DNA of 64,000 bases from NCBI GenBank assembly GCA_030272585.1, contig BSYQ01000010.1, forward strand, positions 3,534,001 to 3,598,000, in the 5' to 3' direction. Below, piece by piece: positions 1 to 64,000 of this stretch. Origin of the DNA: Bryopsis sp. KO-2023 (Eukaryota > Chlorophyta > Ulvophyceae > Bryopsidales > Bryopsidaceae). A program made the translations under genes and the position numbers. The notes under the pieces are model-generated. The model had not been told where the DNA came from, made no database searches, and was given only the letters and a program-made list of their open reading frames with translations. Numbering within the stretch: position 1 is the first letter of the stretch; every line of letters starts with the position of its first letter.

Positions 1-947
1 GCACCAGCTTACTGGCGACACACCATAACTTCCCAAATCCATGGTGTTTCTGGTGCGCATGTAATTTTTGGTTTGGTTTTGGTTTGGTGCTGCTTGGAGA
101 AAAGATTGGGGAAGAAGAGGGAGTGGGTGAACTGTAAAGGCTTTCGAGTGCGAATTCACTAGCAGTACAGGAAGAGGTGGTGGTTTGTTGCAGGACAGGC
201 GGTACAGGGAAGAGGAAGGATAATTTGTTGTTGGGGAACGATACGATTAAGTTCTTGTAAGTCCTTTCCAGGCGTAGTCCCAGTATGTTTGTTTGTGTGT
301 ATCACCCAACTCGGAACCAAAACTCGGAACGATTGATTATTTGCAAATATTAGAATGAGGACAATGAGGACATTGTACTCATTTAAAGTGGCCTGGACAT
401 GAGTGAAATCTCTCTCACATGATCGGGCGTTACATTGAGTGAGAACACAGTGGCCGTTCATTCCACATCCCATGGGGTTTTCCTTGGCGGCGCTAACAAT
501 GGAGGAAAGTGTTGATTAGAAAACAAACTGAGATTGTGACGAATGCGGATTGTATGCTGCAAGAAGGTGCGATGTTCGCCTGTCCCTCTCTTGTCTCTTT
601 TAGCTCCGCACGATGTCGTTCGCGCGTACTTTCAGTGGTCTCGGGCAACGACCCTGAAAATACATCAACGACACTTTGTTCGAGCTCCTTTTTTGCATCT
701 CGCTTTTGAAAGGTGTGCTAGAGGGATGTTTTTTCACCATCAAACGGAAAATGGAGAACTCCGCTCATCGAAATACACCCAAATTTGGATGGTCATAGGA
801 CCATGCAATGCTGTGCTATACATAACGTTTGGGTGGCGATGCATACCTTTTGTGCTGCTCGGCTCCTCTCCTTGTTTCTCACTTTGACCTGGGCCTTCAA
901 AAAGAACAATTGTCAGGACCGTGTATGACTGAAGTCGTCGCGATCTT
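1..947. other. Spacer without a recognisable gene
   Basis: No convincing coding exon is seen in this first kilobase. Short open frames exist on both strands but none shows a protein-family motif or a consistent exon pattern. Confidence 0.4.
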
Positions 948-1640
948 TCAGCGATGTGAGGAAAAATTTCGAAACCATAAGTCTGGTGCAGTACCACTCA
1001 ATCGCAAGTCCAGTGGGCCGGGTGTCGTTTTGTCTTCACGTTTCTTAGGCCTCTGAGCGGGTTTCTTCTTTTCAGGCGGAGCCTGTGGTTCAGGTGAGAC
1101 AAGTCCGACAGATTCCCCAGCCTCCACAAGCGCTTGGACAAGCTCTTCTTTAACGGTAGCTGCAAAGGTATGTCAAGACATAGGTGTTGGTCGCTTACGT
1201 CTGTCCGTAGGGTTGTGATCGAGTGGTTTAAACGCCACTGATGTATTTTCGAAAACTGACCTGGGGCTTGTGTCGGCGGCGGGGCGACTGACTGATCACG
1301 AGGGGTTTCGTTGGAAGGAATTGATATCTCAGGCGCAGCAGCAACGATTTTGTTGTCGATGAGCGGAGACGGATCTTCGTTCCCTTTCATAAGGTCGAGT
1401 GCAATTTCCAGCAGGTCGACTGAAGAAACGAGCACGCTTTAAGTTGAAACGCGATGTGAGAAATTCTAGCTCCCATCAGTAGCACGAAGGTGAATTCTCA
1501 TGTTTCACGAGTCGTAAAACACAACGGGAAAATCAGACCTTTTCCGATCTGATCATTGTCTTCTGATGTTGCGGAAAGAGTGGTGGAGGACTTCAGTCCA
1601 TCACTGGAGGAGGAGGAAGATGAAGCCGCCCTGCGAGTCC
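948..1640 (-). CDS. Unrecognised Ser/Pro-rich protein, 3'-terminal exons
   Basis: Three minus-strand exons join in phase: 1640-1539, 1419-1261 and 1159-948, ending in TGA at 950-948. Splice sites are AG/GT: acceptors before 1640, 1419 and 1159, and donors after 1539 and 1261. The first exon encodes a serine run (about seven Ser) followed by acidic residues. The second starts with a short Leu/Asp-rich helix (DLLEIALDLMKGNE) and ends Pro/Gln-rich. The third is Glu-rich, then has a Lys/Arg-rich patch (EKKKPAQRPKKRED). The 5' end is not resolved and may lie beyond 1.7 kb. No family was recognised. The composition suggests a disordered nuclear or scaffold protein, which is inference only. Confidence 0.45.
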
Positions 1641-1849
1641 CTGTACCAATCGAGCAAGATTAAACCTTCGTTGCCACTCCTTGACACAAAAAAAATATTT
1701 ATTTGGCTGAAGTGTTCATTTGCCTACCTGAACTCCTTACCGCTCCTGCAATGGATGACGAGGAAATACCACCGATCTGAAAATCATCTCTGGATAGGCT
1801 TGATGAAGATCCTCCTGAACGATACAGAGACAGTCGTTGAAACAAGGAT

Positions 1850-3147
1850 CCTTTCCTTGGTGCGGTTGCATTCCATTAAATTTGAGGTGGTGGTCAAACC
1901 TGTTAGTGTTTGCGCTTGGGACACACCGATCGAGGCCAATATTGCAAAAGTAAACATGAAATAAGGCATTTTGCGCAGCGGTGTAACTTCGTTCGGCACA
2001 GAGCCAAGTCAGAGATGGCTGGGGCGGAGTAAAACAGGCTTTTTTGGCTTAATAGGTTTGCCCAGCTTGCAAGTTTCGCAGGAGGATAGCTTTCAAGTAG
2101 TTGGCTGTCTTTGTAACGGCTCTTTACCAAGGCAAATCCGTTGCAAATATGGTTTTCATCGTTATTGAGAGGTGAACTGGCACAATTATATTTAATGTAA
2201 GTTAGAGATGCTGTGCATTCGACAGAATCAGTGCTGCAGAATAGAGAGGACGATCTACTGTGTGTCCTTGTTTTCACTCTGTTCGATACAGTGATTTTTT
2301 TAATTTGCGATTGAGAATGGCATGAATGGGGGGGAAAGCGAAATTGGAATTAGAAAGTACATGGATCGCACTCTCCGATTTGATCTTTATTGTTGTACAA
2401 CAAAATAGTACATGTATTATTTCGAACAGAGTAAAAATTGAAAAAGCGTAGCGCTCTGGCCTCATCAAAAAGTTTTTTTAACCTTCACCGTTTGATTTTT
2501 TGTCCCTGATCCATTTTTTAAGGAGCGAAGTGCACGTGAAAAGCATGCGGAAAATGTTGAGAGGCCTAGCTTTGGCTGAGCACTGTTATTCGTCGAGCGT
2601 TGCGAACAATTGGAGCTCCTGGGTATGAGGACGATAATATAAATAATATATGTATTTATTGTTATTGTTATTGTTAGGATGATGACGTGCCCGTGAAGAG
2701 CTAATTGATTGAGACTTGAAACAGCCGCCCCACTTGGCAAGTGACAGTCATAGCGACCTACTCAAGTGTAAGAAGATTCCTTGGGGATGGATGGGTTGGC
2801 ACCTTGTGCAACTTAACAGTCGCCTCGTACATGTTTGTGTGACTGACAAAAAAACAAAATGATAATCTTTACACATGAGTAAAGTTTCTGGGAACTTTAG
2901 GCTTGTTACAATGGACCGATAAACTTGCCTTCCACAAGGCAAGAAGCTACTTCAAGAATAAACAAAAAAAAAAGTCAAGTCAGACCCAGATGGCAATCCC
3001 CCCAAAACCATCTCTAACACCCCACAAGAGCTCTTGACCCTTAGCTGCTTTCATTCACAGCTTCTTTCCTTTGTCCATGTCAGTCCAGTTCACACATACA
3101 GCACTTTCGAAAAAATAAAAATAATAAAAATAGATAAGCAAGAGAGC
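1850..3147. other. Spacer between two minus-strand genes
   Basis: A/T-rich sequence with simple TTATTG repeats near 2650-2680. Nothing here could be tied to a domain. Upstream exons of the 0.9-1.6 kb gene could lie in its first part. Confidence 0.35.
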
Positions 3148-6100
3148 TCAACTCTCAAACCCATCTGGAAAAGCAGAACGATATCCCATTTCGCCTGCCA
3201 AAGTATCGAGGAGCGTCCTGAGCTCCTGGTCGTCAAAGATTAACTTTCGAATTAAAGACTTGTCGAACTTTCCCTTGGTAACATGAATGTTTACTTTTTT
3301 CGCGAGACCTTCTTTCGGAATCGAGTGAATGTCAAAAGCACGGGCAACCTGCAAGAAAAAAAAAAGTTGAAATCGAGGTTGAAGGACTGAACTGGTGGTC
3401 ACTCTCCATCCAAACTAAAAGCAAGCAAATAAAGAAATAGAAAAAAAAACCCAAGGCAGTGATTTTCTTAAGTAACTACTCTTAACAGCAAGCAAATGAA
3501 TAGAAAAAAAAACTAAGACAGTGATTTTTTTAAGTAAATCGCTTTCCCAAGGTTTTGCATACACTTTGTGATGAACATAGCAAATCCCAGTTCAAAAATA
3601 ATAAAAAAGAGAAACACCAAGGGGTTGATTTTCAAGTCTGATATGTATATAAAACACCGATGCCCTCTGGGAGATCAAATGAAAAAAAATCTTGTTTGTA
3701 TGTAATTATATTTCTTTCCGTTAATGAAAAGAATGAACCTCACTTCAAGTAACTTCTGAAGTGGAGCTTTTTCTGTCAGACGGAGGCTTTCAAACACATT
3801 GCTCATTGTTCCTTGGAAATCCCTTTCGAAATCCTCGAAATGGATGTTCACCACGCCGGACCGATTTTTCGAATCCCTGTAGTTCCTGGCAGCTTGGAAA
3901 ATCTGTGCACCGTTCACGAGAAATTCTGCCCTGATGCCGTCTATCAGACTCAATTCCTGTAGCACCTGCTTGCAAAAAAACACAGGGACAAAAAAAAAAT
4001 CAAAATAAAAAAAACGAAAGGAACAAACTTGATTTTTTTCCAAATGTTTTCTGAAACGTTGCATGACAGTTGAATAAAAATTGTGTTTGCATGGATTTTC
4101 CAACCGAAGAAGAGAGACCTTGTAGTAGGGGACGCCTTTGAATTTTTCTGCCATCGGCTTGGGCAGCAGATGGGATTTGTCTTTCATCAGCCACATTTCA
4201 GAACCTTGAGCCACCAGGGAGGCTCCCGCTTCTCGATGGTACAGAAATCCAGAAATCAGCATCTCCAATGGATTTCTCACCACATGCACTATTCTGTATG
4301 TCTGCATGAACATCAATAAAAATCAATCATTATTACGTCATCAAACAAACAAAATTCCATGCGAAGATGCCGCCCGGCATCTGTTGCACAAAGTACAACA
4401 AAAAAAGTATTATGTCATCATTGTTTGAGCCCTACCAAGATTCCATCGATCGTCTGGTCAAAACCAGCTGTTTGCTTTCCACGGTCTAAAAAAATAAATA
4501 AAAATTAATTAAAGTATTTATTTAAATTAAAAAAAATGGATAAAATACCTGGTCGCCGTTGTCGACTGATTGACATGCAGGCAATCGACATGTTGCGTTA
4601 AATCGGTCGCATTTGTACTCTCCAGCACATTGCTCGTCAAACCCGTGCATGGACAGGCCAATCATTTCGGTGGCGTTTGAGGTATGCAAATATTTCATCG
4701 GATGCTCCAGTGTAGTGTTGCCCATTGTAACCACACGAAACACCTGTTTGCAACCCCAAAAAAAAAGAAAAAGAAAGAAAGAATAAATGAAAATAAGATA
4801 AAATCAAATAAACTAAAAATACATCCCTTTGCAAAACTATTGGCAAATCTCTTCCTCTGAAAATAAATTAACGAGGAAACATGATGATGTGCACATAATT
4901 TTCCAAAGGGATCAATTTTTTATTTTATTTTATTCTTTTTTTATTTCAGTTTGTTTTTTTGGGGGGGGGGGTCGAGTAAGCTGAAAAGTCAGCTTTTGGA
5001 TAATAGAGACCCACTGCTCTTCAAATTTTCCAAATTTCATTCAAGAATTTTCGACCCCCTGTTATTTACTCATTCTGTGGTTTGCATGGTGTTTCATTTT
5101 TTTACCAGGAAAAACTTCACAGGAATTTTTCAAATTTCCTTTTAAAGGCTGGAAAAGATTTCCGAACCTTCATAAGGTCAACTCCAATCGTTGGGCACAG
5201 AGCAGTGAACATATCAGCAAACAAAACCGTCCCTGTTTTATGATGTGTAGTCACAAGGCCAATCAATGGGGGTAGCACTTTTGGCAAGGGATCCCCACCC
5301 CTGTAGCTTGAGCTGCTGGATTTCCATCAAAAAAAGAAAAGAAAAACCCCAAATGCACAACCTTCAATTTATTCTGGAATTTGAAGGAAGTTTCCCTTTG
5401 TGAAATCACTTTATGGGGACCTGGATGGGGTGCTCTTTTGCCCATACTGTTGATTGTTTTTTTACACTTTCAAACGAAAGCTGTACATTTTTCATTTTGC
5501 TTGCATGGAAACATATTTCCAGTGATCAAATCTGCTTTGGACATGCAAACCATGATGGCCTCCAAAAAAACAGGTTTCAAATACAATAAAATCTACCAAA
5601 AATACATAATTGTGCGTAACAGCGACAAGATTTGGCTTTTACTTTGCTAGGAAGACATTGTTCTATATAAATTAAATAAAAAAAGAGGGAAGAAAGGTCG
5701 GAAGATTTCTTGTTAACAACTCACTTTGCTTTTTGGATTTGCGTGTATGTCAACCTCCTGGTTAAACTTTCCGCATCCTTGGTGGGGGCTGAAAATCAAA
5801 GATCAAAAAAATACAAAAAAAGTCAGTGCATGTGTTGCTCAATAGAATTCAAGGACACAGTTACGCAATCTTTTTCTTTCTTTCTTTTTCTGGTTTTTTT
5901 TTGGGGGGGGGGAGGGATTATTAAATCTTTCTTTTTTTTCAAATGAATCATAATTAAAGTGTTTTTCACGGGCTAACTTTTGTTTTCAACAGAAATATTT
6001 TTGTTTTGACCAGAGTAGTAAGAATTAATTGTTCAGTCAGTCTCTTCAGATAAAGTCACCGCTGTGAAGCTTGAGAAGGCTATGTTCTTTGAACATGTGC

Positions 6101-6262
6101 GCTCCATTCTCCATCAAAAAGAAAGGTCCTTCCAAGGTTGGGGCTATCCAGACCACCGCCACCAAGACAGCAGCAAGCAGGCTGCAAATCTTCAGGCATT
6201 TGTGACCTCTGTAGCAACACCACAGTGAACTGTGGCGACGTTTTTTATTTACATTCACGCTT
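3148..6262 (-). CDS. Membrane-anchored sulfotransferase (multi-exon)
   Basis: Probable Golgi type II sulfotransferase that would transfer sulfate from PAPS to a glycan or other acceptor. Well-supported exons, 5' to 3' on the minus strand, are 4743-4549, 4474-4436, 4301-4029, 3965-3744 and 3348-3148; all join in phase 0 with AG/GT borders. Exon 4301-4029 begins with RIVHVVRNPLEMLISGF, which fits the 3'-phosphate binding motif of PAPS-dependent sulfotransferases. An exon near 6262-6060 encodes a basic segment and then a hydrophobic span (CSLLAAVLVAVVWIA), expected for a signal anchor. Further likely exons are at 5785-5728, 5231-5168 (ends IGVDLMK) and 4856-4823. The start codon and the joining of the 5' exons are unresolved. 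A Cys-containing segment (CAGEYKCDRFNATCRLPAC) may form lumenal disulfides. The acceptor substrate cannot be predicted. Confidence 0.7.
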
Positions 6263-6919
6263 ACTGGAAACAGCCGCAAGAAAAAAGTGATAAGTTAGGA
6301 GGGGGGAGTATGACTGCATTGCCAGTTGTTAAAATGTCCAAAGCATAAATAGCCGCAAGGAATTCATCAAAAGACTGGGATTGCAATCTCTCGATTCCAT
6401 GCCAAGTTGGGGGCCCGTCTGCACCATGAACAGGTCAGACACAGCACCAGTAGACTTACATCGACAGCTCCATTCTTTCCTCCGAAGAGCCTTCCTGTGC
6501 AACGCCCCTGCATTCCGACAGACATTCAGAGATAATAAAGCATGGAATCATTCCATCAGATTTGAATCGCAGGGCAGCCGCCAGCTGGGCGGACGACAAG
6601 AGACCGCCAGACTCGAAGTTAGTTTTGAATTCGATGAAGTGACAATAAAAAATGCCTCGTCTGTTGTTTACGAACACAGCGCTGGACAAAAAGTAGGCCA
6701 CGAAGGAGCGGTGCCCTTCCTCTCAGCCGAAAGCACTACGACACATGTGATCGCGAGTACTGGGGACGCCCTGGTGCGTTTCTTTGCTGGAATGCACGCC
6801 GGGTGCGCGAAAGCATTACCGTTTGCCTCTTTTTACTTCGGGTTTGTTGTTTTCCAAGCTTCCCCCCCTTTTCCGATTTTCATGGCTGGAGAGTCGCCCC
6901 TTTGTATCGTATTCGAGTA

Positions 6920-7846
6920 ACTCGAAGAACGTTGGCTCCTGACGTGACACTAGAGCCCTAGTGAGGTAGAGCATGGGGAGGAACCAACATAGTTTCGACG
7001 TCCCGTCCCATCTTCACATCGATCTGTTGATGCATGGCGGCGCCGCCACTAATTTGGCCACTTAGTTTATTAAATATTATTTGGGGAAAAATACCCAGGG
7101 CAGCAGAGGTGATATAGTAATTTTTTAATTTTTTTTAACAAAAAAAGTGTCGTTTACATCTCAATGTTCGTCTTTAATCTCCTCTGGTGATACGTGTGCT
7201 TTGTTCGGAGTGTCGCACTGGCGTGCCCAGCCTTTCTAGTTGGTCAGGATAGTGGAGTAACTGGAGGGTGGGAACATTGACACTGGCGAGTGCAGTAGTT
7301 AGTTGATTGATTCGATGAGACTCATGTTGTTCATTATTGTTGTTGATGATTGCATTGGCGGGCTATGTAAAGCCCAGTTGACACTTTGACTGTAATCTAT
7401 TGATTTCTGGTTGTATTGTGTTGTCCCCCGTTTCAACTGGTGAACCAAACAGGGATGAACAGATGAGCTCCCAACTGAACCAAAGAGAATATACAATCTG
7501 AGTTGAGAAGTGCTGTGAGTTATCCACCCTGGGATATTGAAAGGCAATTGTCTTCATTAGATTTGAAAGATGTATGAGAATTGGGCTGCTTGTCGCTCAC
7601 CCTGTCGCATCTGCAAGAAATTTTGCATGATACACGACACATTCAACAAACAAACAAACAAACAAACATCAAATAACATTGTGAAGGACACGTTCAACAT
7701 TTCTGTGAGAGAAGGCTCCAAATCGATTAAATCAATTCGAACCTTGATCCACTGTTTTGAGCTGCACAACTAATCAACAACCAAGACCCCCCCGAACAAA
7801 AATAAATTAAACGCGGTGCGTTTCATACTCGAAGAAGAATTGAGGA
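6920..7846. other. Intergenic spacer
   Basis: No exon recognised. It contains an AAAC microsatellite of about five units at 7648-7672. The flank at 7839-7846 (ATTGAGGA) is the left target-site duplication of the adjacent MITE. Confidence 0.4.
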
Positions 7847-8311
7847 CAGAGATAGGACTTGGGCCAAATTTTTGGTCCGACTCCGGTCCGGTCCGGTTAC
7901 GGTCGGGTTACGGTCACCGTACTACGGCCGTAACTCCGTACCGTAACCGGAGTAATATGTTGTTTTTACGGTACGGAACAGGTACGGTATAACTACGGTA
8001 GGCCCTAAATCACCGTGAAGTAGCGTGGTTCAGTGCTAAAGCGTTAGGCTGCAGTCAGTAGGGTCGCGGGTTCGAATCCCCCTGGGTTCCTTTGGAATCG
8101 CGGGACCCTGCGGGGGTCACTTTCTACGGTTTACGGTTGTTACGGCCGTTACGGTCGTTACGGTCCGGTACGGAGCGGTACGGAGTGGTACGGTGCTACG
8201 GTTACGGCCGTAAAAGTACGATTTTCTGACGAAAATTGTACTCCGGTTACGGTCCGGTTACGGTGGTTACGGTCCGGTTACGGTGACCGTAACCGTAAAG
8301 TCCTATCTCTG
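7847..8311. mobile_element. hAT-type MITE with tRNA-like core, copy 1
   Basis: A 465-bp non-autonomous DNA transposon. Its ends are the inverted repeat CAGAGATAGGACTT / AAGTCCTATCTCTG, flanked by a perfect 8-bp duplication ATTGAGGA at 7839-7846 and 8312-8319. An 8-bp TSD with CAGAG termini is typical of hAT elements. The body is built of tandem and inverted variants of TACGGTCCGGTTACGG around a tRNA-like centre. A second copy at 41969-42433 has the same length, with one difference noticed (GCGGGGGTC versus GCGAGGGTC). It encodes no protein and would need a hAT transposase in trans. Confidence 0.93.
8014..8090 (+). ncRNA. tRNA-like segment inside MITE copy 1
   Basis: It has a box-A-like TAGCGTGGTTCAGTGC at 8021-8036 and a canonical box B GGTTCGAATCC at 8069-8079, spaced as in a tRNA gene. 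The putative anticodon loop CTGCAGT would read GCA (Cys), but the anticodon stem pairs poorly and no acceptor stem is evident. It is therefore more likely a decayed tRNA or SINE head carrying a pol III promoter than a working tRNA. Confidence 0.6.
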
Positions 8312-8686
8312 ATTGAGGATGGAATTCACCACGCAAGTGCGAAAAAGAAGGATGTTTTAAGGAAAGGAAAAGATGGATGAGGAATGCAGTCGTCAAATGA
8401 TACATCAATGAATTTGAACACTATGCAGCAATCTTGAGGTGAGTTTTGTTTATGTACAGATCAACTTTCTGATTTTCCAAGGCATGTGTTAACTGTGCAG
8501 TTGGAAAACAAGTTGAACATTTTGGTGGTGGTTTCAAGTGCAACCTTCCAAGTAAGCGGCGGTGATTCTCCCCTTGGTCTCTAATCGTGCATGTATTTCT
8601 TTGCTATATTTCCAAAAACGAAAACGCTTTTTGTTTTGTTGGGTTAAAGCGATACTGGTTCCAATTTTGATCTACCCTTGTTGAAC

Positions 8687-9489
8687 TTTTCGAACATGTT
8701 CGAAAACCGTTTTCTCTGGGGACTACAATAATTGCATATCCTGTCAACACATTATTGCATTCACCTTTTTTGCATTTTCTTCAAGCCCAACTACTAACAA
8801 AGAGTACGACTGACTCTTTGTTAGTAGCTGGGCTTGAAGAAAATATGGACCACCAGCGTTTTATTGTTTCACAGACTATTTGCGTGTTTGCTCCGTTGTT
8901 CTACTTGGAGCCTGTTTTATTCTTTTGTGCTGATATAAATGTGGATCTAGAATCATTGGCCAGGTTCCAATAAGGAGAAAGAGTTTGGGACTGGGATAAG
9001 ATCAGGGAAGAGGTTTTGGATGAAACTCGTCGCGATAAGCGTGTCAACCATGGAAGTGTTGCAAGTTTCAACCAGTGTTAGCAAGGTAGAATCGAAAAAT
9101 TGGAAAAAAAAGAATTTGGGAATGAGCACACTAAGAAATTAAGAAATTCTTCAAGCGCTTGATCTTTTGAACCTTATGAATGCATTCAAGATGGAGAGTC
9201 AGTCCAGTCAAAAACTGAGGGCCAGCTGTTGAGCGAACGGAAGTACACATAACTTATTTGGAATAGACACATCCCTCGGATATGACAAGGTGTTGGAATT
9301 TTGCGGTGTGTGTTTAAACGTAGTTACGTTTAAACACATTCTGTGATCTTTATTAAGATCACAGAATTTGCCAGGTTGAGGTATTCTCCCAACACATCCC
9401 CATGGAACAAACCAATTTTCGATAACCAATTCTTCGAAACCCTCATCCCTGTTTTGAAAACAAAATTGTTTTCACAATATTTAATATTG
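8687..9489. repeat. Cluster of perfect and near-perfect palindromes/hairpins
   Basis: At least six inverted repeats occur in 800 bp: TTTTCGAACATGTTCGAAAA (8687-8706, perfect); 32-bp arms 8774-8805 and 8813-8844 with one mismatch and a 7-nt loop; 14-bp arms 9309-9322/9325-9338; 12-bp arms 9339-9350/9355-9366; 9-bp arms 9455-9463/9466-9474; 7-bp arms 9475-9481/9483-9489. Shorter palindromes lie at 9151-9162 and 9177-9188. No gene is recognised here. Function unknown. Confidence 0.75.
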
Positions 9490-10087
9490 CTCCTACTTTT
9501 TCGGAGATAACGAGGCCCAAATTTTTGTCAGAAGAGTTGTTGAAAAATCGGGCGAAACTGATGGTATGTCAAACCAAACCAACCCACAACTGACCGGTTG
9601 CAAATTCATGCGATCTTCAAAGGATCTCTGCCTGTTTGTTTTCTTTCTGTGAATGCTTGAATTGTGAATTCTTTCTTCTCGACCAACGGTACTGGAGGGG
9701 TCCTGGGGGGGGGGGGCTTTGCTGTCTTGACAGACCAACACCAGTTTGTGTACTGCAGTACACCACCTGCTCGCAATCGTCGATGGCTTGATACAGTGAA
9801 AAATATGAACGTTCGTTTGCCAACTTGAACGAGGAATTTCGAAACAGTCGCGGCCAAACAATCGTCGCAAAGTGTGCAAGCACAACGACACACGCAACTG
9901 ACGAAATTTGGGGCGTTTGGGTGGAGAATGGTCACCAGCTGCACTCATTTCCTGATGCGAGTGTGTCAAATTCCATTTTCTCACTCTTCCAACCTGCCCC
10001 GTGCGTCTTAATTTTTCCTTCTTCTGTTTTTCTTCTGGTCGGGACCTGCTGCAGTATTTTTCAGCACACACCTGGTGAGAAATAGAA
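9490..10087. other. Spacer upstream of the AlgH-like gene
   Basis: Open frames exist on both strands, including long overlapping minus-strand ones at 9493-10119, but none shows a domain or convincing splicing. It may hold the promoter of the downstream gene. Confidence 0.3.
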
Positions 10088-13000
10088 ATGCGATTCGCAT
10101 GTCCCCAAGCCCCAATCATCGGCGGTGGCGTTCTGCACTCTAAAGCAGCGTCCAGCAGCCCACGTTCTCAATCGCTGGGCCTCAGGCGAGTCGGGCGCTC
10201 TCGAAGAATGAACGTGCGCATCCATTTTCCCGTGTCGACGGGCAATTAAGACCTGACAGCGACATAAATGCTGTTTTACAGGACCCACCATGATTCTAGA
10301 CGAGCCCGTGTGACCGCTCAAGCGAGAGATAGATCGGAGCACGACAGTGACGTCCCCCAGGTGCTGGTTCACTATATACGTCAGGAGATCGTTCCGGTCG
10401 CTTGAAATTTGCAAAAGAAAAAACAAAACGAAAAAACAAAAACGAAACACTTGAACAGAAACAGCTTCTAAGACGACGAGATGATCATCTGTGGATCCAA
10501 GATGAGAAATCACGCTGAGATTATTAGTAAGAAAAAACACACACACATGGAGGGTGTATTCGGGACACTTGTGAAAAAAAAACTGGAATCAGAATTAGAC
10601 ACACGCACACATTTATCAACATGGATGCTCAAGATTCCATTGTTTTTTAATCTCAAAGTCAGATCTCAGAAGATTGGCGAGCGTTTCGAGCTCATCTGGT
10701 AGCAGAAGAAACTCACAACACCCCTACGATGGATGGTCGATGGGCACATGAACTGGCAGCTCCAGAAAAGGGGTGCTTGTTGGTGGCTCGACGCTTCGAC
10801 ATGGGGGCCTTCAACCACTCGGTCGTATTGCTCCTGGAACATGGTGTGCATTTGTAGTTTTCGGAATGGCATCTTTTCACAGAAACGTTTCGATGCAGCA
10901 CTCCCTCAAAATGGAGGATGAAAAAAACTTGAAAATTAACTAAAAATAAAAATATAGAGATGTATATATGTATCTTGTGTTTGGACACAAATCAATTAAT
11001 CAATTGTTCAATTATTGTCTAGGATCATTGGGCAGTTGAACAGTGGTGCCATGAAAACACATGACACACACCTTTCCTTTTTCCTCTTTTTAGTTTTTTT
11101 TTCCCGTGCCATTGAAAACTCATGGACTATACATGTTATTGAAAATTTCATTGATAATTACATTGGGAATTTTGCAGGCGATACGATTGGTACCCGTGGA
11201 TTAATCCTGAATCATCCGTTGCCGGTTGGCATGCTCAAGGATAACCATCCAGAAGGAAAAGTCCCTGGTAGGGTTGCTGGTGTGTGTGTAACATCAGCGT
11301 CTAGGCAAAATGGGGCTGCTTCCATTTGCCTGAGTTTTGGAATTTTCTCTGGCACAGCTCAAAATATAGATATCTGTTGCATGACTCAGCATGGCTACGT
11401 AGCATTTGTTTTGTTTGATCGAAACATGGATTGCTTAATGGTTTTTTTAAATATTTCGGGGGCTGTTCTGTTTGGATTTGTGAAGAGGTCGCGTGCTACG
11501 TGGGAGGTCCAGTGGAAATGCGAACAGTGACTTTGATGCATGACAGAAGAATACCTGGGGCTACAGAGATTGTTCAGGTAATTTTTGAATGTACACAGAA
11601 TTCTCAAGGCACACGAAAATCGTATTTTTGTATCTAGTGTTAATGATCTGAACAAGAAAAGCAGTATCGTAGTTTTTGGCCCCTATTTAGCATTGGGTGT
11701 TACTGGGCAGTGTGGGAATGAGTCAGAGATTCGTTTAAATATTTAAAAAGCTTCATGATTAGAGGTACTTTCCCCTCAAGCTACTGTCACTATTATGTAC
11801 TTTTCATGGTTTTTTTCCCTTTTTATTCCCATGCCAGGTGATGAGTTGCTATGGTTCGTGTCATTTCCAAATTGATTTCTTTCTTTTGTTTTTTTGGGGG
11901 GGATGGATAGGGCGTGTATTATGGGGGGAACACAGCTGAATTAGCAGAGCTAAGTCCCGAGCAAAAATGGAAGCGCACCAGAATGTTCCTTGGCACTTCA
12001 TGTAAGATATGATCTTGCAACACACATGGAGCTCACACTGTGATTTTTTTCATGGTACCGATAGTTTTTTTTGTCAACATGAAAAAATTTGATGCGCAAT
12101 GCTTGATATTGAGGTTTTTTGGAACATGATTGGAGGATACCCCTGAGTTTTAATTGATTAGTCTTTATGGTGTTTCTCGGGTAGCTCTCGAGTGATATTT
12201 GAATTGAAATTTGTTCACACGAGGCCAAAAAAAAAACGAGTGCAGCCTGTTCACGGAAAAGTGATATTGGCTATTTGAGTGATATATGCCCACCACGATC
12301 AGTGCTTTTCGTTTTCGACATTTGCTCCGCTGTCCCCAGGTTGGGCCCCTCACCAGCTCTCGGCTGAACTGCATGATGCTCCAGCATGGTACATTCTTGC
12401 AGCCAGCAAGGATGTGATTTTTGGGAAAGGCAATGGTGGGGGTCGCCTTTCCATTATCTAGTTTTTTTGTGTGTTGCGAAGTGCACCATTTTAAATTTCC
12501 TCAAAAAATAAAATGAACTAAATTGAGTTCCTTTTCTGAGGAGATCATTCATGAATGGTAGAGGAAGATGTGCGAAAACTGAGCAATGCTTATGAAGAAA
12601 TCAATATCTTAGGCATATACACAATGATACGTAGGTCCTCCAAGACCTCCCATCGTTTTCGATGCATGAATGATTACACTCTGCGATTTGCTTATGAATG
12701 TACCTTAGATTTATTTTAAAAATGGATGTACACACACAAACTCCGCATGTAGGTGCCCATCATGGAAATGGCTTATAAATATTTTTTTATAAATATATTA
12801 AAAAAAAACATCCGGTCATCCAGTCGTAATGATTTCGAGCATATGAGTCCTCCCATTTGTTCATAGTTTTGTTAAAAAAGCCAAAGTGAATTTCGGGCCC
12901 ATCTGTTTTTTTTTTCTTTCCTTTCTCTGTGTGTGTTGGAATGATTGCTTCATACATTGTGGCTTCAGCATTTTTTTTTTTTTCTTTTTGTTTTTTGTAT

Positions 13001-13100
13001 TTGAACAGGGATGGATCTGTATGATGAGGACTACACTCGATCGTTTTGGGAAGACATAATTCGTATCAGCAATGTCGATTTCCCTGAGGGGAAGTGCTAA
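10088..13100 (+). CDS. AlgH/UPF0301 (DUF179) family protein
   Basis: Six exons are in phase: ~10670-10843, 11178-11267, 11486-11577, 11911-12001, 12340-12435 and 13009-13100 (TAA). The order of motifs follows the family: EDWRAFRAHLVAEE lead-in, GCLLVARRFDMGAFNHSVVL then LLEHG, GTRGLILNHPLPVG, the hallmark YVGGPVEMRTV, GVYYGGNTAEL, and WAPHQLSAELHDAPAW with VIFGK near the end. The C-terminus is MDLYDEDYTRSFWEDIIR. The biochemical role of the family is not established. The 5' end is uncertain: an ATG at 10088 opens a Ser/Arg-rich, acid-poor frame (MRFACPQAPIIGGG...) that would suit an organelle transit peptide, but its join to the ~10670 exon was not proved. A rearranged copy lies at 24.1-27.5 kb. 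Confidence 0.82.
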
Positions 13101-14142
13101 GAACGATGTAGTTTTGCAATATTTTTTCCCTCCGATTTTCAAGCAGAAAAGGAGTGAGACTGAGGAGAAAATAACAGATGATTCGGAACGAAATTTTGGA
13201 TTTTTGTGTGTGTGGTTTTTGTTGCTTTTTTTTAATTGGAAAATGTGCAAAAGACGTGTAGTTTTATTGTTGGGAAAAGATCGATGCTGGTTTTTCTTTT
13301 TTCTTTTCCTTTTTTGTTTGGAGGGATGTACTGGGGTGCTATGGATGAGACGATATATGATGAGGTTTTTGTTTTGTTGTGGTGTATGTTTTTGAAAGGG
13401 GGGTTGGTCCTATTTGGTTGTAAGCTTCACATTCTGAACAAAAAAGGCATGATGGACCTTTGTGGTTTCTAATGATCTGGCAATAGGATGAAAAAATTCA
13501 CTGAGAAAATGCGACACACTTGGAGGAACCTGGAATGAACTGGGTTGTCAGAAAATGCTTGCAGAGGGCAGAATATTGGGAAAATAACAATCAATAATGC
13601 CACCAGATTGGGGGGAAAACTGTATAACCTGCTTTCAGTTATTCTCCTAGGTTCTCAATCTGCTGGACAGGAAACAGAGCATTTTTTAGTAATTCTTTGA
13701 AAAAAATGCAGTGTTTGGTCCTGGTCCACAGGCTTTCACCATGTCTGACAACCAACACTTCCAGTCTGACCAAAAGCAAGCTGAAAGAGGCACAAGGGAT
13801 TCGAACCCTTGGGGAGTACCATCATAACCCTGCCTCTTTTTTTTTGTTTAGGAGAAAAATTGCAAAAAAAAACTCCTCTTGAGACCCATGCTCCTAACCC
13901 CGTTTACTCGACTCTTGCAAATTTTTCAAAAAGAAAAAATGCTTCTATTCTTTAGCCACCTGAGTTAATAAATGCTTTTTTTTTTTTTTTTTGCCACTCT
14001 TGCTGAGTGATTTTTTTTTTTCCCAATTCTGTTTTTTTCACTCATGTCGAGTGTATTCTTTTTTTTTTTTTTCCCTTTTTTTCCCCACTATTCATCAATA
14101 TTTTTTTTCCCTATGCTACACCTTTTTTTTTTTGTTGGCCAA
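10872..14142 (+). repeat. Source unit of the permuted inverted duplication
   Basis: This block, covering most of the AlgH gene plus 1 kb of 3' flank with T-rich tracts (13.98-14.14 kb), recurs in reverse complement at about 24.08-27.475 kb. Exon identity is high; exon 12340-12435 shows no differences in the stretch compared. The copy is in two pieces with swapped order: 11.645-14.14 kb matches 27.475-24.94 kb, and 10.87-11.63 kb matches 24.87-24.08 kb. Confidence 0.88.
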
Positions 14143-14640
14143 AGTGATTTTTGCTGAGTGATTTTTTTTTCCCTTCAATTTTTTCCCATTTCTGATTTTT
14201 TTTTCACTCATGTAGATGGTTTTCTCCCATTTGTTCCCCTATATTCATAAGTATTTTTTCTTCTTTTTTTTTTCAAATTTTGACACCCTTTCTTTCATTA
14301 ATGCTGATTTTTTTCCCCTTTTTTTATGGCACTTGATGGAAGCTTCATTTTTCCCCCTTTTTTTTTTTTTTCCTCAAGGGGGGATCCTTTCAAACCCTAC
14401 AGATGCCTTGCTGTGGGCAACTGTCCTCCAGTAGAACTATTCATCACACAAAATCATTTCTTCTCAAGTTCGAGAAAAAACATAAAAAAGAAGAAACTGT
14501 GGAAATTTTCAGAATCAAACTGAATAGGAGAGACCTTCAACATGAAAACAGAAAAAAAAAGTATAATTAATTTTTGCAGTAAGGTTTATCAAAACAGATT
14601 CGTAAAGATCTCTCGCCGACATTTAAGAGCTAAAAAAATT
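14143..14640. other. Pyrimidine-rich spacer
   Basis: Repeated T/C-rich runs continue from the AlgH 3' flank, including a partly repeated GTGATTTTTGCTGAGTG motif. No gene is seen. Confidence 0.4.
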
Positions 14641-14670
14641 TTCGAGTGTTGAAACATTTCCCAAACTTAC

Positions 14671-15404
14671 CACGTGAAAGTTTTTGTGGTCAAGCGATCC
14701 ACCTCGCTCGTAAGCTCTCTGATCTTCTTGTTTTTTCTGGAAATGTTTTCTTCCCTCGCTCTTTCTGTATCGCGCCATCTTCTTCTCTCGTGAGTGAGAC
14801 GTGCTTCCGACACCCTTGCCTTGATACGCTCCCTTTCCATCTTGTCCAGCTCGTCACTCATCGTGTCCACCGCGAGTTGAAGAGCTCGAGCGTGCTTCTT
14901 GGACTCCTTCTTTTCACGGATGAAAGCGCGATCCATTTCTTCATAACGCTCCAGATAGAACATGGCTCTTTTGATCAGTTTCTCTTTCTCTTCCGAAAAG
15001 CGAACTCTTTGTCGTTCGAAGGCCGCTCGTTCTTCCATCCACGCCTTCCTTTCTTCAGCCATCTCCTCTCGCTCAACGTTCCACGCCCTTCTTTCTTCAT
15101 CCATATCCGCTCTTGCTGTTTTGAGCTCCTCGGAAACCTTCTCGGCTGCTTGCTTCTCTTGCTCCACCTTTTCCTTCAAATACATTAGCTCCTTGCGCCT
15201 AGCTGCGTGACCCTCAATAGCCTGATCCTCGTTTTTCACGACGAAGTCTGCCAGAAAATCCGTAACTCTTAGCAAAGGATGTCTCGCTCTCTGCAATGCA
15301 TTCTTCCAGCCTCCGCGTAAAACGGTGTAAAACGTCTGGACTGTCCACGCGATAGTAGATCCATACAGAACAATTCGAGTTCGCGTCGCATAGCTACGCG
15401 ACAC
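14671..15404 (-). CDS. Coiled-coil protein exon (unrecognised)
   Basis: A long minus-strand open exon (~245 codons) with the donor GTAAGT right after ...KTFTW at about 14671. The first ~45 residues include a moderately hydrophobic stretch (IVLYGSTIAWTVQTFYTVL). The remainder is a highly charged Glu/Arg/Lys-rich helix with heptad spacing (for example EEMAEERKAWMEERAAFERQ) over ~180 residues, so a long coiled coil is expected. There is no ATG at the apparent 5' end (GTG at 15404), so it is probably an internal exon. Exons further upstream on the same strand may belong to it. No family recognised. Confidence 0.55.
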
Positions 15405-15767
15405 GACTTCGAACCAGACGTACTCTTTTCTGAAACTGTCGCGCTATCGAATAAAGTCGAAAAAGTGGTTCGCCTGTGGCGTTCATTTTCTGTCCACGGT
15501 TGAACTTCTGCGCGCGACACTCAGTTTCCATTCGCGATAACAGAAACGCGATAACCTTTCCAAAATTTTCGTGCGTTTTGCATGAATCGACCGATCAGAG
15601 AATTCACCCAGCATGCAGTCACATGAAACGATTCCTTCCACATAGGATTCAAGGAGAAAATATCTTCAGGAGTGAAATGTCTGAAACAGGCAATTAATCT
15701 TAACCAGAAAGTAGTTCCAGAAAGTTGACCATAAGCCATTCTTGACTTGGGGAAAACACTCACCATC

Positions 15768-16171
15768 AAAAGCTTCCAGCAAGCTCAAACGGTCTGACTT
15801 TCCGCCAGATCGAGGACCACGCTGCTCGTTGACAATCTGCAATGCAATTTTGGGGGGGCAGAGTTAATAATCTTCACACATTCTTATTCACTTCACTTTT
15901 TTTTTTGTGCCAGGTTTCTGTTGCACCAAAAAAAAACAAGGAGACTGCCAACTATTTTCAGGTTGAAAGGATGACTGAAAAAAATGATTGCAAGTAGACT
16001 TTTTTGCTTGTAGTAAACAAATTTCAATACCTTCTCTCTCTCTGATTCCAAGGTTTCGATTAAAACCTTTGCATGCTCCTCTGCAAACCTCAGGCCCTCG
16101 ACTGGAGTCGAGACGCCAGCTCGCTCCTCCCAGGACCGAGCCAGTTTGACAGTCTGTCCATAAAATTCCAC
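15768..16171 (-). CDS. Two exons of an unrecognised minus-strand gene
   Basis: One exon begins after an acceptor near 16161 (TGGACAG) and encodes a helical segment (LRFAEEHAKVLIETLESERE) ending at a GTATTG donor near 16031. The next, about 15840-15768, encodes IVNEQRGPRSGGKSDRLSLL and ends at a GTGAGT donor. They read in phase. They may belong with the coiled-coil exon downstream and the exon upstream at 16564-16860, but this is not established. Confidence 0.4.
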
Positions 16172-16563
16172 ACAGGGTCAAAAACAGTTTCCAGAGGAAG
16201 CAGATCACAACAGCTTACAGCCTTTTGCAAATTCTCAATTGAGAGGAGCCCTTGGCCAAGGTGTCATTCCATTCTTGTGATGGCTCAGCAAACTTATTAA
16301 AACCATATGGAGGCAGAATTGCTCAGTGCAGTCTGAAAGGAGCTTCTCCTTTTATCATAAGGAAAAGGCCCCTGTTCGACTCAGACAGCCTCAGAACAGA
16401 AAAAACCAAGGCCAGGAGTCAACTAAGAAGAAAAAAGACATCCCAAGATGGGCCAGCACTTCCGATGGTTGTTCGAAACGCAAACTTCTTGTCGAAAGAG
16501 TTAACTGTTTCGCAGATCAAGAGTTTGTTCCTCAAAGCAAAAGGTTTCGATAAGAGACGAGCT

Positions 16564-16860
16564 TCACAGATCGACATCTGGCCACTCGTTCGTTTCACAA
16601 AATAAAACATCTGCGTCCTCCGGAGGATCCACGAACTCCAAACCCACCTTCAGGTCTCGACGGACTTTTGGGAGCGCCGCGTATAGGTCCAGACGACGCC
16701 ACAGTTCCTGAGTGGTTTTCATCATGTCTTCGATACCTTCACAGTCGAACCATCTTTCCTTCCCATCCTCGACATCACCACACGTGGGTGGAGCCCAAAC
16801 ATCGAATAGCTCCAGGATCCGGTCTCGAGCCCTCGAAGAGGTCCTTTGGTCGACAAACAT
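16564..16860 (-). CDS. Possible first exon, unrecognised acidic protein
   Basis: An ATG-initiated 98-codon open frame on the minus strand (MFVDQRTSSRARDRILELFD...) is rich in Trp, Asp and Glu and has the look of real coding sequence. It may be the first exon of the gene whose exons continue at 16.2-14.7 kb. A plausible donor (GTGAAA) lies inside its last 40 nt. No domain recognised. Confidence 0.4.
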   Translation of the reverse strand: MFVDQRTSSRARDRILELFDVWAPPTCGDVEDGKERWFDCEGIEDMMKTTQELWRRLDLYAALPKVRRDLKVGLEFVDPPEDADVLFCETNEWPDVDL

Positions 16861-16949
16861 TTTTCAAAAACTCTTCAAGCGCGGAAAAAGATACTCTGTG
16901 CACTAGAAAGCTTAACTGCAAGAGTGCTCGTGTGAAAAGTTCGGCGCCC

Positions 16950-17742
16950 TAACCTCGCCGCCCAGCTTCAATCACGTCTGACATACGTACGTGCGGACAT
17001 GTCTGACAGACAACGTTAATTCTCCAAATTTTTTCAAGATTTCTGTTCAATGGAAAACCCCGTGACCGATTTCTTCGCAGGTTCCTTGTCAGAGGGAGCT
17101 TGTCTCCTGTTTCGAAACAACTATCTTGATCAAGATAGATGGTCATGACCATCTTCACAAACGTTTACCCCCTTTCCATACTTTCTTTGTAGTAACCTCG
17201 GAGAATGAAAGCAAAAATGCCGCCGGATTTCGCCAATTCTCAGGGCTCATTCCAACCTTACTGGAGTTTGATGTGGATGCAGTGGTTCGTGGGGAAAAAA
17301 TAACAGAAGACACAAACAGCCGTTTGAAACCAGTCTGGGGGTGGCTTATTGGTGGCTGATCAAGTATTGTTCTGGGTTCGATGAACATGTACAGTTGTTG
17401 TCAAGTCTTTGGTGAAAACTTCCTTAATGGTTTCCCCAAGAAAGAGAATTATTCAGCCAGAATACAAATGTGGGTATGGCGATGTTGTTATCATGCCCAA
17501 AAATTTCTATTCCAAGGCAAAACTGTCCCTTGTCCATTTTGTCTCCTCTTCTTCCGAAGATGAACAATCTAGATCTTTTTTGACAAGCAAAGTAGTTTAA
17601 AACACAGGCTATCTCAAAATATACACATCTCAACCCAGATCAACACCACCACCACCACAGGATATATGCACCGCTTTCAGAGCCAATGCACCCTTCCCCA
17701 AAAGTACACCCCCAAATATAAAACAGAAAGAAAACACCTAAA
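16950..17742. other. Spacer with two exon-like plus-strand segments
   Basis: Plus-strand open segments at 17126-17359 (ends KPVWGWLIGG then stop) and 17409-17600 look protein-like but match no family I know. The stretch 17472-17542, encoding YGDVVIMPKNFYSKAKL, recurs at about 87% identity in reverse complement at 24875-24937, inside the rearranged AlgH duplication. Confidence 0.4.
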
Positions 17743-20700
17743 CTATTCTCCACGAGGTGAAGTCGACGATTTGAGAGCTTCCATCAGAATGGAGGAGTTG
17801 ACCACTCCCGAGCCCCCCAGTATGACACGGACGTTTGGATTGCTGTCATTGAACTCTGCAACTGCTTTAGCCTCTTCGTAAGTGGTTCCTCCAACCATGA
17901 AAACGATGATATCTTTTGGAGGGCTCTTCTTGAACTGTGATTGCCAGTGGGCAAGCTCCTCCTGGAAATACAATAAATTCATTACAGCTCACCAATGGAA
18001 AGACGACCCCCCCCCCCCCCCCTCTTCAAACGCATGGCTGACGATCAAAAGGCTGGAAGTGCAATACAATTGAAGAAAAGCAATGCTCCTCTCCAAACTC
18101 TCTATGACTGTTTTCTGAAAGAAGGGGGAACAAGAAAACACCAGAGTGATTATTAAGGCTCTCTAATTCCCAGTCTTACCCTGACTTCACTGGCATAAGG
18201 GTACGACTCCGTGGATAAATCATTGCTGATGAGCAGTCGAAGCGTCTCGTTCAACAATGGTGTGTGTTGGGTGTAGACATTTTCCACCCCTTGAATCGCT
18301 TTCACCATTTTCTTCGCTCGGGAAAACACATTGCGATTTCCATACAGGTCTCCTCGCCGTCTTTCGACACAAAACAAAATCAGAAAAGAGTGCGCGCGCC
18401 CCCCCCCCCCCCCCCCCCAGCGCCTAATTTCAAACACTCCAGTGAAACCACCCGCAAACACTGTACAGAATTTTCAACATACTTGATGTACATTCGTTTT
18501 ACAACATGCACATACAACTCTATTTTTATTTTATAACTTTACTTTGAAAAATCACAGGATTTGCTCATTTCACCTGCTTTTCCCAGCATAGCTGATGAGC
18601 AAGTCCACCACTTCGATCCATCTGTCGTCGACACCCTCCAAGCTGAGTCTATAAGTCAACTGTTTGACCCTTTCCCTGTCGGATTCGAATCTCAGTGCAT
18701 ACAGCATCACCACACGGAGTTTATCCATCGGGGTGGCTCCTGGATTCTGAAGCAGTTTGATCACCGCATCTTGGGTACCCGATGCAGAGGCATTTGCGGA
18801 GAAAGCCAAGTCTTGCTCAACCTTCAGAATTTTTCAAAAGATTTTTTTTTTCTTTTTTTTTTGTCAAATCAGTCAGAAAGAAAAATTAAACATATTTACG
18901 AGTGGTTTATCCGAGGAGGACCAGTGGGAGGGGGTGGACAGTTCAGAATACTTGAGTAAAAGGAGTATTGGGGCGCAAACAAGAACAGCATTCACTTTTT
19001 TAGCTTTTCACAATGAAAGTAGGCTGATTTGATTGAATCTTTCGCCCTAAAACACACTGAAGCACCGAAAATTTGAATCAAGAAAAAGAATCTCCAAGGG
19101 GGTGTCCTGATTTTGACTAGTCAAATTCATTCTCAATACAAAATTGGAGCTTGACAAGGATATTATAGATATTTCACGAGTTCTGAAATCCCCCCCCCCC
19201 AAAAAAAAAAAAAAAAAAAAAAAAACTGAACCCAAACCGAACGATAAAAAGAATGCAAGTGGAGTATAATTCAGGACTGATAATAATCAACCCCACGCTC
19301 AATACCACCCAGTCAATTCAAAACAAACAAAATGAAGAGACGCACTCACCTCGGAATACTCCATCAAGCTCCTGCTCTGCACCATGTCAGACACCACGCT
19401 CACTATGTTGACGTGCTTGGTCACGTTCCTCTGTTTTTGACTGTAATCCGAGTATTGCATCACGAACTTCCGCATGTCCTCAATGGTTTGAATCTGCTTG
19501 TTGCCTTCGGCCTCTCCCTTGAAAGTCTCGACCATTTCTTTCACAGCCAAAGCCAGATCTCCATAATTGGAATACATGTGCTGCCGGAAAAAATCGTCGT
19601 GGAGGGCGCTGAAAACGACTTCCCTGAATTCTTTCGGAATCTGCTCCGAAAAAAACACACACAGTGACGTCAGGCTGTATTGACAAAGACTATCAGGAGG
19701 ATTATCTAAGTAGATTTATCGATGGCTTTTCATTTTTTCTGTTATTTTTTTGCATCTTTTTCTCTCCTACTTTCTTTTTCATCTTCTCTTTTCTTTCATA
19801 CTGTTTTTTTTTTTAATTATTATTTTTTCTTTTGTTTTCATTTCACAATATTAATGCGCAGCATCCATGAAGTTGAGATCAATGACAATTTTTCAATGCG
19901 GAATTTTCTGCCCCTACATTCTTTTGTTTGTCCAGCTTGACTTTGTTATCTTCAACTCCAACGAGCTCATGCACCATGGCCTGGTAGGTCCACTGCGTGA
20001 GCAATGGGGTGACCGGGTCATCTCGGCGATCCAAAATCAGCAACAAAGGAGGGGTTTCGCCTCCCCGAACGCCGAAGTCAAAGTGTGACCTCTCCTGCAT
20101 CAGTTGAGTTTATTTTAAAAAAATTCAAAAAGTTATTTTAAACGGCCAACTCTTTCCTTAGGAAACTTCTGCTGTCCCTCGTTCCATCGAAATCGTAGTT
20201 GATTTTCATTTTGAGAGTTTAAAATGCTCAGGCCATGTCCCTCACAGCCATAGATTCTCCCCTTCTTTTCTGCTGTTGAATTAAATTAAAAGCTAATTAA
20301 ATTTCAGATCATGATGAAACAATCCTGTCAGTGGGTTTGTGTTGGGCATGTCCGGCCCATCCATTCCACGTTTTCCCCCCTATGTGGATGGTGTGGAAAA
20401 ATATCAAGTAACAATAATTATAAAAAAAAATCTCCAGGACACTCACATAGCTATAGGCAAGATTGTATAGATTGATGGCCAGGCGTGTGGTGAGCTCCAC
20501 TCCGCTTTGGTAGCGAATCACAGGACGGCGTCTCAAAGAAAGAAAAACTGCTGATACTCCTTGTGTCAATCGATCCATGACATCCAATCTAAAAAATAGA
20601 ACAAACGGGAAAAAATCTTCACAAACTCCCAGGTTCATTTAGATCGGGGTGGTTTTCCCAACCAAGAAAAAAAAAAAGATTCCCAACGCTTCTGTTGATA

Positions 20701-22511
20701 TTGTGAGTTAATATCTTCACCAACATAGAGGATCATGAGAAAACAAAAAAATGCTGCACAGAAATTGAGGCATGGTTTGATTTCTATCTATCCATTTGAG
20801 GAGAACTAATTCCGTACAATGAAAAGATCGAAAAGGAAATTCGTAGAGAGAAAAAAAGAAAAAAAGAAACTCACACATTGGCTGGGGGTCGATGTCCGCC
20901 CAAAAGCGAAAGCTTTGCACTCATGAGGATATCATATTTCTTGACCGGAATGACGAAATGGTGTGGATCCACAACGATGTAGTCCGCATAGAACTCCTAA
21001 CTAGGAACAAGGGCAAAAATAAAGCAAAAAAGGAGAAACTGGACAATTTGGCCATATAGAAAATCAGTTCACAGTCCTGTTCCACCATAAAATGCCTGAA
21101 GAAAAATCACCAGTGCGACTTTCATCTTTTTTTTCTTACATATATATATATTTTTGTAGCAATGATCAATCTTGGGTGAAATTTTATCAGCCCATGATTC
21201 GATTTCCGATCAGGAGGTTCAATATTTTTCTGTTTTGTTTTCCTTTTTTTTTCGATATTTTACATTCAGGTTGAAGGTTTCCAGCAGATCGTTACTGTGC
21301 AAAAAAAAAAGGTTTTTTTAATCACTGATCAGTATAATTTATTCATTTTTACCTGGACTTGTTCAATGACTTCCTTCAAGGCATCCTGTTCTGCCAGGTC
21401 ATTCAGCAGAGTCTCTTGCACAATGTTCGTAAAGACTGAACAACACAATTTATCGCTCATTTTTCCACCCGCTTTTTCATTTCTCAGTTGCTGGCTCCAT
21501 CCTACCATTAGGGGTGAAAAGCAGCCCAGTCGGATACAGTTCAAAATTTCAATTCGCTGATTCTCTTTTTTTTCGTTTTCTTTTGTCTGACCGAAACGAG
21601 ACCACCACAGAAATCCGTCCTCCAAAAAACTTTTCCATAAGGAAGTGTCATAAATCAGAACAGAACAGTTTGCTCAAATTGATTATATCTATGCAATTTG
21701 AATAAAAGGTTCCAAAACGATGTGTGAATTATTTCCTGTCAATGTTGCATTGCTGGTATAACATTCCTTATGAACAGACTTTGGTTGGAATAAAATTAAA
21801 ATAAAATTGATCGAACCATGGCGACGCCAGTCAGTTCAAAGCAAAACGGGCAAAGGAATCTCTAAATAATTACTGGTATTTTTCTTTATATTTTTTTGAT
21901 GCAACTCTTACACAGATGGTAGGATTGAAATCTTGGCTTCCTCAATTCCCTCTTCATGTTCGTCACATTTTCTCTTGTTGGCCGCAAAAAACAAACAGCC
22001 TAGTGACATAGAAATATTCTCAAAAAAAGGAACACCCAGAAGGTTTGCAGGGAGCAAAAAAAAGTGAATTTATTTGTTTTTCATTCTCCTTCACTCTATT
22101 TTTCAACCACCCACCCCAAAATTCCAATACATATATATACAGATATATATATATCGAGATTATATCTATGTTATGAAAAACCCAACAAGAGTTGGGGAAC
22201 TGAACTAGCCAACCCTACACGAAAGCTGATCGAGCTGAATTCATTTCGATCTGGTGCAAATCACACTGGATATCAATCAGAGTCCTGAGCAATGAGTCTA
22301 TAACGACGCATACCTTCAGCTCCTTGTGCTCCCGCGATTCGGTGCTGTCGATCCGCTCAGTGCAGAAAACGTTTCTCGTTCCAAGCTCGGTTTGCGTGTA
22401 TACAGTACTTAACGTTCGCACCGTTTCTCTGTCCACCAACAGTGCCTTGTAACCAGGCACCTGATCTAACATCTTTTCGACGTAAGCGCGAACGATTTTC
22501 AGCAGATCCAT
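17743..22511 (-). CDS. VPS45: Vacuolar protein sorting protein 45 (Sec1/Munc18 family)
   Basis: SM protein that binds syntaxin-type SNAREs and promotes fusion at the trans-Golgi/endosome. Ten exons join exactly in phase: 22511-22314, 21999-21912, 21435-21353, 20996-20875, 20588-20447, 20094-19918, 19640-19350, 18821-18574, 18360-18180 and 17961-17743, giving 1749 nt or 582 aa, the usual family length. Diagnostic segments are MDLLKIVRAYVEKML at the start, AVCFLRPTRENV, TPPLLLILDRRDDPVTPLL, QWTYQAMVHEL, VENVYTQHTPLL and DIIVFMVGGTTYEEA. The start at 22511 is chosen because it matches the family N-terminus; in-frame ATGs at 22568 and 22598 would add 19-29 residues. It is divergent from the SDR gene at 23009 with about 500 bp between the starts. 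The gene appears intact. Confidence 0.96.
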
Positions 22512-23008
22512 TTTGGCGAGCGCCTCTTGGCGCTCCCAAGTGCTTCCATTCTTTTTGGCCAAGCTCATTCTCGCGGTGCTGCAAAAAACGAACCACAATA
22601 CAGTGATCGGGGACCGTTCCGGTTTTCACGCTCTGTTGAAAGTTTTGTTTGGGAAGGTGGAGAGAAAGCACTTTTGTACGGCGAAAATTTGCTGCAGGAG
22701 CATATCTATAAATAGACTCGTCGTCTGTTTCTGGCAAATTTCCCTGGTTCGAAGCAAACCGAACTATTGTTGCAAACGCGCGCCATTGTTCCAGTAGCAG
22801 CCACAGTAGTTGTGTTTCGGAGAGCAGTTTGGTGAACTACGGAGGCCATATTTCCCACACAGCGTGAATATTGGTTGTCGTTTGGCATATCTGACGTGTT
22901 TCGGGTTAGGACTGACGCTCCAACCTACTGGGACTGCCGTCGACTTTCGACAAGCGTTGTCTCTTCTGGAGCTGAGAGTAAGCAGAGAAACTTGCTCAGT
23001 TTCAAAAA
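22512..23008. promoter_or_regulatory. Divergent intergenic region, VPS45 / SDR gene
   Basis: About 500 bp separates the two opposed start codons, so it must hold both 5' UTRs and both promoters, possibly as one bidirectional promoter. No clear TATA box was identified. Confidence 0.4.
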
Positions 23009-23946
23009 ATGGCTCTACGCGGGAAGGTCGCTTTGGTCACGGGATCCACGCAAGGTATCGGATATGGAATGCTCAACGCTCTAGCGGCGGCAGGCGCCGA
23101 CGTGGTCATGCACGGGCTGGGGAACGAGAAAACGATCGCCAACAGGGTCTCGGAACTTCGGGACAAGCACAGCGTTCTCGTGGAGAGAAGCGACGCTGAG
23201 TTGCTTTCCCCCGCCAAGATTCGAGACATGATCAAGGGGGTGCAGCACGATTTCGGGCACCTGGATATTCTCGTGAACAACGCTGGCATTCAGCACGTAT
23301 CGCCGATCGTGGATCTGCCCGACGAGAAATGGGACGCCATTATCGCGGTGATTCTGTCGGCGTCGTTTCACACGATCAAGGCAGCGGCGCCCCTGATGGT
23401 GGACAACGGGTGGGGAAGGATCGTCAACACTGGCTCCATGCATGCGTTGGTGGCTTCGCCATACAAATCTGCATACAACGCCGCTAAACACGGGATTGCT
23501 GGCTTGACGAAAACGGTGGGGCTGGAGTTGGCACAGACGGGGGTGACCTGCAATTCCATCTGCCCAGGGTAAGCTTTCGAACTCTTCAGATCAAGAAATG
23601 CACCCTTAAATCATTGGCAAAAAAATATATGATTTCTGTCTGTGTACCCAAGAGAAATGGATACTAAGCTGTCAATTAGTTGATAAACCATATGACTGAC
23701 ACAGGCACTCTCTTTCACAGGTATGCTTTGACTGATCTGGTTAAGAATCAAATTGCCGATTCTGCGAAAGCAAACGATATACCAAAAGAGAGGGTGATCA
23801 ACGAAGTCATGCTCAGAGACCAACCGACCAAAGAATTTGTCAAAATCGAGGATATTGGAGCCCTTCTTGTTCATTTGTGTGGCCCCCACTCAGGCTGTAT
23901 CACCGGGGCTTGTCTTTCGATCGATGGTGGCTGGACTGCCAGATAA
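23009..23946 (+). CDS. 3-hydroxybutyrate dehydrogenase-like short-chain dehydrogenase
   Basis: NAD(P)-dependent SDR, best fitting bacterial-type D-3-hydroxybutyrate dehydrogenase (interconverts 3-hydroxybutyrate and acetoacetate). Two exons, 23009-23568 and 23721-23946, are joined by a GTAAGC...CACAG intron in phase and give 261 aa. Seen: the cofactor motif VTGSTQGIGYG near residue 11, NNAG near residue 90, the catalytic Ser in the NTGSMHALVAS segment, YNAAKHG with the Tyr-x3-Lys pair, ICPGYALTDL after it across the splice, and a GACLSIDGGWTAR C-terminus. No transit peptide is visible. It is a neighbour of VPS45 with no obvious functional link. The substrate could be another hydroxyacid. Confidence 0.9.
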
Positions 23947-24079
23947 CCGGTAGAGTATCTCTACACTGGGATCTCTTTTTCTTTTTCTTTTATGCCTGGA
24001 GAGCTGGTTTAGTTGGTTTTGTCTGTGAATCTGTCCAATGTGGCAGGATGACAGGTTTACAACTTATCATAAGTATTAG

Positions 24080-27000
24080 CTACAAAAAGACGATTGTCAT
24101 GTGCCTTGAGAATTCTGTGTACATTCAAAAATCACCTGAACAATCTCTGTAGCCCCAGGAATTCTTCTGTCATGCATCAAAGTCACTGTTCGCATTTCCA
24201 CTGGACCTCCCACGTAGCACGCGACCTCTTCACAAATCCAAACAGAACAGCCCCCGAAATTAAAAAAATAATAATAATATTAATAAATAATTAGGAAATC
24301 CATGTTTCGATCAAACAAAACGAATGCTACGTAGCCATGCTGAGTCATGCAACAGATATCTATATTTTGAGCTGTGCCAGAGAAAATTCCAAAACTCAGG
24401 CAAATGGAAGCAGCCCCATTTTACCCAGACGCTGATGTTACACACACACACACCCCAGCAACCCTACCAGGGACTTTTCCTTCTGGATGGTTATCCTTCA
24501 GCATGCCAACCGGCAACGGATGATTCAGGATTAATCCACGGGTACCAATCGTATCGCCTGCAAAATTCCCAATGTAATTATCATTAACATATGGTCCATG
24601 AGGTTTCAATGGCAAGGGAAAAACTCAAAAGAGGAAAAAGGAAAGGTGTGTGTCATGTATTTTCATGGCACCACTGTTCAACTGCCCAATGATCGTAGAC
24701 AATAATTGAATAATTGATTAATTGATTTGTGTCCAAACACAAGATACATGTAAACATCTGTATATTTTTATTTTCAGTAATTTTATTTTATTTTATTTTA
24801 TTTTATTTTTTAGTTTTTTCCATCCTCCATTTCGAGTGAGTGCTGCATCGAAATATTTCTGTGAAAAAAAATGGGCAAGGGACGGTGTTGCCTTGAAGAG
24901 AAAGTTTTGGGCATGATTACAACATCGCCATACCTAGAGTGGCCAAAAAAAAAAAAAAAGGTGTAGCATGAGAAAAAAAATTATTGATGAATAGTGGGGA
25001 AAAGAAGGGAAAAAAAAAGAAAACACTCGACATGAGTGTAAAAAACAGAACTGGGAAAAAAAATCACTCAGCAAGAGTGGAAAAAAAAAAAAAAAAAAAA
25101 AACATTTATTTACTCAGGTGGCAAAAGAATAGAAGCATTTTTTTCTTTTTGGAAAATTTGCAAAAGAGTCGAGTGAACGGGGTTAGGAGCATGGGTCTCA
25201 AGAGGAGTTTTTTTTTGCAATTTTTCTCCTAAACAAAAAAAAAGAGGCAGAGTTATGATGGTACTCCCCAAGGGTTCAAATCCCTTGTGCCTCTTTCAGC
25301 TTGCTTTTGGTCAGACTGAAAGTGTTGGTTGTCAGACATGGTGAAAGCTTGTGGACCAGGACCAAACACTGCATTTTTTCAAAGAATTACTAAAAAATGC
25401 TCTGTTTCCTGTCCAGCAGATTGAGAACCTAGGAGAATAATCGAAAGCAGGTTATGCAATTTTCCCCCCAATCCGGTGGCATTATCGATTGTTGTTGTTC
25501 CAATATTCTGCCCTCTGCAAGCATTTTCTGATAACCCAGTTCATTCCAGGAGTTCCTCCAAATGTGTCGCATTTTCTCAGTGAATTTTTTCATCATATTG
25601 CCAGATCATTAGAAACCACAAAGGTCCATCATGCCTTTTTTGTTCAGAATGTGAAGCTTACAACCAAATAGGACCAACCCCCCTTTCAAAAACATACACC
25701 ACAACAAAACAAAAACCTCATCATATATCGTCTCATCCATAGCACCCCAGTACATCCCTCCAATCAAAAAAAAAGGAAAAGAAAAAAGAAAAACCAGCAT
25801 CGATCTTTTCCCAACAATAAAACTACGTGTCTTTTGCACATTTCCGATTAAAAAAGAAGCAACAAAAACAACACACAAAAAAATCCAAAATTTCGTTCCG
25901 AATCATCTGTCATTTTCTCCTCAGTCTCACTCCTTTTCTGCTTGAAAATCGGAGGGAAAAAATATTGCAAAACTACATCGTTCTTAGCACTTCCCCTCAG
26001 GGAAATCGACATTGCTGATACGAATTATGTCTTCCCAAAATGATCGAGTGTAGTCCTCATCATACAGATCCATCCCTGTTCAAACACAAAAACAAAAAGA
26101 AGAAAAAAAAAAGCTGAAGCCACAACGTATGAAGCAGTCATTCCATGGGGTGCAAAAACGACACACACAGAGAGAAAGGAAAAAAAACAACAAAAACAGA
26201 TGGGCCCAAAATTCACTTTGGCTTTTTTAACAAAAACAATGAACAAATGGGAGGACTCATATGCTCGAAAATACTAGGACTGGATGACAGGATGTTTGTT
26301 CCCCCAGCCTAATAAAAATATTCATAAGCCATTTCCATGGTGGGCAGCTACATGCGGAGTGTGTATGTGTATATCCGTTCTTAAAGTAAATCTAAGGTAA
26401 ATTCATAAGCAAATCGCGGAGAGTAATCATTCATGCATCGAAAACGATGGGAGGTCTTGGAGGAATGCACAAATTTCTTTCAATAAACTGTACAGAAAAC
26501 GTATCATTGTGCATGTGCCTAAGATATTGATTTCTTCATAAGCATTGCTCATCGCCTTAGCACAACTTCCTCTACCATCATGAATGATCTCCTCAGAAAA
26601 GGAACTCAATTTTTCTTTTTTGAGGAAATTTAAAATGGTGTACTTCGCAAAAAAAAAAAGATTATGGAAAGGCGACCCACCATTGCCTTTCCCAAAAATC
26701 ACATCCTTGCTGGCTGCAAGAATGTACCATGCTGGAGCATCATGCAGTTCAGCCGAGAGCTGGTGAGGGGCCCAACCTAGAGACAGCGGAGCAAATGTCG
26801 AAACGAAAAGCACTCATTGTGGTGGGCATATATCACTCAAGTAGCCAATATCACATTTCCATGAACAGGCTGCACTGCACTGAGTGGCACTCGGGTTTTT
26901 TTTGGCCTCGTGTGAACAAATTTCAGTTCAAATATCACTCGAGGGCTGCGCGAGAAACACCATAAAGACTAATCAATTAAAACTCAGGGGTATCCTCCAA

Positions 27001-27475
27001 TCATGTTCCAAAAACCCTCAATATCAGGCATTGCGCATCAAAGTTTTTCATGTTGACAAAAAAAACTATCGGTACCATGAAAAAAAATCACAGTGAAAGC
27101 TCCATGTGTGTTACAAGATCATATCTTACATGAAGTGCCAAGGAACATTCTGGTGCGCTTCCATTTTTGCTCAGGACTTAGCTCCGCTTATTCAGCTGTG
27201 TTCCCCCCATAATACACGCCCTATCCACCCCCCCCTCCAAAAAAAAGAAAGAAATCAATTTGAAAATGACACTAACCATAGCAACTTATCACCTGGCATG
27301 GGAATAACAAGGGAAAAAACATGAAAAGTACATAATAGTGACAGTAGCTGGAGGGGAAAGTACCTCTAATCATGAAGCTTTTAAACTATTTAAACGAATC
27401 TTTGACTCATCCCCACATCAGCCAGGAACACCCTATGCTAAATAGGGGCCAAAAACTACGATGATGCTTTTTTTG
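24080..27475 (-). pseudogene. Permuted, broken copy of the AlgH/UPF0301 gene
   Basis: Minus-strand exon equivalents occur in the order 27220-27130, 26776-26681, 26075-25984, then about 1.4 kb later 24557-24468 and 24227-24136. Relative to the intact gene at 10-13 kb these are exons 4, 5, 6, then 2, 3; exon 1 is absent. The exon 4 equivalent has an in-frame TAA at 27190-27188 where the intact copy has Leu. Splice borders and the last exons are otherwise well kept, so the duplication is fairly young. It cannot make a normal protein because the hallmark GGPV exon lies after the terminal stop exon. Confidence 0.88.
24875..24937 (-). repeat. Filler segment at the permutation junction
   Basis: Between the two swapped blocks of the duplication lies a ~65-bp stretch that is about 87% identical (by eye) to 17472-17542 and is not part of the AlgH locus at 10-14 kb. 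Confidence 0.65.
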
Positions 27476-27479
27476 TTTT

Positions 27480-28151
27480 GAACTTTGGCAGATTGTACGC
27501 TGGCTTTATCCAGCTTGAAGTTAGGTCAGGCCGAGACAATTCAATTGGTTGTTTCGGCCCCTCCCCCCGAAGCCTTATATAAATGCTTAACATTTCAAAA
27601 TGGGAAAAATTGGTGATATGTCTGTCCTTGTCCGAAACGGTCATTTATGGTTCTTGACTTTGGATTGCTAATATCTCGGCTCGAGATAGATCAATTAAAA
27701 GCGTAATTTTCCTTAAAAAGGGTCATGATGACAATGACCCTTTGTGTAATAGTGTTTTACACTTTTCAGGACTGTTGAATTCACTCGTTCGCAACAGCGA
27801 TACCGAGTGGTGAAACAGCCGCCAAAGAACGCTTTACACAAAGTAAGCAAAATAAACGACCATACACCCAACCACTTTCTTCCTTAAATCTCATCCTTTC
27901 TCTCCGAGTCTTCCCGACTAAACCCCATGACCGACTCAGTTCTGATCCAGTTTACTGTATTCCACAGGACAGAAACTGAATACTCCAACGATCGCAACAC
28001 ATTCGGGCCACGCTTTTTCGGGCATATTAAGCGATTGGTTTACAATACGATGTCCTACATTTCTCCTCTCCCAGACGCGCACGCATTCGAATCAAACTGT
28101 AGAAACTCGTAAAAAGTGGCCTGGCAGTTGAAACGCCGTCGAAGGAACTCC
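27480..28151. other. Spacer upstream of the transporter gene
   Basis: No exon recognised. It presumably holds the promoter and 5' UTR of the MFS gene that starts at 28152. A short inverted repeat (GGGTCATGATGACAATGACCC) lies near 27719-27739. Confidence 0.35.
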
Positions 28152-29042
28152 ATGATCCCATCTTGGGTCTTGGTATTTACCACACCCGCTCCCTTGCGCG
28201 TCTATACAATGCTCGGCAATCTACGGGAAGGTTTCTCGTCACTGAAAGGCTCCAGCCCCCATCTCTATCTGGTACTCCTCGTGAACGTCCTCGACACTTT
28301 TTCAAGATGCGTGCAGCTAGTTCTGTGCCCTCTCTTTTTGACGAACAAGTTGGGCATTCGTGACACTCAAGCTGGTTTCTCGTGTGGCCTATGGATGACG
28401 TTTATCGCGCTTAGCACCATCTTTTTGTCCCCTGTCGCCGACTTCTTGGGTGTCAAAAAGAGCTTGGTAGTGGGCTTCGGTCTGGCAGCAATCGGACGCG
28501 CTTTGATGGCTTTCGCACAGAGCACGACGACAATATACATTTCACTGTATGTCGTGATGCCTGTCGCTCAAGGATTTATCTCAACGATGGTGGTCGTCGG
28601 GGTCAAGCGCTACGCCAATCCAGCTGGCCGCAGTTTCGCTTATGGGTTGTTCTGCTCCTCTAAAAACGTCGCAGTCTTGATGTCTGCGGTCCTGTTGGAC
28701 GTTTTTCGAAGAACCTTGGTGAACGGGTTGAAACTGGGCGCGTGGGGCCCGGACTCCCCGCTGAACGCTGGGATGAGGCTTTACCTGTTTGTGGCGGCGA
28801 TATGCACGAGTTTCGCGTTCGTTTTGGCCTTGTTCTTGGACGACGGGGAGCGCGCCGATGATGCGGACGCTGAAGCGATCAGCGAAACAGAAACTACTAA
28901 AACTCCTGCGTCCAGGCGTGGAAAAGTTCTCAGTTTTGTCGGCGAGCTGAAGGATTTATGGTCGGTCAACCTGCTGAAATACATGATCGTCTGTGCGTTG
29001 ACGAGCAACCTGACTCTGCTATTCGACCACGTGGAGAACACC
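28152..29042 (+). pseudogene. MFS transporter, 5' part, cut by transposon insertion
   Basis: Amino-terminal ~297 codons of a major-facilitator membrane transporter. Several membrane spans are visible (for example LYLVLLVNVLDTFSRCV, SLVVGFGLAAIGRALM, LYLFVAAICTSFAFVLALFL), with an acidic loop (DDGERADDADAE) before MIVCALTSNLTLLF. The ATG at 28152 is the first in frame (another at 28209). The frame is open until the insertion at 29042. It resumes in 32878-32909 and from 55758, in the same reading frame once inserts and target duplications are removed, so the gene was intact before transposition. The substrate is unknown. Confidence 0.85.
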
Positions 29043-29053
29043 TGTCATCGCTC

Positions 29054-29195
29054 AATATTTTGACGTTACATGAACGCATAACAAACAACCATACAAACCG
29101 CCAAGAATAGAGAATTGTTTAATACCGCTGTTGATCTATCTCTCCGTCCGAGAACTTCCTAATCATTCTTGGACACCAAAGGATTTGTCGACCAC
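29054..29195 (-). repeat. 3' LTR of the SH3/integrase element
   Basis: Matches 32736-32877 over its whole length. On its outer side it carries 11 extra bases (29043-29053, TGTCATCGCTC) absent next to the other LTR; the same 11 bases occur just inside this LTR at 29199-29209. Confidence 0.85.
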
Positions 29196-29255
29196 AATTG
29201 TCATCGCTCCACTTCGCTTCCACTAGCAAATCTCCGAAAATAAAAAAACTTCCCG

Positions 29256-30485
29256 CTATTCCGATATTTTTTGTAAATCCTCCAAACCCATGCGTCGTTT
29301 TTCTCTTCCCAACACAATCGTTGCTAATCTCCATTCACTATCTATTCCATGAATTTGCCATACCGTTTTCGAGGCTAATGGATCTAAACTCTTCCTTCTC
29401 AACAAACGAAATCGAACAAAATCCCCCACTACAAAATCAAAATTGCTCGAGCGAGAATGTTTTTTTTCAAAAGCCCTTTGTCTTTTTGCCTGGACTAATG
29501 ATATTTGCCTCTTTGCTTCACTCCAAAGATCCTCTAAAGGTAATTCACTTCTTTGTAAGTAAAACTCCCCACTTACTGCAATCATAGCCTTCATTCCATA
29601 AGCCAATTCATAGGGGGAAAGTCCAGTGGTAGTGTGAGGAGCACAATTATGACTCACCACAATTCTCCCTAAAACTTTTGGCCATTGCTTGCTGATATGA
29701 TTCCTCTCAAGAAGAACACATCTAATCCTTTTCTTAACATCCCCAATTGTAGCTTCAACATTACCATTGCTTTGCGGATGCAATGGTCTACTGTGGACAT
29801 GCCTAATGCCTTGTTCCACCAACAATATTGAAAATCCACCATCGAATTCCCCACCATTGTCGGATCTAATATATTGAGGTTTTGGATATTTCCCCAAAAT
29901 CTCCTGTTGAAACCATGTTCTAACCGTCTCTGAAGTTTTATCTGGTATTATAGTAACCACAAGAAACTTTGAAAAAAGATCCAATGCCACAGCAATATAT
30001 TTATACCCACATTCACTAATTGGTAATTGGGCTAAATCCACAGCCCACCCAACAAAAGGTTGGTCTGGACCCTTGTCCTGAATAAGGCTTTTTGGGGTAT
30101 TCCATTTAGACCTATTGCAACTGCAAGCTTCGCATTCGTTCAAAACCTCTTTCACTGACCCAGTCAAATCTGACCAATAATATCTCTGCCTAAGAAACCG
30201 AAGGCATTTGTCCCTGAGGTGCCCCAGACCAAGGTGCACATTTTTAACAAGTGACACTCTTGTTTCTGGCCTTGGCACAATTCTTGAAAGAAGGCCTTTA
30301 TCTTTTTTCCACAAAATCGGACCTCGAAATTCGTAAGTCTTTTTCTTAGCAAGGATTCTATCCCTTTCCGCATGCGAACCACTTAACCTTTCACCATATT
30401 GCAAGTATCTAAGACTTGCCGCGTCTTTCCATATATCGTACACCATTTTTTTATCCAAACAAAAGAACCACTCTTGTTCCAACAC
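29256..30485 (-). CDS. Retroviral-type integrase (gypsy-like), stand-alone ORF
   Basis: 409-codon ORF. It has an HHCC zinc finger (HLGLGH ... CEAC) near residues 80-125 and then a DDE catalytic core: Asp in WAVDLAQLP, Asp in IRSDNGGEF, and Glu in NGNVEATI, with 34 residues between the last two. The C-terminal domain has the FVVGDFVRFRLLRR pattern. The family inserts element DNA into the genome. No ATG exists at the 5' end (the track position is GTG); the frame stays open back to a TGA at 30545-30543, just after the upstream ORF's stop, so expression may need frameshifting or re-initiation. The ~30 residues upstream of 30485 could be the remnant end of a deleted RNase H region. Confidence 0.9.
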   Translation of the reverse strand: MLEQEWFFCLDKKMVYDIWKDAASLRYLQYGERLSGSHAERDRILAKKKTYEFRGPILWKKDKGLLSRIVPRPETRVSLVKNVHLGLGHLRDKCLRFLRQRYYWSDLTGSVKEVLNECEACSCNRSKWNTPKSLIQDKGPDQPFVGWAVDLAQLPISECGYKYIAVALDLFSKFLVVTIIPDKTSETVRTWFQQEILGKYPKPQYIRSDNGGEFDGGFSILLVEQGIRHVHSRPLHPQSNGNVEATIGDVKKRIRCVLLERNHISKQWPKVLGRIVVSHNCAPHTTTGLSPYELAYGMKAMIAVSGEFYLQRSELPLEDLWSEAKRQISLVQAKRQRAFEKKHSRSSNFDFVVGDFVRFRLLRRKSLDPLASKTVWQIHGIDSEWRLATIVLGREKRRMGLEDLQKISE

Positions 30486-30552
30486 GATAGAAGGTAGAGA
30501 ATAAAACCCCGCAATATAAGCATATGAGATCCTCGAATCAAATCACTTTTCA

Positions 30553-31929
30553 TTAAGATCTAAAAGGAAATCTTGTGCGAAAAAAAGAATCGTGCAAATT
30601 CCAATTAAAATGCCGGTAATAGGGCCACCAGTAAAATTCTGGCCAAGGAGATTGCATCCAAGAAATCAATGGCAATCTACCCTGTACGTGTCCTGGAATT
30701 TGCCAGTCAGGAAATTTCTGACCATCTCTAAAATGTGTAGGAGAACAGCTTACATTTCTTTGTCGATTTCTTTGTCGTCTCCTGTTTCTCCTCCTCACTC
30801 TTGATTCAAATTGATCAGTTCGCATCATTTGCTCGTTCTCCTTTTTCTTGCAATCAGATTCCATCCCGCTTTTTGATCCTTGGCTTGGTAATTTCTCCTT
30901 TTGTACAAATGCATCTCTTGGATGTTCTTCTTTGGGTTTGAGATGCTCTTTAATAACATCTGAAGACAACTTGAAAGGTCTTCTGCTTCTTTTCCAGCCA
31001 CCATCCGAATGTGCGTCCCGTGCTCGCTTCAATTCCATATCCAAGTTTTTTAAAGAATCAGCCCTCAATCTGAGAATCTCTTTCTCTAAAGCTTGAATTT
31101 TTTCCACATCTTTTTCCCACAATCTGAAAATCTTCTCAAGGTTTTCGCCCCTATTTTCCACAATCTTCATGCTTCGTTGTACATCTGAGAAAAAAAACCT
31201 TTTCTTTTCCTGATCGGCCTTTATTTGACAATGCCATTGTACAGGAGAAAAATTCACCATTTCTGGTTGCCTATCATATCTCCCTTTCCTACTTTCACAC
31301 TGAAAATTCATTGGATGATGTCTTTGGATGATTTTAGGGATTTCAAGAATCGAAGAGCACAACAAATTGCAATCCCTAATCTCATATTTTTGATCTCTCA
31401 TTTCTCCTTCCGTTTGACATCCAATAGAAAACTGGACATCATTCAAAAAAGAATCATCCACTGATTCCATGTAAGAAAAAGGTATCAAACCTTCTACACC
31501 ACTTTGTAATTTCACCAAAACTTGCCCATTATTTTTCTCCTCCACAACTCGTACAATCTCTCCTTTTCCCACAGAAATCTCCCCGGAAAAGCCACCAGAA
31601 AACTCAGTTAAAATTCTGCCATATTCAATTTTGTGTGAGAAAACAACTGGATCAGAACTACGAAGATTCTGATGCAATTTTTCAGGTTTAGAAAAGCTTC
31701 CTTGAAAAACCTGAGGTGGGGATGCCATAACCTTTTTTTTCTCCCCAATTTTCTGAAGATAGGACGAAGGAATCAAACCAATTTTATCATCCCTTTTGGA
31801 TTGTACTGAAGTCCAACCCTGATCACACTCTTCCAAGATGATAACAATCTCATTTTTCTGAACTGAAAGCTCCTCTGCAAATTCTGCCCCAAAGTCGTGC
31901 AAAACTCTTCCGTGTTCTTTTTTCTCCAT
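30553..31929 (-). CDS. Double SH3-domain, Arg-rich protein (Gag position)
   Basis: 458-aa ORF starting at ATG 31929. Two SH3-like modules: residues ~6-60 (VLHDFGAEFAEELSVQKNE, then GWTSV and GLIPSSYL) and ~100-150 (YGRILTEFSGGFSGEISVGK ... GLIPFSYM). A charged helical segment follows near residues 240-300 (ENLEKIFRLWEKDVEKIQAL). Near 390-405 there is an Arg-rich patch (RVRRRNRRRQRNRQRN), and the tail is Trp/Tyr/Phe-rich. Position and basic patch suit a Gag-like nucleic-acid packaging protein, but no zinc knuckle or known Gag fold is visible. SH3 domains normally bind proline-rich peptides, so this may tether host or element proteins. The function is inferred. Confidence 0.75.
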   Translation of the reverse strand: MEKKEHGRVLHDFGAEFAEELSVQKNEIVIILEECDQGWTSVQSKRDDKIGLIPSSYLQKIGEKKKVMASPPQVFQGSFSKPEKLHQNLRSSDPVVFSHKIEYGRILTEFSGGFSGEISVGKGEIVRVVEEKNNGQVLVKLQSGVEGLIPFSYMESVDDSFLNDVQFSIGCQTEGEMRDQKYEIRDCNLLCSSILEIPKIIQRHHPMNFQCESRKGRYDRQPEMVNFSPVQWHCQIKADQEKKRFFFSDVQRSMKIVENRGENLEKIFRLWEKDVEKIQALEKEILRLRADSLKNLDMELKRARDAHSDGGWKRSRRPFKLSSDVIKEHLKPKEEHPRDAFVQKEKLPSQGSKSGMESDCKKKENEQMMRTDQFESRVRRRNRRRQRNRQRNVSCSPTHFRDGQKFPDWQIPGHVQGRLPLISWMQSPWPEFYWWPYYRHFNWNLHDSFFRTRFPFRS

Positions 31930-32735
31930 TGTTTTATATTCCCAGAATTTTGTTTAACTTTGTTTTATATATATAAAATTTTGTCCACAGACCCGTTTTC
32001 CTAAAACTATCAATTTTTAGAAAAGAAAGGGAAACACCTGAAGATTTCTTTTAGAACCCAGAAGTTCTCCAATATCTTTCACTGTGTTTTTTTTTTTTAA
32101 CTTCCGCACAACCTAAAATAAAAAGACTCAACCTTTCGAAGAAAAGGGAGTTCACACAAGGAAAAAACCAACCCCAACCAGAAACTTAGAGCTCAAGAAA
32201 ATTTTGCAGCTCTACAAAATAAAAACACCACCCAGAAAAAACAAAAAGAAAAAAACTCAATTCTGCCAAGGGAAAATAAAGACCTATACAAAAATTTCCA
32301 GAAGTTGTTTTCCTACAAAAATGGATCCAGTTGAATCTACTACCTTCCACAGAAGGGAGAAAGCAATAAAATCCTTCAAAATATCAAGGAAAAAGAAAAT
32401 AAAACCCCTCCTGTGATTTCCAAATTAAAAAAACCCGTTTCAGATCGAGTCAAATGATCACTCTTACGATCACAGTAAGTATCAATCTTGGTAGATCGAT
32501 ATCTCCTTCGAAACTCGTCGAATGTCTCTGCTTCGAAGTCGACAGGCTTCCTTGGGTCGAGAGGTTAGGATTAGACTCCAAGATCACTCGAAACGGATGA
32601 GAATTGGGATAAAAATCGACCAAAACAAAAAAGGGCTGGGACGTATTCGTCTCCACGCCTCGCGTCCGTGCGTAAAGGAGGCAATCGCCTTCCACTCACT
32701 CGCTACAGGAACGTTTGAGCTGTGCTCCGAAACCA

Positions 32736-32877
32736 AATATTTTGACGTTACATGAACGCATAACAAACAACCATACAAACCGCCAAGAATAGAGAATTGT
32801 TTAATACCGCTGTTGATCTATCTCTCCGTCCGAGAACTTCCTAATCATTCTTGGACACCAAAGGATTTGTCGACCAC
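32736..32877 (-). repeat. 5' LTR of the SH3/integrase element
   Basis: Same ~142-bp sequence as the 3' LTR. On the minus strand it begins GTGGTCGAC and runs directly into the primer-binding site TGGTTTCGGAGCACAGC. Confidence 0.85.
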
Positions 32878-32909
32878 ACACCCTCCCCAAGTATCAAATC
32901 CGCGCTTTC
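32878..32909 (+). pseudogene. MFS transporter fragment between two insertions
   Basis: A 27-bp strip of host exon plus the 5-bp duplication, encoding LPKYQIRAF in frame with the 5' part. It is left between the LTR element and element X, and ends in the CGCTTTC duplicated at 55751-55757. Confidence 0.85.
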
Positions 32910-33088
32910 CAGTAAGCTGACCGGTTCAAAAAGGGGGTCATTCGCTGCACAAGTGCAGCGATAATGGGGGGTATCCGTCGACCATCTGGCTGCATTTCAC
33001 ATGTCGTACAAGTCGCTGCCCGCAAGCAAATTCCCGAAATTCTGCTCCGCGCGCGTTTTGCCGTCCAGATAGGCGGTGCGTCGTTTTC

Positions 33089-33865
33089 GTGGTGCGTCGT
33101 GTGGTCCTTACGCGAGCTGGGAAAGAGGTGTGTATTTGCTTCGTGTTTGTGGAGAAAGCCCAACGAGCGCGATGGGTCGCAGAAAGCGGCGCACTGGCGG
33201 GTTTTTCTCTATCGATGCAAAGACAGCAAGAGTCACGGCGACGAATAGGTTTCAGAGTCGCGAAGCAGAAGTTCGGGCAGATTGCACTTGGGTTGGCTCT
33301 ACGATTGTGTGCAATCAAACGAAAACGTAAAGCTAAGATATTTGATTTCTTGTTTTTGTTTTTCTTAGCATGTTCTATCGCTGAAGTGGGAAAGTTAATT
33401 TTTATTGTATATCAAAAATATCTTTTTATTATCCTTCAGATTTCCTGGCCAAAACTTGGCCAATTGATTGGGTTGCCCTCAAACTACGAAAGATGTGGCA
33501 CCAGAACAAAGGCGGTCTATAAAAAGTGGATTGAGCCGTGGATCTCTTCGAATGCTGTAAGGGAAGGGACCGGGGGAGAAGAGCCGGGGAAGTCAGGAGA
33601 GTCAGGGGGTCCGGGGGGGCTGAGGTATGGTACGGTTCCCTGGTTGGGTGGCAGTGGGTCCTCCCGGGCAGTAGGACAAGTGAGTGACTCGAGGATAATC
33701 ACAAGGGAACCCACTCATGTGATGTTGCAACAACCAATCGAGCTTTGGGGTACATCCTCTCAACATGTGGTTCTGGATGAGATTGTTTCAAGGTACGTAA
33801 GCTCATCAAAAATACTTACAAGGGAACCTACTTATAGGCAGGCAGTGGGGTTGGGTATGCATTAA
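33089..33865 (+). CDS. Predicted gene in element X with ARID-like segment
   Basis: Starts inside the left TIR (ATG at 33089, alternative ATG at 33172). An exon from about 33440 to 33548, bounded by CTTCAG and GTAAGG, encodes WPKLGQLIGLPSNYERCG followed by a Tyr-containing helix, resembling the last helices of ARID/BRIGHT DNA-binding domains. A Gly/Ser/Pro-rich segment follows and ends at GTGAGT near 33680. Exon joins are not fully resolved and the ARID match is weak. A DNA-binding role in transposition is speculation. Confidence 0.35.
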   Translation: MVRRVVLTRAGKEVCICFVFVEKAQRARWVAESGALAGFSLSMQRQQESRRRIGFRVAKQKFGQIALGLALRLCAIKRKRKAKIFDFLFLFFLACSIAEVGKLIFIVYQKYLFIILQISWPKLGQLIGLPSNYERCGTRTKAVYKKWIEPWISSNAVREGTGGEEPGKSGESGGPGGLRYGTVPWLGGSGSSRAVGQVSDSRIITREPTHVMLQQPIELWGTSSQHVVLDEIVSRYVSSSKILTREPTYRQAVGLGMH

Positions 33866-33869
33866 TTTT

Positions 33870-35641
33870 TTTTCCAGTGGGGTCGGGTGTGCATGAAAAG
33901 TTGTCTACCTTTTTTTTTGGAACCCAAACTAAAACGATTTTGTTGAGAGTTAACCTTACCTAATCTAGGTGGTCAGGTGATTGTTTTGAGGATATAGTTC
34001 GATTGGTAAGAGTACAGCTTTTGAGGAAAAACATAGAAAAAAAATCCAGCCCATAATTCAGCAAGATCAATGTTAAAATTCATGGGGCTGGGGGAAAGCC
34101 ATTCGAAAAGGGATTCCATTGATCCCTTCTCCTCCTCACGTTCGACTGATTTCACTGGTTCGACTTCGATCTAGGCTTTCTTTTGGCCCCTTGAATCAAG
34201 GGATAATAAATTTGGTGCCAGGGTCAAGAAGAATTAGTACTGCCTTACCTACAGAAAAATACAAGTAAATCACAAGGTATGAATGCAAAAGCGAAGTTCG
34301 TGCCTGTACAACCCAAGGGATTGAGTACCAGCTCGACAGAAGGTTGTATATGCTGATTCAGTGTAAGACCCCTTTCTTTACTCTTGTTTTCAGAAACCCT
34401 TTTGGAATGGAAGCTTCTGGTAGTCTTGGTCAGGTGTGATGTTGACATTGGAGTGGAATACTTTGGTTTTCGTAAGATAGATTTTTTGAAGGGGGGGGGG
34501 GGGTCTAATTAGGTTGCAGAATTGACGAGTTTCATTTCAAGAAGAAAAACCTTTTGCAAACCCCCCTCCCAAACAAAATTGTCTGGAAGTGGGTGGAGCC
34601 AATGGAAGGAAGGGGTTTTTTTGGTCTGGGTAGTTGGATATGCTGGATCTTGTAAAGAATGAATGCTGAAATGAGGAGTAGCCTGAGGGAGGGCTGCAAT
34701 TGGCAGAATGTACTGAAAGTAGTTTCAGAGTAGATTGCTTATACTACCTGAGTTACTTGGCTTTTGTAAACTGCAGAATGAACAGGCCAGATTAACATAC
34801 TGTAACCCTCTCAAACAAACCCTCCCACCGCTTTTTTTTTACCCCACTCGATCCCTCATTATACACAGCTCCAGACCTCTTCAACCTCAAATATCTTGTC
34901 TCAAATTCCATATGTCCTTTCCAAAAAAAAATTGTCAGAATAGATTCTCAGTTATTCGACAATCACATGTCTCAACGGATGAATGCACAGCATGTTCCTC
35001 CCACTTGAAAGATCTTTCTTTCTTTCATCCTTTTTTAATCCAACAGCGGGGTTTCCCTTGTGTGCTAAAATGAAAATATATATTAATAGAAACATATTAA
35101 TCGATTGCTCACCATCCTGGATAAAACCCACAATGCTGACTGGGTGATGAACACCACAGGCTGTGGTCCACAGCCCCGTTCACTTGCTTTAATGATATGA
35201 TAAGAAGGGGGGGAGGGCAGTAGAGAATTCAATTTCTCTCGCACCAAGTTTGAAAAGAGCCCCCCCCCCCCCACACACACAAACACAAACCTTTTTCTTC
35301 CGCCCCCGTCCTCAACCAATTGGTTTCCGAACTTGCAAGTTCGGAAAAACAACCCCAAAAAAATTCAAAGCAAAGCAAAGCAAGAAAGAAAAAAGGATCT
35401 CCTTGTCCTTCTTTGCGAAAGCTCGAAAAAAAAATACACAAGACACGTATACGTAGCAGATAGCAGCCGAGCAACCATACCACAATCATTCCGATTTCCT
35501 TTTGAATACCGGACCACGACGCCCGCACGTCTTCCCCGTGTTAGGTGCTGACGTTCCCGAAATTTTTCTTGTGCAATTCGTGGTTGCCGAACTATTGAAC
35601 ATAACTATTCCATCTAAGTGTACAAGTCTATGGATGGTGAA
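33870..35641. other. Interior of element X, no gene recognised
   Basis: A/T-rich with a poly-G run (34489-34502) and poly-C (35262-35271). No domain found; short exons of an X-encoded gene could be hidden here. Confidence 0.35.
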
Positions 35642-38519
35642 CATCCCAAATTTTCCGACCCCTACTTAAGCTAAAAAAAAGTTGGTTTTGACTTAAAGTC
35701 GGCCAAAAGTTAGTAAAAAGCTACATGGCTTATGTCAGTACAAAGCCGATATCAACTTATGTTGTAAAAAAGTCGAGTGACATATCAATAACATATGTCG
35801 ATAACAGCTGTTTTTCGGCTTATGTTGATCAACTGTTCACCCAACTAAAAGTTGACCAACATTTGTTTGAGTCGACGTCAACTGACTTAAGTAGATAAAA
35901 TTGTCAGTACCAACTATTCATCGACTTAAGCCATTCAACTTGATGTGTGACTTAGAGTTAACCCACTTTGCGTTAATGGGAAACCAGGTAACTTAAGTCA
36001 GAAAATGGTTGTCAGCGACTATTTTGTCTACTTAAGTTACCCAACGTTTTGGGCGGCTGAGAGTTATCCGACTTTGCGCCGATGGGAAGCCAAGTAACTT
36101 AAGTACGATGTAGCACCCAGAACAGTGTAAAAGATTATCCGTCCGACCGACCGACCAACCGTCCAGCAAAGAGTGATAGTAACCAAGAGTCTTCGAACAG
36201 AGTTCGAAACGAACAACAGCGAACCTTAGAGTGACACCAGACGAGACCAAACGACACCAAACCAACCGAACTTTACCAAGCCAAAGAATGTTTACAGCCC
36301 CAGAAATAATCCCTATATCCTTCCTGTACTGCCACACATCCAGAGAACTCCCACCCCAGTAATTTCCCAACAAATGTCTCCCATTAAACCCCAATTTACA
36401 TTGATAGACCACTCTTCTTTTGCAACAGTACGATCCCAAAAATAGCGCGCCTCGTACCAGCCATCATTCCGTCACGCAGATACCCAGTCACGGAGCAACC
36501 ATCTGTGGTACCATCATCGTTTGGTGTTGCAATCGACGAGACAGGGAACCATAAAAAGAGTGTCGACGCCAGAGTCCGGTTTCGTCGACGGAGCCAGACG
36601 TCGCCACAAACAGGGGCGGCAGTGTAGCCGAGAGACCAGGGTGGAGCGTCCAGCGCAGCTGCGGGGACAAACGCTCATGTCCCGTCCACGTCGTATCGTC
36701 AATGGTCCTCAGCGTGTGGTGTGTGTGTGTGTGTGTGTGTTGCAGGTAGGAGACCGTACTCCCGATGTCCGGTCGTGTCCTGGTGCAAGCCCGAGTGCCT
36801 TCATGGTGAGCAGCGACGATTCCAGGGTGAGTAGACCCCCAGGAGGGCCTCCTTTGTTCATGTACCTCACTCCTTCCCCTAACCCTTTACAAGAGGTTGT
36901 AAATGTATCCCATTCCGTTGTGAGAGCCCATTCCGTTGCGGTTGCCTTGTGGAGATGCTGCTGCTTGGTGTTGAAATTCTGTGTGATAGATTGCAGGAGA
37001 GCTGCTCAATCCTGTGATTGTAACTCGTGACTTGGTGGGAGGTTCCTCCCTCCAGCATCCCTGATATCGCTTTGTGTAACTGGTCTGATGTTGCTGATGT
37101 CGAGGTACAGGGTATGTACTCTGTCGCTTTTGTTATCCTAACTTCATCCTGTTGTTTCGTGATATATTTTGTCCTACTGCCAATTTTTCTTGTCCTTGTA
37201 CACTGCATGTTCTTGAGGATTGGTCATTTATCACAGAGATAATCCCTGTGATATTTTGTTAAGAAGATTAACACTTTTTGCAGATTGAAGTTAAGGCAAT
37301 GTTGGGTATCCCACAAGAAGATTCGACGGTACACATTATTCGGAGCTATCATACCCTGAGTAGCCCACCAAGAAAAATTGCTTTGGGCCCATTCGACATC
37401 GAGGTGGAGGCTGCTGGAGATAATGCCATCATGGATAGGTGGTGACGGGTAAGATCCTACTGCATTATCATTTAGTGTCTGCTATGCCCGGTAACTCAGC
37501 AAGCTGGATTCGAGAAACGCCCAGAGAATGCTGATTAGTTGCTGGGTGTGTCATGGTCCTTTCTGAAATTTGTAATTTTGCTTATAGTTTCTGTTATTTC
37601 CTCTTTCCATTTTATTTTTCTGTGTTTTACAAGATTCACTACAATCATTGTAGTATTTAGGCTATTGAATAGCCTTTGGAAAGTTTCAAACCGGGCAGAG
37701 TTAAACTAAACCTTTGGTCTGGGAAAATTGTACTCAGGTGTCTGCTGTGCTCACGGTCACTCTCACATCAAAGAGTGAGCACAATGAGATTATCAAAAAA
37801 ACTATGGTCCTTGGGCGTTGGTTTGAAGATAGTGGGGAAAGAAATGACACCATCACAATGAGGTCTTTGAAGTGGGAAATGAAGCAACGTAAAAGCGGAA
37901 GGGGATTTAAGCATTCTTGTTTTTTAATAGATGTACGGGCAATACGATAAACAAGAGCTGATTGTGAAGGATTACAAAAAAACTGAGTTTTCTGATGGTT
38001 CAGCTTGGATTAGGGGGATCAAGAAATCTGAAAGAAGATTTTACTTGAACGATCTTGTAGAAGTGTGTGATTGGGCTTGAATATGTTTTGGGGATTGCAA
38101 CTCACAGAAAGATGCTTGTATTGATTGTATTATATGGATTCTTGTGTAAGACTCTCTCTCCAAAATGTCTGTGTTACTGTTACAGCCACTGTAACATTTA
38201 TATTGTGACAATGCAGTCCATCCAGCTTCCACCCCAACAAAAGTCACCCAACTGTTTTTCGGCTTAAGTCACCCAGCTCCCACCTCAACATGAGTCGACC
38301 GACGTTCGAGCGACGTGAGCTACCCAACTGTTTTTCGGCTTAAGTCACCCAGCTCCCATCTCAACATGAGTCGCCCAACTTTCGAGCGACATGAGCTGCC
38401 TAGCTTTTTATCGACTTAAGTCACTTGACTCGAAAGTATAACTTTAAGTTGGGCAAAGTCGGTACCGACTTTTACCCAACTCAAAACCCGACTTAAGTTG
38501 GGGCGGAAAATTTGGGATG
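35642..38519. mobile_element. Element Y: TIR element with CTTAAG-rich ends
   Basis: Ends are inverted copies of CATCCCAAATTTTCCG (35642 onward and 38519 backward). About 470 bp at the left and 300 bp at the right are packed with variants of ACTTAAGTCG and AGTTGAC-type motifs in both orientations, a subterminal repeat pattern as seen where a transposase binds multiply. The interior has two exon-like segments. No clear target duplication was found. It lies inside element X. Confidence 0.65.
37285..38080 (+). CDS. Unrecognised exons inside element Y
   Basis: The plus-strand segment 37285-37443 encodes a continuous frame (AMLGIPQEDSTVHIIRSYHT ... FDIEVEAAGDNAIMDRW, stop). The segment at 37735-37950 is open and charged (MVLGRWFEDSGERNDTI...); a third at 37932-38080 starts MYGQYDKQELIVKDYKK. 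Codon use looks coding, but splicing is unclear and no family is recognised. They could be parts of a Y-encoded transposase. Confidence 0.35.
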
Positions 38520-39622
38520 AAGAACAGCGTTGCCCCCACCGCCTGGGCAGAGCCTGTTGCCTGCAGAAAGAACGATGACCCTGCCAACCAGTCCCATCAA
38601 CCATGTTTCCAGCTTTGGAAGGATCCATCTGATCAAAAGAGTTTGGGTTTGGGGCGACTGTTGTAACTTGCAAGTAATGAGGGTAGGGCATGTTATACAA
38701 AAACACAGCCACACTTGGACGTGGTGGTGAGCACGACCACCATGGCCTTTGGGCCCGGCTCGCTTCCCGCTCGGTTGGCTTGTACAAGGGACATGACATG
38801 TGATGGTGTACTCTGGGGCCCTTTTTTATTCAATTGGTAGCACAACGGTGCTGCCGCCGCCGCCACAACCCAACGAGGGGATTGCGACTCAGGTGCCAAT
38901 AGTTTTCAGCGAGTTTGCTCTGTCTGTTGCATGAGATCATAAGGGGGGGGGGGGGGTCTTTTCTTTTATCTGGAAGATTCACCAGCATCGCTAGACATGA
39001 GTCACTGTGTCTGGGTGGGTGACATTTTAGCCAACCAGCAGCACCAGACGAAGCAGCGAGTAGGAAGTGTCTTGAGGTCAGCAATGTCTTTTTTCACCAA
39101 TACCTATCTTCTTGATACACTTTTTTCAGGAGCTGTGGGCAATGTCCCCAGCCATGATGGGTTCCCTCCTCTTTTAAGAATCTCATTGCTTGATTCAGTC
39201 AGGTGTGCAGTCAACCCCCCCACTCTTTCTTTTATAGCAATGTACGGAGAATTATTTAGCTTGCTTAAAATCCATTCAAATATAAACCAGAAGTCAAGTC
39301 GAGTCAAGGCTTTTTCATGCTCACGAAAAGAAAAACTTTACACTCAACAAAAGAAAAAACTTTACACTCAACAAAAGAAGTCCCTGTCCCTGTCCCCGTC
39401 CCCCTCCCTCGGCAGGTACTCCCGCCTCGACAACAGTTTTATTCCCTCGATTTCTTGAGGTAACAATTGCCTCAAACAATTTGATATCCAACCCAACCCT
39501 GAATATCATAACAACTGTCTCAAAAAACACACACAAAAGGATTTTTTTTTTCACTTAAAAATCACCTTTAAACTCGTTTCTTTCAGGATTATCCATCGAA
39601 AAGCAAAAATATATTTCAGTTT
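38520..39622. other. Interior of element X, right part
   Basis: Contains a poly-G run at 38942-38954 and a near-tandem repeat of a CTTTACACTCAACAAAAGAA unit at about 39335-39380. No gene recognised. Confidence 0.35.
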
Positions 39623-40015
39623 TTATAGTTTAAACATGACGTTACCACAACATACCCACATGTTCAGTGTCCTTAATGCATAAAGAAGCACCTCTTGTGG
39701 ACATTCCTCCGCCATATAGTCTAGAAGACGATCAATTTCTGGTGGGGATAATGCATATGGACTCTTGTAAGGAACGTCGACCTCAAAATTGAATTCCTCC
39801 GGCCACATGTCCGTATCCTTGAATGATGGGGCGTTGTGATATTTTTTCATGCAATCCACCCACTTCGATAATATATATTTTTTCCCCTTCCCCTGAAGTT
39901 TTACTTTTGTAAAAGATTTTACCTGTGAATTTCCAGCCCTGTGCTCTTCCCAGGCCCTCTGGGCTATTGTTCTGACTTCTTCTGTAACGTTACCTATTCT
40001 TGAGTCAAAGGCCAC
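39623..40015 (-). CDS. Unrecognised ORF in element X
   Basis: Open 130-codon minus-strand frame with protein-like composition (SKWVDCMKKYHNAPSFKDTD, PPEIDRLLDYMAEECPQEVL). There is no ATG at its 5' end; a possible donor or acceptor near 40000 suggests one exon of a spliced gene. It is the best candidate for an X-encoded protein on this strand. Function unknown. Confidence 0.4.
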   Translation of the reverse strand: MAFDSRIGNVTEEVRTIAQRAWEEHRAGNSQVKSFTKVKLQGKGKKYILSKWVDCMKKYHNAPSFKDTDMWPEEFNFEVDVPYKSPYALSPPEIDRLLDYMAEECPQEVLLYALRTLNMWVCCGNVMFKL

Positions 40016-40719
40016 AAACGATTTGGGTCGTCAGGGCTGAACATGAAACCGCTGACCCCTGTTTCTGCCAAGGATAGGCGAAACCTTTTCTCCAGAATAG
40101 AATTGTTTTTTGCAAAGGCGGACTCTCGCTCTTGCTTGGAGCCAGAGCGCTGGGGATTTGTGAGACGAGCACTGTAAGACGCTTTCGGCATAGTTCTGAC
40201 GATCCGAACGAACACCACCCAAGCCCAACGAAGCCTGAACCAAGAATAAAGCGTCTGAGTCCAGGTCCAACCAGTGGCGCACGATTTCTGCGACCCGTCA
40301 CCACAGGTGCAGCCAGGGTCGCAACCTTGGGGGACCAAAAATAAATTCTACCAAAACGTCTATTGGAAAGTGCGTTTCTCTGGGAGAGAAATCCAATTTT
40401 TTTCTTGACTGCTATTTTCTGGGAGGCCAAGGCCCCCAGGCCCCCCCTGGCTACGCCTGTGCCCATCGCGCACTCGACCTATGAAATGAAAGGGAAGAGG
40501 TCGAACCCAAACTCTTTGCTTCGCTCGTTGGGCTTTCTCCACAAACACGAAGCAAATACACACCTCTTTCCCAGCTCGCGTAAGGACCACACGACGCACC
40601 ACGAAAACGACGCACCGCCTATCTGGACGGCAAAACGCGCGCGGAGCAGAATTTCGGGAATTTGCTTGCGGGCAGCGACTTGTACGACATGTGAAATGCA
40701 GCCAGATGGTCGACGGATA

Positions 40720-40923
40720 TGTTCAATTGTTGCAAAACAAGTAGTTTATGCATAGGTGGGACGGAAGGGAGGAGGTGGGAAATTCAGTGAGATCTGCTCT
40801 TTAGTTGAAAGTCGAGAAAGGGGGTCAGAAAACGATTAGTGATTGCAGTGAAGCCGCTTGGGGCACTACAGTAACACAACATAAAATGTGAACATGAATA
40901 CTCTTCGGGCACCTCTTGTTTTT
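40720..40923 (+). repeat. Split direct repeat A1
   Basis: 204 bp, essentially the same as 55310-55513. Starts TGTTCAATTGTTGC and ends CACCTCTTGTTTTT. Confidence 0.93.
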
Positions 40924-40978
40924 GTGAACAAGTTCCGCTTTCGAAGCGGCGAGAAGGCACGCATCGTCGACACTCTGG

Positions 40979-41806
40979 ATGGACGACACCACAGCTGCTG
41001 CGTTAGCACAGTTACTTCCAGCGCTGCAACAGCTTGTCGCCAACCAAGCCCAACCAGGGGCTTCCAGTGCAGCCGTCGACGAAGGGCCGTCGGCTGACGC
41101 CGCCGACCCGGCCGAACGCGAGTTCGACCAAATTTTAAACCGAGTGTGGGGAAACCGTGTGGCGACGCTTTCAGAAGCCGTCATCAGTAACGCGGAGGAG
41201 GTTCCTAAGTCTCCCAAGAACCCGTGTCCTCGCCCATCCGAGCAGACCAGGTTCGGCACGTGGTTTGATACGGCAGACTCAAAGCTTGGCCAGCTTATCA
41301 ACGCCAAGCTAGGTGCCAAGGCAGGTGCTATCGAGTTTGGTTCCTGGGCTCCTGTTTTTTCTTATCTCATTGATATCACGGCGGGACTGAGCGCTATCGC
41401 CCACCGCCAAGGAGGTGTGACGAAAGATTTGTTGGTTCCGTATATTGGAGCTTTGGGACGCGTTCTGGAGCTCGCGTCGAGTTTATTGGAAGTGCATAAG
41501 TTGCAGGCACAGTACGCCTCTTCTGAATTTGCTGTTATTCATAAGCTTGCCAGAGAAAAGATTCGTGGTCAAGGAGCCGAGGACAGTTTTTCGTCTACAC
41601 TTATCGCGGAGGTGGTCCAAAACGTCACGGACAAATCAGTGATCGCTTTGACAAAGACTGCAGCTCAGCAGTTTGCGACGAGTGCCAAGGCCGACTCGAC
41701 AGGCCCACACCACGGCGCAAAGACGAAACCGAAGTTTAAGAAAGGATCCAAGCCCGGTACTGCACCCACGCAGCCTGCTCCACGGCCTCCCTCCCAGGAC
41801 GCTTAA
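40979..41806 (+). CDS. ORF1 (Gag-like) of the YR retroelement
   Basis: 275 aa, ATG at 40979 and stop at 41806, 14 nt before the pol start. Ala/Gln-rich N-terminus, central helical part (FGTWFDTADSKLGQLINAKL; LGRVLELASSLLEVHKLQAQ), and a Lys/Pro-rich basic tail (KTKPKFKKGSKPGTAPTQPA). No zinc knuckle. Position and composition match the first ORF of DIRS-order elements; the function as a capsid or nucleic-acid binding protein is inferred. Confidence 0.75.
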   Translation: MDDTTAAALAQLLPALQQLVANQAQPGASSAAVDEGPSADAADPAEREFDQILNRVWGNRVATLSEAVISNAEEVPKSPKNPCPRPSEQTRFGTWFDTADSKLGQLINAKLGAKAGAIEFGSWAPVFSYLIDITAGLSAIAHRQGGVTKDLLVPYIGALGRVLELASSLLEVHKLQAQYASSEFAVIHKLAREKIRGQGAEDSFSSTLIAEVVQNVTDKSVIALTKTAAQQFATSAKADSTGPHHGAKTKPKFKKGSKPGTAPTQPAPRPPSQDA

Positions 41807-41968
41807 CCCCATTTCGGTTTATGTTTCTGTGGGAACGACTGCGCGCCAGTGCAGCGTTTTGGAAACAAATTGGCACCAGTAGCCAGGTGCAAAAGTGGAT
41901 AGAAGAAGGCTATCGATTTGAGTGGCGCAAGAAAGCACCACCCCCATTTCACACTCGCGTATATTCGG

Positions 41969-42433
41969 CAGAGATAGGACTTGGGCCAAATTTTTGGTCC
42001 GACTCCGGTCCGGTCCGGTTACGGTCGGGTTACGGTCACCGTACTACGGCCGTAACTCCGTACCGTAACCGGAGTAATATGTTGTTTTTACGGTACGGAA
42101 CAGGTACGGTATAACTACGGTAGGCCCTAAATCACCGTGAAGTAGCGTGGTTCAGTGCTAAAGCGTTAGGCTGCAGTCAGTAGGGTCGCGGGTTCGAATC
42201 CCCCTGGGTTCCTTTGGAATCGCGGGACCCTGCGAGGGTCACTTTCTACGGTTTACGGTTGTTACGGCCGTTACGGTCGTTACGGTCCGGTACGGAGCGG
42301 TACGGAGTGGTACGGTGCTACGGTTACGGCCGTAAAAGTACGATTTTCTGACGAAAATTGTACTCCGGTTACGGTCCGGTTACGGTGGTTACGGTCCGGT
42401 TACGGTGACCGTAACCGTAAAGTCCTATCTCTG
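41969..42433. mobile_element. hAT-type MITE with tRNA-like core, copy 2
   Basis: 465 bp, nearly identical to 7847-8311, with the same 14-bp inverted ends and a different perfect 8-bp duplication ATATTCGG (41961-41968 and 42434-42441). Its tRNA-like core lies at 42136-42212 (box B GGTTCGAATCC near 42191). The insertion interrupts the retroelement pol frame. Confidence 0.95.
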
Positions 42434-44179
42434 ATATTCGGTAAAGGAAGAGGATTTTTCAGCGTGGGAAGACTTACGCGAGGAGTACTTACGGATAGGA
42501 GCGTTTGAACGCATTCGACCGGAGGATAGCGTCCATTTTTCGTCGGCTTTTTTGATTCCAAAAAAGACAGGAGGGTGTCGCTTGGTGCTCGACTTGAGGA
42601 AGTTTAACACCTTTGTGACCGTGCCCAAAGTACGCCTCGAGAGTCTTCAGCAATGCCGCCGGAGTCTCGTAAAGCACGGGTTCTTCGTCAGCTGCGACTT
42701 GAGCCATGCGTACTACCACCTGGGGATTCATCCGCGCCATCGCCGATTCGTGTGCTTCAAGATCAAGCTCCCCGACGGCACCATCGAATGCTTCAGGTTC
42801 CTGGCTCTCCCCATGGGTTACAAAGGCGCTCCGCGGGCCTTCACGAAGTTGACTCAGCAGTTGTTCCGGTTTCTACGCCAGCCCGACAGGACAGCACGTC
42901 AGAAGTTGCACCCCCTCCTTCACAAGTGGCGCCAGAAGACTCTCTGGATGATCGCCCTAATTTATCTGGACGATTTTCTATTCCAGTTTCACTCCCTTCA
43001 GGACGCCAGACTGGGATCCAGATTACTGCGCAACATTTTTCGACTGATGGGACTGCTGGAGCACCCCACCAAGTCCGACTGGGCACCCAGTCAGCTGAGG
43101 GAACACCTGGGGCTGACCATCGACTCGGACACGAACACTCTTTCCTTACCGCCGTCCAAGATCTCCAAATTGCGAGCAGTAGCCTCCGAGATTCTGCAGC
43201 GATGCTCCAGGTCCAGCAGGTGGATCTCAAAGCGGCGTATGGCGAGCTTTTGCGGTCTGGTCGAGAGCACGAGCATCGTCGTCCCCGAAGCCCGCATGCA
43301 CATCGCGAAGTGTTACGATTGCATGACTCAGACACCAGGCTGGAATGGCAGGATCAAAATCAGTCATGGCGCACTCAAGGACGTGCGTTACTTCATTGCG
43401 CTGTGCAAACGAATGACGTCAGTTCCTATCAATTTACCGACACAGCAGTTACTGCTGCAGACAGATGCCTCGTCGACGGGATGGGGAGCGGTTTTGCGCA
43501 GGGATATGAACCCTTCAACCAAGGTGATTCCAGTGCAGGGTTTTTGGAGTCCGACGGAACGCGCTTTCCATATCAACAGGAAGGAGATGCGCGCAGTCCG
43601 TTTTGCTTTACAGGCGTTCCAACCGCTCCTGACCCCCGACGCTCAGCTGCGCATTCACATCGACAACAGGGTTCTGATCGACATCATTCGCAAGGCCTCC
43701 TCCAGATCAGTGGATCTCAGGGAGGAGTTTGCCCAGTTGTTGGCACAGACACTCAGGATGCACATATGGCTGAAGCCGATCTACATCCCATCGAGGATCA
43801 ATCTACTGGCGGACGCGTTGTCTCGCCAATGCGACAAGGGCGATTGGCGACTATGCCCAACGATTTTTCGACAGCTTCAGGAGAAATGGGGACCACTGCA
43901 GGTGGATCGATTTGCCGACAAGGACAACACCTTTCTCCCACTGTACAACACTCGGGATCACGACCCCCACTCGATGGGGACGGATGCGTTGCAGCAAGAT
44001 TGGCGGCTTTGGAGAAATTATGCGCATCCGCCCTGGGGGCTGATCCTCCCCGTGCTGGACCTCTTGTTACACCAACGCCCCTTTTGTGTGATCATTCTCC
44101 CAGTGTGGACCGCAGCGCCTTGGTATGCGCACATGATTCGAATCTCAGCCAGGAGATGGCTGTTACCCAACATCCCGAA

Positions 44180-44567
44180 TGATACAAACGTTGGAACAAA
44201 TAGACTAGTCGAGTGGACTTACGTCTAGAGCACGGAATACACTTCAAAACAAGGAACTTTACAATAGTCCAAGTTACAATGAGGCTGTGGTCCGGGCCGA
44301 ATAAGTATTCGGCCGGGCCGACAGCCTGTCCAACCCTTTCATCCAACTCAGTGTCCTAATGGCCCCTTGGCCGTGTCCTAATGGACCCTAAGCTGAATGT
44401 GAGGCTCCAGGCCGAACTGAGGGTTGCCACCTCAGAGGCGGCCTGGCCCTCTCCCTTATTGTGTGGCTATGATGATGGTGAGCTGGTTCGGTCCGACTAC
44501 TGTCAGGCCGAACCACGTGTTGGGTGAGTGGGCCGAACCACGTGTCATACGACGGACGTTCGTATCA
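44180..44567 (-). repeat. 3' LTR of the chromovirus
   Basis: 388 bp, TGATACAAACG...TTCGTATCA on the plus strand. Pairs with 53391-53778. Confidence 0.95.
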
Positions 44568-45243
44568 ACCACTCCCCCCCCACGCAAGTACGCGCCTCGC
44601 GTACCCAAGTAACCGATTTGTGGGGGTTACACTCACACATACGCATAGACACACACAAAACGCTGTTAAGGCATCCAACAAGCCTTTAGCTTTTTAAGGG
44701 AGTCAAATAATGTTCAACCTTCGCTGAAATTAAAAGAGTGTTCAAAAACTCTAAGCGAATTATCCACAAAAATCAACCAAATGATATGGCTGCCACTTGC
44801 AGGCCGAATCATGTACTGTAAACCAGCTAACTGTTTGCACAAAGCAATCCATAAGGTCCAAATTCAGATTCCCTTATAAGTATCCAGAAAGCAGGTGATT
44901 GACCCAGCCTGGCCAATCCACTGTATAAAACCATTGGGTCAGAACTCAAAACAAAATAACCCAGTTCTGGACCTGAATGTTTCTCATCCAGAAAATAACC
45001 CAATAACCCTCCCAGGTTTGGTCTAAGCATTGTTTACCCCTACTGTCCTCCCTCAGGAATCAAAACAGTAAAAATCATAAAAAGCAGTCTGGCTCTTGTA
45101 TAACCCTCAGAAAAACATACTGCAGAAAATCAACACAGGAAAACTCAGCCCAATCCAAGGGCTCCCACCATGTCACTGTAAAACACACCCAAACATCCCT
45201 TGCCTTCCCTTTTGTCTCGCTTTTGTTCCCGATCCCAGTTCGC
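44568..45243 (-). other. Untranslated 3' region of the chromovirus
   Basis: Between the 3' ORF stop and the 3' LTR. A plus-strand C-rich run ACTCCCCCCCC beside the LTR (44571-44581) reads as a G-rich purine run on the element strand and is a good polypurine-tract candidate. No ORF of note. Confidence 0.6.
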
Positions 45244-46602
45244 CTATTTCTGCGACCTGGTCCTCGGCCCATGCCTCTTGGACGATGCTGGGCTTTGTGG
45301 AGGGAGCGGAATGCGAGTCGCCGAGGAAGGTGCGGATGGTTGGTCTGGTGATGGTGGTGGATGGCTCTGCTGGCGGTGCGATCTGGCCGGTCCTGGGAGT
45401 TCCAAGCCGAGAGCCTGGAAATACTGGTCGTTCCAGGTGCCGACCTGTTCTTTAAGCTTGCCCGGCCAGCGACCTTTCAGCGATGCCTTGGTGCAGCTTG
45501 GACAATCCGGGAGTGGGGCGTCGAATGGAAGGATCGGCTTGACGCCTTGGGTTCCCTCGCCGATGAGATCCTGGATGCGCGGGAGGTAAGGTCCTCCCGA
45601 CTCGTCGGCCGAGATGAGGGCTCCTGCCCTGGCTGCAATCCTGAGGCCGACGTTATGTTTCTTGCACAGGAGGTGCCCTTTCTCGCAGAGCACGCGATCC
45701 AATCCCGGACGGGGAGCTTCCCTCGGATATGCGCAAGCTGCGCATGCGAATGTGGTCGGGACGGCCGCTGGAGGTGGTGGTGGTGGTAGGGGCGTCGCTT
45801 TCGGAGGCTCCTCCGAGATGGGGTCATCCTCACTCCCTGAGAGCAGGACGGGACCAGGCTTCGGCCTCGGGGGAAGGGCATCCTCCAAATCTGCGTAGGG
45901 ATCTTCCGTGTAATCCCAGAGCTGCTGCTCATCTTCCCCCTCGGCCTCAGCCTGGTCCACCTCCATGGCCTCGTCCAGGATGAACCTCCCCACCCCTCGG
46001 CCCTTGAGCTTTCTTGACCTTTTTCGTCGTGGGACCACCACCTTCAATGGGGTTGACGATGGTCCCTCTGGTGGCCGTTCCGCAGCGACTTCCTCTTGTA
46101 CCGAGTCCTCCACCGTCTCGGTTTCCACGTGTTCTTTTCCTTTTTCCTGGGCCGGAGGTTGGTCCATGTCCATACGCTGCAGCCCACGATTGAGAGTGTC
46201 GATAGCCTCGGTCATTGCTGTTTTCGCCAGCCTTTCCCTTTCCTGCCCCCACACTGCTGCTTGCCGAAACGCATCCAAGCGCTGCGTTTTCAGCTGTTCC
46301 TCCAACTGAGCCACTTTCTCCTCAGCGGCTTTTGCCCGCTTCTCCGCCTCGTTGGCCCTATTTTGCCATTCGGCGAGTTCGGCCTCGAGCTTGTTCTTCT
46401 GCTCAGTGGACTGTCGCGCGTCCTGCAGAAATCGCTCCAAGTTGGCCGCTGTCAGATCCATGGCTCCTCTTTCCTTTCTTTTCTGTGTTCGGCCGTGTGG
46501 GCTCTCTCTCTTTTTTTTCTCTGACTCAATCAAACAAAGGCTTTCTGTAGCGCCTTCGTTACTTCTCCTTAAATTCGCCGATGAGGTACTGGTCAGACAC
46601 AT
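45244..46602 (-). CDS. Extra 3' ORF of the chromovirus (coiled coil, Cys/His)
   Basis: 452 codons, downstream of pol on the same strand. The likely start is the Met at 46461 (MDLTAANLERFLQDARQS), or 46602. The N-terminal ~90 residues form a charged coiled coil. The middle is acidic and Pro-rich with a basic patch (VVPRRKRSRKLKGRG). The C-terminal part has Cys/His pairs (FACAACAYP; VLCEKGHLLCKKHN; LPDCPSCTKAS) that could bind zinc, then a Ser/Pro-rich tail. No signal peptide or membrane span is seen, so it is not an obvious envelope protein. Accessory ORFs at this place exist in some plant and algal gypsy elements; the function here is unknown. Confidence 0.72.
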   Translation of the reverse strand: MCLTSTSSANLRRSNEGATESLCLIESEKKKRESPHGRTQKRKERGAMDLTAANLERFLQDARQSTEQKNKLEAELAEWQNRANEAEKRAKAAEEKVAQLEEQLKTQRLDAFRQAAVWGQERERLAKTAMTEAIDTLNRGLQRMDMDQPPAQEKGKEHVETETVEDSVQEEVAAERPPEGPSSTPLKVVVPRRKRSRKLKGRGVGRFILDEAMEVDQAEAEGEDEQQLWDYTEDPYADLEDALPPRPKPGPVLLSGSEDDPISEEPPKATPLPPPPPPAAVPTTFACAACAYPREAPRPGLDRVLCEKGHLLCKKHNVGLRIAARAGALISADESGGPYLPRIQDLIGEGTQGVKPILPFDAPLPDCPSCTKASLKGRWPGKLKEQVGTWNDQYFQALGLELPGPARSHRQQSHPPPSPDQPSAPSSATRIPLPPQSPASSKRHGPRTRSQK

Positions 46603-46780
46603 TGCGCAACTGAAAGGTACACTTTGATGTGACGAGGGATGGGAATTCCCTCCGAACTTCCGAGGTACCGCCTCGTTTGAGGTACCGTCCCATTCCGGCC
46701 GAGGTTGACCTCATCAGTTCGTCATCATGACTTCCAACTCCCCCATCACCCTCGTCAGTTGCATCAGAAGCTTCCTCCAG

Positions 46781-49700
46781 TCATGCTCGGCCCGTTCGTG
46801 CAACGAACTCGGCCAGCAGATCTGAACAATGTGTCAGACTCTCCTTCGGCTCCCATGTTGCCTCATGGGGTTGGTATCCTTTCCAGCAAACCAAATAACG
46901 TTTTCCTCTTCCCTTTCCTTTCTCCCTGACAATAGCCTCCACTTCGTATTCCTCTTCTCCATCCAGCTCATCGATGAGAGCCGGGCCGGGAGGTGCATCC
47001 CGCACGAACTCCTCGGACCGCTTGTATTCCTTGAGCTTGGAGACGTGGAATGTAGGGTGAAGCCTCCAGCCTGGTGGGAGGTCGAGCCTATAGGCCACTG
47101 GTGATATTACGGCCTCAACTTTGAACGGCCCGATGAACCTTCGCCTGACCTTGGCCGGAATGTGCTTGGTTACGGCCAAAGGGAGGTGGGCACTTCGGAG
47201 GCAAACCTCCTGTCCCACTGCGAATTCCACATGTCGCCTCTTTTTGTTGGCGCTCTCACACATGGTCTCCTGGGCCGAAGCGTAGTTTGCTTTGGCCTCC
47301 TCCAGGTCTCGGTTCATTCGGCTCACCATGGCCTCGGCCGCCTCCACGTTGGTACTCGGCCGGTCGGCCTCCAAGCCTCTTGGGTGTTGCCCATACATCA
47401 GGTAGAAAGGGGTGTATTTGGTGCTGGCGTTGACCGAATTGTTTGCAGCAAATTCGGCCGTGCTGAGGTATTCGCTCCATGTCTCCGGCCTCGCTTCAAT
47501 GTAGGGCCGAAGGAAGTTCTCCAGTGTTCGGATTGTTACTTCGCTCTGTCCATCAGATTGCGGATGGTGAGCGGTCGACATCCTTAGATCGGTGCCCACG
47601 AGCCGAAACAACTCCTTGTAGAACTGGCTCGTAAATCTTGGGTCTCGATCGGAGACTATGACTTCTGGTATCCCTGAGGTTGGGAATACCTTGGAGAGAA
47701 AGAGTTCGGCATATCCTTTCGCCGAAACCTCCTTGGTGCACGGGACGAACTTGCACATCTTCGTGAGCCGATCCACAAAGACAGCCACGGCCGTGTACCC
47801 GTTAGACTTCGGTAAGTCGGTAACGAGGTCGGTCGTCAGCTGCTCCCACTTGTAGGCCGGAACCGGCAGAGGGTGTAGCAACCCTTTCTGCTTGGAATTC
47901 TCGGTCTTCATCATCTGGCAAGTGGGGCACGATTCGACATAGTGGTTCACGGCTCGGCGCCAGCCTTTCCACCAATGTCTTCGGCTCACAAGCTCGGCTG
48001 TCCGAGCTTTCCCTGGATGTCCCGCCATCGGCACATCGTGGTGGTCGTGCAATACCACCTGGCGTTTAGAAACCGGCACAACGAGTTTCGGCTCGGCTCC
48101 AACGTCCTTGGCTTGATACATGAGCAGTCCATCTGGGGTCAGGGTGTACCCCTGCACTGCTCGTCCCTCTTCAAGTTTGGTCACGATTGGTCGAAGAATA
48201 GGGTCCTCCTTTATGGCGGCTTGCCAGTCTTGTGCCTCCCCGGGCGAGATTTTGGCCCCCAAAATCGCATTGAGCCGGAGTTGTGGCTTGCGAGAAAGCG
48301 CATCGGCCACAAAATTGGCTCGGCCCGGAAGATATAAAATCTTCGGCTTGATAGACTGGAACGATCCAGACTTCAACCAACGCGTTTGAGTCCGTGAAAG
48401 GACGCGTTGCTGTAGAAAATGGGTAGCTGGGAGGTGATCCGTATACACCGTAGTTCCACCAGGAGCTCCTTCCAGGTAGTGACGCCATTGGGCGAGAGCA
48501 TAGGAGATGCCCAATAGTTCCCTTTCGTAGGCCGAATACTTCTGCTCGGCTGAGTTCAGGGAACGGCTCAAAAATGCAATGGGCTGATAACCTTCCTCCT
48601 TGCTGCCCTGCATTAAGGTAGCTCCCAATGCGAAGTCCGATGCATCCGTGGCAACAACATACGGCTTGGCCGGGTCCGGGATCAAGAGTACTGGGGCCGA
48701 AGTGAGTCGGTCCTTGAGCTCTTGAAACGCTGCTGTCTGGGCCGGACCCCATTCCCAGGCTTGGTCCTTCTTGACGAGCTTCTGGATGGGAGCAGCAATC
48801 CTTGAAAACTCCCTGATGAAGCGTCGGTAGTAGGACACCATGCCCAGAAAACTCCGCACTTCCGGCACAGACTGTAGGGGCTTCCAATCTTGAATGGCTT
48901 GGGTCTTGCTGCGATGAGGGGAGATGCCGTCGGCCGAAATCCAATGCCCCACGAAATCCAGTTCTTTGACGGCGATGGAACACTTTGACGCCTTCGCGTA
49001 GAGCTGATGCTCGGCCAGCTTGTCCAGCACGAGCCGAAGGTGCTCCGCGTGTTCCTCCTCCGTTTTACTGTAGACGATGATGTCGTCCAGGAAGACCACA
49101 AGAAACTTATCGTGGAAATCCCGGAAGAGGTCGTTCACCATCGCCATGAACTGCGGGGGTGCATTCGTTAGGCCGAAGGGCACTACTTTGTATTCGTAGT
49201 GCCCATAACGGGTCCGAAAAGCGGTCTTCTCCTGATCTTCGGCCCGGATGGGCATCTGCCAATACCCCGAGCGCAAGTCCAGCCGAGTGAAGATTTTGGC
49301 TCCCTGGAGGCGGTCCAATAATTCTTCAGGGAGAGGGAGTGGGTAGCGGTTTTTGACCGTCCGCTGGTTGATCCATCGGTAGTCAATACAAAAACGAAGC
49401 CCTCCGTCCTTCTTGTTGGCGAAAAGAATGGGGGCGCCCCACGGGCTCTTTGAGGGCCGAATCAGCTCCCGGTCCAACATGTAGTCGAGCTGTTTTCGGA
49501 CCTCCGCGAGTTCGGCTGGAGAGAGCTTGTACATAGGCCGAAAGATCGGCTTAGTTCCTTCCTCCAGTTCGATCTCGAATTCATGACCGTTCCTGACCGG
49601 TGGTGGTCCTTTAGGAAGGTCAGAAGCGAATACTCGCTTGTAGTCCGTTAAGAGCTGGGTGATCGCTTTTGAGAGCTCGGGCCGAACTAACTTGCTGATA

Positions 49701-50746
49701 TCATCTTTGGTGTGTTCATCGTTTTGTTCGGCCTCGGCTTCGGTAACCACTACCATCACAACGTCTCCCTGTCCCGCACGCGCATCCCTCATTATCTTGG
49801 CCGCGGATGTCTGTTCCATGTCGCCCACACTCATAGTCTCGGTGGGTCGAGGCTTGCCCGAGATAGCTAGAGGAAGAGAAATCCTTGTCTTCCCCCGCTG
49901 AACCGAGATTGTCCGTGTCCGAAAGCAGAGATCGGGGTTTTCGGCCACAAGCCACGGGATGCCCAAAATCATCTCGTATGCCATGTCGGGAAAGATATGG
50001 AAATCCGCGACAAAAGTGGCTCGGCCCGATCGAAATCGAACATGTTCGGCTCGGCCCCGGGTTGAGCCCTTGGAACCATCCGCCATGACCAGGGTGCGGT
50101 GCTCTCCGGTTGCCTCCAATTCCAGTCGTGCTTGAGTTGCCGTTGAGATGTAGTTTTCCCAACTTCCGCTATCCACATACGCTTTCACCGGTCGGTCTCC
50201 AACTTGAATGGCTATCTCGAAGCCAGTAAACCGCCCTTTGGAACAGGTGTTTCCTGTCCTGGCGATGTAGGAAAAATTGTCGGCCACTGCAGAGTCGGCG
50301 CGACTGAGTGCCCCCGGCACTTGAGAAAAATTTGAACCATCCATCCCTCGGTTGCCTTGCGGGCCGAGCTGTACAGTGGATGGTGGTTCCCCTGATGATA
50401 CCCCAGGCCGTGCGTGGCCAGTATCATCCGCTCCTTCACTGAGTCCTGTTCCATGGGACTCGGCTCGCGCTGCAGTATTGGAACTATGCGAGCTGGAGCT
50501 AGTGTCTTTCCGTTTTTCATGCTCTTCCGCCTTGTCCGGCCAAGTAACTCTCTTGGTCATTTTTCTATCATCTATTCCTTCTGCTTGCTCCTCCCCAAAA
50601 TCTTCCGGAACCTCGGCCCTGGTACCACCCGCATCTGTGTCCAGGGTAGGTGGCCTCGCGCCCCGGACCTTCAGTTTATCGAACGCTTTGCGGCCGAGAG
50701 CTTGGGACAATTTCTGATCCCATGATCTCCTCCGCACAAGTAGCAT
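46781..50746 (-). CDS. Chromovirus Pol: protease, RT, RNase H, integrase, chromodomain
   Basis: 1321 codons, fully open. Order seen: aspartic protease (AYVDSGSWENYIS, ~190); reverse transcriptase (~380-560: PSKSPWGAPILFANKKDGG, PFGLTNAPPQFM, catalytic FLDD in VVFLDDIIVYS); RNase H (~660-790: VVATDASDFALGATL, YSAYERELLGI, FVADALSRK); integrase (~890-1190: HHCC finger ending CPTCQMM, Asp in TDLVTDLP, Asp in SDRDPRF, Glu in SDGQSEVT) with a GPF module (RRFIGPFKVE); C-terminal chromodomain (EEEYEVEAIVREK, RYLVCWKGY, ATWEPKESL). The chromodomain targets insertion to marked chromatin in chromoviruses. It overlaps the Gag ORF by 76 nt in the -1 frame; the first Met may not be used. Confidence 0.96.
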   Translation of the reverse strand: MLLVRRRSWDQKLSQALGRKAFDKLKVRGARPPTLDTDAGGTRAEVPEDFGEEQAEGIDDRKMTKRVTWPDKAEEHEKRKDTSSSSHSSNTAARAESHGTGLSEGADDTGHARPGVSSGEPPSTVQLGPQGNRGMDGSNFSQVPGALSRADSAVADNFSYIARTGNTCSKGRFTGFEIAIQVGDRPVKAYVDSGSWENYISTATQARLELEATGEHRTLVMADGSKGSTRGRAEHVRFRSGRATFVADFHIFPDMAYEMILGIPWLVAENPDLCFRTRTISVQRGKTRISLPLAISGKPRPTETMSVGDMEQTSAAKIMRDARAGQGDVVMVVVTEAEAEQNDEHTKDDISKLVRPELSKAITQLLTDYKRVFASDLPKGPPPVRNGHEFEIELEEGTKPIFRPMYKLSPAELAEVRKQLDYMLDRELIRPSKSPWGAPILFANKKDGGLRFCIDYRWINQRTVKNRYPLPLPEELLDRLQGAKIFTRLDLRSGYWQMPIRAEDQEKTAFRTRYGHYEYKVVPFGLTNAPPQFMAMVNDLFRDFHDKFLVVFLDDIIVYSKTEEEHAEHLRLVLDKLAEHQLYAKASKCSIAVKELDFVGHWISADGISPHRSKTQAIQDWKPLQSVPEVRSFLGMVSYYRRFIREFSRIAAPIQKLVKKDQAWEWGPAQTAAFQELKDRLTSAPVLLIPDPAKPYVVATDASDFALGATLMQGSKEEGYQPIAFLSRSLNSAEQKYSAYERELLGISYALAQWRHYLEGAPGGTTVYTDHLPATHFLQQRVLSRTQTRWLKSGSFQSIKPKILYLPGRANFVADALSRKPQLRLNAILGAKISPGEAQDWQAAIKEDPILRPIVTKLEEGRAVQGYTLTPDGLLMYQAKDVGAEPKLVVPVSKRQVVLHDHHDVPMAGHPGKARTAELVSRRHWWKGWRRAVNHYVESCPTCQMMKTENSKQKGLLHPLPVPAYKWEQLTTDLVTDLPKSNGYTAVAVFVDRLTKMCKFVPCTKEVSAKGYAELFLSKVFPTSGIPEVIVSDRDPRFTSQFYKELFRLVGTDLRMSTAHHPQSDGQSEVTIRTLENFLRPYIEARPETWSEYLSTAEFAANNSVNASTKYTPFYLMYGQHPRGLEADRPSTNVEAAEAMVSRMNRDLEEAKANYASAQETMCESANKKRRHVEFAVGQEVCLRSAHLPLAVTKHIPAKVRRRFIGPFKVEAVISPVAYRLDLPPGWRLHPTFHVSKLKEYKRSEEFVRDAPPGPALIDELDGEEEYEVEAIVREKGKGRGKRYLVCWKGYQPHEATWEPKESLTHCSDLLAEFVARTGRA

Positions 50747-52929
50747 GATATTCCACCCCGGCCTCCTCTTCCACTTGGTGTGGTAGATCGGCCTCCACCT
50801 CCTCGTCCTCCAAATCTTCCCCCACTGCGGCCACGGCCTCGGCCTCGGCCTCGGCTTGAACCTCCCCGGCCGCGGTTTCCACCAATGTAGTTGAGACGAT
50901 CATCTCCGGCTTTGTCGCCAATACTGTTAACTCTTGATCTTCGATTCCAACGCTGATGACCTCCTCCACCACGGCCTCCACTCGAGTTATGAAGTCCACG
51001 GATACCATCGAGCCGTTCGGCCATTTCGATAGCGGCTTGCACGTCGTCACGGATGAAGCCAACAACTTGACTTCGGATCGGTTCACGCAAGCCTGCGGTG
51101 AATGCGCTATATGCCTCCGCTTCACTCATATCCGGGATCCTGAAACAAACGCTGTTATAGCGCTTGATGTAGTCCTTCACTGAGGTCGTCTGCCTCAGGG
51201 TTCGTAACTCGACTCGGGCGTGTTCAGAGGTTGTCGTCGGTTGGAACAGTTTTCGAGCCTCCTCGGCCCACGAGCGCCAATCGGCAAATGGCTGTCTTCG
51301 GCCCTCCATTACTTTGAGCTCGGTCAAATTCATCCATTCGGCTGCAGGGCCCTCCGTGTTGGCACAGATGACCTGAAGCCATAGCTCTTCTGGAATGGCC
51401 TGGGCACGAAACCATCGGCCCATGCGCATCAGCCAGTCCGTGACATTCGCGGTGCCGTTGAAAGCTCGTGGCATTGGTATCTTGACTTGTCTCAATCCAT
51501 TGCCTCCGGCTGCTGGTGGCCCTCCAGGTAATTGTGGTCCAAATGGTCCTCCCGGTCCGCCAGGTCCTCCGGGACCTCCAGGTCCGTTCGGCCCGCCGCC
51601 AGGTCCATTTGGTCCTCCTCCCGGTCCATTCGGCCCACCAGGTCCATTCGGCCCACCAGATCCTCCTGGTCCATTCGGCCCGCCACCTCCATCACCATCG
51701 TCCCCGCCTCCTCCTCCTGGCCGCCGTCTTCTTGGAGCGTCTCGGAATCCGGAGTTGGGGTCTTGCTGTCCAACTGAGGCATAGGAACCCAGGCCCGCAA
51801 ACGGGTCCGTTCCCGAATTGAATCCGACAGCTCCAACTCCCTGTGGTTGACTGGGTCCAGGGGGTGGTTCTTGACGTGGTGCCATAGGAGGTCCTTGGCC
51901 GGATGGCGGTGTAGGATTGGTGGCTTGGTTCTGGCCGCTGGGTGGCCTTGCGGCGGCCGCTGGGTCTCTTCGGCTCGGCCTCGGCCCGCCCGTTGGTGCA
52001 GAACCGGGCTCTCGAATGACAGGTCCTGGTGGTGGTCCGGCTCGCCGTTGGCTGGGCACTCCACTGGGTGGCACGAGAATCGGTACCGCGGGTGCGTTGC
52101 TGACGATAGGGGAAACAAGGGGCACGTCTTGAAAACTGGAAGACGGGGGTGGTCCGGGTGGCGCTTGTGTAGTTTGGGTCACAGTTTGGGTTCCGGCTCC
52201 GGCCATGTACACAGGAATGACTTGGGGCTGCGCTGGAACTTGCTTGGACCATAACTTCACGAGCTCGTCCACGGATGGGTAGTCTTCCCGTAGACACTTT
52301 GTTTCGACCCCGAGCGTCTCGACAGCGGCCCGCTGGTCTGCCACTTGCAACGTGAGCCTTTCGGTCCGGGCTCCAAGGTCTTGGAAATCTTGAGCTGCCT
52401 TGGCGGCTGCACGTTCTTGGGCCAGGTGCATTCGTTCTTCCATTTCGGCCACAAGGTGCCCGTTCTCGGCTTTGAGGTGCTCGAGCCGTCGGATGAACTC
52501 CTCTTCCAGCCGAACGCGGTCCTCCCAGTGATGGTCCTCCAGTTCGGCTCTTTGGTTCTCGAGGGCCGTGTTCATAGCTTCGGCTTGCTCGTTGGCCACT
52601 TGCCATTGTCGAGCTTCGGCTTCCTCGCGGGTGTGGTGGAGTTCTCCTCGCACTTCGTTGAGTGCTTGGTACAGCTCGGCCTGAGTACGTCCCGCCCATT
52701 CTTCGGTGTTGGCCGCCAGCTGGGCTACGGTGATAGAGGTCTCGTCTTGGTTCACCTCCACGTGGTGCACGTTCTGGACGTTGTGCTGGATATTGTTTTG
52801 CACAAATACGCCTTGCACCGGAGGGGGATCTTCTTCGGTCCCCAGGCTCATACTGTCCCCAGCGCTCATCTCCTCCACTCCGTCGGGATAGGCGATGGCT
52901 TCGGCTGGCTCGTACGGTATGAGGTCCAT
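50671..52929 (-). CDS. Chromovirus Gag with zinc knuckle
   Basis: 752 codons from ATG 52929. The N-terminal ~230 residues are Gln/Glu-rich coiled coil. A Pro-rich stretch follows, then a long Gly/Pro/Asn repeat (GGPNGPGGPGG-type, around residues 400-470). The Gag core follows with the retrotransposon capsid pattern (WLMRMGRWFRAQAIPEE, AEWMNLTEL, RTLRQTTSVKDYIKRYNSV). An RGG-rich basic segment and a CCHC knuckle (CYLCGGDHGIRNC; CX2CX3HX4C) sit near the end. It packages the element RNA. It is in the -1 frame relative to the upstream ORF0 and overlaps it by 64 nt. Confidence 0.92.
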   Translation of the reverse strand: MDLIPYEPAEAIAYPDGVEEMSAGDSMSLGTEEDPPPVQGVFVQNNIQHNVQNVHHVEVNQDETSITVAQLAANTEEWAGRTQAELYQALNEVRGELHHTREEAEARQWQVANEQAEAMNTALENQRAELEDHHWEDRVRLEEEFIRRLEHLKAENGHLVAEMEERMHLAQERAAAKAAQDFQDLGARTERLTLQVADQRAAVETLGVETKCLREDYPSVDELVKLWSKQVPAQPQVIPVYMAGAGTQTVTQTTQAPPGPPPSSSFQDVPLVSPIVSNAPAVPILVPPSGVPSQRRAGPPPGPVIREPGSAPTGGPRPSRRDPAAAARPPSGQNQATNPTPPSGQGPPMAPRQEPPPGPSQPQGVGAVGFNSGTDPFAGLGSYASVGQQDPNSGFRDAPRRRRPGGGGGDDGDGGGGPNGPGGSGGPNGPGGPNGPGGGPNGPGGGPNGPGGPGGPGGPGGPFGPQLPGGPPAAGGNGLRQVKIPMPRAFNGTANVTDWLMRMGRWFRAQAIPEELWLQVICANTEGPAAEWMNLTELKVMEGRRQPFADWRSWAEEARKLFQPTTTSEHARVELRTLRQTTSVKDYIKRYNSVCFRIPDMSEAEAYSAFTAGLREPIRSQVVGFIRDDVQAAIEMAERLDGIRGLHNSSGGRGGGGHQRWNRRSRVNSIGDKAGDDRLNYIGGNRGRGGSSRGRGRGRGRSGGRFGGRGGGGRSTTPSGRGGRGGISCYLCGGDHGIRNCPKLSAAKRSIN

Positions 52930-53345
52930 GGTTGGACTCCGTGTGCGAGCCGTGGGTCCCGATTGCGAAGAGGTTCCTCGGCCGAGTTTGCCCGCCGGTT
53001 GCGTAGGTGCTCCTGGACTTCAGCGTAGAAACGCAGAAACTCCGGGTCGTTCCTTTCCTCTTCGGTGAAGCAGGAGTCACAGCTTCCGACACTTTCTGTG
53101 TCGTCGTTGTCGTTCGGCCCGGTAGGTGGTGGTACGGGGCTCGGCCTTCGAATAGGTGGTCCCTCAAGTCCGGGAGGTACGCCCTCGATAACGCTTGGGC
53201 CGCCGTAGCAAAAGGCCAGTTGGTCGATATAAAACCTTCTCCAATGTGGTGCGACCAGCTCCTCTGGCACCGTGAGATAACGGGAAGTCGGGTGTTCGTG
53301 TGTGCCGGCGGAGGACTGGGGCGAGGTAGGGTGGCTGTTCGACAT
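52866..53345 (-). CDS. ORF0 of the chromovirus leader
   Basis: 159 codons from an ATG at 53345, 46 nt inside the 5' LTR edge. Pro/Ser-rich, with an acidic segment and a DSCFTEEERNDPEFLRFYAE helix. It ends 64 nt inside the Gag ORF, so a -1 shift would fuse it to Gag; otherwise it may act as a leader ORF. No family recognised. Confidence 0.55.
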   Translation of the reverse strand: MSNSHPTSPQSSAGTHEHPTSRYLTVPEELVAPHWRRFYIDQLAFCYGGPSVIEGVPPGLEGPPIRRPSPVPPPTGPNDNDDTESVGSCDSCFTEEERNDPEFLRFYAEVQEHLRNRRANSAEEPLRNRDPRLAHGVQPWTSYRTSQPKPSPIPTEWRR

Positions 53346-53390
53346 ACGGGTGGTATGGGTCTTGGTTCCGGCTTCGGCTCCGAAACCAGT

Positions 53391-53778
53391 TGATACAAAC
53401 GTTGGAACAAATAGACTAGTCGAGTGGACTTACGTCTAGAGCACGGAATACACTTCAAAACAAGGAACTTTACAATAGTCCAAGTTACAATGAGGCTGTG
53501 GTCCGGGCCGAATAAGTATTCGGCCGGGCCGACAGCCTGTCCAACCCTTTCATCCAACTCAGTGTCCTAATGGCCCCTTGGCCGTGTCCTAATGGACCCT
53601 AAGCTGAATGTGAGGCTCCAGGCCGAACTGAGGGTTGCCACCTCAGAGGCGGCCTGGCCCTCTCCCTTATTGTGTGGCTATGATGATGGTGAGCTGGTTC
53701 GGTCCGACTACTGTCAGGCCGAACCACGTGTTGGGTGAGTGGGCCGAACCACGTGTCATACGACGGACGTTCGTATCA
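53391..53778 (-). repeat. 5' LTR of the chromovirus
   Basis: 388 bp, matching 44180-44567. The primer-binding site lies immediately inside it at about 53388-53376 (TGGTTTCGGAGCC on the minus strand). Confidence 0.95.
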
Positions 53779-55034
53779 CCGAACCTCTTCAGCAAGGGCC
53801 CTCGAGTTCCCAGCGAGGTGATGCAGATGATCAAGTGGCGCTCCATGGCGCTACTCCTCACACCCAGCAGCATTCTTCGTCGCGGATAAATGTGGAATTG
53901 CAGTTCGATGCATTTTGGTCCGCGCTTTTCGAGGGCACCGACACGCCCCCTTGGTTGGCTTTTGTGACAGGCCCGTTATTGCACGGTGTGGACAACCTTT
54001 TGGAGCATCTACGGAGTACATGGTTGGCCTGGGTTCAAAGTTCAAGGGATGCAATGCGGATTCGGATTCGGAAGTATTTTGTTTTTTGTGCCAGCTACAA
54101 GGAGCTGCCTTTTCCTTCGCGGCCAGCAAAGCTCTATGCCTATATCAAATGGCTGCAGAAGGAAGGCGACATTTCGTACAAAACTGCCCCCCAGTATGTT
54201 GCTGCCCTTTCCTCTGTTCAACGGTGGTTAGGGCACGAAAAGTATTCGGTTTTTGATGGGCAGAGCAAGTTATTGCTGACGGCGTGGAGGAACCTTCAGG
54301 TGGACACCGATTCGGTGGACGAGGTCACTATTTTCACGACCTCGCTCCTTTTTCAGGTGGTTGACCTGGGTATTCGTACAGCCGACACGGCTTTGCTTCG
54401 CTCGGCCACAGCGGTGGTGGTGGCGTACATATTTTTTGGTCGCAGCTCCTCTCACACATGGGTGAGGGGCAATGATCTTTTGGTGGATTTACAAGGGACA
54501 TCTATCAGTTTTCGGGAACGGGAATTCAAGGCAAAGCGCAGACGCTCCGGGGTGTATCGTCTGCGCACTTTCAAAATATCTACTTGCCCCAGTGTGGGCA
54601 ACCTTGTGCGAAGGTTTTTGGCTACCAAACGTCAATGTTACGAGACAGCATCTGAGTTCGAGACCCAGCTGCTTTTTCGACTACCAGGCGAGGCTGCTAC
54701 ACTCACTCGAGCCACCTTCGCCGCGTGGTTTCACAGTGTTTTGGCCGAGTTATCTCTTCCTCCGACACTTTCCCAGCTGACGCCACACTCTTTACGCCGC
54801 GGGTCGGTGACCGAGGCGTTCGCAATTGGTGTGGTGACCGAAAAACTCTGTCATTGGGGCGGCTGGTCCGGTTCCTCAAACACAATCTGGAAATATATTG
54901 ATCGTTCCTTTTTACCCTCAGCTGAGGGCCTGTTATTGTTTCAGTGGATGTTGGGCACCCAGACCCAGGGTCTGGTGTCCATTTCAGACCTCGTTCTTGG
55001 GCTTCCTCCTGCCACCAGGCAGAAGTTGGAATAG
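53779..55034 (+). CDS. Tyrosine recombinase of the YR retroelement
   Basis: About 418 codons after the chromovirus boundary; stop at 55034. Catalytic pattern of phage-integrase type recombinases: Arg in YIFFGRSSSHTW, HxxR in LTPHSLRRGSVTEA, a second His/Trp in LCHWGGWSG, and the nucleophile candidate Tyr in IWKYIDRSF. It joins circular element DNA to the genome in DIRS-order elements. No in-frame ATG precedes the conserved part, and the frame is -1 to pol with which it overlaps (53784-53889), so it was probably expressed by frameshifting from pol. The chromovirus insertion has now cut that link. Confidence 0.88.
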
Positions 55035-55241
55035 CCAGTTTGGGTTTTTTCTTGTGTGTTGCCTTTTCGGTGAAACAACCGGGTTTTTTCGTGGAACAGC
55101 CTTGGGATTGGTTTTTTGATCGTTTTTCCCAACCGTTTGCACATTCTTTCTTTTTGCAGTTTGGGATTTTTTCCAGCGACAGTTGTTTTCTTTTTTTTCG
55201 GCCCCCCCAACAGGGTAAAATTAGCAGGGTTATACAGTAGG

Positions 55242-55513
55242 GCAATTTCTTGATTATTCTGGTTCTCGTTTTCTGTTGAGTTGTGCAGTACCACCGACCT
55301 CTGCATAAATGTTCAATTGTTGCAAAACAAGTAGTTTATGCATAGGTGGGACGGAAGGGAGGAGGTGGGAAATTCAGTGAGATCTGCTCTTTAGTTGAAA
55401 GTCGAGAAAGGGGGTCAGAAAACGATTAGTGATTGCAGTGAAGCCGCTTGGGGCACTACAGTAACACAACATAAAATGTGAACATGAATACTCTTCGGGC
55501 ACCTCTTGTTTTT
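55242..55513 (+). repeat. Split direct repeats B1 and A2
   Basis: B1 (55242-55309, 68 bp) abuts A2 (55310-55513, 204 bp) at CATAAA/TGTTC. The same junction would form if the element ends were joined in a circle. Confidence 0.92.
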
Positions 55514-55620
55514 CCCAGAGCCCACCCGCCCTTAGATTTATTTTTGGACCATGGGGTCATGGTTGTGGATATACTGGTTTGAGTGCTTTATGTCCATTGA
55601 TGAAACAAAAGCGTGTAAGA

Positions 55621-55688
55621 GCAATTTCTTGATTATTCTGGTTCTCGTTTTCTGTTGAGTTGTGCAGTACCACCGACCTCTGCATAAA
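55621..55688 (+). repeat. Split direct repeat B2
   Basis: 68 bp, same as B1, forming the right end of the YR retroelement. It is separated from A2 by 107 bp (55514-55620). Confidence 0.92.
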
Positions 55689-55750
55689 CCCCCTCTTATC
55701 GCTGCACTTGTGCAGCGGATGACCCCCTTTTTGAAGCGGTCAGATGACTC

Positions 55751-56328
55751 CGCTTTCGGCTGCGGTGCCCCAGTGGGTCTGACATACAGCATCAACCCCT
55801 TGATCGTCATTTTCCTGGTGCCCATCATCCAAGCAATGTTGACAAAGTTCAACCGTTATGATGTGCTCCATTTGGGGAGCCACATTTCCAGCATCTCTCC
55901 ATTTTTCCTGGTGCTGTCTCAGTCTGAGTGGGCATCCGCTATGTTTGTCGCTGTTCTTTCGATCGGGGAAGCGGTCTGGCAGCCTGGATGGTATGGCTAC
56001 AGCATGACGGTTGCACCCCATGGTCGAGAGGCAATTTACACTGGTCTGACATCCGTTCCGGCTGTCTGGATGGCTGCTGGAGACCTGGTGCCCTCAGAGT
56101 AAGACATGCGGTGGTGGTGGTTTTCAAGTGAGTGTTGAGTCTGGGGATTGCGATGGGCGAAAGGTGTGGTTGGTGGTTGGCATTATTGTTCTCGTCACCC
56201 CTGTTGGCTTGCTACTGGGGTCAAAGTGGTTGAGATCTACTGGAGACCATAATGGAGGAAGTAAGAATGAGAAAAGCCTTGCTGTTGATGTGGATGGTAT
56301 GGAGGAGCAGGCTCCATTGCTGAGTTGA
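55751..56328 (+). pseudogene. MFS transporter, 3' part
   Basis: The host exon resumes at 55758 in the same frame as 28152-29042 and 32878-32909. It encodes the last membrane spans: INPLIVIFLVPIIQAMLTKF, FVAVLSIGEAVWQPGWYGYS, and VWLVVGIIVLVTPVGLLLGS in 56133-56328. The frame meets TAA at 56101-56103; a 34-nt GT-AG intron at 56099-56132 would restore it and supply the last membrane span and a hydrophilic tail ending EEQAPLLS. The ~26.7 kb of inserts makes the gene non-functional unless all of it could be spliced out, which the junction sequences do not support. Confidence 0.82.
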
Positions 56329-56665
56329 ACGAGCGTCATCAGCATCTTGTTCTTATTTCATTTTCTGATTCTTGCATGATTTGCATCGAATTTTTATTTT
56401 GATATCTGTTGCTATGTTTTTGAGGCTTGGTTCTGGGTGGGTTTCGTTATTGTCGGAACTGTGGGATCGGACGTGAAATTCTTTCATTTGTTTCACAAAC
56501 TGCTTGAATGCAGATTTATTTATTTATGGAATCATTGTTCCTGTGTTGAGAGTGTTGATGTCTGTCCAACAGAAAGAACATCCCTGGTGCATGATGTCTC
56601 AAATCATCAAATTGGAAAAAGAAGAAATCATCCTCTTGTTGGGGAGCAGCTTTCTGTAATGTCAA

Positions 56666-57323
56666 TCAATCGATAATTGCAAACCACAGCGAAAGACAGC
56701 CCATCACCCTGGCTTTCTGTGGTGTGGTGCATTGTCGGGGGTACAGCTGACGCGTTTTCTTAAAGACGTCAAGCCAGACGCCCTCATCCACCCTCAATTC
56801 TGTGCGAACGGAAGGAGACGATCTACAGTCACTAATACGAATAATCATGTGAAAACATATCTGGTCCGAGTCTGTGGCGAAGAAGGAACGCCAACGCAGC
56901 CTTGAACACCTTCTCCAAGATTTCCATGCAATTGCAATCTCCGATTGCTTCTTCGCTGTGTATTCAAATTTTCGTGATGACGTGGTTCCAATCGCAAAAT
57001 CTTGTGTTTTCAGCTTCACACGCACAACTCCTGGTGTTGAATCTGGGTGACTGTCTGAAGACATCAAACAGAGCTGCCCAGTGCAAAACAGGAGTGCTGC
57101 CAGAAATATGTGCCGATGAAAATCTGGGAATTGGAATTGGGAATGTGGGAATCAGTTGTCCCATCACGAACATCGTGGAGGATTTCGGAACGCTCTTCAT
57201 CGCGCGCGTATCATGACGCGGCGCACGCGATGTCGATTTCCGAGGATGCACACGAAAAAAACTTTCGGGCTCTCTCACCCACCGTGCGCGCCAAAATCGC
57301 TCAAAAACATCCCGGGCCGACAA
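56666..57323 (-). CDS. Possible unrecognised minus-strand gene
   Basis: Two overlapping long open frames (57323-56964 and 57067-56666) have no internal low complexity. The second (VVRVKLKTQDFAIGTTSS..., many Arg/Trp/Phe) looks coding-like. Plus-strand frames overlap the same interval, so the strand call is weak. No domain recognised. Confidence 0.25.
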
Positions 57324-57329
57324 ATACCT

Positions 57330-58092
57330 CAGTAATAGTACATTTCGTGCGGAGAAGTCGCGAAACGTTCGCGCCGAGCGATTTGCGTTTCTCTTTTTTT
57401 TTGGCCATCCCCGAAACGAAGGCGATTCTGCCAGATCGGATTTGCGTCTCAGGTCTGGTCAGTCCTGACGCCACGTGGTGTTCGGTCCTTTTGCACTGGG
57501 AGAGCGTGTTTGGGCTCCAGGAGTGACGCTGCGTTGCAACGCGCTGGCGGGAAAGGTTGAATGCGCTTGTATGGAACACGTGGTAGAGACTAGCCGTCTT
57601 GGTTGCCTTGAGGGTAAGGACCGCTATAGATAAACTGGTGTCGACTTCCGCAGCGTCCGGAAAAAGAAACGTGACGAAACTCCAACGTTATTGCTTTTGT
57701 ACAAGAGCTCCGTCGCCTCCTCCCCCTTTCGTGTACGTTTTATGTAAGCCGAGTTTGAGGGGATCGCGCGCTCGTCACGTGCATATTTGATCTTTCCGTT
57801 TGCAAGGAAGCGCTTCTTTTCGTCTGTTCATCCTCGAATCATTGTGTGAGTGTGTTTTTTTCCTCCCTGGCCCCTTTTCACCGACAGGGTTCGTCGTACC
57901 CAACCGTTTCAGCACGACAGCGTTCTTTGGTGGTGTTGCATTACCCTGATTCGACATAAAGAAAACCGAGAGAGGGAGAAAAGGCGTGTTTTTTTGTAAG
58001 TATTCGTCGAGGGTCGTCGCTCGTGTTTCTACCACGCCGTTTCCTTCCGACTGTTCCGGATCTCTGGAGCATCGGTTCGAAGTTTTGGATAA
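57330..58092. other. Spacer upstream of the LysM gene
   Basis: G/C-richer than its surroundings; likely contains the promoter and 5' UTR of the LysM gene. No motif identified with confidence. Confidence 0.3.
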
Positions 58093-60914
58093 ATGGGTTG
58101 CATTTGCAGTACACCCAGGGTTGTGATACCTCAAACAGGGTCCAACAGAAAAGGTGGGGGTTGGTGAACCTGCTATACAAAAAGTTTATTTATATGTATG
58201 TATGTATATAAACCGTTGTTGATTTTTTGATCCCCCCCCCCAAATAAATAAATAAATAAATAAATAAAAAGTAAAAATAAAAATTCAAGGTTTTGGTGGG
58301 GCGGAAAGGTTTTGGTGGTGCAATTATAACGTTAAACTCAGAGAAGAAGATCCAGGCAGTTTCAAATCGTAGGATAATATTTTTTTGTTCATAACCTGTC
58401 CGCTCAGTTTGATGGCAGGCAGGCAGGGAGTAAGTAGAAGGCTTTCAATGCAATACAGTTTAAAAAAAACTGTAGTGGAATTCCGTAGATTTGTTTTTCG
58501 CAAAACTCTAACTAGCAGTAGTTTTGGGACGAGAAATGATTTTAAATCGGGGAAAGTTGAAACCATGCCATTGGCAAAGGAAAATTCAGATGAGCAAAGG
58601 TCGTGTCCGTGTTTTCCACAGGACTAGCCGCAATCCAACAGTTGGGATCTAATTTGAAAATAAGTGCAAAGAAGCTGAAGAGACCAGGGCGGAGGGAATC
58701 CAGCGAAGGGCAGGACGATAAAGTGATCCCTGTCCAGGATGTGCTGGAGATATCGAAAAGAATCGTCGAGGGAAATTTCAATGGTACGCCACCAGAACAC
58801 ACTGCATCGTTTCCATTCTTTATTTTATTTTATTTTATTTTATTTTTATTTTATTTTATTTGTTTGTTTGTTTTTTTCTTTTTCTGAAACAACTAAAAAG
58901 TCTTAGTAGTTGACAATATCCGCGTCGTTAGGGAAGAAGAAACCAGTCTGGGATCATCGCAGCTTCTAGTAAAGATATTAAACCACACAAATTGAGGGGA
59001 AAATGCATGCAAACCATGGGGGCTCAGTTTTAACCAAGAGTGCGGCCTAATACCCCCTGATGATTGCTCTATTATCAAGATACTTTAGTCAGTAATCCTG
59101 TGTATCACCAAATCTTTTTTGAGGTTTTCAATATTGTCTTGAACAGGTTTAATCTCCCCCCTGGTCCTCGCCTCCATATGTCTCATCGAGAGCGGAGGAT
59201 CTGTAAATATGACCAAATGGGAGGAGCACCTCAACGAATCCCGGCACGGGCTCTGTCAAATGCTGTTCTCCACGGCGCAGTTTTTGTATGCGTCCGGCTA
59301 CCGTCGATATCAAGTCTCCAAACCCAAAGCCCTGCATTGCCCCGAAATAGCGCTGTACTTCGGAGCCGCCTACTTAAAATATCTGTCGGAATTCAACGGG
59401 GAGAAGCAAGGGGAGCGATTCGTGGTGTGTGCTTATTGCGGGGTGGACGAAGAGGCGGCGGAGGAATCCTGGAGTAAATATTTGAGGGCCAGACAGCAGC
59501 TGGAAAACCTGGAGGAAATGATAAGGAGGGGGGAGGAAGAGGGGGATGAGCCCACCATACATGTTGTACAGTCCGGGGAGACCTTGCCTCTTATCTCGCG
59601 GGTAAATAAATATATATATATAGATAGATAGATAGATAGATAGATAGATTTTTTTAATGGTATCTTCCTGGGTATCTGTGGGGTGCCATTCAGGCAATCT
59701 CGATGATGTTTGGGGAAAAAAAACCTTTCTCTCTCGGACGAGCAACAAGCCAGATTGAAAAAAAATAGATGGAGTATCCAGATTTCTTAGATTCCTTGCT
59801 GGTTTTTGTTCGAGGGTTCAAATGCCTTTCAGAAAACAAGGATAAAATGGAAAATGTCTGGCTGATGGAAACTGGGTGTGGTTTTGGGGGTTGTGCCCAG
59901 ATATGTGGAACCACCGTGGAAGAGATCTTGGATGCAAATCCTGACGTCAAAGATGCAGATCTCATTCGTGCGGGGGATTGCATTGAAATTCCAGTGAAAG
60001 TGCTGCTCCCCAGACTCTATGCTGCTAGACCTTCCGACACGATGGCGTCCATCGCCAGGCAAGCAAAAATATAAAACTATGAATTATTTTTTTGATTGTA
60101 CAGAGATGATCCCAACTTTGAGGTTTCACAGCAAAAGCGAGTAAATGTCCCTCTAGGTCGATCGGTCGGTCTGACAATCGATGTGCTTGTGATTTCCAGG
60201 GTCGATTTTTTTTTTCTTTCTTTATCCGCTTAGTGGTGTATTTTTTTAATTTTTTTTTGGGGGTGGGTGGGTGTGGGAGGTGAAATGGCTTGAGGAGTTT
60301 CCTGTGCGTGGTTTTGTGTTGAGCAGGAGACATGATATTTCTCTGTTCCGGCTGTTGAGGGCTAACCCAGAAATAAAGAACCCCAACCATCTGAAGCCTG
60401 GGTGGGTCTTGTCGATACCAGGCCTCATGGGAACACCCTTGGATGGGAGGGAGCACTGTGGCCGAGGAGATTTGATTTCTGCAGGTACTGGCCAACTGAA
60501 ATGATGTTCTTTGTTTATTTATTTAATTATTTAATTTTATTAATTTTATTCAGTTTCTTTTAATGTATTTTGATTAAGTTTTCTGTAGTTTCTTTTAATT
60601 GAATTAATTGAATTAATTTATTTATTGCTTTTTTTATTTTATTTAGTTAATAGATTAATTTTATTTATTTTTTCCTTCATTTCCACCAAGGAGAATTTTT
60701 TCGTTGAAGATTTCTGTTTGGTTTATTAGGTGTGGAGAGCGGTCCGTTTTTCTTGGCTGCGATGGCCGAACGATATGGTCTGGCCATAGAGGATAATTTC
60801 TTTGGTGGGAACGGAGGTGTGGGGATTTTGAGCAGGGAAGAAATCAGAGATAGATTGAGAGCTACAAGAACCATGCCTTTGTTGAGGACGCCCGCCAGGA
60901 AGTCATCGGGATAG
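58093..60914 (+). CDS. N-myristoylatable protein with two LysM domains
   Basis: Six exons join exactly in phase: 58093-58153, 58622-58783, 59147-59601, 59901-60058, 60327-60484 and 60730-60914, giving 1179 nt or 392 aa. The N-terminus MGCICSTPRV is a classic myristoylation-plus-palmitoylation signal, implying attachment to the cytosolic face of a membrane. LysM 1 is split by an intron (IHVVQSGETLPLISR / ICGTTVEEILDANPD ... LIRAGDCIEIP). LysM 2 is also split (LYAARPSDTMASIAR / RHDISLFRLLRANPE ... LKPGWVLSIP). Intron 4 begins GC (GCAAGC...GAGCAG). LysM binds GlcNAc-type glycans in many proteins, but in a cytosolic setting it may act otherwise. The middle part (~75-190) is unrecognised. Confidence 0.88.
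58230..58268. repeat. Poly-C then AAAT microsatellite in an intron
   Basis: A run of nine C followed by about six AAAT units inside the first intron of the LysM gene. Confidence 0.85.
59621..59648. repeat. GATA microsatellite
   Basis: TATATATA followed by six to seven GATA units in the third intron of the LysM gene. Confidence 0.9.
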
Positions 60915-63900
60915 ACCAGACAGACATACTGACGGTGCCTATATTTCCTATATATAATATCTTGCTTTTGACAAGGATGGGGAAAATCGAAACAACATAT
61001 ATAGAGAGATACTGAACGATGTTTTCCCCCAGCCCCACAGGCGCATACAGAAAAAAAAATGCCCCCGAAAAATGAAGACAGAAAAAAAAAGAGAGAGAGA
61101 GAGAGAAAAAAAGAAAGGAAGGAAGATAAAACAAAAAAAGGTGAAAAAAGACACGGAACAAAAACCAAACAAAGGGCTTGTTTTTTTTTGTTTTTTTGTT
61201 TTTTTTTGGGGGGGGGATGGGGGGGAAGAGATATACAAGTGAGTTGTTGGTTGCGATAAAAAAAAAAAGAAACAAAAACAACAAGAACAATGATATCATA
61301 TGTTTTTTTTCCCTCCTTTTTTCTTTTCTTAAAAAGGGGGTGACGTGGAGAATTTTTGAATTTGGTCATAGGGAGGATGGATGGAGTGAAATTCCAAGTC
61401 GAAAACAAAACAAAACAAAAAATTGGAGGCTATGTGAATATTGAAAGACGAACAAAAAAAAAGAAGAAGAAAAAGTTGGGGAAGGGGGGGGTGGGGGAAA
61501 GAGATATATATTAGAAGCAGGGTTTGTGATGGTGAGAAAAGATTTAGCATCTCGTCCGTTTATTTTTTGGGAATTTGTTTTTCCCCCTTTTTTTAATTCT
61601 CAAAGAAAAAGAAAAACAAGAGGGGGGGGGGAGCAAGAAACAGAAAAAAGGGGGAGGGAAGATATTTTGGGGGGCATAAAACGGGGGGCGTCGGTGCAAA
61701 TTGAGGGTTATTCAATATTGTGTTCCCCTTATATTTTGTATGTAAAGAGAGACTGCCCCCTTACATTTTGGATTTTAAGTTTGGTCCATTGTTCCCTTGT
61801 TTTTCATCTCTCTTTGCATGGATGGGGTATACATACATATATATATATATACATATGTATATACAAGAAAACACATGTGTATGTCATGCTAAGTCTCGTT
61901 ACGGTAGGTGGGGGGGGGGAACACAGAGAGAAAAAAAAAAGAGAAACAAAGGGGTGGGGGGAAATCTATTGAAAGTTCTTATGGTGGTGGTTTGTGTCAA
62001 GAGAAACGGAAATCGTTTCAAAAAATTATAGGCATAGAGGGTGTGGATGGAGGTGGAAAGTGAAACAAAGAGAACGAAAAAAAAAAAAAAGTGGAGGAAG
62101 TAGGTGGGAAGGAAAAAAAACAATAATTGAGGAAAGAAATGGGAAAACTTTGGTGGGTCAAGGATTTTCGATCGGGTTTGTGATTTTTCTTGCTTTTTTT
62201 GTTTTTTCTTTTAATTATTATTTGAACCATTGGTAAAAAAGAGACGGTGCGTTTCCTTCCCGTTTTGATTTTCTTTTTTTTCTTATTCTTTCTTTCTTTC
62301 CTTTTTTTTTTTTTTTTTTCGATGTGGGGTTTCTTCGTGCACGGTGTATGTTTTTTAATCTTGTTTTTTTTCAGGTTTTTTGTATGTCTTTTTATTTTTT
62401 TTTTGGGGGGGGGGTTGGTTTGGTTTTGGTTTTTATGTCTAGAAAAGGAAAAGAAAATTATTGTGGGCATTTTTTAGAGAGATATTCTGACAAGGGAAAA
62501 TGTACAGGTGGTTGATATGGGGATATGGATAACAATTGTCTTTTTCCCCCCCGTTGTGCTTTCCTTTTTTTTTTTTCTTCTTATTTTGGAAAGGGAGGGT
62601 GAAAGTAGCTTTTTTTTTCCATGTACCAATGTTTTTTTGTTTTGTTTTTTTTAAAACACCTATTCGTGATGAGAGAGCACTTGAAAACGAAAAGGTTGAA
62701 AGAGATTGGTGGAATTTTATTATGGGTTGGGTCGGTGGCAGGCTCCACTGTTCGCGAATTTTTCAGGGAATAACGAGGGCAGGGGATTTCTCAGGGGGTT
62801 GGGACTAAGACGGCAAAACAGAAAAGTGAAAAAAAGAACAAAAAAGGAAACAAAAACCTGAGGGGAAAAAAACAACAACAGAAAGGAGAAGGGTATGGCG
62901 GGTTGGATATTAACGAAAGCAAGAGATTTGTGGGAAGATTCTTGGTACTTGGAACGGGTTTTTACAATATACAGAGGGGGTGTTTTCGAGGAGGGGGTTT
63001 TGGAGTGGGGGCAAAAAAAATGCTGAGTAATTTTTTGTTTTCTTGTGTTTGGTATGTTCCTCTTTGGCCCCACCATTCGATCTCCCTTCAAAATATTGAA
63101 TAGGAAAATGGGGTTCTATGGATATCGCCGTTCGTGGTGTTCTTTTTTTAAATATTTCTTTTTGGCATATCCCGCACCTTGAGCTCTCTTCTCGATTCAG
63201 TTGTTTATGTTGCGATTTTCTCCAAAAAAGAACCACCCTTCCCACGTTTCAAAAAAATGAAAATGGGAGACAGTTGTTGAAAGAAGGGGGGGGGGGTCAC
63301 GCAAGGGGAAAAACTAAACAAATATCATGAGATTTTTGTGTTCAAGGGAACCAAGTCATTTTCGGAAAGTGTTGGCGATGCAAATGCGACCCTTTAGTTC
63401 TATCCAGGGGATATAACAGGGATGTCCACAAAAGAAAAGGGAAAAAAAAAAAAGACAGAGAAAAGAAAAAGAAAAATCGGAGACAGAGAAAAAGAAAAAA
63501 CAGAGACAGAAAACAAAAAACAAAAAAAGTTGCAAACAGGACACAAATGGGGTGGTGATACAGGGTGGGCGGGTGGGAAATGGTTGAGGATCGAAAGGGA
63601 GGGTACAGTAAAAAAAGAGAGATAGAGAAATTTATTTCAAGGATTTTTTGTTTCTCGTCAGTGAGGTGATGCTTTTTTTTTCCCCACCTGTCGATAGGAT
63701 TGTTTGTTTTTTTAAATGTATGCCCAAGGACAGAAAAAGAGAGAGAGAAAAAAAAGGGGGGGCAGGTAAAAAGTAAAAGTATAAATATTATGCAGACCGA
63801 GGGGAAAATATTTGAAAAAAAAAAAAGGCAAGATAGGGACAGGGTAAATTTTCGATAAGGAAGAGAATCGATCAAGGGTTCGTCGTGGTGGTGTTTTTTT

Positions 63901-64000
63901 TTGTTTTTTTTTGTCGATGGCCAAGTTTAGTGATGCCAACGCAGACAAGACAACTACTTGTTATTTTGTTGGTTTCGGGGGGTTGGTGCATGTTTCACTT
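60915..64000. other. Low-complexity spacer
   Basis: Three kilobases dominated by A-, T- and G-runs (for example poly-G at 61206, 61622, 62405 and 63288) and purine-rich stretches such as 63425-63530. Open frames here are Lys/Arg- or Phe/Leu-rich artefacts of the runs. No gene or RNA recognised. Confidence 0.6.

What the first reader, a model, noticed from the sequence alone, without database searches (positions are those of the whole stretch)
29043..32877. LTR element encoding a double-SH3 protein and an integrase but no reverse transcriptase
Seen: near-identical ~142-bp direct repeats, host duplication, a primer-binding-site match beside the 5' LTR, one ORF with two SH3-like modules in the Gag position, and a complete HHCC/DDE integrase ORF with only 67 nt between them. 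No RT, RNase H or protease is anywhere in the 3.8 kb. Known: non-autonomous LTR elements normally keep Gag or nothing, and stand-alone gypsy-type integrases are usually TIR transposons (Ginger-like), not LTR-flanked. I know of no described element pairing SH3 domains with an LTR-borne integrase. Inference: either a new integrase-retaining parasite of an autonomous relative, or a deletion derivative of a full element whose Gag carries SH3 domains.
Basis: partly seen in the sequence, partly recalled or inferred. Interest (0 to 1): 0.88.

Follow-up and report, generated by a model that had tools for sequence, protein, structure and literature searches.

The report
Integrase half of a split retrotransposon
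The window holds a jumping gene that kept the enzyme for inserting DNA but has no copying enzyme, and the same genome holds related elements with the copying enzyme but apparently no inserting enzyme, which suggests that two half-elements complete each other.

Summary
Confirmed and extended. Window 29043-32878 (minus strand) is an LTR element with identical 143-bp LTRs, a 4-bp TSD, an exact 12-nt PBS for the host's initiator-Met tRNA, a double-SH3 ORF1 and a complete HHCC/DDE integrase (IN), but no RT, RNase H or protease. It is not a lone deletion: five copies share the layout, and five further IN families lack RT in the DNA held. The genome also holds elements with Gag-protease and RT-RNase H but no IN: one read in full, and a second family of 22 full-length RT ORFs, of which one 3' end was read. 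Both classes carry, where a polypurine tract should be, a same-sense likeness of the 5' half of tRNA-iMet; the one full RT+IN gypsy examined does not. Of 66 strict genome hits (reversed control 0), 23 are tRNA genes and 41 of the other 43 follow ORFs of these RT or IN families. The fully read RT-only LTR is homologous to two IN-only LTRs. Best reading: complementary half-elements. A second oddity, also in a full gypsy, is a short block after the 3' LTR only, best explained by end-joining before integration. Mechanisms are inferred, not shown.

The parts
29043..32878 (-). whole element (3836 bp), IN-only LTR retroelement, fam1
29039..29042 (.). target site duplication CACC, 3' side of element
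32879..32882 (.). target site duplication CACC, 5' side of element
32736..32878 (-). 5' LTR (A1), 143 nt, starts TGTGG, ends CAAAATATT directly at the PBS
32724..32735 (-). primer binding site TGGTTTCGGAGC, 12-nt complement of the tRNA-iMet 3' end incl. CCA
30553..31929 (-). ORF1, 458 aa, two SH3 domains; coil-like and basic stretches by eye; no CCHC knuckle by pattern
31753..31908 (-). SH3 domain 1 (residues 8-59)
31465..31584 (-). SH3 domain 2, best SH3_2 stretch (residues 116-155)
29256..30446 (-). integrase ORF, 396 aa, HHCC and DDE present
29209..29238 (-). same-sense likeness of the tRNA-iMet 5' half (TTCGGAG..AGTGGAAGCGAAGTGG), in the place of a polypurine tract
29199..29209 (-). B1, GAGCGATGACA, directly upstream of the 3' LTR
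29197..29198 (-). 2-nt spacer AT between B1 and 3' LTR
29054..29196 (-). 3' LTR (A2), identical to A1
29043..29053 (-). B2, GAGCGATGACA, terminal 11 nt present after the 3' LTR only; ends ..CA

Best explanation
An LTR retroelement that encodes its own integrase plus an SH3 adaptor or nucleocapsid-like ORF1 and borrows Gag, protease, RT and RNase H in trans from RT elements of the same genome that lack integrase and must in turn borrow one. Shown: anatomy, copies, PBS, recurrence of RT-less and IN-less layouts, the shared tRNA-half motif, LTR homology of the C4 RT-only element with the fam4 and fam6 IN-only elements. Inferred: (1) tRNA-iMet primes the minus strand at 32724-32735; (2) the RT lineage of the RT-only elements uses the tRNA-half motif as its plus-strand start signal, DNA starting at the G of B1; (3) the linear cDNA then reads B1-NN-A1...B1-NN-A2; (4) its right end (A2) is joined to its left end (B1), giving A2|B-NN-A1; (5) the element's integrase cuts this inverted-repeat-like junction and inserts the DNA with a 4-bp TSD, leaving B2 at the right end. 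Integrase is kept because it must match the element's own ends, whereas RT reads signals that the families share.
For: Retro-copying: A1 and A2 differ by 0,1,0,0,1 nt within the five copies but by 1-7 between copies; exact PBS. RT-less layout: six IN families, no RT in the 11 IN-only loci searched. IN constraint: dN/dS 0.11-0.12 for C19 against C10, C2, C14. RT-only partner: L065 has Pfam protease and RVT_1, no rve, no IN by tblastn; 22 further full-length RT ORFs, 20 of 22 with a Gag relative within 2.5 kb upstream; the one 3' end read goes from RT stop into motif and LTR. Shared signal: 66 motif hits vs 0 reversed; 23 tRNA genes, 31 after ORFs of the two RT families, 10 after IN-only ORFs, 2 unassigned; all 24 full-length RT hits of these families have it. 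LTR of RT-only C4 vs fam4 z=25.9 and fam6 z=27.3, above fam4-fam6 (13.8). End-joining: the A2|B2 join varies by single nucleotides. Ends differ by IN clade.
Against: No expression, particle or transposition data. No RT-only element with a fam1-type LTR was found, so the window's own helper is not identified. Full gypsies with RT and IN are present; the iMet PBS 12-mer occurs about 2000 times and a full gypsy also has the A2|B2 block, so they could be the helpers. Only one RT-only element was read whole; for the 22-copy family the absence of IN rests on one 3' end and on ORF and motif positions. Searches scored 105 of 1436 IN candidates and 80 of 1563 RT candidates. dN/dS of close pairs is 0.53-0.79 on few changes. 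A cofold test of the motif with the tRNA 3' half was not beyond shuffles in 7 of 8 families. IN-only clades do not form one group apart from full gypsies. Absence of the motif in full gypsies was read in one 3' end plus the genome-wide pattern only.
Confidence: 0.62

Rival explanations
1. Ordinary non-autonomous LTR element mobilised by full RT+IN gypsy elements; the intact IN and the RT-only elements are incidental or separate parasites.
For: Full gypsies are present, the same 12-nt PBS occurs 1034+979 times vs 6+5 for the reversed pattern, and one full gypsy has B1-NN-A2-B2. The 22-copy RT family has an LTR start like the full gypsy's (z 7.9), so it may well borrow a gypsy IN.
Against: The one full gypsy 3' end read has a purine tract and no tRNA-half motif (score 20, shuffles 24-32); 41 of 43 non-tRNA motif hits lie next to ORFs of the RT-only and IN-only families. 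IN is intact and constrained between C19 and the others, unneeded if gypsy IN served.
Confidence: 0.22
2. Ginger-type DNA transposon that happens to have terminal direct repeats.
For: Stand-alone gypsy-like IN, ends TGTNR, 4-bp TSD (Ginger features from passages of PMC2836005).
Against: iMet PBS flush with the 5' LTR, LTR pairs homogenised per copy, no inverted repeats of 20 nt or more found.
Confidence: 0.04
3. Dead deletion derivative of a full element that lost RT.
For: Two full gypsies here keep RT-RH and IN in separate ORFs, so loss of one ORF could leave ORF1 and IN intact.
Against: Seven dispersed copies with TSDs in fam1 and fam2, IN frame open in six of them and broken in the nested C6 copy; four further families.
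Confidence: 0.07
4. On the motif only: the host tRNA-iMet 5' fragment itself primes the plus strand, or the motif pairs with the tRNA 3' half and tethers the primer to the RNA 3' end, instead of being an RT-lineage start signal in the element RNA.
For: Colinear match to tRNA nt 1-29 ending at the presumed DNA start; nt 1-7, 14-20 and 26-29 are kept in 7-8 of 8 families.
Against: The spacing between the two blocks varies (6-13 nt vs 5 in the tRNA) and nt 24 matches in 2 of 8, awkward for a tRNA primer; cofold test inconclusive, 1 of 8 families below 0.05.
Confidence: 0.3

Closest known systems
Complementary non-autonomous pararetroviruses ePVCVL/ePVCVL2 of rice (PMC5491270)
   Same: Two defective retroelements with complementary gene sets and shared regulatory sequences, proposed as mutualists (abstract and section 8 read)
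   Different: Pararetroviruses; the missing part there is the CP domain, not an RT versus IN split
RLG_Cereba / RLG_Quinta LTR pair of einkorn (PMC11302176)
   Same: LTR families sharing PBS and LTR ends, one cross-mobilised by the other (passages read)
   Different: Cereba encodes all proteins and Quinta GAG plus an unknown domain; neither is IN-only or RT-only
Ginger DNA transposons (PMC2836005)
   Same: Stand-alone gypsy-like IN, TGTNR ends, 4-bp TSD in Ginger1 (passages read)
   Different: Terminal inverted repeats; cut-and-paste DNA transposons
Helenus TRIM LTR elements with tRNA-like sequence (PMC10886601)
   Same: Non-autonomous LTR elements containing tRNA-derived sequence (abstract read)
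   Different: There the tRNA-like sequence is in the LTR and proposed as a pol III promoter; here a 5' half only, outside the LTR, at the plus-strand start position, in coding elements
DIRS/PAT split direct repeats (recalled, not read)
   Same: A1-internal-B1-A2-B2 order of direct repeats
   Different: DIRS uses a tyrosine recombinase and makes no TSD (recalled); here DDE IN with 4-5-bp TSD

Membership tests
LTR retrotransposon (Ty3/Gypsy-like) | long terminal direct repeats rewritten per copy | tested here: met
LTR retrotransposon (Ty3/Gypsy-like) | tRNA PBS next to 5' LTR | tested here: met
LTR retrotransposon (Ty3/Gypsy-like) | polypurine tract next to 3' LTR | tested here: not met
   replaced by the tRNA-iMet 5'-half motif, itself purine-rich in part
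LTR retrotransposon (Ty3/Gypsy-like) | gypsy-type integrase | tested here: met
   rve and H2C2 above cut-off
LTR retrotransposon (Ty3/Gypsy-like) | encodes RT-RNase H (autonomous member) | tested here: not met
LTR retrotransposon (Ty3/Gypsy-like) | TSD from DDE integration | tested here: met
   10 of 10 copies with both flanks held (4 bp in 8, 5 bp in 2)
Ginger DNA transposon | terminal inverted repeats of about 40-270 bp (Ginger1) | tested here: not met
   no inverted repeat of 20 nt or more; only short imperfect end similarity by eye
Ginger DNA transposon | stand-alone integrase-like transposase | tested here: met
DIRS-like (split direct repeats) | A1-internal-B1-A2-B2 repeat order (recalled) | tested here: met
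DIRS-like (split direct repeats) | tyrosine recombinase, no TSD (recalled) | tested here: not met
   DDE IN and TSD present; Pfam lists no tyrosine recombinase for either ORF
GAG-only, TRIM or LARD type non-autonomous LTR element | lacks integrase (recalled) | tested here: not met
Reciprocal split retrotransposon pair (proposed here) | partner with RT and no IN, sharing cis signals | tested here: inconclusive
   met for fam4/fam6 with L065; for the window's fam1 only the motif and PBS are shared, no RT-only LTR match
Reciprocal split retrotransposon pair (proposed here) | mobilisation of each by the other | not testable with these tools
   needs experiment

The most novel reading that the evidence does not exclude
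A naturally bipartite retrotransposon system: RT and integrase live on separate, reciprocally dependent LTR elements marked by a shared tRNA-iMet 5'-half signal that replaces the polypurine tract, and integration proceeds from an end-joined circle junction, the route once proposed and then abandoned for retroviruses.
Probability: 0.3. Interest if true: 0.93.

Novelty: new variant of a known kind. Interest (0 to 1): 0.82.

Why it matters
LTR retrotransposons are taught as units carrying RT and integrase together, with parasites that lose both. Here the two enzymes appear to have been parted onto different elements, each with several copies, so that integrase can be kept because it must fit the element's own ends while RT is pooled. 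That makes a multipartite retroelement directly testable. The 3' block B2, also seen in a full gypsy of this genome, may record a joined-end intermediate in integrated copies, which would reopen the circle-junction question in a setting where it can be read from sequence. The tRNA-half motif suggests a plus-strand start signal unlike a polypurine tract.

Tried and rejected
Ginger-like DNA transposon: rejected on PBS, LTR homogenisation and lack of long inverted repeats. Lone deletion derivative: rejected on copies and families. PBS sharing as proof of partnership: dropped, the 12-mer occurs 2013 times. Terminal B block as a hallmark of split elements: dropped, a full gypsy has it too. Motif pairing in trans with the tRNA 3' half: cofold not beyond shuffles in 7 of 8 families. 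L033-L036 (404-aa IN with a PBS 12-mer upstream) as possible IN-only LTR elements: no LTR pair found, left open. Protein searches of public collections: the SH3 protein gave 1 weak hit (a yeast SH3 protein), IN 9 hits of 24-38% identity, the L065 RT 17 hits of 24-30% identity; that tool gives no genomic context, so split elements elsewhere were not tested, and the host species was not identified. Literature: searches listed no RT/IN split pair that I recognised; only titles and abstract starts of the listed rows were seen, in an openly licensed library. Troyka (PMC12440569, abstract) and a plus-strand review (PMC3185511, passages) were looked at and not used.
Full report
What is there. The window lies at C10:3534001-3598000 of an unnamed eukaryotic-type assembly of 91 Mb in 28 contigs. 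On the minus strand, 29043-32878 is an LTR element: A1 (32736-32878), PBS (32724-32735), ORF1 (30553-31929), IN (29256-30446), a tRNA-like motif (29209-29238), B1 (29199-29209), a 2-nt spacer, A2 (29054-29196) and B2 (29043-29053), flanked by CACC duplications. A1 and A2 are identical. ORF1 has two SH3 stretches by Pfam and IN has HHCC and DDE residues. Two RT proteins used as queries found no RT here.

Copies. Five copies of the family were found: C10 (window), C2, C14, C19 and C6, the last broken up by nested insertions and with stops in IN. Within copies the two LTRs differ by 0, 1, 0, 0 and 1 nt; between copies by 1 to 7, as expected if both LTRs are rewritten from one template at each move. 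In five further elements with both ends held (C3, C6:2.3M, fam3, fam6, RT-only C4) the two LTRs are identical. All ten have a TSD, 4 bp in eight and 5 bp in two (fam3, C4), once B2 is counted in. dN/dS (NG86) of IN is 0.11-0.12 for C19 against C10, C14 and C2, but 0.53-0.79 for the close pairs C10-C2, C10-C14 and C3-C6:2.3M, which differ little. C19 shares with the others the LTR plus the 12-nt PBS, a 250-nt stretch and the IN-to-end part, but has a different ORF1 with one SH3.

Related IN-only families. IN homology (105 of 1436 candidates scored) led to fam2 (C3, C6:2.3M; 55-56% IN identity), fam3 (C2:627k), fam4 (C7), fam5 (C2:532k) and fam6 (C2:776k). All have rve and H2C2 matches, though fam4 rve (30.3 bits, cut-off 32.6) and fam6 H2C2 (20.6, cut-off 25.5) fall short. 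All have an ORF1 upstream. No RT was found in the 11 loci searched; these cover four fam1 copies, fam2 and fam3 from LTR to LTR, fam6 but for about 0.2 kb, and fam4 and fam5 in part; the nested C6 copy was not searched. ORF1 is modular: a CCHC knuckle in fam2 and fam6 and the end of one at the locus edge in fam4 (by eye), SH3 in fam1, a fam1-homologous protein without SH3 in fam3 (35% identity). The two fam2 copies share the LTR plus 12 nt and the IN end but differ in ORF1, as in fam1. A tree gives three IN-only clades (fam1+2, fam3+5, fam4+6; bootstrap 99-100); their relation to two full-gypsy INs is unresolved.

Primer. The 12-mer TGGTTTCGGAGC follows the 5' LTR without spacer in the 9 copies checked and in fam6. 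A genome search for a tRNA with the matching acceptor found tRNA-iMet genes (anticodon CAT by eye), 23 by the later count, ending ..CTGGCTCCGAA and, in the one gene fetched, discriminator A. The 12-mer is found 1034+979 times against 6+5 for the reversed pattern, so sharing it proves no partnership.

The tRNA-half motif. Directly before B1 the 11 copies of the six IN-only families carry a colinear, same-sense likeness of nt 1-29 of tRNA-iMet (local scores 30-37; each above all 500 mononucleotide shuffles of its region, narrowest margin 31 against 30; the region was located by a pattern that covers part of the motif, so the score is not fully independent). Across eight families nt 1-7, 14-20 and 26-29 are kept in 7-8 of 8; nt 9, 13 and 24 in 1-2 of 8, and the spacing varies. 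A strict pattern finds 66 places, reversed control 0: 23 tRNA genes; of the other 43, 31 follow an ORF or ORF fragment of the two RT families (28 at 8 nt, 2 at 23, 1 at 318), 10 follow an IN-only ORF, 2 were not assigned, of which C2:7784603 has the fam4 end sequence. For this assignment 38 of the 80 RT hits and 12 of the 105 IN hits were entered; the rest belong to other families. All 24 full-length hits of the two RT families have the motif; 7 broken or partial ones do not. fam5 has one mismatch and is missed by the strict pattern. fam1-6 and the 22-copy RT family came from protein homology; the C4 RT element came from a pattern covering B1 and part of the motif. One full RT+IN gypsy 3' end has a purine tract and no motif, and one 3' end of a 495-aa IN group has none.

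RT-only elements. The C4 element (L065) has 5' LTR, PBS, a Gag-protease ORF (gag-asp_proteas 3.8e-9), an RT-RNase H ORF (RVT_1 1.3e-18; RVT_3 0.0013, below cut-off), motif, B1, 3' LTR, B2 and a 5-bp TSD; no IN. A second copy on C6 has an intact RT frame and an interrupted ORF1. Twenty-two further full-length RT ORFs (527 or 566 aa) share 38-39% identity (80 of 1563 candidates scored); 20 of 22 have a Gag relative within 2.5 kb upstream; the one 3' end fetched runs from RT stop into motif, B1 and LTR. No CCHC pattern was found in the L065 proteins, whereas fam2 and fam6 ORF1s have one. The L065 LTR is strongly similar to the fam4 (z 25.9) and fam6 (z 27.3) LTRs, all 163-164 nt; no other split pair exceeds z 13.8. 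For fam1 no RT-only LTR match is known.

The terminal block. The order A1-PBS-...-B1-NN-A2-B2 holds in the 10 copies with both ends held. One full gypsy also has B1 and B2 around A2 (..ATTTGT|GGTTACA); its own A1 was not seen, but the A1 of a similar element, next to the RT-only copy on C5, ends ..ATTTGT at the PBS. In the standard scheme the right cDNA end stops at the PBS boundary, so B2 is not templated there. If plus-strand DNA starts at B1 and the two cDNA ends are joined, A2|B-NN-A1 results, and integrase cutting of that junction gives the observed ends. The A2|B2 join varies: C10, C14, C19, C6 and C6:2.3M join A to the G of B; fam6 starts at a G one place earlier; C2 has the last A base changed; C3 and C4 have one extra A; fam3 lacks the G. 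Such scatter fits end-joining, though later mutation could explain single cases. Retroviral integration from 2-LTR circle junctions was claimed in 1984 and given up after linear DNA proved active (passages of PMC11054761). This step is inference.

Prior art. In what I saw, the nearest are complementary pararetroviruses (PMC5491270, abstract and section 8), Cereba/Quinta (PMC11302176, passages), Ginger (PMC2836005, passages), engineered two-component vectors (PMC2923131, passages) and Helenus (PMC10886601, abstract). The listed rows of nine searches showed no RT/IN split pair.

Limits.

Noticed in passing
window 28152-29042: The element adjoins and cuts short an ORF with a Major Facilitator Superfamily match (MFS_1 3.9e-14), so it probably interrupts a host transporter gene.
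   Followed up: partly
L053 1495-3177 (C5:2273753): An MFS transporter ORF with a C-terminal SH3 domain (SH3_1 8.6e-7) was the only hit outside the IN-only families; a possible clue to SH3 capture.
   Followed up: partly
C5:6.91-7.05M, C9:5.58-5.67M, C10:5.08-5.13M: The 23 tRNA-iMet genes found lie in three arrays spaced mostly about 11 kb (25 kb on C10), near the contig ends on C5 and C10; possibly larger tandem units, but the rRNA search gave no answer.
   Followed up: no
L033-L036: Four IN ORFs of about 400 aa have the PBS 12-mer upstream (close by in L034-L036, about 1 kb away in L033) without a clear LTR pair; nature unknown.
   Followed up: partly
C1, C3, C4, C7, C9 and others, 477-522-aa IN ORFs: Over 25 copies of another IN ORF group (about 29% identity); the one 3' end read (L067) lacks the tRNA-half motif.
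   Followed up: partly
L066 700-1300: Shortly after one RT-only copy lies the 5' LTR and PBS of another element whose LTR start resembles the full gypsy LTR.
   Followed up: partly
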